Source: Antedon mediterranea
Lineage: Eukaryota; Echinodermata; Crinoidea; Comatulida; Antedonidae
Assembly (NCBI RefSeq): GCF_964355755.1
Contig: NC_092674.1
Location: 253,001 to 317,000 of the forward strand
Length of the DNA stretch: 64,000 nucleotides
Direction of reading: 5' to 3'
The translations under genes and the position numbers were made by a program. This document shows, piece by piece, positions 1 through 64,000 of this stretch (positions are counted from its first letter, which is position 1; each line of letters opens with the position of its first letter). The notes beneath the pieces are model-generated. The model saw only the letters and a list, made by a program, of their open reading frames with translations, was not told the DNA's origin and searched no databases.

Positions 1-387
1 CCTTTTTAGCAGAGATATACCTGGAAAGTTATTGGGGTCCGCCATTTTGAAATCCAACATGGCCGCCATGCAATCAAAATGTTAGTTATACGAATATGTT
101 TGGTGACCCCATTACCATAATTATAATTTGCACCTAAAATCAGAATTCTAGGTGCCTTTTTAGCAGAGATATACCTGAAAAGTGAACATTTGAAGTCCGC
201 CATTTTGAAATCCAACATGGCCGCCATGCAATCAAATGTTAATTATACCAATATGTTTGGTGACCCCACTACCATATATTTTGCATGTAAAATCAGAACT
301 CTAGGTGCCTCTTTAGCAGAGATATACCTGACAAGTGAAAATTTGAGGTCCGCCATTTTGAAATCCAAAATGGCGGCTTTCCCCTGA
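1..387. repeat. 153-bp tandem repeat, about 2.5 copies, cut by window edge
   Basis: The motif gcagagatatacctg recurs at 9, 163 and 316, a period of 153-154 bp. Each unit also carries the phrases gccattttgaaatccaa and atggccgccatgcaatcaa. The array runs off the left edge, so the copy number is unknown. The short open frames here follow the repeat and are not supported as genes. Confidence 0.8.
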
Positions 388-1380
388 CCAAATTTTGTGC
401 AACCCTTCCATTTCATATTTTTGACACCCTAATGAATAACTGTGCAAAGTTTCAAAATGTTATCACAATTTGAAGGATTTGCCTAAAATATGCTCCTTAA
501 CATGCCTACTATATTCACAATACAGTTTAGATAATAAACACAAATAATTTGATATAAATCGCTCGTTGAAGGCGCTGTTCGTGAAAGAAAAAAGTATGGT
601 ACGGTTTGTAATGTATCAAATAATTGGGTAAAATGTTGATATTTAATAGCCAGAACATTCTATTGGATTTAGCCACTAATCTCATATTGCTTGTTTGACA
701 ATAAATGGATTAATTTTATTCGGCCTATATTATGAGAGATAGGTACTATATTTCGTAATATCGTGACGCAAAGTGGACGCGCGCGTACAAAAGCGTCATC
801 TTCAACATTTAAACGCTCTGTTAAACATAATATGTAATGATTTATATTTGTATAGAAAATACACGGTTTCTTTAAAACCAGTCAACTCACATAATATTCA
901 GTGCGAGAGCAATTATTTCTGTGTCTAAAGCAGACTGACCAATTTATATAATTGACTAATTAAGTCGGTAATGAAGTATAAAATAAGTTAATTAACTATC
1001 CTGTTCTAGTTCATAATAATTAGAAGTAATTATCATTAGGTTAATTTAAGATTATATTATCGATTTGGTCATTTATCCTGGGAATATTTCTTTGTACTCT
1101 AGCCATGAATATCCACTGTTCTCAGACCAAGTATAACGTATTACCCGCTATTCTCTGGTGGATGCGAATAATATTTAAAGTTGGCTTGCGCCGCGTACAA
1201 ACACTGATATATCCCGCCGAATGCAGTTACATTTGAAGCACATGTAAACTTGTATAGACAATGAATCTACCTCCCGAAATTTCATCATCGTCTTCTAGCA
1301 AAATATTCTCTTTTAAACTTAAAGAATATCTTATTTCAAATTATAACTAATTGTTTTCTCTATTTTGTAATATTTTTTTA
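388..1380. other. AT-rich non-coding stretch
   Basis: I see no exon with splice signals, no long open frame and no repeat structure here. Confidence 0.5.
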
Positions 1381-1760
1381 ACTTTAGAAACTTTTTCGAA
1401 ATTGCTTCCTTTACTGTTGGTGTGTGTATGTGTGTGTGTATGTCTGTTGATCTATATGTGTATGTGTAGTTATATGTTTACATTTATATATATAAGTATA
1501 TAATCTTCTTACATGGCTTCCCAACATACAAGTTTCAATTGGATTTTTTTTTTTCCAATTGATCGATACTTTCTTGGGTTTTTTTGCCTCTTTCATTTTG
1601 TATATAACTGAATCATCTTTTTATACATTATGATTTACTGTATTATATCTCTAAAAAAAAAAAAATATTTATTTATAAAATATCAGAAATTATAATGTTT
1701 TTTTACTCAAATATGAATGAAAGAAATAAATGTTTATTTGAATTTGAATTTGAATGAAAC
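1381..1760. repeat. TG-rich microsatellite and A/T-rich tail, possible LINE 3' end
   Basis: A (TG)n-type tract at about 1418-1470 is followed by homopolymer A and T runs. At about 1725-1755 there is aataaatg followed by three copies of gaattt, a tail style seen in some LINEs. Identity as a retroelement end is a guess. Confidence 0.35.
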
Positions 1761-3240
1761 GAAATAAAGATGACACGCGCGTACAAACATTGATGAATAT
1801 TTTAAATTTTATAAAATTAAAATTGTAAATGGCGTCTACGCTTTAAGGTGTAACTTTTCTAATCATTGTATCGAATTATAAAAAATGAATACGTTTATCG
1901 TTATTTTATGAATTAAATTACAACTTAATGACGTCGTACCATGCAGTAGGTATATTTAATAATACAAAGTTGATTAATTCATTATTAAAAAGCCTGATAT
2001 TAGGTTTACGTTGCTAGTCGTTAAAACTTTTAAATTGTAAATTAATCAATCTTGAGTAAGTTTGATTTCGGCATGATAACAACACGTTATAAATATAATT
2101 TATCATTCCGTAATAATGTTTAAAAAAACAAAGTACCGTGTCCTACTTCTCGGCGTCGTCGTTTACCCCGAGGCCTTTACATAATTTCGCATCATTCGTG
2201 GCAATAACACCTTGGTACCTTTCTGTATTTTTAAAATTAATGACGTGAAATCAATACGGACATAGATGAATTCGTACGAATCTTGTTTTTCCTAGATACG
2301 ACTTTTATCATAATGCCAAGATCTCCACTATTCTCTGTGGATGGAATTACATACAAGGAGCATTACACTAATAACCTATAGTAAGCTATACAAATAATAT
2401 CTTTCGCTAGGTATGTCCTGTGGTAATCCTCGTATTCTCGTATTTCGTCAAACTCAATTCCTAGCTAAAACAAACATGTTCGCCGTCGAATCACTTGTAA
2501 ATATTGAAATACTAGTTGTGTGTCCATCTAAATGTATTATTGCGCTTGTAAAGTATATTTGTAACAATAAAGATGGCTGATAATAAACCCGAGGTGTGGT
2601 AGCGTACTCGACTTACGTACGTGCCTTGAGAGCAACACATTGTCGTATTGTATTAAATCCATAGTCGAATGGCCGAGCGGAGTCGAATGGCCGAGCGGAG
2701 TCGAGTTACCGATCGGGTTAAGGCAAGGTCGCGTGGTTCTCGTGGTAGAACAAGTCTTCTCGGATAAGGACTTGAGGTCCGAGTGCGCACATCTGGCTCA
2801 TGTGCACTTACATAAACCCCGGTGTATATAGGTACATCTTAGCGCCTGTGAATGTGGGCTGTTTGTCTGCATGTAGGTGCATTATCAATTAATAATTTAA
2901 CGTTGCAAATTTTATTATTGTATATTTTATTTGTCAATAATGAAACACCATCTTATACTACCAGTTATGCATTTAAAATTAGCCATTTCAATATCGCAGC
3001 TCGACATGTTAAATTAATTTCCGATGTAATATAATCATTTTTCGTATCTTTAATTAAATTTAACACATTTGAATTCTCGGAAATATCAATGAGATAATGG
3101 TCAGAAGTGCATTTATATCTTCGATGACCAGCAAACGTAATGTTTGAGAGAACCAAATATGAAGTATTTTACGATACTACGTTTTTTTGTAACGCTGTGT
3201 TGACGCAACAACGCAAGGACGCACACATGACGCATGTTGC
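1761..3240. other. Non-coding; includes an 18-bp direct duplication with tRNA A-box-like core
   Basis: Mostly featureless AT-rich DNA. At about 2663-2700 the unit gtcgaatggccgagcgga occurs twice in tandem; tggccgagcgg resembles a tRNA-Leu/Ser A box, so a tRNA-derived SINE head is possible. I could not build a cloverleaf or a clear B box. A short minus-strand peptide-like frame near 2155-2215 was seen but is not supported. Confidence 0.35.
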
Positions 3241-3273
3241 GTTTTAGTGAAACAAGCTTTAACAGTACAACAG

Positions 3274-3420
3274 GGTAATCATCACCACCATCAACACAAT
3301 CACTATCTTCCTCATCAACATCACTGTATTGATCATCATCATCATTCACATAAATCACGATCATCATCACAATCTAATCATAATCATCATCATCATCATC
3401 ACAATCCAATCATAATCATC
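3274..3420. repeat. (CAT/ATC)n-rich microsatellite
   Basis: Imperfect cat/atc triplets over about 145 bp. They create a histidine-rich open frame on the plus strand and an Asp/Val-rich one on the minus strand; both are low-complexity artefacts. Confidence 0.7.
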
Positions 3421-3563
3421 ACTTTACAGCCGATTCCCGTACGGATGTCAAGAGACAATAAGCAGCACATACAGCTTTTCTCCTATTTATAAACTATAAA
3501 CTACGCTTTTTGGCAGGCTGTCTGTTTGGCTAAATGGTTTGAGCTTTCTTCCAAATTTCAGTA

Positions 3564-3701
3564 AGGTCTGTCTACACTATCAAACTAGTTTGACAACAAA
3601 GTGTGATGTGCCCATATATATAGACATGATGATGTCACTAAAATATTTGAGGATCACTACCAATTGTCTTTGTCATATAAAGTTAAGTGTAGACAGAGCT
3701 T
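3564..3701. mobile_element. TA-flanked MITE, family 1, copy A
   Basis: The ends are inverted repeats (aggtctgtctacacta at the left, the complement of tagtgtagacagagctt-like sequence at the right) bordered by TA on both sides. It shares gtgtgatgtgccca and the terminal sequence with the copy at 8614-8725. A TA target duplication and short non-coding body fit a Tc1/mariner-derived MITE. Confidence 0.7.
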
Positions 3702-3703
3702 TA

Positions 3704-4299
3704 GATAACCGGGATGGGTCTGTCAGTGATATTACAGTCGCTTGAAATAAAACTATCCCGCAGTGTATTGTCTTTGGACATAATACATTCAATTTTTCAT
3801 ATTCTACTGCTTATTAGTCGTCTATCAACAGCTACATCGCCATTTAAAAAATCGCTGTTAACTTTGTTTTTATGGTTTGAATTAATTTCACACTTACTAT
3901 TTCTGATCATAAATTTTAGAATTGACCTTAATTTCCAATTATCTTTAGCATCGTGAATGTATACATTCAAAATAATCCACGTTCTCTATTCTTCTTCACA
4001 TTATTCTACGCGTTTATTTTTTTTTATAACAATAATTATGTTTTAATTTGATCTTTAACGGATTTAAATTGAATTTCAATATAATTATTGTTTCGAGATT
4101 GGCGCAGTCTACCGAATAATTGTTTTTAATAGTCGATCGTCTCCGTATTTTATAAATAATGTCGCTATCAGTGGAGTAATAGAAGTATTCTTCATCGAGC
4201 TGTCAGACATAGTAATAATACAAACGGTTTTTATAATAATTTTCTGCGCTAAATAATGAATTTCTTAATGTCTTCTTAAATTTGCGTCATCCGTTAGTA
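3704..4299. other. Non-coding spacer between two MITEs
   Basis: I see no gene or clear repeat. The 80-codon open frame at 3714-3956 has no recognisable features and no flanking splice signals. Confidence 0.4.
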
Positions 4300-4459
4300 A
4301 AGCTTGGTTCCCAGTAGGACACAACGCAAGGACGTAAGCGCAACGCAAGTAATTTGACCAATCACAATCGATGGATTATTTGAACAGTGGCGTGTCATTG
4401 GTCAACTAGCTTACGTTACGCTTACGCCTTTGCGTTGCGTCCTAGTGGGAACCAAGCTT
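4300..4459. mobile_element. TA-flanked MITE, family 2
   Basis: The left end aagcttggttcccagtagga is matched by the inverse complement at the right end (tcctagtgggaaccaagctt, one mismatch), with TA on both sides (4298-4299 and 4460-4461). The inverted repeats continue inward through acgcaaggacgtaagcg-like sequence. It is non-coding and consistent with a Tc1/mariner-type MITE. A fragment with related acgcaaggacg sequence lies near 3200-3255. Confidence 0.75.
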
Positions 4460-4655
4460 TAAAGGTAACGGCACTGTACTGTACATAAGGGATTTCCAAA
4501 AACCGTGCAGCATAAAACGAGAATGAGGTCGAGTAATTCTCTACACTCTCCATCCTACGAACTTTCAACAATTTTAACAAATTATAGAAACTTATAGCCC
4601 ATAAGAACCACATGTCCTACAAGAATTAAGCACAGTAACCTATATATTAACATAC

Positions 4656-6528
4656 CGTTATGTTCTTTCCATCAACCTTCACTGACTTCGAAGCTTCCAT
4701 CACGTCTAAAGCTAGGTTGGCGATGCAGCGCGCATGCTCAGAACATGGCTCTGGCAGTCCACTTACTGCCATGTATTTGTCTCCGACAGTTTCTACCTAC
4801 ATCCATATAATTACAGAAAGTTTTAATTACATATAGTGACATTCATCATCAATCTTCATATCAATCAATCAATTAATACATATTATAAATTAAATGATTA
4901 GGATTATAAATTAAATTAATTCATAATTTCGAAACAACGATAATATACTACACCATAATTAAATGATCAATTCTAACGTTACGCATTTGCATTGAAACAG
5001 CTTCAAGTTTATTGGTACTTTAAAGGTTGAGGTTTTTGTCTGTTAAGTATTTACGCCTAGACTTGTATCTAACTGACTTGCAATAATCAGCTAGATACTA
5101 TCTAGTGACAGCTGCAGATTTTTTTTTCTTCTATAATACATAATCTTTCTTATTTTGGTATGAGCTGTTGAAGTAATCCGTGTACCCTATAATGAACCCA
5201 TTGTATCTATTAGAAACAAGTCCGTCTTAACTTACCTTAAATATGTTATCATAACGTCCAAGCAGGGAGTTGTTATCCCTGGTCCAAGTATAGTATCGAA
5301 GGAGGTGTAGATTTGGTTAAGTGTGAACACAATCGTCAGTGGGTCGTGTGAATATTGACGGCAAAAGTCGCTGAATCCAGATATTCCACTGAACATCAGT
5401 GTCACCGGGTCAGTCTAATTACTGAAAATAACCGAAAACAACCACAAACAACCGAAAACAACCGTAAACAACCGAAAACAAACCGAAAACAAACCGAAAA
5501 CAAAATTTAAAAAATCTAAATACCGAAAACAAATTTTGTATAATATTTTTTTTAATGTCGCCCTCTATTGATGGGTGTTTCTAAAGCTAAGACCATACAC
5601 AGAGGCGCAAAAATCATGGAAGACCCTACGAAATGGTAGTGTGCACAAAATACAACTCAAAATCGTACAAATTCAATGAAATACACCGTAGACTACATTT
5701 ACTTACAAAATCTATAAACACATTTCGTTTTTAGTCTTTTCAAAAACAAAGCATGATTTTACCTAACTTTGCGTTTTCGTCCCCGGTTTCGTCACTTAAA
5801 GTGAATACTGAAGCGATTAAGGATAAAAACGTTATTTACTCGACTACAGTAATTTTACTGAATAGATTTTATTGTGAATCCTTTATAGTGAGCTTCTTTT
5901 AAGTATACTTTATAGTCCCTAGTATCTTTGTATAATTATCTTTGAAAATCTATAATTAAATTGATCATGATTAACCATAGTCAATTTACTTTCTATACCG
6001 GTACTATGGATTAATTCATAATTATTGTAAGGAGTAATGCGCTGGTTTCTGGATCAAAAATCGAAAGACTAAAATTAAAATATTTTTATAGATTCTGTAA
6101 GTAAATGCGATGTTATCAATTGATTGATTGTACGATTTTTAGTTGTATTTTGTGCACACTGCCATCGTAGGGTCTTCCTTGGCTTTTGCGCGCGCGGTTT
6201 TTTGTCTCTGTTATGGTCTTAGATTTAGAAACACCCATCAACAGAGGGCGACATTTAAAAAATATTATACAAATTTGTTTTCGGTATTTGGGGCCTAGAT
6301 TATTTTATGTTGTTTTCGGTTTGTTTTCGGTTCGTTTTCGGTTGTTTATGGTTGTTTATGGTTGTTTTCGGTTGTTTATGGTTGTTTTCGGTTGTTTATG
6401 GTTATTTTCGGTTGTTTTCGGTAATTAGACTGACCACTGTCACCCATTCGTACTTTTTGGCAGGAGGTACGGGCCTACGGTGGCGGAGCTCGTTGGCAAC
6501 GGACGGCGGCAAAATCGAGTACACAAGC
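4656..6528 (-). pseudogene. GUCY1B1: Soluble guanylate cyclase beta-type catalytic domain fragment, interrupted
   Basis: On the minus strand two exons encode part of a class III guanylate cyclase domain. Exon A runs 6528 to 6438, is broken by an inserted element, and resumes 5406 to 5236. Its first piece includes [16 protein letters not shown], diagnostic of the beta subunit just before the cyclase core; the second piece reads VTLMFSGISGF, then LNQIYTSFD. Exon B (4796 to 4656, 47 codons) reads [17 protein letters not shown] and ends at KVDGKNIT. Splice signals are present: AG before 6528, GT after 5236, AG before 4796, GT after 4656. A one-base frame change lies at about 5281-5300, between FDT and the in-frame SLLGRYDNIFK. 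I found no flanking exons for the haem-binding half or for the C-terminal end, so this is a remnant or a gene split by rearrangement. The intact family makes cGMP in response to nitric oxide as an alpha/beta heterodimer. Identity is firm; pseudogene status is inferred. Confidence 0.85.
5407..6437. mobile_element. 1.03-kb inverted-repeat DNA element inserted in a coding exon
   Basis: The left end gggtcagtctaattact and the right end gtaattagactgaccac are inverted complements. The arms continue inward for about 300 bp: the left arm (ccgaaaacaacc-type repeats, then a tract near cgccctctattgatgg) is mirrored at the right arm (catcaacagagggcg, then ggttgttttcgg repeats). The 7-bp direct repeat tgtcacc flanks it (5400-5406 and 6438-6444). 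Removing the element plus one copy restores an open guanylate cyclase frame across the junction, which validates the boundaries. No transposase is visible, so it is non-autonomous. The superfamily is unassigned. Confidence 0.85.
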
Positions 6529-7100
6529 CTGTGTTGAAGTAAACATCATTATAAGATATTATTAAAGATCATAGATCATGGACACTTACAGATTATTGGA
6601 GATTGATTTTATTTGATTATAGTGGATTTGAGCATTATGAATTAAGTGTTATAATATTACGCCAGTGGCAGCCTACTAGGCCTATACAAAGTACAGTACT
6701 TAAGAGTTTAGTTATTAATATTATACGAAATGATTAATATATTGGCTTTATTTAGGGTGTACTATCATAGCTCGATTTTTCGAGTACGCATCGCAGTGAG
6801 TAATATTTACGTGCAGAAGTGCATGCGGGGGATTTCGTTAATAATAAATAGGAGGCCTAGGCTAGTAGTTTAAGTTAGTATGGCGCGCCGTTGTCTAAAT
6901 AATTGAATTGAAAACATAAATGTATTTTTCAATTAGGCCTAGCCTAGGCCACCTAGCTGTCTCACGCTCACTACCCTTTTATTAGAGGCATTTTTTGTCT
7001 TGATCATTTTTCTGTTCTGAGCACTGCCATTTACTATTATACACCTACACATAAAACACAATTGTAGCCAACTATCTGTTCTATAACTTTTACTTTTAGG
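6529..7100. other. Intergenic / RAD54B 5' region
   Basis: The first RAD54B coding exon begins after an acceptor AG at 7098-7099, so at least one 5' UTR exon should lie upstream, probably here, but I cannot place it. A ggcgcgcc palindrome occurs near 6882. The divergent guanylate cyclase remnant would read away to the left. Confidence 0.4.
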
Positions 7101-10100
7101 ATGAGAAGGTCTGCAGCACCCTCACAATGTCTGGGAAAACGTCCTTGTTTTAGTCCTCCGTTTATCCGAGCTACTAAAAAACATTGTTCAAGCAACAGTA
7201 TATCGCAAGAAGATCTGTCGTCAGTCCCAAATAACAAACAAATAAACAAATTTACACCACCAACTATCACGTCTGTTGTTTTTAATGAATCACTCCTGCC
7301 ACAGTCTACTAATTCAAAAAAAGAAACTTTAAAAAGTTTAGAAAATCATATGAATGATGCAGATTGTGAGAAAGAAGAGAAAGGACATGAAAGTACGACA
7401 AGTATACATAAAACAGAAAGTATTGTTGAACAAAAAATAAATTCAACTAACACTAACAGAGTTTTTGCAGATGTCACTAGACTTGAAAGATGCAAACAAA
7501 TTAAAGGAAAGTTTACAAACCCAAGTAGCAGTAACCTAACAATCCATCAGAAAAATGAAGAGGAACCAGAGTCTGTTTACTATGCTGTACTTTGGTCAGT
7601 CTTAGTACTTCCTTTCTTATAATAATCTTTTCATATTAAATAATTATGTAATATATATAATTTTTGACAACCTTAACATTTTGTTTACATTACTATAGGT
7701 GTAAAATGTCCAAAAAAAAGCACAAGAAATGGGAAGGTGATGGTAAGTAAGAAAACTATAAATGCAATGAATCCTAATTTTCTCTGCACTGCACAAGACT
7801 TTTTCTGGTTTAACACCCTCATCTATAATTATCTTCTATCTATATCTACAACTTACTGTTAATTTTATAAAAGTTTTTTTGTTATTTCTAATATTTACAC
7901 TAATCCGGTTTATGTTTTTGGTACTAGCCTTCTTAGCAACAAGAGGAAAGTATGTTCGGTTGATAGATCTTGATGGAAAGGAGTAAGCATATTTTTAATC
8001 ATTATATAATATATGAGACGAGTATGCAATATATAACCTAGTAATAATATAGATGTTATTATTTCAAAATGTCCATTAATACTAGATATTTAGGCAATTA
8101 CTGCCATATTAACGTTGTAATCTTGTGTTAGAATTGGCAAGGGAAGTGGCTACAAGTCAAGTGAGTTGAGTACAATGGATGAAGGCCATACACTATTCAT
8201 TGGAGGTAAAGAAATTGAGGTACAGTAATAGTAATTATTTTTTTTGTAATATTGTTTTATGTTGTGGTGAAATTTTTCAGCCGTATCAGCTGTAAATGAG
8301 TATTAAATGTTCAATGAAGATGATAAAAATGAAGTTAGAAATGTATTGGTAATGACACAAGGATTGATGTTTCTTTTTAGGTGATGAATAAAATTTCTAA
8401 AAAAGATTGGAACTCGGGACGTTGTTTTAATGCAGCAGCATCTGTCGCACCATCTTTTGAATCTCATGCTCCTTTAACTCATGCAACAGTTAAAGGATTC
8501 ATTAAGCCTACAAAGGCATGCTCTTCAAATATTAAGGTACAATTCAGATTAGATATTAAATTTAATAGACTGTTGGTAAAAGTGCTGTAAAAGTTTGTAC
8601 AGTATTCCTATTAAGCTCTGTCTACACTAATCTAGTTTGTCAAAAAGAGTGTGATGTGCCCAAATATGGTAGTGATATGACATCACATTTTTTTGTCACA
8701 TAGGTTGATAGTGTGGACAGAGCTTTAGTCATTTGTAGCAGGTCATAAAGCATTTTATTTTTTATTTATTTATTTTTTTGCAGACTGCCAAGTTGTTACC
8801 GCTATTTGACCCCAGTAAGCCAGATGCACTTGTGCTTCCTTCTCCCTCACCCACACAACAATGGAATAATCCAGCAGGCACTAAGGGCACTGTTGATGTT
8901 GTTGTTGATCCGCACCTGAGCAAGAAACTCCGACCACATCAACGTCAAGGAGTTGTTTTCTTATATGAATGTGTAATGGGAAAACACCAAGGATCTGGAG
9001 CTATTCTGGCGTTAGTTTTTATTGACTATTTTTATCCAATAAAAATGAAGGAACAATGAAAATAATTTGTATTAATGACTTTTAATTTTTTACAGAGATG
9101 ACATGGGTTTGGGCAAAACTTTGCAATGTATAACTTTAATATGGTAAGGTGTTTCTGTCTTTCACATAATAAGCATTTGTAATGATATAATATTAAATAA
9201 ACTAGGTTTTATTATCATTCCAAAATCACTACTAACAGAAGACTTGATATGTTTTATTTTTAAGGACGTTATTAAAACAAAACCCTTACAGTGGATCTCC
9301 AGTGCTTCGTAGAGTTTTAATAATCACCCCTGGAAGTCTTGTTAAGGTAAGAGTGTTCCCACAGTAGGTTGGTTAAAGACCAAACATGTTTGCATATGCT
9401 ATTGCTGTACTTTTCAGTTACTGCATATACAGCATACAGTATATTATTTGTACTAGACACAAAACTTTATACATTGTACTGTTTATTGATTGCAGAATAG
9501 AAAATATAATAGTATATTATTTAGGATAATTAAATATATATATTTTTTTTAGAATTGGTGCAGAGAATTTCGAAAATGGCTCGGAGATGAGCGAATTAAA
9601 GTTTTTGCTGTTTCAGGGGAAAAGAAAGTTCAGGTAACCTTGAAAAGAAACGTTTTATTATTCAAAAAAATTAAATGAAAGCAAATTATCCAGACAAAGC
9701 TTTATTTATAACCTTTTTATTTTAGGAATTTCTGCATTCTCCTATTTACCCTGTGATGATAATAAGCTATGAGATGTTTGTACGTTCACTTGAGGATGTT
9801 AAACGTTGTAAATTTGACATAATGATTTGTGATGAGGGACATAGACTTAAAAACACTGCTATCAAAACAACTACTGTAAGTAGAATATAAAGAGTAATGT
9901 TTTCATACACACACTCTGACAGTCACTTCATTGCACAACAAAATCAATGCTTATACTAGAATCAAGAAAATAGTCATATGGTCTATCGACAATTTGCTTT
10001 ATATTGTGTTTTTTTTTTTATTTAGATAATGTCATAAAGTGTAATGAATTTAAAAGGGGTAAATTTGCGTATTCACCATTGATCTTCAATGGAAATTTCC

Positions 10101-13100
10101 ATATCTTCAGAGATAAAACATCAAGACACAACTAATTATACAGGAATTTTTTTGCAGTTCTTATCTAGTTTACAAGTTAAAAGAAGAATCTTATTAACTG
10201 GAACTCCAATACAGGTACAGTATATGCACTCAATTGTATATGCACAGATCTGACCTGTATGCACACATTGTATATCCACACATTGTATATGCACAGATCT
10301 GACCTGTATCCACACATTGTATATCCACACATTGTATATGCACAGATCTGACCTGTATGCACACATTGTATATCCACGCATTGTATATGCACAGATCTGA
10401 CCTGTATGCACACATTGTATATCCACACATTGTAAATGCACAGATCTGACCTGTATGCACACATTGTATATCCACACATTATATATATGCACAGATCTGA
10501 CCTGTATGCACACATTGTATATCCACACATTGTATATGCACAGATCTGACCTGTATGCACACATTGTATATGCACAGATCTGACCTGTATCCACACATTG
10601 TATATCTACACATTGTATATGCACAGATCTGACCTGTATGCACACATTGTATATGCACACATTGTAAATGCACAGATCTGACCTGTATGCACACATTGTA
10701 TATCCACACATTGTAAATGCACAGATCTGACCTGTATGCACACATTGTATATGCACACATTGTATATGCACAGATCTGACCTGTATGCACACATTGTATA
10801 TCCACACATTGTATATGCACAGATCTGACCTGTATGCACACATTGTATATCCACACATTGTAAATGCACAGATCTGACCTGTATGCACACATTGTATATG
10901 CACAGATCTGACCTGTATGCACACATTGTATATCCACACATTGTATATCCACACATTGTATATGCACAGATCTGACCTGTATGCACACATTGTATATCCA
11001 CACATTGTATATGCACAGATCTGACCTGTATGCACACATTGTATATCCACACATTGTAAATGCACAGATCTGACCTGTATGCACACATTGTATATCCACA
11101 CATTGTAAATGCACAGATCTGACCTGTATGCACACATTGTATATCCACACATTGTATATGCACAGATCTGACCTGTATGCACACATTGTATATCCACACA
11201 TTGTATATGCACAGATCTGACCTGTATGCACACATTGTATATCCACACATTGTATATGCACAGATCTGACCTGTATGCACACATTGTATATCCACACATT
11301 GTATATGCACAGATCTGACCTGTATGCACACATTGTATATCCACACATTGTAAATGCACAGATCTGACCTGTATGCACACATTGTATATGCACACATTGT
11401 ATATGCACACATTGTATATGCACAGATCTGACCTGTATGCACACATTGTATATCCACACATTGTATATGCACAGATCTGACCTGTATCCACACATTGTAT
11501 ATCCACACATTGTATATGCACAGATCTGACCTGTATGCACACATTGTATATCCACACATTGTATATGCACAGATCTGACCTGTATGCACACATTGTATAT
11601 CCACACATTGTATATGCACAGATCTGACCTGTATGCACACATTGTATATCCACACATTGTATATGCACAGATCTGACGTGTATGCACACATTGTATATCC
11701 ACACATTGTAAATGCACAGATCTGACCTGTATGCACACATTGTATATCCACACATTGTATATGCACAGATCTGACCTGTATCCACACATTGTATATGCAC
11801 AGATCTGACCTGTATGCACACATTGTATATCCACACATTGTATATCCACACATTGTATATGCACAGATCTGACCTGTATGCACACATTGTATATCCACAC
11901 ATTGTATATGCAGAGATCTGACCTGTATCCACACATTGTATATCCACACATTGTATAAGCACAGATCTGACCTGTATGCACACATTGTATATCCACACAT
12001 TGTATATGCACAGATCTGACCTGTATCCACACATTGTATATCCACACATTGTATATGCACAGATCTGACCTGTATGCACACATTGTATATCCACACATTG
12101 TATATGCACAGATCTGACCTGTATGCACACATTGTATATCCACACATTGTAAATGCACAGATCTGACCTGTATGCACACATTGTATATCCACACATTGTA
12201 TATGCACAGATCTGACCTGTATGCACACATTGTATATCCACACATTGTAAATGCACAGATCTGACCTGTATGCACACATTGTATATCCACACATTGTATA
12301 TGCACAGATCTGACCTGTATGCACACATTGTATATCCACACATTGTATATGCACAGATCTGACCTGTATGCACACATTGTATATGCACACATTGTATATG
12401 CACAGATCTGACCTGTATGCACACATTGTATATCCACACATTGTATATGCACAGATCTGACCTGTATCCACACATTGTATATCCACACATTGTATATGCA
12501 CAGATCTGACCTGTATGCACACATTGTATATCCACACATTGTATATGCACAGATCTGACCTGTATGCACACATTGTATATCCACACATTGTATATGCACA
12601 GATCTGACGTGTATGCACACATTGTATATCCACACATTGTATATGCACAGATCTGACGTGTATGCACACATTGTATATCCACACATTGTATATGCACAGA
12701 TCTGACGTGTATGCACACATTGTATATCCACACATTGTATATGCACAGATCTGACCTGTATGCACACATTGTATATCCACACATTGTATATGCACAGATC
12801 TGACCTGTATGCACAAATTGTATATCCACACATTGTATATGCACAGATCTGACCTGTATGCACACATTGTATATCCACACATTGTATATGCACAGATCTG
12901 ACCTGTATGCACACATTGTATATCCACACATTGTATATGCACAGATCGGACCTGTATGCACACATTGTATATCCACACATTGTATATGCACAGATCTGAC
13001 CTGTATGCACACATTGTATATCCACACATTGTATATGCACAGATCTGACCTCTATGCACACATTGTATATCCACACATTGTAAATGCACAGATCTGACCT

Positions 13101-16100
13101 GTATGCACACATTGTATATCCACACATTGTATATGCACAGATCTGACCTGTATGCACACATTGTATATCCACACATTGTATATGCACAGATCTGACCTGT
13201 ATGCACACATTGTATATCCACACATTGTATATGCACAGATCTGACCTGTATGCACACATTGTATATCCACACATTGTATATGCACAGATCTGACCTGTAT
13301 GCACACATTGTATATCCACACATTGTATATGCACAGATCTGACCTGTATGCACACATTGTATATGCACAGATCTGACCTGTATGCACACATTGTATATCC
13401 ACACATTGTAAATGCACAGATCTGACCTGTATGCACACATTGTATATCCACACATTGTATATGCACAGATCTGACCTGTATGCACACATTGTATATCCAC
13501 ACATTGTATATGCACAGATCTGACCTGTATGCACACATTGTATATCCACACATTGTAAATGCACAGATCTGACCTGTATGCACACATTGTATATCCACAC
13601 ATTGTAAATGCACAGATCTGACCTGTATGCACACATTGTATATCCACACATTGTATATGCACAGATCTGACCTGTATGCACACATTGTATATCCACACAT
13701 TGTATATGCACAGATCTGACCTGTATGCACACATTGTATATCCACACATTGTATATGCACAGATCTGACCTGTATGCACACATTGTATATCCACACATTG
13801 TATATGCACAGATCTGACCTGTATGCACACATTGTATATCCACACATTGTATATGCACAGATCTGACCTGTATGCACACATTGTATATCCTATAAAGTAG
13901 TTCAATTCTCTCTCTATTTGTTTATTTTCAGAATGATTTACAAGAATTCTACTCACTTATTGAATTCTGCAATCCTGGAATATTGGGTAATTTAACCATT
14001 ATATCTTATTGAATTCTGCAATCCTGGAATATTGGGTAATTTAACCATTATATCTTATTGAATTCTGCAACCCTGGAATATTGGGTAATTTAACCATTAT
14101 ATCTTATTGAATTCTGCAACCCTGGAATATTGGGTAATTTAACCATTATATCTTATTGAATTCTGCAACCCTGGAATATTGGGTAATTTAACCATTATAT
14201 CTTATTGAATTCTGCAACCCTGGAATATTGGGTAATTTAACCATTATATCTTATTGAATTCTGCAATCCTGGAATATTGGGTAATTTTACCATTATATCT
14301 TATTGAATTCTGCAATCCTGTAATATTGGGTAATTTAACCATTATATCTTATTGAATTCTGCAACCCTGGAATATTTGGTAATTTAACCATTATATCTTA
14401 TTGAATTCTGCAACCCTGGAATATTAGGTAATTTAACCATTATATCTTTTTGAATTCTGCAACCCTGGAATATTGGGTAATTTAACCATTATATCTTATT
14501 GAATTCTGCAACCCTGGAATATTGGGTAATTTAACCATTATATCTTATTGAATTCTGCAACCCTGGAATATTGGGTAATTTAACCATTATATCTTATTGA
14601 ATTCTGCAATCCTGGAATATTGGGTAATTTAACCATTATATCTTATTGAATTCTGCAATCCTGGAATATTGGGTAATTTAACCATTATATCTTATTGAAT
14701 TCTGCAACCCTGGAATATTGGGTAATTTAACCATTATATCTTATTGAATTCTGCAACCCTGGAATATTGGGTAATTTAACCATTATATCTTATTGAATTC
14801 TGCAACCCTGGAATATTGGGTAATTTAACCATTATATCTTATTGAATTCTGCAACCCTGGAATATTGGGTAATTTAACCATTATATCTGATTGAATTCTG
14901 CAACCCTGGAATATTGGGTAATTTAACCATTATATCTTATTGAATTCTGCAACCCTGGAATATTGGGTAATTTAACCATTATATCTTATTGAATTCTGCA
15001 ACCCTGGAATATTGGGTAATTTAACCATTATATCTTATTGAATTCTGCAACCCTGGAATATTGGGTAATTTAACCATTATATCTTATTGAATTCTGCAAC
15101 CCTGGAATATTAGGTAATTTAACCATTATATCTTATTGAATTCTGCAACCCTGGAATATTAGGTAATTTATCCATTATCTTATTGAATTCTGCAACCCTG
15201 GAATATTGGGTAATTTAACCATTATATCTTATTGAATTCTGCAACCCTGGAATATTAGGTAATTTAACCATTATATCTTATTGAATTCTGCAACCCTGGA
15301 ATATTGGGTAATTTAACCATTATATCTTATTGAATTCTGCAACCCTGGAATATTAGGTAATTTAACCATTATATCTTATTGAATTCTGCAACCCTGGAAT
15401 ATTAGGTAATTTAACCATTATATTATATCTTATTGAATTCTGCAACCCTGGAATATTAGGTAATTTAACCATTATATCTTATTGAATTCTGCAACCCTGG
15501 AATATTAGGTAATTTAACCATTATATCTTATTGAATTCTGCAACCCTGGAATATTAGGTAATTTAACCATTATATCTTATTGAATTCTGCAATCCTGGAA
15601 TATTAGGTAATTTAACCATTATATCTTATTGAATTCTGCAATCCTGGAATATTGGGTAATTTAACCATTATATCTTATTGAATTCTGCAACCCTGGAATA
15701 TTAGGTAATTTAACCATTGTATCTTATTGAATTCTGCAACCCTGGAATATTAGGTAATTTAACCATTGTATCTTATTGAATTCTGCAACCCTGGAATATT
15801 GGGTAATTTAACCATTATATCTTATTGAATTCTGCAACCCTGGAATATTAGGTAATTTAACCATTATATCTTATTGAATTCTGCAACCCTGGAATATTGG
15901 GTAATTTAACCATTATATCTTATTGAATTCTGCAACCCTGGAATATTAGGTAATTTAACCATTATATCTTATTGAATTCTGCAACCCTGGGATATTAGGT
16001 AATTTAACCATTATATCTTATTGAATTCTGCAACCCTGGAATATTAGGTAATTTAACCATTATATCTTATTGAATTCTGCAACCCTGGAATATTGGGTAA

Positions 16101-19100
16101 TTTAACCATTATATCCTATTGAATTCTGCAACCCTGGAATATTGGGTAATTTAACCATTATATCTTATTGAATTCTGCAACCCTGGAATATTTGGTAATT
16201 TAACCATTATATCTTATTGAATTCTGCAACCCTGGAATATTGGGTAATTTAACCATTATATCTTATTGAATTCTGCAACCCTGGAATATTGGGTAATTTA
16301 ACCATTATATCTTATTGAATTCTGCAACCCTGAAATATTGGGTAATTTAACCATTATATCTTATTGAATTCTGCAACCCTGGAATATTGGGTAATTTAAC
16401 CATTATATCTTATTGAATTCTGCAACCCTGGAATATTGGGTAATTTAACCATTATATCTTATTGAATTCTGCAACCCTGGAATATTAGGTAATTTAACCA
16501 TTATATCTTATTGAATTCTGCAACCCTGGAATATTGGGTAATTTAACCATTATATCTTCAACAAAACCTACACAAATGCCTTAAAAGTTGCACTATTTAC
16601 TATATTCTTGGATTGATTCATTATTCTAGGCTCCAGTTCATCATTCCATCATGTGTATGAAGTGCCAATTGTAAGGTCTCGTCAGCCTGACGCAACTGAA
16701 GAGGACAAGCAGCTAGGTGCGACACGAGCAGCAGAGGTAATCATGTCAGTTCTTTGTTGACTTTAAAAATCTGATAAAAAACAAAGATGGTTTATATACT
16801 TATTTTGTTTACTTATTTTGTTTACTTATTTTGTTTACTTATTTTGTTTACTTATTTTGTTTACTTATTTTGTTTACTTATGTTTGTATTGTTAATGAAT
16901 AGTTTGTTGATTATTTTCACTATTGAATACATTTATTAGATTAATGTATTTATTTTTTAACAGCTGTCAAGAATAACAAAACAGTTTGTGTTGAGAAGAT
17001 CTCAAGATGTTATTAATATACATTTACCTCCTAAAGGTAATGTTTAAATTACATACCATTTCTTTAAAACTATGCATCATTAAAAGTGATAGATCAATTG
17101 TGGAAACATTAGCATTATGAATTCTTGTGATTTAGTGAATGATGCCGGCCAGATTATAAGCATAAGCCTCTAGCTAGTTTGGAACTGTACCATTACTGTA
17201 CATTAATCTTTATCTTTTAATCTTTCAGTTGAGAATGTCGTATTTTGTCAACCATCTAACCTCCAACTTCAACTCTATGAGTCTATACTTAAGTCGTGTA
17301 TTCTTAAGGAATGTCTAACAGGATTTTCCAATGGTGCATTACATCTTATGTGTATTTCAGCTATCAAAAAGTTATGCAGTGAACCTAGTCTTCTATTACC
17401 AGCCTGCTTAGAAGCAGACAGTAGTATACATGATGATAATTCGGTATGATATTTGCATTTAATAGAAAGTAAACAAATCAATTTATTTCAATAAAACCTG
17501 TTATATTTCACAGATTGTAAGGTCTTAATTATTTTTTAAATTTTGTTAGACACGTCTATACCAAGGACTTGCTAGTCTCTATCCAGACGTCTTTACAAGT
17601 GAAAACTTCAGTGTTGAATATAGTGGGAAGTTAAAGGTTCTTTCACAACTGCTGCATTCAGTCCATCAAAATGAGCCTGCATCAAAAGTTGTAGTTGTGT
17701 CTGCTTATACTCAGGTATTCACAAAGAAGTATCTTTAGTATAATTTTAATATTAGTACCTGTCTCTATGGATTGAATATTAACTATGAAACTACTGAGAC
17801 ATACTCAGTGCTTTGGCATCAATGTCAATTACTGATATACTGTAGCTGATAGTTACAGTATTGTATAATACTTAGTAAAGACGACACACAAAGATATGTG
17901 ATAACTTTGGTGACTTTAAATAACTTTCAAATAAAACAACATGGTGGTCAGCTCCGCACGTTGTTCAACCGTTACCTCCACAATAAGAACTCTCTACATG
18001 ACAAGTATGGGCGGCCTTAAGAGCCTCACAAATATATTATCATTCCCTGTTATATAAAATATATCTTAACTTGTACTATTTCTACTCTTAACTCCCACTA
18101 AATGTCTTTTGTTTTTCAGACATTAGATCTTTTACAGCGTCTTTGTGACTCTGCTAATTACAACTTTTGTCGTTTAGATGGCAGCACACCAACAGCAAAA
18201 AGACAAAATATTGTTGAACATTTTAACTCCTCTTATTCCAATGATTGTAAGTTCATCAAAATGAATTCAGTTGTTGACAAATTAGGTGCATTAAATAAAC
18301 AGTTTTCTTATGGTATATTTATTTTTAAATAAACACATATTATCTTTTTTGCAGTTGTATTTCTGTTAAGTTCCAAAGCAGGAGGTGTTGGTTTAAATCT
18401 GATTGGTGCTTCACGCCTCGTTCTGTATGACGTCGATTGGAATCCAGCCAATGATCTTCAGGTATTATTGCAGTTAACCTTATAGGCCTTGATTATATAC
18501 ATGTAATAACAACAGTTAACAGTTGTATATATACACTGGTCTATGGAAAGCCAAACCCGCCAAAAATACATAATACATACCATCCACCAATAATTAATTC
18601 GTACAAAATTCAAACCATCCAATATTATCTCATGCAGTTCAATGAAAACTTAAACCATTCACCTAGTATCTACACCATCCAATACAATGTGTGACCATCT
18701 ACCACTAGCCCAAACGACAATACGCCGAACAAACTACCCATAACACAAACCATCTAAAGAATGTTGAGCCCAGGCAGCAATAATTGAATTAATCTAACGT
18801 TAATACAAGTATATATTAGCCAACTCATTTATCAACATTTCATGTAGTTCATGAACATTTCAAACAAAGCATCTTAATTATAGTTCATCGAATTCTAATT
18901 CTAATACATTGCCTGTTTTATACACCGTTCGTCTGTTCAACAGTTTAAACAACTGTTTTGCACACGATACGCCCGTTCGTGAGTTCAAACCATGATATTT
19001 GAAGCATCGACTTTCCAAACAGCGATTTTTCGCACCGAACGTATTTTCTTGAGTTAAAGTGGTTGCATTTCAATCACTTACTTTTGATTGGCCAGTATTA

Positions 19101-22100
19101 CACACCGTTCGCTTGTTCGTGATTTCAAACCATGATATTTGAAGCATCGACTTTCCAAACGGCGATTTTTCGCACCGAACGTATTTTCTTGAGTTAAAGT
19201 GGTTGCATTTCAATCACCTACTTTCGATTGGCCAGTAGTACACACCGTTCGCTTGTTCGTGATTTCATGTGATAACATTTCATGCGACAACTTTTCAAAC
19301 GTTAGCTTTTGGCTCCGCTTACGTATATATCAGTTGATATACTATTTTTTAATGTTCACACTTTCCATACATCAGTTTTGTACATCATTCGCATTTACGC
19401 ATGTAAAGTGTAGATATTCCACTCGACAAGTTTTAAAACGGTAGTTTTTTTTTTATTGTTTAATTTTAACTGTTGGCGCCGATTTTATATTGGGGGGGGG
19501 GGGGGAGGTGTTCGGTACTGAATGTGAACAGTACACATTTTTAAATATGGTACCTCTACATGTCCGGAAATTACACTCTCTCAAAAAAGGGGGTTTTTTT
19601 CCGTATTGTGTAATATTAAATCAACCACAACCACAACCATAAGATGAGAACATTTTCTACGCCCGATCACAAATCTTGCCCGTCCTGGTCTGCCAGTGTG
19701 AATCATGGCAGAGTCCGTGGTGGGCGTATGTTCGTCTCCTACCTGGCCTGGGCCAATGACTTCTTCTATCGCTCTTTTACTCGCTACAAGATTATCGATT
19801 ACCTCTAACCGGATATCGTCATGCCCGATTAGATTATCGTTTCGATAATAACCTCCAGTCGCATTGGGAGTGGCATTAATAGATGTCTATCAATGTTACC
19901 ATTCACATACTGTTCAAGTGTTTGACAGATTTCTTGCAAAGCAATAGCAATAGGAACATACGCCATGTTAAAGACTTTTGGGAATATGAGAGGGGACTAT
20001 ACATTTTATTCTAGCTGGAATATTTTTAATGAGTACAATTTCAGGGCATAACATGTCCATTGTTCCTAAAATGTTCTCATCTTATGGTTGTGGTTGTGGT
20101 TGATTTAATATTACACACTACGGAAAAAAAACCCCTTTTTTGAGAGAGTGTAATTTCCGGACATGTAGAGGTACCATATTTAAAAATGTGTACTGTTCAC
20201 ATTCAGTACCGAACACCTCCCCCCCCCCCCAATATAAAATCGGCGCCAACAGTTACAATTAAACAATAAAAAAAAAAACTACCTTTTAAAACTTGTCGAG
20301 TGGAATATCTACACTTTACATGCGTAAATGCGAATGATGTACAAAACTGATGTATGGAAAGTATGAAAATTAAAAAATAGTATATCAACTGATATATACG
20401 TAAGCGGAGCCAAAAGCTAACGTTTGAAAAGTTGTCGAATGAAATGTTATCACATGAAATCACGAACAAGCGAACGGTGTGTAATACTGGCCAATCGAAA
20501 GTAGGTGATTGAAATGCAACCACTTTAACTCAAGAAAATACGTTCGGTGCGAAAAATCGCCGTTTGGAAAGTCGATGCTTCAAATATCATGGTTTGAAAT
20601 CACGAACAAGCGAACGGTGTGTAATACTGGCCAATCAAAAGTAAGTGATTGAAATGCAACCACTTTAACTCAAGAAAATACGTTCGGTGCGAAAAATCGC
20701 TGTTTGGAAAGTCGATGCTTCAAATATCATGGTTTGAACTCACGAACGGGCGTATCGTGTGCAAAACAGTTGTTTAAACTGTTGAACAGACGAACGGTGT
20801 ATAAAACAGGCAATGTATTAGAATTAGAATTCGATGAACTATAATTAAGATGCTTTGTTTGAAATGTTCATGAACTACATGAAATGTTGATAAATGAGTT
20901 GGCTAATATATACTTGTATTAACGTTAGATTAATTCAATTATTGCTGCCTGGGCTCAACATTCTTTAGATGGTTTGTGTTATGGGTAGTTTGTTCGGCGT
21001 ATTGTCGTTTGGGCTAGTGGTAGATGGTTACACATTGTATTGGATGGTGTAGATACTAGGTGAATGGTTTAAGTTTTCATTGAACTGCATGAGATAATAT
21101 TGGATGGTTTGAATTTTGTACGAATTAATTATTGGTGGATGGTATGTATTATGTATTTTTGGCGGGTTTGGCTTTCCATACTGGTCGTTTTGTATTGCAG
21201 TTAACCATAATGCTGTGATTATATACATGTATGTATTTATACATTATGTTTGTTTTGTAGGCTATGGCTAGAATATGGCGAGATGGACAAATGAAAAAAG
21301 TGCATATTTACAGACTCTTGACTACAGTATGAATGTTGTTTTTTTGTTAAATTAGGTTTTCCAAACTATTTTTTTTGCATTTTTTTTCTACTACTAAAAG
21401 TAATTTATTACAGCATAATACACAAAATAATTTACATAATTACATTGTTTTGTATCACAGGGTACAATAGAAGAGAAAATTTACCAGCGACAGATAAGCA
21501 AGCAAGGACTTAGTGGAGCTATTGTAGATGCTAACATTAATACTAAGACTGTGTTCTCAACTGAAGAACTTAAGGTAACACTAAAACCATGTTCTGGACA
21601 CGTCTGTTCTAGTTACTAGAGTATAATATTAATAATAATATCCATAATTCAATCAGCTATTGTAGTTTTCTTGCAAGATATGAGAATGAATTTTAAATAA
21701 TATTAGTTTGAACTGTTTCTGCCTTTTTTCACTTATAGGATCTGTTTACACTACACACAGACTCCGCATGTGTAACCCATGACCTCTTGACCTGTAGCTG
21801 TTCTTCACACAAGCAACTAAATTCTACTGTTGAAGCTCCAAGACGACGATGTCAATTGGGTGACAAGTCAACTCCTCGAAGCATATCAATGGATGAACTA
21901 CTTAAATGGCAGCACATTCCAGTATCTAAAGGCTCTATAAATAAGGTGTGTTATAAGTGTAATTACTAAATGTCTATACATGTATTTTACTTGGTTAATA
22001 TATAAATTAACTCAATTGCTTATATTTATTTTAGGATCCATGTCTCCAAAGCGATTCAATCACTTTTATATTCCGCAATGAAGTCAATGAAGGTGATGGT

Positions 22101-22118
22101 ACTCAATCAAGTCACTGA
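7101..22118 (+). CDS. RAD54B: RAD54B, SNF2-family DNA repair and recombination translocase
   Basis: Exons: 7101-7594, 7699-7742, 7928-7982, 8132-8219, 8381-8536, 8784-9010, 9096-9143, 9265-9346, 9553-9633, 9726-9875, 10158-10214, 13932-13986, 16630-16736, 16964-17036, 17229-17443, 17550-17714, 18120-18246, 18355-18461, 21261-21326, 21461-21574, 21739-21945, 22035-22118. They total 2802 nt, or 933 residues (human about 910). All listed introns are GT-AG. SNF2 motifs: Walker A DDMGLGKT (about 356-363), DEGH (461-464), LTGTPIQN (488-495), [11 protein letters not shown] (747-757), MARIWRDGQ (779-787). The order and the C-terminal [14 protein letters not shown] are RAD54B-like rather than RAD54L. 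The family translocates on duplex DNA in the nucleus and assists RAD51/DMC1 strand exchange. The long weakly conserved N-terminus carries [10 protein letters not shown], also typical. The gene is inflated by two minisatellite arrays flanking the 55-nt exon 13932-13986 and by a foldback transposon in the intron after 18461. Confidence 0.95.
8614..8725. mobile_element. TA-flanked MITE, family 1, copy B (RAD54B intron)
   Basis: Left end agctctgtctacacta, right end the complement (tagtgtggacagagctt), TA at 8612-8613 and 8726-8727. The body matches the copy at 3564-3701 (gtgtgatgtgccca, atgacatcac). Confidence 0.75.
10215..13889. repeat. 49-bp minisatellite array, about 75 units, in RAD54B intron
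   Basis: The unit is tatatgcacagatctgacc followed by tgtatgcacacattg and tatatccacacattg. Phase measured from gatctgacc at 13762 and 13811 gives 49 bp. The sub-unit acacattgtatat(c/g)c occurs one to three times per unit, so short and long variants are scattered through the array. It begins within about 20 bp of the donor of the exon ending 10214 and stops about 40 bp before the acceptor at 13931. Because 49 leaves remainder 1 on division by 3 and the unit lacks stops on the minus strand, frames of over 900 codons are open in all three minus phases; this is an artefact. Confidence 0.97.
13957..16556. repeat. 49-bp array that duplicates the end of a RAD54B exon and its splice donor, about 53 units
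   Basis: The unit is cttattgaattctgcaa, (c/t)cctggaatattgg, gtaatttaaccattatat. The first 31 bases of the first unit are the 3' end of RAD54B exon 13932-13986 (residues [11 protein letters not shown]); the remainder starts with its GT donor. All later units keep the same layout, so about 52 extra copies of exon end plus donor follow the true one. Variants are few (ttggg or ttagg before the donor, aac or aat codon). Splicing at any downstream donor would include a TGA 12 codons after the exon end. The period was checked at 13981 and 14030. Confidence 0.97.
16797..16880. repeat. 13-bp tandem repeat, about 6 copies
   Basis: The unit tttacttattttg repeats in the RAD54B intron after 16736. Confidence 0.85.
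18542..21180. mobile_element. 2.64-kb foldback DNA transposon with 1.1-kb inverted arms
   Basis: The left arm (18542-19656) and right arm (20068-21180) are near-perfect inverted complements, separated by a 411-bp unique loop. The termini are tatggaaagccaaacccgcc and its complement. A 6-bp direct repeat ctggtc flanks it (18536-18541, 21181-21186). A poly-G run sits near 19491-19505 in the left arm with poly-C at the mirror position. It lies in a RAD54B intron. The loop holds a transposase-like remnant. The 6-bp duplication and TAT...ATA ends recall what I remember of the IS3EU superfamily, but that assignment is tentative. Confidence 0.92.
19659..19856 (-). pseudogene. Transposase/integrase-like coding remnant in the foldback loop
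   Basis: A stop-free minus-strand frame of 66 codons reads [18 protein letters not shown], then [16 protein letters not shown] and ends [14 protein letters not shown]. The GRPGR.RF.I phrase resembles the region just ahead of the helix-turn-helix in a group of eukaryotic integrase-core transposases, from memory of that family. A second short minus frame starts at 19966 ([17 protein letters not shown]) in another phase, so a frameshift or intron separates the two. The catalytic core is absent. Family assignment is tentative. Confidence 0.45.
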
Positions 22119-22191
22119 TGAGTTTGTACCTGAAACTATTGCATGCTGGAAAATATACCTACACTTTTTAATACTGTACATTAATATTATT

Positions 22192-22197
22192 AATAAA
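22192..22197 (+). promoter_or_regulatory. RAD54B polyadenylation signal
   Basis: A canonical aataaa lies 74 bp after the RAD54B stop codon. Confidence 0.6.
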
Positions 22198-22359
22198 TAT
22201 GCTACTTGCAAATATTCATTATAAACTTGTTTGTTTGCTTTATTGATATTATATCGTTATTATAATGTAGTAATTCTTATTACATACTGAAGTAACCCGG
22301 CTAGAAAATTAACAATTTTACAGTGACAATAATATATATGTATTTTACCAGTAAAATTG

Positions 22360-22403
<44 letters not shown>

Positions 22404-22715
22404 CACACTTCAAAAATAATACAATGTGAAACATTAAGGTAATCAAACTAATTTAAACAAAATATATAGAGAAACTTGTACAACAAAGAAGTGTGAAAGG
22501 ATGTCAAATAAGTATGGTACTTTAAGCTTGACCCCCTAACAAGACTGCAGTTACGGTACATGACAAAAACAGCACATGAAATATTGATATTTGCTGTACA
22601 AAATGCCTAGTAATAATTAGAGAATAACAAATATCAGTAATAGTTGTGATTAAAATATAATATATAAAAAATAGAATAACAATAAATTAACATAATTAAA
22701 AATAATCATAACACC

Positions 22716-24528
22716 TTATTCATCATATGCTTGGATTAGAGATTGCTTATATGTAATTTTAAAACTAAAAAGTGAAGGTTTCTTTATCAGTGAATGTGAA
22801 AGACTTTCCCAAAGTTTAGGTCCGGTATAAAGTATTGAATGACGTCTAATGTGCGAGTCGCAGTTTTTAACAGTGTATACATTAGTATTGGAAAAACGGG
22901 TAAAATGTGTATGGTTATCAGAAGGTTTAGTAAAGAGTGAACATATGTGGGTCGGAAGTAGATTATTTGTAAGTCGGTACATGAATAATGCAGTTTGAAG
23001 TTTATTAACATCAAAGACGTTGAGAGATTTGAAGTTAAAAAATAGGTGTTTTGAATGAGATCTGAATGATGCCCCTGAACAGATTCGGATTGCACGTTTT
23101 TGCAATTTAAAAATTCGGTCAATATTGGTAGTTTCGAAACTAGTCCAGGGGCATAAAGTGCTGAACTTGCCAAGTGTAACGGCCCAGGCAATGTTGCAGT
23201 ATGATATGTACGGAAGAATTAAAGTATTATATAACTTAAATAAAATGTTTGATGGAAGTGTGTACTTTAATTTGTTCATCATACCAGTGTTTCTCGCAAT
23301 TGTGTTGCAGATTGTATTGATATGATGTTTCCAAGATAATTTTGAGTCAATGGAGACGCCAAGAAATTTGGTTTCCTCAACACGTGTGATTACCTTGTCA
23401 TTAATTAAAACTTTTAAGTTTTGAGAGATGGATTTTTTGTTTTTATGTTTAAATATAATATAATTTGATTTGGATTCATTTAGCGATAATTTATTGATTT
23501 GGAACCAATCAGAAACTTTGCGTAATTCACTATTAATTGTATTAACTAAAATTTGATCATTTTTATGAGAATAAATAATATTAGTGTCATCCGCATAAAG
23601 TATAAATTTGAGTAATTTGGAACAGTTGGGGAGATCGTTTATATATGTTAGAAATAATAAGGGACACCGAGTATGGAGCCTTGCGGATAAGGTAGCTTTT
23701 TAAGAGTTTAAGAGGAAGGCCTCTGACACCATAGTGCTAAAGTTTGTGAAGAAGTATCTTATGATTGATAGTGTCAAAGGCCTTACTCAAGTCAAGAAAA
23801 ATACCAACGGTGTGTTCATTGTTTGAAAGTGCTGCAGAAGTCAGTTTATCATAGAGATCAGTTATTGCAGGGTCAGTGGAAAAAGCTTTTCTAAAACCGT
23901 ACTGATGCTTAAAGAGGATATCGTATTTAGAAAAAAAAAAGTAGGCCTATAAAGTCTGTTGTAGATTAGGCGTTCTAAAACCTTGGACAGGCAAGGCAGC
24001 AGGGAAATCGGTCTGTAATTTTCAAAGTAATGGGGATCGCCTTTTTTGAAAATAGGAATTACTTTGGCAATTTTTAAAAGGTCTGGAAAAATTCCAGTTT
24101 GAAATGATAGGTTAAAAATATGGACTAAGGCTTGGATATAAAGTTTATGATGTTTTTAATAACTTGATTGGAAAATCCATCAGATCCTGGACTCTTATTG
24201 TCCCTAAGTTTTAAGATTATATCAACAATTTCAGTTTCCGTTATTGGAGTTAAATATAGAGAGTTTGAAATAAAGGAATGATTAAGAAATGATTTAAAAT
24301 TTGAGTTGCCATTATATGAAATACTTTGCGCAAGGTTGTTCCCAATATTAATAAAATAATCATTAAATTGTTCAGCAATAAGTCCGGGATTAGTAATTTT
24401 ACAATTGTTTTTAAAAAAGTGAGAGGGTTGGTTTTGTTTTTTATTTTTACCTAAGATTCCATTGATTGTTCGCCAGGTCTTATGAATATTGTTGGTATAC
24501 TGGTTGAATTTTGAGGCATAATAGGCCC
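22716..24528 (-). pseudogene. LINE reverse transcriptase region, frameshifted
   Basis: Minus-strand frames together give a non-LTR reverse transcriptase: SPGSDG, YRPISLLPCLSKVLER, FLDLSKAFDTINHKIL, then FILYADDTNIIYS (catalytic YADD near 23586-23597), then the thumb-side FLGVSIDSKLSW and LYNTLILPYISYCNIAW. The frame shifts several times and one segment near 23640-23700 is damaged, so no single ORF remains. The last open piece is 22716-23282. Confidence 0.88.
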
Positions 24529-25962
24529 CTACTCTTTATTTGCTATGCGAAGTAAATTAGTTAGTTTGTTTCTATATTTTATGTATTTGTCCTTATCGGT
24601 CTGTTTCTTAGATTTGAGGTAGGCAGTATAGAGCTTATTTCTGGTACCAATTGATTTAATCAGACCGACAGTGATCCATGGTTTACGCTCTTTGCGAAAA
24701 TTACGTTTAATACGTGTAGTTTTAATACTGGAATTGTACAGACTGGTTAACTTGTTATTAAACAATTGATAGGCACGATTGGGATTGTCATTATTCGCAT
24801 ATATATCGGACCAGTCTGTATTTAGGAGGTCAGCAGATAAGGATGATATAGATTCATCGTCAATTTTTTGTAGGAGGATGAACTTATTGCTATTGGAGTT
24901 AGGTGGCTGGGAATATTGATTTTGATGGGTTAAAGAAAAAACAGGAAAATGGTCAGAAATATCTGAGTAAGTGATGCCGGTAGAAATTTTGTCATATGTA
25001 TTATTAGAGAAAATATTATCAATCAAGGTTGTCGTTTTTGTAGTTATTCGTGTAGGTTTAGTAATTAAAGGGAAGAAGTTGTTATTAAGCATTGCGTTAA
25101 GGAATTGGGACGTGCTATTATGAGTATTGCATTTTAACAGGTCTATATTGAAATCCCCGCAGATGTACGCTGTTTTATTTTCATTATTAACGATGTCGAG
25201 AATAAGGGAGATATTGATGTTAAATGAGGTCACCGATAACTCAGGCATACGATAAACAAGACCAAGAATGATGTTTTTCGGTTTGGCATTGATTTCAATA
25301 AAAATGGATTCGGATTCTTGAGAAATAAGAGATGAAAGATCGGATCGGTCGTTGTGTTGTGATCTCTGATCCAGGTATATGGCTACACCCCCTCCTGTTC
25401 TGGTTTTTCTAGATAACTCAATCAGTTTGTAGCCCTCAATGTTATAAAAAGAAAAATTTGTTTTATTGGAGTTGAAAAAGGTTTCAGAAAAACATAGGCC
25501 TAAGGCAGAGAAATCATGACTAATGGATTTTAAATAATCAGTTACTTCACTAAAGTGTTTAACGAGACTACGTGCATTTAGATGAAATAAACTGAAAGAA
25601 GAAACAATATTATTATATTTAGAGTTAAAATTATCAATGTGGTCATAATTACATGGTTCATGTAAAGTAGCATATTCGTCATTATCAATACGACCATTCA
25701 TACTGATATCAAATGGATTTAAAATAAGAGAGTTGATCCGATCGTATTCAATATCGTGGTCAAGTGAGAAATGCTTTAAAACATGTAAGAATTCATCATT
25801 GTCAACTATTGAATTAAAAGGAAATAAGTTTCCAGTGCAAGAGAGGCAGATCCATGAATTTACTTCAGACCTATGTATACATATTTTATGAGCCATAGAA
25901 TTACAAGCAGTGCATTTTAATAGGTCTGAGCCATGGACATTATTACATAAAATACAATTCAT
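24529..25962 (-). CDS. LINE ORF: PHD finger plus endonuclease
   Basis: This is an open frame of 477 codons. Residues 3-42 hold a complete C4HC3 PHD pattern (C3, C6, C17, C20, H25, C28, C39, C42). From about residue 125 an AP-type endonuclease follows: HLNARSL, an acidic residue in LCFSETF, the metal-binding GDFNID, and the closing SDISDHFPVF. This PHD plus endonuclease arrangement is found in some CR1/Jockey-group LINEs. The domain would nick target DNA for target-primed reverse transcription. The ORF ends before the reverse transcriptase, which lies in broken frames just downstream, so this copy is unlikely to be active. Confidence 0.85.
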   Translation of the reverse strand: MNCILCNNVHGSDLLKCTACNSMAHKICIHRSEVNSWICLSCTGNLFPFNSIVDNDEFLHVLKHFSLDHDIEYDRINSLILNPFDISMNGRIDNDEYATLHEPCNYDHIDNFNSKYNNIVSSFSLFHLNARSLVKHFSEVTDYLKSISHDFSALGLCFSETFFNSNKTNFSFYNIEGYKLIELSRKTRTGGGVAIYLDQRSQHNDRSDLSSLISQESESIFIEINAKPKNIILGLVYRMPELSVTSFNINISLILDIVNNENKTAYICGDFNIDLLKCNTHNSTSQFLNAMLNNNFFPLITKPTRITTKTTTLIDNIFSNNTYDKISTGITYSDISDHFPVFSLTHQNQYSQPPNSNSNKFILLQKIDDESISSLSADLLNTDWSDIYANNDNPNRAYQLFNNKLTSLYNSSIKTTRIKRNFRKERKPWITVGLIKSIGTRNKLYTAYLKSKKQTDKDKYIKYRNKLTNLLRIANKE

Positions 25963-26240
25963 TGTAAGAAAATAAAATATTCAAATAAATACAAATGTTG
26001 TAAAGACATTCAGTTTGTAGTTTTGGGACAATATAGATACAATATGTATAGGCTAGTAAGATTAGGCAATGAAAAAATAAATAGTAAAATAAAACAATAC
26101 AAAACAACAAAAGTAGAGCTATAAAAACATTGGTTCTGAGACAGCGTGTTGAAAGTATGATGAATGCTGTATTGAGATGTAGCCTACCGTATGCAAATTT
26201 GACATGTGGTAAGAGTGCTTTACAGAAGTAAATCAAACAG

Positions 26241-26693
26241 GAGCTCCCGGTATAATAATACGATGTAAAATTATTGTAATAGTGAACAGCTAACGGAAAA
26301 CGATATCATTGCATATTTTAAAATAATATAATATAATGAAATACCTTTTTTACTACTGTCTGTTCAGTGGAGTTTGCTCTAATAAAAGTATGATTTTTGG
26401 TAAAAATGCAAATGAAAATATCATATTTTGTATAATTGACAATTTATACTGGTTGTTGTTGAGGAATAGTAGTGGCGGCCGCCAGATAATTAAGCGGCGA
26501 CTACCAATCTAATTATTTAAGTGACGGCCGCTAGATAACGACTCTTTTTGATTACCTATTCCGTAATTTATTACCGTTCTGGAGTGCCATACTACACGGG
26601 AGATTCTATTCCATAAAAGGTAAAATCACTTAATGTTTTTTTTGTCGGATGCGGATCGCGTGTGAATAAGGAAGTCAAGAGATCGATCGTGAA
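26241..26693. other. Intergenic and acid phosphatase 5' region
   Basis: No coding exon is seen. Between 26470 and 26535 there is a partial duplication with cggccgcYagataa(c/t)-type sequence (ggcggccgccagataat and gacggccgctagataac). The promoter of the phosphatase gene should lie here but no TATA box is obvious. Confidence 0.4.
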
Positions 26694-29600
26694 ATGTTGG
26701 TGCTAAGATTATTATTTTCAGCCCTTTTATATTCTAGATGGAATATTGTTTATGGTAAAAGTGATGATAAACTACTGCTGGTGAATGTGGTAAGTTGTCT
26801 CGGCAGCTACTAGGTTTGCTAATTGAGTATTTTAGCCTCAGTCTGATCAGCCTATTCTTCTCTCATGAATAGCTAGCTAGGCTTGGCATAGGCCTAGTCT
26901 GATTGTTTAGCGGATGCCGATTGCTTACTGTTGACATGTTGTAGAGAGTAAAGGTAGGCCTAGAGAGGTGGTCTTAATTTACTGTAGCTAGTGTAGGAGG
27001 CCCCAGGCCATCTGATTCATTCCATCTAACAGCATATATATTTCAATATTGAATTTTTTTTTATTTACTAAAATTTAAAAAATCCATTTTTTATTAAATT
27101 TTTCAGTTATATCGACATGGAGACAGATCACCTACATGTGCATATCCAAACGATAAATACAAGGAGGATTATTGGCCGCAGGGTTTTGGTCAACTTACAC
27201 AGGTAAACGATACTTTCAGAATTTAGACTCAATTCCTCCAGTTTTTTCGCTGATCAGAATAGCAACAGCAAGCACTGAAAAGCTTTCTTCACAATTAAAA
27301 TGATTACAAGCTCATCTTCTCTTCTTATAGATTGGTATGAATCGGCAGTATGATCTAGGCAAGTTCCTTCGCACCAGATATGATGATTTTCTGAATGAAA
27401 CCTACAAGCGATCACAGTTTGTAGTGCGTAGCACTGATGTTGACCGCACACTTATGTCTGCCCAATGTAATCTTGCTGGACTTTATCCTCCAGTTGGACA
27501 TCAAAAATGGAATCCGGAACTACCATGGCAACCAATACCTGTTCATGATGTGCCGATATCAGAGGATTATGTAATTAATTTTGTTTTTTAATTTGTGCTA
27601 CTCAATACATTCATTCATCGTTTTTTTTAATGTAATGATCTATCAAGACATTCAATTCAATTTAATGTGTAGGTACTAAGAACAGATGGGGTAAACTGTC
27701 CATTATATAATAAACTCTATGAAGATGTACTCAACAGCCCAGAGGTTAAGAAACTGAATGAAGATAATAAGGTATAAAACCTAATATTTTAATATTAAAC
27801 TGCTCATTATCTATGTTTCAATTTTAATATGTACTACATACTGTAAATATGAACTACTTTCCTACGCCAACTGTACTAACACTCTAGTATACACTTGTAT
27901 TCAGAAATTTCTGGAGAATGTATCAAAAAATGCTGGATATAATAAAACTCTTAAAATATCGGAAATATGGCATCTATATGACCCAGTGTTTGTGGAGGTA
28001 AGAGATACACATCAAATCATTCTCTATTCTGAGTTTATTGTAAAATATGGCATCTATATGACCCAGTGTTTGTGGAGGTGAGAGATACACATCAAATCCT
28101 TCTGTATTCTGAGTTTATTGTATATTATTTTATTTATACTGTTTTCTCTTTGTAATTACAGTATATGCATTATTAATAAATCTGATTGTTGCTTGTTAAT
28201 TATAAATACTGCATAATAATTCTTGTATAACTATAAATAACAGAACTGTGGTTTCAGTTTCATTTGTTTATTTGTCTGTCTTGTTTTCTTTTTTCCTATC
28301 TCTCGATTATTTTATTTAATGTTACTGAACTTTTTAAATGAACTTCACAAGATATTTTTTACTGTAGAGAATGAATAATTTAACTGAGCCTGGTTGGCTT
28401 ACAGATGGAGTGTTTACCAACATTACTCATTTGGCAGATATTGGTATGGCAAATCTATTCAAAGGCAAAGATATTGGGAAGTTAAAAGGAGGTACTATTA
28501 GATACATATGTTTTTAAAAATCCAGTTTAAATTTCACATTGCAAATCAACAAACCACCACTCCTTCTTTTTAGACAACTTCTAATCATTATTCATTTGTA
28601 CTTTTTCAGGTAATTTAGTACAACTGATGACTGAAAATATGAATAATAAGACTAAAGATGAAGATAGTAGGGTTAGGGTTAGGCCTCCCCCTATACTTAG
28701 AATGGAATAATCCACCTAACCCTAATCATTATTCATTTGTACTTTTTTCAGGTAATTTAGTACAACTGATGACTGAAAATATGAATAATAAGACTAAAGA
28801 TGAAGATAGTAAAATGAAGTTTTATATGTATTCAGCAGTAAGAACAAATATTATTTATCAAAATTGCCATAGACCATAATGGTTAGTAAATCCAATTTAC
28901 AGTATGTGACCTCCCATACATATCAAAATACTTTACTCTCTGTGGCCTCTTCCAGCTCCTCATAACCTGAAATTAGTAATACTTAGTATTGTATTTTATA
29001 AGTTACATAGTTTAATAAGACATATTTTCTTTATAGTTTTGTTTGGGGATTTCATAATCATAAATATTTTATTAATGTGATGTCAAAGTGTCTTTCCTGT
29101 TGGCTACAGTATTATTGTGTATTTTTCTTGATTTTCTAATATATTTTTTTTTAGCATGACACAACATTAGCTGCATTCTTATCTGCACTACAAATATATA
29201 ATGGATTCCAACCGCCATATGCTACCTGTGTTGGTGTTGAACTTTGGAAAAACAGCAAAATGTATGTATGTTTGCATTACAAATCTATAGATAAACCTAA
29301 ATCAACTGTTTAATGACAAGAGATCAACATTTTCATTTTATGTAGAAACCACTGTGTCAATAGTATCACAAAAAAGGCTTAAAAGTTTACTGATTAAAAT
29401 GAAGCTGAAAATAAGCACCTCAATCATCTTTTGTTTGTAGATTTAAAGACCTATTTCCAGATTGTGATGTTACAATGTTGTTTTATCTACTAAAAATACT
29501 TTTTTTCCCGCAGGGAGCCTTATGTAAAGATATGGTACAGGAATGATTCTACAACAGAACCATATGACCTATCTATCCCAGGATGCAACATAACTTGTAG

Positions 29601-30059
29601 TTTTAATGACTTTAAGGCTTTAACCAAAGACATATTACCTGGTGATATTAAAAAGGCTTGCCAGTTGTCATCAACCGATCAAATGGGTCAGTTCGAATTT
29701 TTAATAGAAATTTAGATAACAAAAAAAGTGATTTGTATAGCGACACATTAAAATAATAAGTTGCTTACTGAAGCGTAGAAAGAGGAAAATAAAATAAACC
29801 AGGAAATACCCTGTTATATAGATACTGACATGTTAGCATTTTTGTCAATGATGCATCTTGATATTTTTATATAATAATCAAGTTAAATGTATTTTTTATA
29901 TTATTTTGTTTTTGTTTTATAGGTTACTTAATCCCAGTAGCAGTTGGTGTGTCAGTGCTTGTTTTAGTAATTATTGCACTGTTGGCGTTTAAAGCAATAA
30001 GAAGTACAAATACAAAATATCGACGACAGATTAATGAAGATAATGAGCCATGTATATGA
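26694..30059 (+). CDS. ACP2: Lysosomal-type acid phosphatase (histidine acid phosphatase, membrane anchored)
   Basis: Exons: 26694-26789, 27107-27202, 27331-27570, 27673-27771, 27905-27997, 28368-28491, 28752-28837, 29155-29261, 29514-29686, 29923-30059; 1251 nt, 416 residues (human ACP2 about 423). The start gives a signal peptide ([14 protein letters not shown]). The catalytic LYRHGDRSP (R35, H36) and the acid motif MYSAHDTT (H279, D280) are present, with [10 protein letters not shown] between them. A single transmembrane helix (about 373-394) is followed by a 22-residue tail, as in ACP2 rather than secreted ACPP. It should hydrolyse phosphomonoesters in lysosomes. Exon 27905-27997 has its 3' end and donor duplicated 81 bp downstream. 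Exon 28752-28837 has a donor-less partial copy upstream. Orthology to ACP2 versus ACPP is by architecture and similarity only. Confidence 0.93.
27964..28121. repeat. 81-bp two-copy duplication of an ACP2 exon end and splice donor
   Basis: The sequence from atatggcatctatatgaccc through the donor and about 45 bp of intron is repeated once with period 81 (27964 and 28045). The copies differ at the donor (gaggtaaga versus gaggtgaga) and at a few intron bases. Confidence 0.9.
28581..28811. repeat. Duplicated acceptor and exon start around a 52-bp insert (ACP2)
   Basis: Bases 28581-28669 and 28722-28811 are near-identical and contain the polypyrimidine tract, acceptor AG and 59-60 bases of coding exon. 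Between them lies a 52-bp insert starting gggttagggttagg and ending cctaacc, so its ends are inverted (ggttagg/cctaacc). Only the downstream copy continues into the rest of the exon and the GT donor, so it is taken as the real exon. Confidence 0.9.
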
Positions 30060-30240
30060 CAATATAGCCAAATTCCTGTAATTGATGATTTTGAAATGGA
30101 AAACATGCACTAAGTTTGGATATTAATTAACATGCCCTCATGTGTACAGTCACCTCTCCAACAATCTTTACAAATTAAAATTATTATTAATGATTATTCA
30201 GTGATTTCCAGAATGCTTATACTGTAGGTATAGGAACTAC

Positions 30241-31799
30241 TGTAAATACTAGTTGTGTAATTATACTTAACTAATTTGGGTGTAAATACTAGTTGTGTAA
30301 TTATACTTAACTAATTTGGGTGTAAATACTAGCTGTGTAATTATACTTAACTAATTTGGGTGTAAATACTAGTTGTGTAATTATACTTAACTAATTTGGG
30401 TGTAAATACTAGCTGTGTAATTATACTTAACTAATTTGGGTGTAAATACTAGTTGTGTAATTATACTTAACTAATTTGGGTGTAAATACTAGCTGTGTAA
30501 TTATACTTAACTAATTTGGGTGTAAATACTAGTTGTGTAATTATACTTAACTAATTTGGGTGTAAATACTAGCTGTGTAATTATACTTAACTAATTTGGG
30601 TGTAAATACTAGCTGTGTAATTATACTTAACTAATTTGAGTGTAAATACTAGTTGTGTAATTATACTTAACTAATTTGGGTGTAAATACTAGCTGTGTAA
30701 TTATACTTAACTAATTTGGGTGTAAATACTAGTTGTGTAATTATACTTAACTAATTTGGGTGTAAATACTAGCTGTGTAATTATACTTAACTAATTTGGG
30801 TGTAAATACTAGTTGTGTAATTATACTTAACTAATTTGGGTGTAAATACTAGCTGTGTAATTATACTTAACTAATTTGGGTGTAAATACTAGTTGTGTAA
30901 TTATACTTAACTAATTTGGGTGTAAATACTAGCTGTGTAATTATACTTAACTAATTTGGGTGTAAATACTAGTTGTGTAATTATACTTAACTAATTTGGG
31001 TGTAAATACTAGCTGTGTAATTATACTTAACTAATTTGGGTGTAAATACTAGCTGTGTAATTATACTTAACTAATTTGAGTGTAAATACTAGTTGTGTAA
31101 TTATACTTAACTAATTTGGGTGTAAATACTAGCTGTGTAATTATACTTAACTAATTTGGGTGTAAATACTAGTTGTGTAATTATACTTAACTAATTTGGG
31201 TGTAAATACTAGCTGTGTAATTATACTTAACTAATTTGGGTGTAAATACTAGTTGTGTAATTATACTTAACTAATTTGGGTGTAAATACTAGTTGTGTAA
31301 TTATACTTAACTAATTTGGGTGTAAATACTAGCTGTGTAATTATACTTAACTAATTTGGGTGTAAATACTAGTTGTGTAATTATACTTAACTAATTTGGG
31401 TGTAAATACTAGTTGTGTAATTATACTTAACTAATTTGGGTGTAAATACTAGCTGTGTAATTATACTTAACTAATTTGGGTGTAAATACTAGTTGTGTAA
31501 TTATACTTAACTAATTTGGGTGTAAATACTAGTTGTGTAATTATACTTAACTAATTTGGGTGTAAATACTAGCTGTGTAATTATACTTAACTAATTTGAG
31601 TGTAAATACTAGTTGTGTAATTATACTTAACTAATTTGGGTGTAAATACTAGCTGTGTAATTATACTTAACTAATTTGGGTGTAAATACTAGTTGTGTAA
31701 TTATACTTAACTAATTTGGGTGTAAATACTAGCTGTGTAATTATACTTAACTAATTTGGGTGTAAATACTAGCTGTGTAATTATCCTGAACTAATTTGG
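30241..31799. repeat. 40-bp satellite array, about 39 copies, downstream of ACP2
   Basis: The unit is tgtaaatactag(c/t)tgtgtaa followed by ttatacttaactaatttggg. The C and T variants alternate through most of the array, giving an 80-bp dimer, with occasional phase breaks (two C or two T units in a row). A ttgag variant recurs near 30640, 31080 and 31600. It may be transcribed in the ACP2 3' UTR, as the only nearby signal before it is a weak attaaa at about 30174. Confidence 0.95.
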
Positions 31800-32977
31800 T
31801 ACAGTAGTATACTTCATTTTTATACTGCTATTTTAGTCAGACATTATTTATTGGGCCTACAGGGTATTATATTTGTATATGGTAGATCAGTTTGTTTATC
31901 ATTAAAGATAATTAATTTCAACATTTATGACTAACTGGTGGTATTGATAGTACTGTAACTGAACTGAACTTTTATTGTATCTCTTTTAAATCAGAGGCAC
32001 AGTCTCAAATGAGATGTTCAACAAGTTTACAGTGAGTAATACACACACACTTAAATATAAATACAAAACAAGAAATTAGACATAAGAACAAATTACAAAA
32101 AAAAACCAAAAACTGAATATTATTGTATCTCTTTTAATCAGATCAATTATAAAAAAAATATATTAAATATTTTGTGTCTACTTACCATCTTTAATTGAAT
32201 TAATTAATTATATGTACTGTTTCTGTAACATATTATATTTGTTTTAATATGCTGGCTATAATCGTGGTTGAAGACATAGACAATAAAATTATAGCGGGAA
32301 AACATTTTAGGATCAGCAATGAATTGTTAATTCTAGAAATTTATGGAAAGAAATGAAAAATGAGTTTGGAAATTGGCGTCCCCCTATACTTAGAATGGAA
32401 TAATCCACTATGGTAAGCAAACCAATTCATGACATCATTAATTATGAACGCGTGTACGTTTCCTAGCAACGAAGTAAATGATTTCCTAAATCTTCTGACA
32501 AAACTTTGACGACATGTTTCGCTGCTGCTGGGCATGCAGGCTGTGTGTGGGCACAACATAAAAAACAGAAGCATATCTAGCTGCATAGGCTACGCCTACT
32601 AGCCATAAATACATATTATGAATAAAACCTATATAATGTAGAGAAAAAGTAAATTAATTTGTGGTAAGTACTTCCATTCTAGGGTCTAGCTAGCTAGGCT
32701 AGGCCAACAAAGTAGGGAGCAGAGAGAGAGAGAGAGGCTAGCCTACTAGGCCTAGCTAGCTAGCTGTTAGTTTAGTGTTATGACAAAGACTAGGCCTACT
32801 AGGCCTAGCCTTAAAGGAGCAAATAAATAACGTGTAGCCTATCTTAGTCGTAGGCCTATACGTACTGTACAGTAGGCAAACTAGGCCTAGGCCTCTAGCT
32901 AGTGGTACTTATTTATAGGCCTAGCCTAGTAGTTTGTATGATAAATTAACAATTTTTATTTTTTCCATTTATTTATA
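31800..32977. other. Intergenic / ERICH6 5' region
   Basis: Contains a near-duplicate phrase ttattgtatctcttttaa at about 31973 and 32120, a (GA)n run at 32721-32735, and many taggcctagcc-type motifs between 32690 and 32935. A 30-bp segment (32379-32408) is identical to part of the insert at 28686-28715. No coding exon was found. The ERICH6 start exon is preceded by an acceptor at 32976-32977, so a 5' UTR exon is expected here. Confidence 0.45.
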
Positions 32978-32983
32978 GGCCAG

Positions 32984-35900
32984 ATGGCGGATGATACACG
33001 ATCACCCGATGTAAAAACAACTGATAATGTACACAGCGATGATGCACAAGAGGGTGCTGAAGTTGATGCTTTGTCTTCCACATCAACCAACAAGACAATT
33101 GGAGAAATACCTCCTCCAAATCAGCAAGTAGTTCGCCGAACATCTAGTCTTACAATTGAAAATGTAAAAAAACTCGAGGAGGCGGCTAATAAAGAAGATA
33201 AAGAGTCCGAGCAAAGACCAGTGAGCCCTACCAAGTCTTACATAGAAATCCAAAACTCAAGAACTTCCAGTCCATTAGCACCTCTCAGAAGTTCCTTGAT
33301 TGTTTCAAGAGACATTGAGGGCAGTGGTTCTCGACAAGACAGTCTGACAAACTTAGTAACTTCTTCTGAGATAAGGACAGGTAGTCCTAAACCACTTCCA
33401 CCAATTAAGAGAAATATAGATGATGCCTGTGATGAGGATAATATAGCCAGTGTTGCTGCAAATGAAAAAACATCCCACAGTACTCTTCTTAATCAACGCG
33501 ATAGTAAGATAAATGTTTAGAAATTAATTCCTTTACTTTTTTAAAAACATTTTATTAAGATAAGCCAGACTTATTTGAAAATTTAAAATAAACAATTTCA
33601 TCTCCTAAAGTAATGAATTTTGATTTTTCATTTTTTAAAGACCAACCAAGGATTCTAAGCTTTAGAAGAGAACTTCCAGAATCAAGTGAAACAGTTGATG
33701 ATTCTGTAGTATCCAATCGATCTGCTGTTAAAACACCTGATAGTAGTGTGTCAAAGAAAACAGAGAGATCTGTATCATTTAAACAAGTACATGACGAGTA
33801 TGTATGCCTCTGTCTTAAATACACCCGAAGCTACATAGGCTACTAGATAAAGTATTGATTTCCTTACCCTTTTCCTTTTCCATGTAGGTAAACGCCTTTT
33901 TCAGATCATTTAGTTCACGTCTTTGCGAATTCAATTCAGTGTTCATTTCATGATATGATGATTCTAGTTTCGTGAGGCGATTCCCAAATGTATCCAAGGT
34001 AGTAATAATTCAATCGATCTTAACATGTAGAGCTTGAATATCCGTTGCATCATCGCTAGGCGTAACATCCTGCGTACCTAGATTAGCCGGCCGTGCTGGC
34101 GACATAACCTTAGCAGCTGTAGCTGCTGCGGTTCGTTTAGGAGGCATTGTGATAAATATGTGTAAACCGGGAGCTCAGGGCAAACACGTCTTACTCGCTC
34201 AAGCACATGATTCAATGATATATATATATATATACAAAAGAATTTAAGTACAAACTTGAATAATGAGATTTTGTAAATTTTCAATAATAATTATTAATTC
34301 ATATTTCAGACGGCCATCAAGCAAAGGGTCAGAACGACAGAAAGGAATTTTAAAATCACCCGCAGTTCGTGAAATTATACGAACAAAGGACAAAGAAGGT
34401 CAAGAATATGTTCAGGTTTCCATAGCAACAGAAACAGAATGGAGCTGGTTTGAAAGCATGAAACTTGTTGGTAAAGAAAATCTACAAGACGACTTGGAGA
34501 GTAAAGGTATTCACTTTTATAAACTAATGATACATGACGACAGGGAGTATTGAGTATACCTGCTCAGAAAATCATGGAGTAAACCCAAATGATAAACAAA
34601 GTTGACTCTGGATATGCCCAGTTCAAATATTAATGTCAATTTGCAATATAAAATTGTATTTTCTAACCTTCTAGATCAGATTGTTGAAGATGACATTGGC
34701 CAAAAGAGCAGGAGTCATCAGTCTTCATTTGTGTCTATGGGGTCTGATGCAACAGAAGTCACATTTATTGATCACCAGGCAAATGTTGAACCATGGAAAT
34801 CAAGAAGTGGCTATGAAGGTCTTCCTCCATTACAACTTGACTCTGAGTCTGAGGTTTGTTCTTACTCTTTTCCTCATTTGATATTTATATTGGTTATTTT
34901 TTAATAGAGAAATGCTCATTAATATCTTTAATAGTTTCTGTAGAAATTCTTAAAAGAAAACAATGATTCTAATACATTATTAATTTAATTCATGACATGT
35001 TTTCAGTTTTCAGATGATGATATTGCCAGCGACTTTGCTTCCAACTTGGAGCTTGTTCCAAACATTGGACCTCCTCTGATTTTAAAATACCAAAGAGAAT
35101 CTGAGAAAGCAGAGATAAAAGTAAAAAATCCAGTAATTTTAGAAGAGCCGCGAATGAGCCCTGATTCCTTAGCTCTCAGTGAGGAGATTGATGGTATATT
35201 TAGTGGCCAGTGTGAATTCTGTTTCAAAGATATACAACCTTTTCCATCGCCAGAGATGATGGAGGCTTTCTCAGAAAAAGATGTAAGTTTTTCAATAGTC
35301 TTGCATACATTTATATTGAGTTGAGTAATAATGCAATAATGATGCAAATGTTGAATTCAGTAATTGAGTAGTGGTTACAAATATAGACATACAACAATGA
35401 TTTCAGTATCAATTAATTAATTTTTCCCAAAGCTTTTCTGTTGTCCGGACTACCAGAAATTTGTTGAATTTACAATAACACACAGTCCTAGTGCAGAATT
35501 TTCTGTGGATCTAATCGACGTTGCTCCTCACGCTCCATTTGGAAGTAAACAAGCTCGCCGGGCTGCTAAAGAACGAGCTGCACAGAGAATGAGGGAACGT
35601 GAAATGGCACGACAAAAGGCAGCTGGAGCTAACCAAGCCAATTTCTATGCTTGTGAGTTGTTTGTAGTTCATAATAGTTTTAGTTTACTAGAAAAGAATA
35701 TACTTATTTGGATGTGTTTATAAATCAAAATGTAAACTTATGTTTATGTCCTTAATTAAACCGATTGGCCAGTAACAGTATAACAATAAATATATCATTT
35801 ACTAACTGCATGTTTCTTTTGCTTTACCATCCTGTTTTACTGCTGTTTTTTAAACTGGCAAACTGCATGCATTTCATCTTCAATAATAGTACAAGGTAAG

Positions 35901-38123
35901 ATTTTGATTGCAAATTAATTTGAAATTACCACAATATATTAATATTATTACCATACTACTAATATAATTAAATACATTATTTATAATTACCACAATATAT
36001 TAATATTATTACCATACTACTAATATAATTAAATACATTATTATAATTACCACAATATATTAATATTATTACCATACTACTAATATAATTAAATACATTA
36101 TTTATAATTACCACAATATATTAATATTATTACCATACTACTAATATAATTAAATACATTATTATAATTACCACAATATATTAATATTATTACCATACTA
36201 CTAATATAATTAAATACATTATTATAATTTCCAAAACTGTACTATAATTAACAAGCATTGCTTTATTGTGTATAGTTGCAAGACAAATGAAAACCATCAA
36301 CTACTCATTGTCATCACAAAAATACATTGATGATGGATGGACGCTTAGACCAGCAACGGCTGACAGTGACGAGTCTAAGACACCAGATATCTTTGAACCA
36401 GAACCAATTGATCCTCCAGCCTTCAGAAACATGGTACACATTTATTATTAATTTATAAATAATTAACAATGGTTTTGTAACCTGTAACTACAGATAAAAA
36501 GTGACATCCATTTTCATATTGAGACTTAGAGTCAAGTATGGCTAGTACATTTTAGAACATAATACAATCTACACAATGTTATTATGATGAAGTATGTGAT
36601 TTGTATCTGCAGAAGCAAGGCTTGAGTGGAGTAAACATACTTGAGAAAACTTATGAGGATGGCAAGTCTTTTCTGATCATGTTCCCTGATGGAACTGGTA
36701 CTGTTTTGTATCCTTTCATGTTGTATTCATGTTTTATTCAATATTTTACATAAATTACCTTTGAATAGATATGTGTCTAATGTAAGGTTGTGTGAGTAGA
36801 ATGAAAGTCTTTAAACACTTGTAAGATAATTTATAATGTTACCTTAACTAAAAGCTCTTAGCTACCCTTCTGGTCACCCTGCTATAATGATACTTTCAAC
36901 TGAAAAGGGCAAGTACACTTACATTGTACATGATGACCGTCCAGGTACTCAAATCATTCAGGCTGTGTTTGAACCATCTGGACAGGGTACATGCTATCAT
37001 CCTAATGGAGTGGTCAAGTAAGAAACGTCTATATAATTATTTATGGACAGAGTACCCAAAGCCTATATAAATATATGTACATTTCGGAAACATGCTGAAC
37101 GTTTTACAATTTAGTAGTTTTATATCCTCTGCTTTAATGGATTTTTTCAAGAGCTTTTTCAACTTTAATTCTATTATGCTGTCGGAAGTTCTTCAAGATT
37201 ATTCACGAACATTATTCACGACATCGTCTTAAACACTTTGGTGTCAATCAAGGATTGGAAGAGCTTTAAAAAAATCTGTAAAAGCACCAGCTGATGTAAA
37301 CTACTTAAAATATATATACAGTATATCAAATATGTGAAGCAGCATTTAACTAATTATTATGTATTCTAAACAGATTGACTTACTTTAATTTAAGGTTGAA
37401 TATGAACCAATTTGGTGGAGTGTTCCTCGATGGTCAAGGTGCTAGGAAGAAGCGTTGGACTTGGAAAGATCATACAACACATGTACATGCACCACCTTTC
37501 CAACCAATATGCTTTGCAATATCTAAGTATGTGAGCTTAAGGTGCTTAGCACAAGACCAAATCACTCTTCTCTATAGCTGCAATAAACGCAGTGTACGAT
37601 TTAATGTTGGTGTTAAATTGAAGGTACAGCATATTGACTTTTTAAAAATATTTAACTATTTTTTATATTTATTAGTACAAATTATTTAATAATGTACTAT
37701 TATTATATGAAAGTACTTAGTGGCAGTTGTTACCAACTTAAGATATTAAACTCATTCTAAGTTGTGGTTCTATTATGTTTTACAGCTTATTGCACCTGAA
37801 AACATTCCATTACCTGACATCGATGAAGATGCGCTTTTCATTTCTGAAGTCAGGACTTATGTTCGGTAAATATTATGTTTTTTTTTGTACTTTCACTTAG
37901 GAACCAACAAACTTTTAAATACTGTCACTAACATTTCTGTCTTATTCACAGATTGGTAGTTGATAAGGTTGGCAATCTCTTGAAATTTTCAAAGTCTCCA
38001 AAATTAGAAAACCTGCGACCTCCACTGCGCATTCAGCATGATGTTATAAAGAATGAAAGGCTGAAGGGCAAGAAGGTCGACCGTAAAGTAGACAAGAAAC
38101 ACGCTCTTGTTACTGTCAACTAG
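32984..38123 (+). CDS. ERICH6: Glutamate-rich protein 6-like (FAM194 domain)
   Basis: Exons: 32984-33503, 33641-33797, 34310-34506, 34675-34853, 35007-35282, 35433-35652, 36276-36433, 36613-36707, 36862-37017, 37374-37623 (alternative start 37395), 37786-37865, 37952-38123; 2460 nt, 819 residues with the longer exon. The N-terminal 170 residues are low-complexity, Ser/Glu-rich. The middle has two Cys pairs (CEFCF and FCCPD), possibly a zinc site. The C-terminal third is the FAM194 domain: YEDGKSFLIMFPDGTGTV, YPSGHPAIMIL, CYHPNGVV, QFGGVFLDGQGARKKRW. The family is uncharacterised; expression in ciliated or testis tissue is my recollection. One intron (36708-36861) is U12-type. An intron holds a retroelement ORF remnant on the opposite strand. 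The assignment rests on the FAM194 domain; ERICH6 versus ERICH6B is not resolved. Confidence 0.85.
33850..34149 (-). pseudogene. Retroelement ORF1-like remnant in an ERICH6 intron
   Basis: On the minus strand an ATG at 34149 opens MPPKRTAAATAAKVM, runs 46 codons to one TGA, then continues in the same frame with a coiled-coil stretch (TFGNRLTKLESSYHEMN, RRELNDLKKAFTYMEKEK). A basic start followed by a coiled coil resembles ORF1 of LINEs. The element's ends and the rest of its body were not found. Confidence 0.5.
35924..36230. repeat. 60-61-bp AT-rich tandem repeat, 5 copies, ERICH6 intron
   Basis: The unit runs aattaccacaatatattaat, attattaccatactacta, atataattaaatacattat(t). Starts at 35924, 35985 and 36045 fix the period. 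Confidence 0.9.
36708..36861 (+). other. U12-type (minor spliceosome) GT-AG intron in ERICH6
   Basis: The donor is exactly gtatccttt. A branch-site match taccttaact sits with its branch A about 13-14 nt before the acceptor ag at 36860-36861. The length is 154 bp. Splicing here joins GTxTT|C TAC CCT in frame (VFYPSG). Confidence 0.9.
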
Positions 38124-38236
38124 AAACATTTACAAGCTTATTTGTAATTCTTAATGTCTGATTAATTGATGTAAAAAGTTCAAATGGTATAATTGTAATA
38201 TCGATTTTATCATGTTATTATTTCTGGTGGCTAGAA

Positions 38237-38242
38237 AATAAA
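38237..38242 (+). promoter_or_regulatory. ERICH6 polyadenylation signal
   Basis: aataaa 114 bp after the stop codon; a second aataaa follows at about 38268. Confidence 0.6.
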
Positions 38243-38314
38243 ATATATTTTTTTCAAATTGTTTGAAATAAAATGTTGAATGAAACTGTATTTTGTTGTT
38301 TTTGTCTTTTTAAA

Positions 38315-38496
38315 TCACCAACTATAGCAATAAGTCCTGTACAGGTCCAATGGGGTGATTCACCAACTATAGCAATAAGTCTTGTACAGGTCCAATGGGG
38401 TGATTCACCAACTATAGCAATAAGTCCTGTACAGGTCCAATGGGGTGATTCACCAACTATAGCAATACGTCCTGTACAGGTCCAATGGGGTGATTC
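38315..38496. repeat. 45-bp tandem repeat, 4 copies
   Basis: The unit tcaccaactatagcaataag, t(c/t)(c/t)tgtacaggtcc, aatggggtgat has period 45 (38315, 38360). It lies just past the ERICH6 poly-A signals. The 88-codon open frame through it is a repeat by-product (45 is divisible by 3). Confidence 0.9.
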
Positions 38497-38499
38497 AAA

Positions 38500-39205
38500 T
38501 CAAAACACCGACGAAATACCAATAAACAAAAATTTATAGATTTCTACTGTAAATAGTTTGGAGTATATGATATATTTTTGTTATACTAGGCTATATTATT
38601 AATTTGTGGAGAACATGGTTAAATTGGAGTGTCCAATCATAATTAGAAGTAGTCATTTTCGTCATCATTATGCTCGACTGTTAAGTTACCTCATTAATAT
38701 TCATGAGGAGAAAGAACGAATATAAATATTCAATTACTTTCAACATAGGCCACTATAGAATAATTATTGTAGTGAGTGTATTGAGAATTAATCGATATTT
38801 ACGAAATTAATACTGATGAGAGATATAAATTGTACAACAAACATCAGAAAGACGTTTTTTAAATTATTTTAAATTAATATTAAAAGATCTGATCAAGAAT
38901 CTAGACTGACAACTGTTGTTATAAATTGTCTATATGTATAAATTAAAGTAAAACGATAGGCAATACAAAATAATAAAAATACTTTTTTGTAGATACACGA
39001 CGCAATGCTGATTTGTGTCAAATTGCTATATACTGTTCCTATGGCGACAAGCAGATCATGTGACCGATGTCAACAAACTAAACAGACTAATTGATTGGAG
39101 ATTCTCCCCGCAGCAGCAGAAGCAGACAGGCTTGACTGGTCGTAGTTACGACTGCCCGAGGAAACACACATTTATCCTTATTTTTATAACATTAAAGTTT
39201 AAAAT
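38500..39205. other. Intergenic / CFAP97D2 promoter region
   Basis: No coding exon apart from the 5' leader of the next gene. I see no core promoter element that I can support. Confidence 0.4.
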
Positions 39206-41024
39206 ATGCACAAATCGTATCAGTCTATTCTTCCGTGTCAGAGTAGAATATTACAGAAAAGATGGGATCTACGATATTACGAAGAACATCGACAAAAGGT
39301 AAGTACTTATTACTAAGGCTAAGTTCTCAGTGGGCGACGTGCTTTGTTGTTTGTTTTGACATAAGCAAGGTTTGTTGTATCTGGGCCGGTTTCGTCATGA
39401 CACCTACTCTACTGTTGTATGTAGCTATCCTACTGGGTGGCCTAGATTTAAGGATAGCAGTTTTTATAAACCTGATGTACTTAAAACCGTAAGTGTTGAG
39501 TAAGATACAGAAACTATACGGTAACAAAAAAAATCTTTTTTTTTTCAGGTTAAGGAAGCAAAATCAATGGTTGATACATCTGCCCCTAAAACATATGTCC
39601 ATCTTCATCTTAAACTTAAAAAATTACAGGTAAATAGCCTACTTGACTTGTACCTATGTTTCAACTTATTTTGTGTATGAACTTTTTTGTTTCATGTAGA
39701 GCAAACAATTTTGTTTTCTTCATTCAGTAACATAAACTAAGATTGTATATGTATTAATTGTATTCATATATTTTATATATAATATCCAATCCAGAGTTTT
39801 GATTTTTAAATTAAAATACACAGTTAGCAAACAGTAACTAATTGTCACCTAACCTTTTAATTAAGACTTTAGTACTAAAAGCAAATTTTTTATTACAGTT
39901 CATGGACCTAAATTAAGGAATAACTTAAAAGAGAATCTAAAAAAATGTGAAAATGCAAAAATATTCAGACATCAAATGAAGTTTAATTATTTGGAAAATT
40001 ATCATTCATAAATGTATTATTATTATTCCACTTTTACCTAATTTTTATATTGTTTAAGTTTTCATTAATTGAATAAATGTGAAATGAATAAATGAATTGT
40101 TTTCCAGTTAGAAGAAGAGCGCTTAGCAACGATAGAACGTGATAATCGTATATTGCTTGAGAAGATGTCTTTAATTATGCGTACTAAAGGACGTGTTGAT
40201 AATAGGAATGACTATGAATACAAAAGGTGAATATATAATACAGTATATGATTATTCTATACGGTAAAGAAAATTATAAATTATTTTTGTAAGGAATGACA
40301 CACTTATCTTAGTTTTTATATTTATCTTTCTTAATTCGTAATACTAAAACTATTAACTATAAACATACTGGTCGTAACAACTATAAAAATCAATTTTGGT
40401 AACCTCATAAAAATTCAAATTATTCTTTTCTCATCTACCCAAGTCTAAACAAAGAAAAACGTCAACGAGAATTATTGAGAGTAACAAGAGAAAACCAGGA
40501 AATTTTGAGACGTATTTTAGCAAGAGAACCAGAATACAACCACTTAAAATGGGAGCAAGAATGGGAAGAGAATGAAGCTTTTATTGACAACATTTCAAGA
40601 TTTCCCCGAGACTGGTGGGAGCTTGAGCAAAAAGAAAAGGAGCTGCAGAGATTACAAACGGTAATAACATTTGGTAACAAAGAAAGGATTAATTACAACT
40701 TTCAGATAATGATACATAGTAGCTAATATCATTTCATGTCCAACGCAGATTGGCTGAAAGAAATAAACTTATCAATCTATTAACATTTTAATTGTGAATT
40801 ATATTTTTACATAGGCTGAAGCAAAAGCAAATAGGTCAAGGCCAGCATCAAGAAAAAATAAAAAGAAAGACAACAAGGCAGAGGAAGAAAATGAAGAAGG
40901 GGAAAACACGGAAGAAGAACAAAACAAGAAAGAGGATGAAAACAATAAAGAGGATGAAAACAAGGAAGAGGAAAAAGAAAGTGAAGAGAGAGAAGAAAAG
41001 GAGGCAGAACCAGTAACAGAATAA
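39206..41024 (+). CDS. CFAP97D2: CFAP97 domain-containing protein 2-like (Hemingway family)
   Basis: Exons: 39206-39298, 39549-39629, 40108-40226, 40444-40660, 40815-41024; 720 nt, 239 residues. The start ATG at 39206 gives MHKSYQSILPC, then RWDLRYYEEHRQKV, as in CFAP97D2 proteins. The domain continues VDTSAPKTYVHLHLKLKKLQ, LEEERLATIERDNRILLEKM, SLNKEKRQRELLRVTREN. The last exon encodes a highly charged Glu/Lys/Asn tail of about 65 residues, longer than I recall in vertebrates. The family is linked to cilia and sperm flagella (Drosophila hemingway, CFAP97). The protein is probably cytoplasmic/axonemal with coiled-coil character. An aataaa lies at 41041-41046, immediately after the stop; a later one near 41444 is a better poly-A candidate. 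Confidence 0.9.
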
Positions 41025-41054
41025 GGTTGTTTGTTTTTATAATAAATTATACAA

Positions 41055-41190
41055 AAACAACTGACACAATCTTTGGCAATATCTGTGACACAAAAATATG
41101 ATGTACCCATAATATATAGACATGATGATGTCATATGACTACCATGTTTGGGCATATCACTACCATATTTGGGCATGACAGCTTAAGCTT
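41055..41190. mobile_element. Degenerate MITE, family 1 (3564/8614 type)
   Basis: Shares atgatgtacccata, tagacatgatgatgtcat and the tctgtgacac-like start with the family-1 MITEs, but the terminal repeats are eroded. Confidence 0.45.
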
Positions 41191-42929
41191 GGATAGAGTA
41201 GACTTATTGCTCCATGGTTGGTATGCCAACATAATTAAGTGCAAATAAAAAAAACACAGTTTTTTTTTCAACATTTTAGGTTTGTATACTGTAAGGTGAG
41301 GTACTGTAATATATTTTTAAGTTTCAATTTATTTTAATTATATTGTCTGTCTTTGAATATTAATTAATGGTTTTGATATATGCTAATTTTACCCACCAAT
41401 TATGTAATAATGATTAATTCGTAGAAATGTTATTTAAAAACTTGAATAAAAGAGGATTGGAGTTGCTTTTACAAACCAAAAATATATTTAAAGAAATGTA
41501 ACAAATGTATTAAGATTGTTACTAAGCTACCAAAAGCTACGTATGAAATGTTTCAATAGAATACATTTAAAATAAGTAAAAAAAATCAATAGAAAGTCAG
41601 GATCTTGTGAAGCTTTGATACACTTTAAAACTGTTTTATACAGTATGTATATAATATGCCTATTCTGCAAAATGCAATTTACACTGATATTTGTTGATGT
41701 GTACATAGTTACGGTAAACATCATCTGCTTTTGTGTCCTGCATGCATAAAGCCATATGAAACAAATAAAATAATGTTTGCTGCTTTAATTAACTTCCATT
41801 TTCTATTTTATTCAAATCCTGGTTCATTATTTGTGCATAATTTTAAATCTCCATTCATTTGCATAAAGATTTTGAATATCTTAAAACCAGGGTAACTCGA
41901 CTTCTCTGATTGAAACACTATACTGTTTTCACTGCACTTAATACAGTTTGCTGGGCTATGCAACACGTTATTATATTTCAGCTCTCAGCTATATCTTCGC
42001 AATACGCCTTTGTTTGTCTCACGATATTGATTATAGTACTTTAATAACCAAAATTGATTGGAAATTTGTTGAGATGTATTATTGTTAAATTAGTTATAAA
42101 AATCATCCTATTTATGTTGCAAGACACAATCGTTATTGATTGTGAAGAGGAGGCAAGTGAGATAATCAAATGTTATTGATTGGTGGCTGTATATTAAAAA
42201 AAAGATAATACTGTACTCTATTTTACAATTCTTATTTTGGGGAATATTGTAAAAGTAATTTAAGAAATAATTTTTGTCATATACAGAATGAAATATAGGC
42301 AAATTTATTTTAATTTTCAAAAATCTTCCAAATTGTATGTGAAGTACCGCAGAAAAAGAATATATTATGGATTGTAGATCATAATGTTTACTATTTTTTT
42401 AATTTATGCTAATAAAAGCTCAGTGCAACAATGCACAACTTTAGTGGTTTTTCTAATCTTTGAATATAGTATTTGTGTATTTTGTATTTTAAATATCACC
42501 CTTGTTAACTATGATGCCAACTTAAACAGTATATTATTGGAAAAAAAAATCAAAACTTTAAAAATGAATCAAACCAATCATCTTAAAACGATACTTTTTA
42601 TCTAATTAAAAAAAAAATCTTAGATAAGAAATATTGATTTTGTATTTGTTCGTTTTGTTTGTATATATCATAATCATACCGCAAAAAAGAAAGTGTACAA
42701 CCCATATCTCACCCCATATTAAATACCCATACAATGATCTGTCCTACTGCGGAGATCATATCGATCATAGTCAATAGAAATACTTTCTCTATGTGTATCG
42801 ATCGATGATATTATCACGAACTATCGCTCGCCGTCTGAGGGGGTTGTTATCAGCAATTCCTCTAGTTATCGTTGTTGCACCAACTGCACTAACTGCGAAC
42901 GGAGAGCCCGGAACCTGGATGGTGCAAAT
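41191..42929. other. Intergenic DNA before the exchanger gene
   Basis: AT-rich with no supported gene. From about 42790 an in-frame leader-like stretch precedes the exchanger start but lies in another phase, so it is regarded as 5' UTR. Confidence 0.4.
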
Positions 42930-43862
42930 ATGGGTTACCAAACTCCGTTACTGTGTTTATTATGCTCTTTATATGTTTCCGGAAATGCTGAAAGCCAAAA
43001 AAAGTGTTCTAAGGATCCAGAAGATTTGGCACAAGATAGTGCAGAAAAACAACACCAACTTGATAGCCTGAATTTACTCTTATTTCTTAGCCTGCTTGTG
43101 CTGACTATTTTGACAATTTGGCTGTTTAAGCAGCATCGATTCCGCTATGTGCACGAGACTGGCTTGGCTATGCTGTATGGTAAGTTTCGGTCACGCCCCC
43201 TTATCATGAAATAGGGTTTATGACCTACACGAGGCATAGGCCTAGGCCTCATAATATAATAATAGTCCATGGAGGTGTCACGACAAATATGGTCCGGGGC
43301 CAAAATCTGTCCGGCCGGACCAGTTTTGGCTCTAAAGTTGTGGCCAAAAGCAGTCCGCCACTGCCAAAATCGGTCCGGGTTTTTCTTCTGTCGATTTTAA
43401 TTGAATTACTAGGCCTATGATGCTGTTTTAAGTTGTTTATGGCTAGAAAAATATCCCATGATATATATATATAAGTAAGTTATCTACTATAAATAAATGT
43501 ATTTTATCTAAAAACATGACTTAGCCTTAGGTGTTCACTCATATTTCAGCCTGCCACACACTCACAATCATGAACGGGTATGAGACGCTGATATTGCCAG
43601 CCAGATTTTATTTTATGATTGAGGCCTTTTTCCTTCCTCAGCCCAATCAATATTGGATAATTGTTTTATAATGATTGTACTGAATTGATATTGATTGATT
43701 AACCATAAATTAGTAATAAATTAAATTGTTTTTAACATTAAACACTGCTCTTCTGTTGCCTCTATTTAAAAAATTGCTCAAAACTCATTTTTTCGACCAC
43801 TAACATGCCCAGCGCCTTTGATTTTGTACCTCGGTCTTTGAATTGACGCTTTATAAATTTTG

Positions 43863-43897
<35 letters not shown>

Positions 43898-46800
43898 TCA
43901 TGGAGAAACGAAGATGTTAAAAAAACAAAAGAACAAAATGGATTAAAAACAGGCAGAGAATTAATTGTACACAAAAAACTTAAAAATTAGTACTAATTAT
44001 TGATGAGTTACTACTAATAGTAATAATGAATGATAAAAAAACAGGCTTAATTTATAATATTAAAATAACAAATAAAACCCTGTAGTTTTCAATATAATGA
44101 CTAATCATGGCCTTTTTAAATGATATATACATTATGACTCATTTTGCGCACCATATATTTGCAAGATCGGACCATATTTGGCGGCTAAAAACAGTCCTAC
44201 TGCCCGGACCGATTTTATCCAGGCCGGACCAGTTTTGGCGGCCAAAATTGGTCCGGCCGGACAGGTTTTGGCAGCCATAAATGGTCCCCCAGACTGATTT
44301 TGGTGTGACAGAGGTATTGTTTTTGTTCTGTAATAAAAAAAAAACTAAATAAAGCGATACTGATGATTTATTATGGTGTATGAATCATATGAAAGATGAA
44401 CCTTTTTTCTATATATGATGTGGGATACGAAATTTATCCCACATAAAAATTAATTTAAAAAGAAAATACTAACATTAACAATAGATTGATGATTTAAAAT
44501 AAAGATGAATCAATTATGCACTTGTCAATGACCCAATTATTGACACAAGGGTGCTTCAAAAAACCAAAAATGGTATGTCACATCAATGAATAATGGACTG
44601 GTATGTCAATTTCCGTCACTTTACCACCCAACATAAGACATATCATACCAACATAGTCACAGTTTGTCAAAATGGTCATATTTTTGCCGCACAGTTGCGT
44701 AATGGTATTCATAAGGTATGACGCACATCGGACAAATAATGCAGCTCTCCCGGGGGTCGTATAGTGGGTCATACAATTGACAAGGGAATTATTCAACTTT
44801 TGCACATAGTATTTCACTGGTGCAGCTCATGTGCGGACAGATTCTTAGATTACAGTATTAATTATCTGCAATGTATTGCCAAATCCAAGATTAATATCAT
44901 CTTAATCTTAAATTACGGAGAAAGTGATTTTCAATTAAAATTATAAATATTCCTCTATTCACTTATTTTCAGTTTTCTGCTGCAATATTCCTAATCAAAA
45001 TGTATGAACAAATAATCCAGTTAATTAGCATTAATTAAAAACTGGTTGTCATTTTACTGTATTATGATTATGTTTCTTCTTAGTAGCCCTAGTATAGAAA
45101 TCCATTGGAGAAGGGATCCACTCAGAAACTTAGTATGCAATAATTAGTGGTTACAAGATATCTAATGTAAACAGTGGAATCTGTCAAAATTATTGACTTT
45201 CATTTCAATCAAATAATATGAAACGAAGACTAGTGCTATTTGCACTTTCAATCAAATAATATGAAACGAAGACTAGTGCTATTTGCACTTTCAATCAAAT
45301 AATATGAAACGAAGACTAGTGCTATTTGCACTTTCAATCAAATAATATGAAACAAAGACTAGTGCTATTTGCTCTTTCAATCAAATAATATGAAACGAAG
45401 ACTAGTGCTATTTGCACTTTCAATCAAATAATATGAAACAAAGACTAGTGCTATTTGCTCTTTCAATCAAATAATATGAAACGAAGACTAGTGCTACAGT
45501 ATTTGCACTTTCAATCAAATAATATGAAACGAAGACTAGTGCTATTTGCACTTTCAATCAAATAATATGAAACGAAGACTAGTGCTATTTGCACTTTCAA
45601 TCAAATAATATGAAACGAAGACTAGTGCTATTTGCACTTTCAATCAAATAATATGAAACGAAGACTAGTGCTATTTGCACTTTCAATCAAATAATATGAA
45701 ACGAAGACTAGTGCTATTTGCACTTTCAATCAAATAATATGAAACGAAGACTAGTGCTATTTGCACTTTCAATCAAATAATATGAAACGAAGACTAGTGC
45801 TATTTGCACTTTCAATCAAATAATATGAAACGAAGACTAGTGCTATTTGCACTTTCAATCAAATAATATGAAACGAAGACTAGTGCTATTTGCACTTTCA
45901 ATCAAATAATATGAAACGAAGACTAGTGCTATTTGCACTTTCAATCAAATAATATGAAACGAAGACTAGTGCTATTTGCACTTTCAATCAAATAATATGA
46001 AACGAAGACTATTGCTATTTGCACTTTCAATCAAATAATATGAAACGAAGACTAGTGCTACAGTATTTGCACTTTCAATCAAATAATATGAAACGAAGAC
46101 TAGTGCTATTTGCACTTTCAATCAAATAATATGAAACGAAGACTAGTGCTATTTGCACTTTCAATCAAATAATATGAAACGAAGACTATTGCTATTTGCA
46201 CTTTCAATCAAATAATATGAAACGAAGACTAGTGCTATTTGCACTGTGAACATATTATGATACTACTATACTATAGTCTTCTTTTCCTCTTCATTTTTGC
46301 ATTCTATATAAATTATGATTAGATTTTTAGAACTATAATTAAAGGGTATCATACAGACATACAGTACTGTTTTAGTAAATTCATGGCTTCAACAAGGTAC
46401 TGTAAATCTGCAATTTTAAAATAAATTTGTGTATAATTATCAAATTCTTTTTTCTCCATTGTGTAAAGGAGTCATTGTTGGAGCAATTGTATATTATTCA
46501 AGTAGTGATAAGTTAAACAACCATGAACGATCCAGTCGATCTAGTAATAGTTGTGATGCACAACCAGCAAGTACACTACTGTTAGAAGTTGAATATCCTG
46601 ACAATAGCCAAGTAATATATCAGTATAGACAGGAAGGAATAGCACAAAATACACCAAATGCCACTAACACAGATTTTGAAGAAAAGGTAAGCAGAATCAT
46701 TAACACCATGTCTCCTGAAAAATAATAAATCTGGAACAGTGCAATTGAGACTTTTAGTAAATTGTGATTTAATTAATTAAGTCTAAATTTGTCTTTTATT

Positions 46801-49800
46801 TAGTAAATAAGAATATGTTCTTTAATTTTACAGGTAAATTTTGACCCAGAGACTTTTTTCAATGTGTTGCTGCCACCAATAATATTTTATGCAGGATACA
46901 GTCTTAAGAGAGTAAGTTACTTCTGTTTCTTTCTTAGCAATAGCAATGTTTTACTGTCACATGTTTGGCTTATTTGTTGTTGCTACATTATTTATTGTAA
47001 ATATGCTTTGTTCCCACTCTTCCCTGTTGTTACTAAACAATTTTCGTTTTAAATTTCAGCGTCATTTTTTCCGGAATCTTGGCTCTATCATGATGTATGC
47101 ATTTCTTGGGACTTGTATTTCATGTTTTGTTGTTGGGTAAGTAATAGTTATATCAATGCTGTGTAATTTCTTGACATTTATTAGGCATATTCTTGCAATC
47201 ATAAACAAGTTTACAATAGTTAAACATCATTTTGGCTTGTTTCAATAGGGGTATAATGTACGTATTTGTAGTGAAACTTATTCAGATTGAGAACTTTAAT
47301 ATCCAGGATTGCTTTTTATTTGGAGCTATCATCTCAGCCACAGACCCAGGTGAGTATGTCATAGGTCACCTCAACTACTTTTCGTTCCTCTCATCTCCTG
47401 ATCTGATTCTATGTAATGCCACCTGATGTATGAGGTGTACTGTAGATGTATAATCTTAAAAAGTGTAAATGTACAGGTTTTTTTCTTCTCTAAATTATGA
47501 ATAAAAATGTCTTCTTTGCAGTTACTGTACTAGCTGTGTTCCATGACTTGCACGTTGACATGGATATGTATATATTAGTGTTTGGAGAAAGTGTTTTAAA
47601 TGATGCAGTTGCTATTGTGCTTTCAAGGTAATTAGTATGTGAGTTAGTAAAAAGGGGATGAAATAATATTTATAATTGATTACAATTTAGAAAGCTAATG
47701 AAAATAACATTCTTAATTGATTAATTGTTCTTTTTCCCAACTTAATTTCAATCAATAAGCCACCCTTGTTTTCATGTTAGCCTTGTTATTTTCTGTATAC
47801 CCTAATATTGTAAACTCTAAATTATCTCTTTTTTGTAGAACGGTTACAGAATTTAAAGACAGCAGTTTCACAGCAGGTGCTTTCTTCAGTTCTCTAGGAG
47901 TTTTCTTTGGAGTTTTTATTGGGTCTTTTGCCATCGGTGCTTTGCTAGGCTGTTTCACAGCTCTTATATCCTTTATGATTCCTGCTGAGGTCAGTCATAT
48001 GGCAAAATTGAGTCTGTCTCTCTAATAACCTTACATTTGGAAATGCAATCAGTTGGAATTAGTCTATTAGGATTGAACCAGTAAATATGTTTACATATTT
48101 AAGGGGGTTCAATTGATATTTTGTTTTCACTTTCCTAATATATGCATTATAAATATATTAAAGGATCTAATTGACTATTAACATAGTACCTACCTATCAT
48201 ACATTTTTGTGGAGCTTGTAAAGGATTTGACAAGCATATATTGTATTCTGCACCATTAATTATTATAGTCACTTAGCTAAAAATGATATATTTTACTTAA
48301 CTGTCAATGTTTACCTAACTAAATTCACCAAAGTGCGTGAATTTCCTCTTCTGGAAACAGCTCTCTTTTTCATCATGTCATACAGCTCTTACCTGATGGC
48401 AGAGGCAGCACAATTAACAGGCAAGTTACAGCCAACAGGATTTCACAGCCAACATTCAAATTACACTAACTACAATATGTTTAAACAATAGGGAATGAAA
48501 TATTCTTGTGTTTTTTCAATAGGAATTGTTTCAATTTTATTCTGTGGAGTAACACAAGCACATTACACATATAATAACTTATCTGAGGAGTCAAAGAGAA
48601 GGACAAGAGAGGTAACATTTTAATTTTTTTTTAGAAAAAATCAGTTTATTCCACATTTTAAAACAATTACCTTTTTGGTACAATGGCTATGATTGTCAAA
48701 TACATATTTGTTTTCAACATTAGAAATAAGATTAGCCTGTTTCACCAGAAAGCCCACTACTGTACATAAATTCCTGAAATAATGTTGTGTTTTTTTTTTC
48801 AGTTATTTGAGTTGTTAAATTTCCTAGCTGAGAACTTTATCTTTTCTTATATGGGAATATCCATGTTCAACAAGAACAATCAACAGTTTAACATCTTGTT
48901 TGTATTATCGGCTTTTGTATCCTTTTTTGTGTTTGTTAAAAAGATTATATTTTATCCAATTGTTCTCGGGTTAATAAGCTATATATTGATTTAAGCATGG
49001 AGAAATAACTTACTTGAATTAAGTACAGATGCTTATTTATCCTTAACACTGGTGTTCCAGCTTGCCATAATATTAGGCCGTTTGTGTAATATTTATCCAT
49101 TATCATTTTTACTAAATTTGGGTCGAAAAAAAAAAATAGGAATGAACATCCAACATATGCTAATGTTTTCAGGTATGTTACTGTTGTTGTTGCTGTATGT
49201 TATTGATATTGAGGAGCGAGTGGAATACCAAAGTATACATACTTAATATTGTTGATATTGAGGAATGGAGTACCTATTACATACCTACCTGCGGTATACC
49301 TGATGTTTAAATAACAGCCACTATGGACTGTTGCCCCAAATTGTTATACACAATCAAATTGTTACCGTTACAACCTACTTATCTTCTTGATCTTCTTCCC
49401 TGCTACACCCGTCTTGCTTGTCTTACGACTGATCAAAACCTACTGGTTGTTCCTAGAATAAACACCAACACTTTTATTTTCTCTGCTGATTCTCTCCTTC
49501 GACATATTACTAAATCAGCATCTATTGCTAATTTTAAAAAAGAACTTAAAACGTATCTTTTTAACATTATATGTTATATTATAGGTTTACGTGGTGCTAT
49601 AGCATTTGCATTAGCTATTCGTAACACAGCTTCAGAAAGCAGACAGTTGATGTTGAATGCTACTCTTATCATTGTATTAATAACCGTTATATTTTGTGGA
49701 GGATTGTCAACACAAATGTTAGCTTGGCTTAAAATCAGGTATGACACATTTTTAATTTGCAATTCTTTTTTTTTCACTTGTAAAGATTAATTATTGATAG

Positions 49801-51036
49801 AAAACCAATGTATTTGGTGATTAATTTTACCCAATTTTTCTTTTTTTTTCAGAGTTGGTGTTGAAGATGATGATGAACAACAAGGACACCATGTAGATTC
49901 AGTAAGTATGATACTTAAAAAGTGTAAGTATGATACTTACATTCAAGGGATTTCAAAACACAGTGGTGTGCTATTTGTTTTTATTTAACATCTTATGTTG
50001 ACAAATCTATGCTATGTTGACAAATCAATTAATAAAACATACTGTATAAGGAAGAACTATAATTGAACTTGGCTTTGAACCATCTAAATATTTCTTTTTA
50101 AAATATTTCCAAAAATAAGTGGATTAACTTTTCATGTATTGTCTCAAAACAGGGTACAATAGAACATCAGTTGCATCGTCAACGGCAAAAAGAGAAACAA
50201 GCTAAGATAGTTGCTCTGTGGTATGAATTTGACTTTAAGTATCCTTTTCTGATCAATGTAATGTTTAGTTATGACACGGATGTTTTTCTAGTAAGAATTT
50301 GTTTTCGAATTAATTTGTATAAAACACTTTAACCTTACTAATTAGCTAATTCTTTTACCATCTGCAAAAGATGTCCTTTGTGAAAACCTTTGCAGTTTGG
50401 TAACTTTACTACTGCTACTATAAACTGGAAAATTATTATTTTTTTGTTGAACCAAATAATACATACACAAATGGTATAAACACCTTTAGTGATGTTTCGT
50501 TGACATACTGTGAACTTCTTCAAACTACTGTTTGGAATAGTCTGTACAGTCTGGGAGACGCTGTGTAGTACCACCAGTAGTCTTGTTGTTGCTACTATGT
50601 TTACTATGTGCTCCTTAACTTTTATGAAGATATATGAAACCAATTTTTACAAATAAAGGAGCAGACTTGAGAGAAACGTTACCAGCATGCTGTCTACCAG
50701 TAGCACACTGTCTTATAAAACAGGTAAACAATTAATTAAAAAAAATTGAAATAACAGTTTTGAGTTTTGAGATAGGTATGAAAGATGAACTAGAACTGAT
50801 ACAAAAGCACACACTTCATTTGCATAATTAATATTTTTTAGGATGAAATGATCGTAGAAGACAGCGACACAGATTTTATATTATCGGAAGATGATATTGC
50901 ACCAACTGACTCTAATCAAGACACTCCTTCAGACACATTACCAGAAGATGATGCTGCTCTTGATGGTGACCTTGGGTTAGGAGCAACTAAACTGCAAGGG
51001 ATTCCACCAATGCCTAGCCAGCAAACTATTATATGA
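42930..51036 (+). CDS. SLC9A9: Organellar Na+(K+)/H+ exchanger, SLC9A6/7/9 type
   Basis: Exons: 42930-43179, 46469-46686, 46834-46911, 47060-47136, 47249-47349, 47522-47627, 47839-47965, 48315-48420, 48523-48611, 48803-48916, 49061-49172, 49585-49738, 49853-49901, 50153-50238, 50630-50723, 50842-51036; 1956 nt, 651 residues. The start gives a signal-like [18 protein letters not shown], then a membrane helix ending [15 protein letters not shown], characteristic of NHE6/7/9. Core motifs: [19 protein letters not shown] (about 162-182), [16 protein letters not shown], the transport ND in [15 protein letters not shown] (about 268-269), [42 protein letters not shown]. The cytosolic tail ends [13 protein letters not shown] then an acidic stretch. 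The family exchanges luminal protons for Na+ or K+ in endosomes. Three introns are U12-type and one is GC-AG. The symbol marks the subfamily only; 6, 7 and 9 cannot be separated here. Confidence 0.92.
43276..44310. mobile_element. 1.04-kb CGGACC-rich inverted-repeat element in the exchanger's first intron
   Basis: The left end tgtcacgacaaatatggtcc and the right end (gactgattttggtgtgaca) are imperfect inverted complements; inner blocks ctgtccggccggacc and ggtccggccggacag mirror exactly. A 4-bp repeat gagg flanks it (43272-43275, 44311-44314). The body carries a LINE 3'-end fragment, suggesting a nested insertion or an old composite. The superfamily is unknown. Confidence 0.6.
43738..43895 (+). 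mobile_element. LINE 3'-end fragment with (ATA)n tail
   Basis: The translation around 43750-43800 gives [14 protein letters not shown], like the C-terminus of CR1/L2-type reverse transcriptases, followed by acgctttataaattttgata and an (ATA/TAA)n run at about 43867-43893, the usual 3' tail of such elements. Confidence 0.55.
44320..45200. other. Exchanger intron sequence, no further feature
   Basis: A phrase related to ggtatgtca recurs at about 44571 and 44599, but I could not define an element. Confidence 0.35.
45203..46245. repeat. 43-bp minisatellite, about 24 copies, exchanger first intron
   Basis: The unit is tttcaatcaaataatatg, aaacgaagactagtgctatt, tgcac. Two units carry a 4-base insertion (gctacagtattt, near 45495 and 46060), two carry aaacaaag with tgctc, and two carry ctattgct. 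The second 4-base-insert unit, like the first, is followed by standard units, a hint of segmental duplication inside the array. It ends about 220 bp before exon 46469. Confidence 0.95.
47966..48314 (+). other. U12-type AT-AC intron in the exchanger
   Basis: The donor is atatccttta, the textbook AT-AC minor-spliceosome site. The acceptor is ac at 48313-48314, with the branch-like ttttacttaact about 14 nt upstream. Using these ends gives ...[15 protein letters not shown], matching the family (ALVTKFTK in human NHE6). No GT-AG alternative keeps the frame and the conserved residues. Confidence 0.9.
48421..48522 (+). other. GC-AG intron in the exchanger
   Basis: The donor reads cag|gcaagt and the acceptor caatag|gaattg. 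The junction gives [14 protein letters not shown] in frame. GC donors with an otherwise strong consensus are spliced by the major spliceosome. Confidence 0.85.
48917..49060 (+). other. U12-type GT-AG intron in the exchanger
   Basis: The donor is gtatccttt; a perfect branch site tccttaac lies about 14 nt before the acceptor ag at 49059-49060. The junction is [20 protein letters not shown]. Confidence 0.92.
49323..49574 (+). mobile_element. LINE reverse-transcriptase C-terminal fragment in exchanger intron
   Basis: A frame reads [32 protein letters not shown], then [15 protein letters not shown]. The PCYTxxRxLxxxxQxLLVVPR and FKxxLKTYLF pattern is the typical C-terminus of CR1/L2-like reverse transcriptases. 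It abuts exon 49585, whose acceptor follows directly. Confidence 0.65.
50239..50629 (+). other. U12-type GT-AG intron in the exchanger
   Basis: The donor is gtatcctttt; the branch site tccttaac sits about 11 nt before the acceptor ag at 50628-50629. The junction gives [18 protein letters not shown], matching the NHE6/9 tail. Confidence 0.92.
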
Positions 51037-53227
51037 AAGCCATTTTTATGAAATTATCAGAAGATGATTCTGCTCTTGATGGTTACCTTGGGTTAGGAGC
51101 AACTAAACTACAAGGGATTCCACCAATGCCTAGCCAGCAAACTATTATATGAAAGCCATTTTTATGAAATTATCAGAAGATGATTCTGCTCTTGATGGTG
51201 ACCTTGGGTTAGGAGCAACTAAACTACAAGGGATTCCACCAATGCCTAGCCAGCAAACTATTATATGAAAGCCATTTTTATGAAATTACCAGAAGATGAT
51301 TCTGCTCTTGATGGTGACCTTGGGTTTGGAGCAACTAAACTACAAGGGATTCCACCAATGCCTAGCCAGCAAACTATTATATGAAAGCCATTTTTATGAA
51401 ATTACCAGAAGATGATTCTGCTCTTGATGGTGACCTTGGGTTTGGAGCAACTAAACTACAAGGGATTCCACCAATGCCTAGCCAGCAAACTATTATATGA
51501 AAGCCATTTTTATGAAATTACCAGAAGATGATTCTGCTCTTGATGGTGACCTTGGGTTGGAGCAACTAAACTACAAGGGATTCCACCAATGCCTAGCCAG
51601 CAAACTATTATATGAAAGCCATTTTTATGAAATTACCAGAAGATGATTCTGCTCTTGATGGTGACCTTGGGTTAGGAGCAACTAAACTACAAGGGATTCC
51701 ACCAATGCCTAGCCAGCAAACTATTATATGAAAGCCATTTTTATGAAATTACCAGAAGATGATTCTGCTCTTGATGGTGACCTTGGGTTTGGAGCAACTA
51801 AACTACAAGGGATTCCACCAATGCCTAGCCAGCAAACTATTATATGAAAGCCATTTTTATGAAATTACCAGAAGATGATTCTGCTCTTGATGGTGACCTT
51901 GGGTTAGGAGCAACTAAACTGCAAGGGATTCCACCAATGCCTAGCCAGCAAACTATTATATGAAAGCCATTTTTATGAAATTACCAGAAGATGATTCTGC
52001 TCTTGATGGTGACCTTGGGTTAGGAGCAACTAAACTGCAAGGGATTCCACCAATGCCTAGCCAGCAAACTATTATATGAAAGCCATTTTTATGAAATTAT
52101 CAGAAGATGATTCTGCTCTTGATGGTGACCTTGGGTTTGGAGCAACTAAACTGCAAGGGATTCCACCAATGCCTAGCCAGCAAACTATTATATGAAAGCC
52201 ATTTTTATGAAATTACCAGAAGATGATTCTGCTCTTGATGGTGACCTTGGGTTTGGAGCAACTAAACTGCAAGGGATTCCACCAATGCCTAGCCAGCAAA
52301 CTATTATATGAAAGCCATTTTTATGAAATTACCAGAAGATGATTCTGCTCTTGATGGTGACCTTGGGTTTGGAGCAACTAAACTACAAGGGATTCCACCA
52401 ATGCCTAGCCAGCAAACTATTATATGAAAGCCATTTTTATGAAATTACCAGAAGATGATTCTGCTCTTGATGGTGACCTTGGGTTTGGAGCAACTAAACT
52501 ACAAGGGATTCCACCAATGCCTAGCCAGCAAACTATTATATGAAAGCCATTTTTATGAAATTACCAGAAGATGATTCTGCTCTTGATGGTGACCTTGGGT
52601 TTGGAGCAACTAAACTACAAGGGATTCCACCAATGCCTAGCCAGCAAACTATTATATGAAAGCCATTTTTATGAAATTACCAGAAGATGATTCTGCTCTT
52701 GATGGTGACCTTGGGTTTGGAGCAACTAAACTGCAAGGGATTCCACCAATGCCTAGCCAGCAAACTATTATATGAAAGCCATTTTTATGAAATTACCAGA
52801 AGATGATTCTGCTCTTGATGGTGACCTTGGGTTAGGAGCAACTAAACTACAAGGGATTCCACCAATGCCTAGCCAGCAAACTATTATATGAAAGCCATTT
52901 TTATGAAATTACCAGAAGATGATTCTGCTCTTGATGGTGACCTTGGGTTAGGAGCAACTAAACTGCAAGGGATTCCACCAATGCCTAGCCAGCAAACTAT
53001 TATATGAAAGCCATTTTTATGAAATTACCAGAAGATGATTCTGCTCTTGATGGTGACCTTGGGTTAGGAGCAACTAAACTACAAGGGATTCCACCAATGC
53101 CTAGCCAGCAAACTATTATATGAAAGCCATTTTTATGAAATTATCAGAAGATGATTCTGCTCTTGATGGTGACCTTGGGTTTGGAGCAACTAAACTACAA
53201 GGGATTCCACCAATGCCTAGCCAGCAT
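50937..53227. repeat. 116-bp array built from the exchanger's last exon and stop codon, about 20 copies
   Basis: The first unit is the coding end of the exchanger ([20 protein letters not shown], then [12 protein letters not shown] and TGA at 51034-51036) plus about 19 bp of 3' UTR. The unit then repeats with period 116 (gattctgctc at 51066 and 51182) to 53227; 19 units carry the stop and the last is truncated. Each later unit opens with atgaaatta(c/t)cagaagat, so nearly all encode a free-standing 34-residue frame ending at the same stop. Fixed difference from the true exon: GCT to TCT at the second alanine. TTA/TTT and CTG/CTA variants are mixed. One unit (about 51556) has a 1-base deletion. 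Confidence 0.97.
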
Positions 53228-53303
53228 TGTTATTATAAATTGTCTTTTCTTCCAAGTCTACGATAATAATATGCTGAATCTGTTTTTTCTTTTTACAAAC
53301 ATG

Positions 53304-53640
53304 AACTTAGTAACTAATCTTAGTAACTAAACTTGGTAACTAAACTTAGTAACTAACTAAACTTAGTAACTAACTAAACTTTGTAACTAACTAAACTTTG
53401 TAACTAACTAAACTTAGTAACTAACTAAACTTAGTAACTAACTAAACTTAGTAACTAACTAAACTTAGTAACTAAACTTGGTAACTAAACTTGGTAACTA
53501 AACTTAGTAACTAACTAAACTTAGTAACTAACTAAACTTAATAACTAACTAAACTTAACTAACTAAACTTAGTAACGAACTAAACTTAGTAACGAACTAA
53601 ACTTAGTAACTAACTAAACTAACTAAACTTAGTAACTATC
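53304..53640. repeat. 17-bp/13-bp tandem repeat (taactaaacttag)
   Basis: taactaactaaacttag and the shorter taactaaacttag units alternate for about 340 bp, with single-base variants. Confidence 0.9.
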
Positions 53641-55338
53641 CATAAGCCCAATTTTTTACAGTTGTTACATTTACAAATCAAAATATTTCTGATCCGATGA
53701 CTTTAGTGTATTCACAATATATATTCAATAATTCTTGATATTCATATTTGTAATATACGATATTATTTGAGTTATGCATTATTATTACCATAATATACTA
53801 TATAGTTATATATATATATATATCTATTAATAAATTGTCGTTATTAATTTACAGTACTTATTATTAGATGTTAAGATTAGGTATGTATTCAGAAATTATA
53901 TTTGTATATATTCTTGTATTATTTTTATATGTAGTTAATAAAATTAATATCATTTTGATTTTATTATATGTATGTTTTTAAAGTATGTGTGTTATGAGAG
54001 GATCTACTTAGTCGATGTTTAAATTTTAATTTACCGATAATTTTCTTTTTATGACCTCTTGTTTTCTTCAATATTTATTGAAGTCATATTTTTGCTGCTG
54101 AATATAGAATGTAGAAGTACCAAACATTGTGATTATTTTCAGGTTTATTTTATCCATTTTTTGTGTACATTTGTATTGCAGCATATAGGGTATAAGAAAT
54201 ATTATAGCAAACACAATTTTGAAATTGACTAATAAATTTAAAAAGCTGAAACCTTTTATTGGTTAGATATTCCAATAGTTGGAAATACAATATTGTTGTG
54301 TTTTGTCAATGTTTATTACAATCAAATTGTAGACATTATGGATGTATAAATCGATGTAAATGATCAAATACGAAATCAATTTTAATATTAAAGTTCATGT
54401 ACAATATACAATGTCAACACAAATATAATTATATTGTCCCTTGAACAAAAATTATTTAAAACATTTGTTGTTCATATGCCGGTTTATCGTTACATATATT
54501 CTTTGACCAAAAATTGAATCGAAAACAAAATTATCTGGAAAATGAAAGTATTCAACGCGCATTATGTTGAAGAAGTCACTGTTTTACTGTTTACTACAGA
54601 TGTAGACAATGTTTTGGTTATAAAGTTGGTTTCACCTTCACTTTTTTTTAGTATCCCAACACGTTGCTAAATTAATTGCCGCCGGCGTTCCCCGTTTTTT
54701 TAAATAACGTAACGTTTAAACAGCTTTGTTAATCAAAGCCAATAAGTTAAAATTACAATATTTAGAGGTGATTATTCTAGATTTTATTGGTATTTGTTAC
54801 TGTAGAAAAGCAAGAATGGTGATATTGCACAAAATGAATCAACTTATTTTATGTTTAAGGTCTATAATGTCATACTTTATACAGTTATAACCTATTAAGA
54901 AGTTGGCAATAAATGTTATTTTATACAGGTTTTATAACCATAAATATGTCCATGTTTGATAATATTACTAAAAGTTGTAATTGTTTGCAAATGAATATTA
55001 AAAAAGTAAAAGATAAAACACTATAGGCCTAGTTTAGATGTCATTCATATTTTGTGAGGTACGTTGTAGGCCTCTCACAATTAATCATCTCATTACATTT
55101 GAAATTTAATAATTAGATCATTATGTGTATTAATATGTTTATATCTAGTTTTATAGGCTTTTATTTCGATTATATTGAACAATTCAATCATTCCAGCAAG
55201 GTTGAGGTGTTCAGTGTGCGTACCTTGATAAACGATTTTTGAACTAAAAATGTCCTACTTAAATTAATGTATAGTCATTCTGGACTGTGTAGTGACTGAG
55301 AATGTGAAGTTCTAAAAACGATAAATACCACGAGTCCG
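53641..55338. other. Intergenic AT-rich DNA
   Basis: No gene found. A (TA)n run is at about 53812-53825, and several aataaa/attaaa signals occur (for example near 53829 and 53937) that could end the exchanger transcript. Confidence 0.4.
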
Positions 55339-55379
55339 TACGCATTTATGGCGCGCCAAGCTGTCATTTATTCGGAAAT

Positions 55380-55836
55380 AAAGATATCTTAGTTTAAAAC
55401 TAAGATATCTTAGTTTAAAACTAAGATATCTCTATTAATAGAGATATCTCTATTAAAAACTAAGATATCTCTATTAAAAACTAAGATATCTCTATTTAAA
55501 ACTAAGATATCTTAGTTTTTAATAGAGATATCTCTATTAATAGAGATATCTTTATTAATAGAGATATCTCTATTAAAAACTAAGATATCTTAGTTTTAAA
55601 TAGAGATATCTTAGTTTTTAATAGAGATATCTTAGTTTTTAATAGAGATATCTCTATTAATAGAGATATCTCTATTAATAGAGATATTTCTATTTAAAAC
55701 TAAGATATCTCTATTAAAAACTAAGATATCTTAGTTTTTTAAAGAGATATCTCTATTAACAGAGATATCTCTATTTAAAACTAAGATATCTCTATTTAAA
55801 ACTAAGATATCTCTATTAATAGAGATATCTTAGTTT
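55380..55836. repeat. GATATC palindrome block, left
   Basis: Units ctaagatatctctatta or ttagagatatc-like, spaced about 20 bp, each palindromic around gatatc and joined by ttaat, aaaa or tttt linkers. The order of ctaag and ctctatt flanks is irregular. Confidence 0.9.
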
Positions 55837-56971
55837 TGTTTCCGGTTCAGTGTTTTATGGGTAATACGATTTTCCATCTGTGACTGAGGTAAGGTCAAGT
55901 TCCTATATTGTTAACATCGCAGTCCCAGTTGTAATATAGAGGCTATAATGAAATAAAATGGAACAGAGGCAGAAACAGAATGTTTCAGAAAAAAATGATG
56001 AGGCTTATAATGAGCACATAAACACTTTCCATAAAGATAAAAACCATTGTATTTGATCACTATTTAATTATGGATGATAGAAGTTTCTATGTACAATTTT
56101 GAATAAGTTTTCGTGAATTGTGAATGATAAAACAAAATTGAAATACCTTATTCTTATTTATCTGGTTCGCGGTCAATGCCTAGAAAATTGTTTATAAAAT
56201 ACGTGTTATTCCAGGTACAATCAGTGGGGAGGAGTAGAAGATGTAGATGAACAATTGTTATCTCCATGTTTGTAAAACGAAAAATAAATTTAAACGTGAA
56301 CACGTCGATACTCATTGCAATGAAACCGACTGTCGTCCTTTTGAGCGGTCTTATTTTATACAATATACTATTAATCGGAAAGGGAAAAAATACTATTTCG
56401 GAGAGAGCGCACCACATATTTATTAATTATTTATTTCGTTTTCTTTCAGTAGGGTAGCCCTCTCAGAAATAATATAAAAACTGCTCTTCCGATCCCGAGG
56501 GGCTCTACGACATGCACATTTCGTTTTCTTATAGTAGTGTAGCCCTCTCAATCAGTAATAATATAACAAAGTTTATGATGTCGATCCGTGTCCCTTTTCA
56601 CTTCTTTGCTAGATTTTTAACCTTCAAAGGCTCGGTATAACTATAAGAAGAGTTCACATCCCTTGGATCTGCCTTTTAATGATGCATGTTAAATGCATGC
56701 AACGTTTAGTACTTTTGTACAGTATTACAGCTCGAAACTCCACGAAATTAATACAGTACAACATCGGCTCCCCATCGGCTCTCAACAATTTAATTATAGT
56801 ATTTTTCAGTTTTTGTAGCACTGTAGCTTATACCTGTTTGACCTAGAAATCAACAACTATAAACACCTTGGTGGGATGTCCCTAATGGGTCATTAATCTT
56901 CCATTCTCAATGACACACTTCCACCACATTCACAACTATACCATTCCCTACATACTTTGCAACAGGAAACA
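55837..56971. other. Central part of the foldback element
   Basis: No transposase was found. A short repeat (tttcgttttctt(t/a)(c/t)agta, then gtagccctctca) occurs at about 56437 and 56519. Only short open frames are present. Confidence 0.5.
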
Positions 56972-57405
56972 AAACTAAGATATCTCTATTAATAGAGATA
57001 TCTCTATTAATAGAGATATCTCTATTAATAGAGATATCTTAGTTTTTAATAGAGATATCTTAGTTTTTAATAGAGATATCTCTATTAATAGAGATATCTC
57101 TATTAACTAAGATATCTCTATTAAAAACTAAGATATCTCTATTTAAAACTAAGATATCTTAGTTTTTAATAGAGATATCTCTATTAATAGAGATATCTCT
57201 ATTAATAGAGATATCTCTATTTAAAACTAAGATATCTTAGTTTTTAATAGATATCTTAGTTTTTAATAGAGATATCTTAGTTTTAAATAGAGATATCTCT
57301 GTTAATAGAGATATCTCTATTAATAGAGATATCTCTATTTAAAACTAAGATATCTCTATTTAAAACTAAGATATCTTTTTTAAAAACTAAGATATCTCTA
57401 TTGCT
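56972..57405. repeat. GATATC palindrome block, right
   Basis: The same units as the left block, in inverse arrangement relative to the element ends. Confidence 0.9.
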
Positions 57406-57723
57406 TGAATAAATGGCAGCTTGGCGCGCCATACGCATTATCGTAACTATGGTTTTTGACTCAATTATTTCACACACGCTCAATTAAAATGCTGCCACGG
57501 CCCAATGATTCCGGAGTAGTTTAAAGGTCAAACTTTTAATGTGTATAATAATATCAGCACCAGGCACTCAAGGCGTTTCATAGTACTGTACTCTCAAAGG
57601 ATTAAATGATTTATAGCATGGAAGTGATCATGAAAACAAGGAGTTCAGCAAGTACGTACGTACTGCATATAACCATGGCGGATGATATAACAATTCCCGC
57701 ATAATGCAAGAACTGTTTAAAGC

Positions 57724-59591
57724 ATGACTGTGTTGTGGAAATGTATTGTACCTTGTTTGTTTGTATCTTGTATTGTACTATTATATATAAGCTACTACGA
57801 TGGCACTACTTACTGGGGAAAGTCAATTATAAGACGTAGACCAAATATTTGTGTTACCAATTGCCGACACCAACCAGGAATTGGCGTAAGTATGCCTGTG
57901 ACTGTTTCGTCTATGATTAACAAACATTACCATGACTCACCGCAGAATAAGGAATTTCGATCTAATTACAGATCAAATTATAGACAAAGGGATTCCCTGA
58001 TAATGTTATTGGTATTATCCGTATTTTTCGCTCGCTGAGGCGCGGCGATCTAAACATGCTAATAATAGTTTATAGGCCATATTGCTTTCTAAAATGCCGC
58101 TAATTCTAATAATAGCTGAAGCCTATGGAAGTTATGGAACGCAAATTGTGGTGATAATAGGCATTATTTTAGGCCTACAGCACTAAATAAATGATACTGT
58201 AATTGAAACGCCGTGGCTGACGGTTCGGTTAGCCGTCGTGGGTATAGTCTGTAAAATACAAATATATTGTAGCAACAATAGTTGGATCTGAATCTTATTT
58301 AAAACTAAAGCCGAATTTCTACAGTAAAGCGAATTTGTTCGCGTGAATCGAAAGCGTCATCTTATACGCATGTGTAGAAAGGGATTTGGAAGGATGCGCA
58401 TGTGTAAGCTAAACATGTGGCATACAATAGAGTGACAATTGTGAAGAATTCCTCTAATTAGAGGATGGAAGTTATCTTGATATTCATGATCATCTCAAAC
58501 TTTGGACGATCACTAAAATAAACTTTTTTTTTCTATAGAAAGCTTTATCATGTTCTTTTCCGGTGCAAAAAATAGTTTTTGCAAAAACTCACAAGACAGC
58601 CAGTTCTACAGTAGCATCTATTATAGACAGATATGCCCTCAACCATCAATTGTCCGCGCCCGTCAGAGGTAACCTACTTGTCCACATTTCCAACTGTTTT
58701 CATTTTAAACACACCTTTATTTCGCCATCACATAAACTCGATATATTTAGTTCACATGTTCGTTATGATCATAAAGAGTTTGAATTAGCAATCCCTGGAG
58801 CGAAGCATGTTACAATCCTCAGAAATCCTATTGCACAATTTGAATCCGCATTTTCTTTCTTTAACGTTGCTAATCAGCTCAATATTTCAAATTTCACAAA
58901 TCCAATTGAAATATTTTTCGTCAAGCCTGATGAATACATCAACCACCGATTCTTTAGGTGGGAGACAGTGCATAATCATCAGTTATTTGACCTTGGATTT
59001 GATACCGCATTATCAAACAACACAGAACAAGTTGATTCCAAAATACAACAACTTTCAAATGACTTTGATTTCGTTATGATTACAGAATATTTTGATGAAT
59101 CTTTAATTTTACTTAAGCTCTTGCTATGTTGGGATTTTGATGATATCTTATATTTACCAAAAAACAAAAGAAGTTCTTCAAGCCGACATTATACATTATC
59201 GAACTCGACAATTGTAAATATTACAAGATGGAACGAAGCAGATATGAAATTATATAAACATTTTAATAATACATTTTGGAAAAAAGTAGATGAGTATGGA
59301 AATTATTTTCACGAACAATTACGCGAATTTAAAACTAGATTAAAAAGTATAAATGAAACGTGTATAACTGGTTCCAGGCAGGTAGAAAAGAAAAATCGTG
59401 GAGAAATATTATTTGAAGAATACGAACTGAACGATAACCTGTCATTTGATGATATTGGTGTTTGTAAAAGTCTGTTGCAAGAACATTCAGACTTGTTAAA
59501 ACTTATTAGAAAAGAAATGATAAAGGAAGGAAAGATTAGGCCTACTGATGACAATATTAACAAAAGAAAGCAGAAATGGAAAATTTGTTAA
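57724..59591 (+). CDS. Galactose 3-O-sulfotransferase family enzyme (galactosylceramide sulfotransferase-like)
   Basis: Two exons, 57724-57885 and 58539-59591; 1215 nt, 404 residues (vertebrate GAL3ST1 about 423). The start gives a type II signal-anchor (residues about 5-25, CIVPCLFVSCIVLLYISYY), so it is Golgi-lumenal. The 5' PAPS-binding loop KTHKTASSTV is at 70-79 and the 3' phosphate-binding HVTILRNPIAQFESAF at about 143-158. FVMITEYFDESLILLKLLL is the conserved downstream helix region. Several N-glycosylation sequons follow (NITRWN, NNTFW). It should move sulfate from PAPS to O-3 of galactose on glycolipid or glycan. The family is expanded in marine invertebrates, so the exact acceptor is unknown and no numbered symbol is given. 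An aataaa lies at 59637-59642. Confidence 0.9.
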
Positions 59592-59780
59592 AATCAAGAT
59601 TTTGAAGCAAATGAACATTATGTCACTGAAGACTAAAATAAATAAGTCATTTAAAAGATTTTATCTTAACACTTTTTGCCATACAAGCTCGACTGCTAAC
59701 CCTTTTTATTCACCTTCAAATTACGTAACTCCTTGTGTGTCTTTAGATTCACCAATTGTTATAACTAGATGGTACGCGAG

Positions 59781-60775
59781 TCGTGCCCACAACAGATAGT
59801 TCTCGAATACACAGTAATTTCAGCGTAAAAAAATGCTTTTTTTTTAATGTACGTACTGCAGGACGATAATAGTTATTGTCGTTTACAGAAATGAATAAAT
59901 AGACACGATGATTTATGTATTAAACTGAAATTAGCACACTGGAAATTACTTCCGAAAGAGAAACTTGTCACAAAATGAGTCCAAATTTGTTATTTGGACG
60001 CATTTAAACAAACCCAATTTGTGTTTTGTGTGTAACATTAGGGTTGAGGGATGGGGAAGAGGATATGGGTACAAAGAAGAGCAATGTTTTAATATATTCT
60101 TTATCTACTCAGTAACGAAATATGTTTTTCATGTTTGATAGGCCTATAAATAATATACCACTTGATACAGTAACACATTTGCAATTTAATACTTTGTTAA
60201 AACTTCACTGTTAATGTTATAGTCGATTGAAATAGCATGTACATGTAACGATACACGTACCACTAAAACGTTTATATCTTTGTAATTACAAACGTTGAGA
60301 AGCAACTGTCAGTAGTACAGTTTATTTGTACAGTATATTGCTTCGCTCGCGTACCATCTAGGTCGTGCCCACAGATGGTTCTCGAATACACAGTCATTTC
60401 AGCGTAAAAAAATGCTTTTTTTTTTTAATGTACGTACTGCAGTATGGGCGGCCATTAGGGCCAAAATAGACAAACGTTCCCGTACGAACAATTCCGCTCG
60501 TAGTTTACAGAAACGAATAAATAGACACGATGATTTATGTATTAAACTAAAATTAGCACACTTGGAATTACTTCCGAAAGAGAAACTTGTCACAAAATGA
60601 GTCCAGATTTGTTATTTGGACTCATACTTTGTTAAAACTGTCATAGTCGATTGAAATAGCATAGTACATGTAGTACACGTACCACTACAACGTTTATATT
60701 CTTTGTAATTATTAATTAATACAAACGTTGAGAAGCAACTGTCAGTACTACAGTTTATTTGTATATTGTACGTTC
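59781..60775. repeat. 582-bp-shift tandem duplication, two diverged copies
   Basis: tcgtgcccac starts copy 1 at 59781 and copy 2 at 60363. Shared blocks include ctcgaatacacag, ttcagcgtaaaaaaatgc, aatgtacgtactgcag, gacacgatgatttatg, gaaacttgtcacaaaatgag and aacgttgagaagcaactgtc. Copy 2 lacks about 150 bp present in copy 1 and copy 1 lacks about 45 bp present in copy 2. Copy 1 is bracketed by a 15-bp inverted repeat (tagatggtacgcgag at 59766, its complement at 60347). Confidence 0.85.
60443..60600 (+). pseudogene. Possible C-terminal coding exon, unknown protein
   Basis: After a tactgcag acceptor-like sequence a frame reads VWAAIRAKIDKRSRTNNSAR, SLQKRINRHDDLCIKLKLAH, LELLPKEKLVTK and stops at 60600. 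The tandem copy at 59875-59978 keeps the last 35 codons with one nonsense change (CGA to TGA) and a few substitutions. The composition is basic. I do not recognise it, and no upstream exon was found. It may be a dead exon or a repeat-borne frame. Confidence 0.3.
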
Positions 60776-61567
60776 TATATAACAGTAGGGCCTACTCACA
60801 CTCACAGTAATACGTTTATTTGTGCATGATTGTGTTATACATCTAACAGTACCCACACTCACAGTAAATTCAATGGCGACCACAAATGTTAATACGTATT
60901 TACAGTAATGTCCAAGTATTGCAATACTATATCTATATATAGGTTTTAGGTTAATTCCCCAAGGGCCAACAAATTTACCTTCAGCTGGTGGTACTTGTGT
61001 TAAAGCAAAGAGTTATATTGGAAAGTTCCATTCATCGGAAATCAATACATTTGTATAAACGTATATTAAATCTATCAAAACAGTATGTTTTTAAGAAAAT
61101 AGGTCTGTCTTCAACATTATGATGCTGTACTCGAGCTGTTCAACCGGTTTTCAGCCATTAAAAACAATTATCGTAGGAGGAGATAGGAAAATGCGAAGCA
61201 TCCTCGTATTATTGTATGCGGGTATTTTTCAAGATAGACATGCATTGGACAGTGTATACCACGATCGGAAAACACCCCTATTTGGGGCAAATCGTTGAAC
61301 CTAAATTCGTTTTAATTGTCAATAACTAATTATCTAACTCAATTTAATTAGTAAACAGGGTTACATCAGGTGGTTAAAATCAGTATCGAAAGTACGAACC
61401 AACTTTATATACCATCGAGTAAACATTCTAGAAGTAAGGCCCGATTTACCGAATTTTGCCCTTACGTAAATTTATATATGTAGATGCATAAAAAAACTGT
61501 GAAACATTCCATTGTATTATTCTAAGTAAGCCTGATTATAGGCTTGAACAACTTCAGTTGACTTTTA
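60776..61567. other. Non-coding stretch
   Basis: Short imperfect repeats only (cccacactcacagtaa near 60790 and 60850). No gene seen. Confidence 0.4.
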
Positions 61568-63616
61568 TTGTCCCGTTTCTACGTTTACTACACAGCAGGC
61601 CTGCAATATTTCTCCTGGGTCTACGTTTACTACAGCAGGCCTACAGTATTTGTCCCGTGTCTACGTTTACTACAGCAGGCCTACAGTATTTGTCCCGTGT
61701 CTACGTTTACTACAGCAGGCCTACAGTATTTGTCCCGTTTCTACGTTTACTACAGCAGGCCTACAGTATTTGTCCCGTGTCTACGTTTACTACAGCAGGC
61801 CTGCAGTATTTGTTCCGTGTCTACGTTTACTACAGCAGGCCTACAGTATTTGTCCCGTTTCTACGTTTACTACAGCAGGCCTACAGTATTTGTCCCGTGT
61901 CTACGTTTACTACAGCAGGCCTGCAGTATTTGTTCCGTGTCTACGTTTACTACAGCAGGCCTACAGTATTTGTTCCGTGTCTACGTTTACTACAGCAGGC
62001 CTGCAGTATTTGTTCCGTGTCTACGTTTACTACAGCAGGCCTACAGTATTTGTCCCGTGTCTACGTTTACTACAGCAGGCCTGCAGTATTTGTTCCGTGT
62101 CTACGTTTACTACAGCAGGCCTACAGTATTTGTCCCGTGTCTACGTTTACTACAGCAGGCCTGCAGTATTTGTCCCGTGTCTACGTTTACTACAGCAGGC
62201 CTACAGTATTTGTTCCGTGTCTACGTTTACTACAGCAGGCCTGCAGTATTTGTTCCGTGTCTACGTTTACTACAGCAGGCCTACAGTATTTGTTCCGTGT
62301 CTACGTTTACTACAGCAGGCCTGCAGTATTTGTTCCGTGTCTACGTTTACTACAGCAGGCCTACAGTATTTGTCCCGTGTCTACGTTTACTACAGCAGGC
62401 CTGCAGTATTTGTTCCGTGTCTACGTTTACTACAGCAGGCCTACAGTATTTGTCCCGTGTCTACGTTTACTACAGCAGGCCTGCAGTATTTGTTCCGTGT
62501 CTACGTTTACTACAGCAGGCCTACAGTATTTGTTCCGTGTCTACGTTTACTACAGCAGGCCTGCAGTATTTGTTCCGTGTCTACGTTTACTACAGCAGGC
62601 CTACAGTATTTGTTCCGTGTCTACGTTTACTACAGCAGGCCTGCAGTATTTGTTCCGTGTCTACGTTTACTACAGCAGGCCTACAGTATTTGTCCCGTTT
62701 CTACGTTTACTACACAGCAGGCCTGCAATATTTCTCCTGGGTCTACGTTTACTACAGCAGGCCTACAGTATTTGTCCCGTGTCTACGTTTACTACAGCAG
62801 GCCTACAGTATTTGTCCCGTTTCTACGTTTACTACAGCAGGCCTACAGTATTTGTCCCGTGTCTACGTTTACTACAGCAGGCCTGCAGTATTTGTTCCGT
62901 GTCTACGTTTACTACAGCAGGCCTACAGTATTTGTCCCGTTTCTACGTTTACTACAGCAGGCCTACAGTATTTGTCCCGTGTCTACGTTTACTACAGCAG
63001 GCCTGCAGTATTTGTTCCGTGTCTACGTTTACTACAGCAGGCCTACAGTATTTGTTCCGTGTCTACGTTTACTACAGCAGGCCTGCAGTATTTGTTCCGT
63101 GTCTACGTTTACTACAGCAGGCCTACAGTATTTGTCCCGTGTCTACGTTTACTACAGCAGGCCTGCAGTATTTGTTCCGTGTCTACGTTTACTACAGCAG
63201 GCCTGCAGTATTTGTTCCGTGTCTACGTTTACTACAGCAGGCCTACAGTATTTGTTCCGTGTCTACGTTTACTACAGCAGGCCTGCAGTATTTGTTCCGT
63301 GTCTACGTTTACTACAGCAGGCCTACAGTATTTGTCCCGTGTCTACGTTTACTACAGCAGGCCTGCAGTATTTGTTCCGTGTCTACGTTTACTACAGCAG
63401 GCCTACAGTATTTGTTCCGTGTCTACGTTTACTACAGCAGGCCTACAGTATTTGTTCCGTGTCTACGTTTACTACAGCAGGCCTACAGTATTTGTCCCGT
63501 GTCTACGTTTACTACAGCAGGCCTACAGTATTTGTTCCGTGTCTACGTTTACTACAGCAGGCCTGCAGTATTTGTTCCGTTTCTACGTTTACTACAGCAG
63601 GCCTACAGTATTTGTA
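61568..63616. repeat. 40-bp array, about 51 units, with 80-bp and 1122-bp higher-order structure
   Basis: The unit is ctacgtttactacagcaggc followed by ct(a/g)cagtatttgt(c/t)ccgtgt. Two unit types (acag...tccc and gcag...ttcc) tend to alternate. A distinctive start unit (tactacacagcaggcc, then tgcaatatttctcctggg) at 61576 occurs again at 62698, so the second half of the array repeats the first after 1122 bp. As 40 leaves remainder 1 on division by 3 and the unit lacks plus-strand stops, three overlapping frames of 655-707 codons are open; they are artefacts. Confidence 0.96.
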
Positions 63617-64000
63617 ACCATAAATCATTTTACTATAAAGGTAAGAACAACATTATACTAGTTGAATGTAATTTAAAATAAACGATTGGCTATAATTGTT
63701 AGACTTTCAGTTAGAAATGACTACGATACGAACTTGCTTATATCTGTTTTATACTAGTAGCAACGTATCCTACCTATTGTACAATCATGGAGTGATTATC
63801 TCTTCCTCGATTCAATCATAAGCGCGCCCAGCCATTTCCACTAACATTTAGTTCGATAGGCTTATGAGGCTAATAACCGCTAATTGATAGATTCTTACCA
63901 AATACATTATACAAGAAATGGTATATTATGGCCAACAAAAATGAAATAAGTACATATTAAGTTGATGTTTATATCCATATTTTAGCCAATCCTCTTTCAA
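63617..64000. other. Non-coding right edge
   Basis: No gene or repeat seen after the array. Confidence 0.4.

Follow-up and report, generated by a model that had tools for sequence, protein, structure and literature searches.

How does a gene that carries 53 nearly equal donors at the end of one exon keep its reading frame? Experiments on how a 5' splice site is chosen over its equals mostly rely on two or three engineered ones. At the RAD54B locus analyzed here there are 53 natural ones, the first two of which are identical over almost 100 nt. The locus lies in a 64-kb stretch of DNA (C5:253001-317000, hereafter the window) of a genome of 354 Mb in 18 contigs, 11 of them large, with a G+C content of about 29-34% in the samples taken. 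Matches to Rfam families were absent from the 64-kb window, and a search of the whole assembly for COX1 gave no hit.

The exons of the gene were located with the human RAD54B protein as the query and were then joined at GT-AG splice sites. The gene and the two exons bordering the array are listed below; here and elsewhere, a slash within a motif marks the border in question.

7101..22118, + strand: RAD54B gene from ATG to stop, 22 coding exons, 930 amino acids, complete and uninterrupted (splice-site joining, Pfam, PDB match)
13932..13986, + strand: coding exon of 55 nt (18 residues plus G) ending in phase 1, with acceptor TTTTCAG and authentic donor TGG/GTAATT
16630..16736, + strand: next RAD54B exon (splice joining and alignment to 1z3i)

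The spliced frame runs through 930 codons in 22 exons with no internal stop. Its protein contains the Pfam domains SNF2-rel_dom (1.8e-69) and Helicase_C (6.7e-22), and its best PDB match is zebrafish Rad54 (1z3i, E = 7e-152). When exon 13932-13986 is joined to 16630, the alignment with 1z3i is ungapped across the junction. Set against the human protein, the N-terminus (MRRSAAPSQ and a 14-residue stretch) is of the RAD54B type; the C-terminus is present as well. The gene is thus RAD54B, as the original prediction had it. A genome search found no second copy or retrocopy of RAD54B that would record the mature junction.

Three introns of the gene are expanded; the others measure 85-405 nt, and the median is about 180 nt. 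The intron just upstream of exon 13932-13986 has its donor, CAG/GTACAG, at 10214/10215 and is filled nearly completely by another minisatellite.

10220..13890, no strand assigned: separate minisatellite with a 49-bp period (TRF)

This repeat is unrelated to the donor array, and the equal period of the two may be due to chance. A 2.8-kb intron of the gene contains two duplications with a 140-bp period (18975-19301 and 20455-20747) in opposite orientation, probably a pair of mobile elements. Beyond the gene, LINE-type remains lie on the minus strand at 22716-25980, where stretches of a PHD-like finger, an endonuclease and a reverse transcriptase were recognized by eye in open frames.

The short exon ends inside the first unit of the array.

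13956..16558, + strand: mirage-type minisatellite, 53 units of 49 bp with one donor each (TRF and unit splitting)
13956..14004, + strand: unit 1, exon end (31 nt) and first 18 nt of the intron

TRF reports 53.1 copies at 13956-16558, with a period of 49 and 97% matches. Direct splitting gives 53 units, of which 51 measure 49 bp, one 47 bp and one 54 bp, in 15 sequence types. Each unit joins 31 nt of exon (CTTATTGAATTCTGCAAYCCTGGAATATTRG) to 18 nt of intron (GTAATTTAACCATTATAT). Both the count of about 53 tandem copies and the makeup of the unit, the last 31 coding bases followed by the first 18 intron bases with the GT donor, had been predicted and are borne out. The predicted span needs a small correction: the array does start in exon 13932-13986, but it ends at 16558 with a 3-bp CTT remnant, not at 16556. 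Every unit also contains an EcoRI site (GAATTC). Such an array is far beyond chance. Searching the 354-Mb genome revealed no further copies of the 49-bp donor array beyond the RAD54B locus.

The donors are nearly identical, as had been claimed, but not wholly so. GTAATTT does not vary across the 53 units. Of the nine columns that differ among the 51 units of 49 bp, seven are exonic and two intronic. From -3 to +6, 34 units read TGGGTAATT, 17 read TAGGTAATT and two read TTGGTAATT; their pairing energies with U1 are -6.3, -6.5 and -5.1 kcal/mol, respectively. Unit 1 has TTGG/GT; TTAG/GT occurs in 17 units and TTTG/GT in two. Hence 17 decoys match U1 slightly better than donor 1 does (-6.5 vs -6.3 kcal/mol). 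Units 1 and 2 are identical, and since their donors agree from -31 to +67, local donor strength cannot separate the two. Of the 17 TTAG units, 14 lie in the second half of the array (Fisher p = 0.003), a pattern that local copying would produce. There was no significant higher-order periodicity in unit order at lags 1-26. As nine variable columns would miss the seven GTAATTT positions with a probability of 0.22, the invariance of this motif gives no evidence of selection on the decoy donors.

The reading frame does set donor 1 apart from the others.

14010..14012, + strand: TGA in unit 2, which stops all donors after the first (52 of 53), 26 codons into the exon
16538..16629, + strand: original 92-nt intron, kept 3' of the last donor (GT 16538 to AG 16629)

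Only donor 1 leads into 16630 in an open frame. All 52 later donors are closed by this TGA, in agreement with the earlier claim that the first donor alone gives the correct protein; a truncated product from a later one would be missing the motor's second half. With donor 1 in use, the original exon is preserved and the intron becomes 2,643 nt long. With donor 53, it is the original 92-nt intron that is preserved, and the exon grows to 2.6 kb. Because the last donor still heads the original intron, the array sets the original exon (donor 1) against the original intron (donor 53).

The edges of the array hint at its origin.

16556..16558 and 13956-13958, + strand: CTT common to the array edges (edge comparison)

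The left edge reads TACTCA/CTTATTG and the right edge ATTATAT/CTTCAAC. The shared CTT suggests that the founding duplication arose at a microhomology. The unexpanded intron would have spanned 16538, the present last donor, to 16629, and its 92 nt would have been like most RAD54B introns. In the founding step, a 49-bp duplication may have been primed by the 3-bp CTT, one copy of which would have been exonic and the other 49 bp away in the 92-nt intron. This would have copied the end of exon 13932-13986 together with its donor. Later growth to 53 copies may have proceeded by unequal exchange or slippage.

The array proved real; it is not the single oddity for which it had been taken, since it belongs to a described class of repeats and is one of several such arrays in the genome. 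In CHD1L (L021, C11:20813203-20813436, - strand), the end of an intron, the AG acceptor and the start of an exon are repeated as at least 17 tandem 90-bp units, a lower bound because the array extends past the sequence stretch examined. Only the last acceptor keeps the frame, making this array the mirror image of that in RAD54B. Further duplications lie within the window.

27963..28122, + strand: acid-phosphatase exon end and donor, 80 bp in two copies; donors 27998 and 28078, of which only the first keeps the frame
28581..28811, + strand: acceptor and exon start in a neighbouring part of the same acid-phosphatase gene, 90-bp duplication; acceptors 28610 and 28752, of which only the second keeps the frame
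50937..53226, + strand: Na/H exchanger C-terminal codons, stop codon and start of the 3' UTR, 116 bp in about 20 copies (TRF)

The two acid-phosphatase acceptor copies are separated by sequence that includes a short interstitial TTAGGG-like run (28669-28690). Assignment of the third gene to the Na/H exchanger family has weak Pfam support, taken exon by exon. In DDX6 (L041, positions 1784-2133), the coding sequence ends in about five 67-bp repeats, each with the stop codon. Border-spanning arrays were found in two of 30 helicase-domain loci, which indicates from a small sample that they are not rare in this genome. The kinase loci sampled were mostly intronless and uninformative on this point.

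Repeats of this kind are known as mirages, tandem repeats across exon-intron borders that were named in amphioxus, where they occur in Adh3, TnC, the globins Gb6 and Gb9, and PGBD5 (PMC3087553, PMC3902484). Their units measure 10-72 bp in Adh3 and near 150 bp in Gb6 and Gb9; splicing was normal by RT-PCR, and the repeats showed length and somatic instability (PMC3087553, PMC3902484). Like the arrays described here, they lie at 5' or 3' splice sites, number several per genome and have units of tens to more than 100 bp. The RAD54B array has the hallmarks of the class. All 53 units repeat exon and intron around one splice site, the authentic boundary lies at the array edge in unit 1, and the frame is intact. 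The CHD1L acceptor array and the acid-phosphatase duplications extend the phenomenon to more than one locus. Since border-spanning repeats had already been described in amphioxus, the RAD54B array can be regarded as an extreme mirage, with 53 donor copies compared with 3-6 units in amphioxus Gb6. Arrays of stop codons are a feature of the present genome, unlike amphioxus mirages. The reported cases found under this name come from cephalochordate hosts. The G+C content and the 11 large contigs of the present host presumably do not fit Branchiostoma. Tandem repeats at exon-intron borders have also been described in human segmental duplications, with about four units on average (PMC2812944). There, too, minisatellite expansion across the border alters intron or exon length; those repeats lie in recent paralogues, whereas the RAD54B array lies in a single-copy conserved gene.

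We consider it quite likely that the array is a mirage-type minisatellite in a working RAD54B gene, which arose by CTT-primed duplication, expanded and is tolerated by means of exon definition. The splicing machinery would match the acceptor at 13931 to whichever donor it reaches first on the other side of the exon. By this pairing, RAD54B could tolerate the array: exon 13932-13986 would keep its size and the other 52 donors would become intron. The four splice-site duplications of the genome (two donor, two acceptor) bear on this proposal. In 4/4 of them the frame is kept by the copy closest to the exon body. This pattern describes what the cell must achieve and is neither a measurement nor a proof of clean splicing, as a gene disrupted by a wrong choice would no longer appear intact. 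If the first transcribed site always won, the two donor cases would be accounted for but not the two acceptor cases, and a preference for the shortest intron would account for none of the four. All four agree with pairing between nearest partners across the exon, and exon definition would be the single simple rule that covers them. At donor arrays, retention of U1 at the first donor by the elongating polymerase may contribute; in human cells, U1 keeps upstream 5' splice sites attached to polymerase II (PMC8316553). Even so, a small share of mis-spliced, nonsense-containing transcripts would be expected.

Two considerations, beside the human case discussed below, count against this explanation. 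One is the shortness of most RAD54B introns, which points to definition across the intron and not across the exon. The other is that work by Eperon and colleagues and by Krainer and colleagues, cited in PMC8724738, is reported to have found that competition between equal donors in vitro tends to favour the intron-proximal one; here this would be donor 53, which makes the RAD54B locus a sharp test.

One natural precedent for the use of several donors is human IFI6 (6-16/G1P3), whose repeats are reportedly short, at 12 bp. In this gene a tandem ladder of functional-looking donors likewise stands at one exon end, and downstream units are used as donors, yielding three mRNAs that encode isoforms, according to a passage in PMC4526556 that cites Turri 1995. 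The 52 later donors of RAD54B differ in that they meet the TGA at 14010. A fraction of RAD54B transcripts might use later donors as in IFI6, and the array would then reduce or regulate RAD54B output by way of premature stops and nonsense-mediated decay. The common GTAATTT, the similar U1 energies with 17 slightly better decoys and the position of the original short intron at the last donor would all allow this. The Adh, TnC and globin mirages of amphioxus, however, yielded no aberrant mRNA (PMC3087553, PMC3902484), and the RAD54B gene is otherwise intact. We therefore rate such later-donor use as rather unlikely.

The length of the array could also be a product of assembly, the true locus having one or few copies. 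Tandem arrays are error-prone, and the amphioxus draft had one published mirage wrongly assembled (PMC3087553). Against this stand the irregular order of the 15 unit types, including the 47- and 54-bp units, and the size of the array: 2.6 kb is less than a typical long read, and the assembly has very long contigs. The chance of such an artefact appears very slight. Stepwise removal of the intron from within the array is more improbable still. It would treat the 17 TTAG/GTAATT units, in which an AG directly precedes the donor, as zero-length recursive sites; each unit also has a branch-like TTTAAC motif, and true acceptors have upstream pyrimidine shares of 0.60-0.85, a range that includes the 0.60 seen here. 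There is no clear pyrimidine tract, however, and local copying already explains the position of 14 of the 17 TTAG units in the second half. Taken more broadly, there is a slim chance that the array is more than tolerated, whether it serves recursive splicing via these units or acts as a regulated switch that turns RAD54B off by later-donor premature stops. A tolerated mirage remains the reading we prefer.

This kind of feature is known; what stands out here is how large the array is, together with the mirror-image counterpart in CHD1L and the repeated occurrence of such arrays in one genome. The RAD54B and CHD1L arrays together provide a natural test of exon definition against first-transcribed preference and intron proximity. 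In addition, border-spanning arrays serve as a warning for gene-prediction software. Finally, the results suggest that minisatellites across exon-intron borders also occur outside amphioxus, a point relevant to models of intron gain and lengthening.
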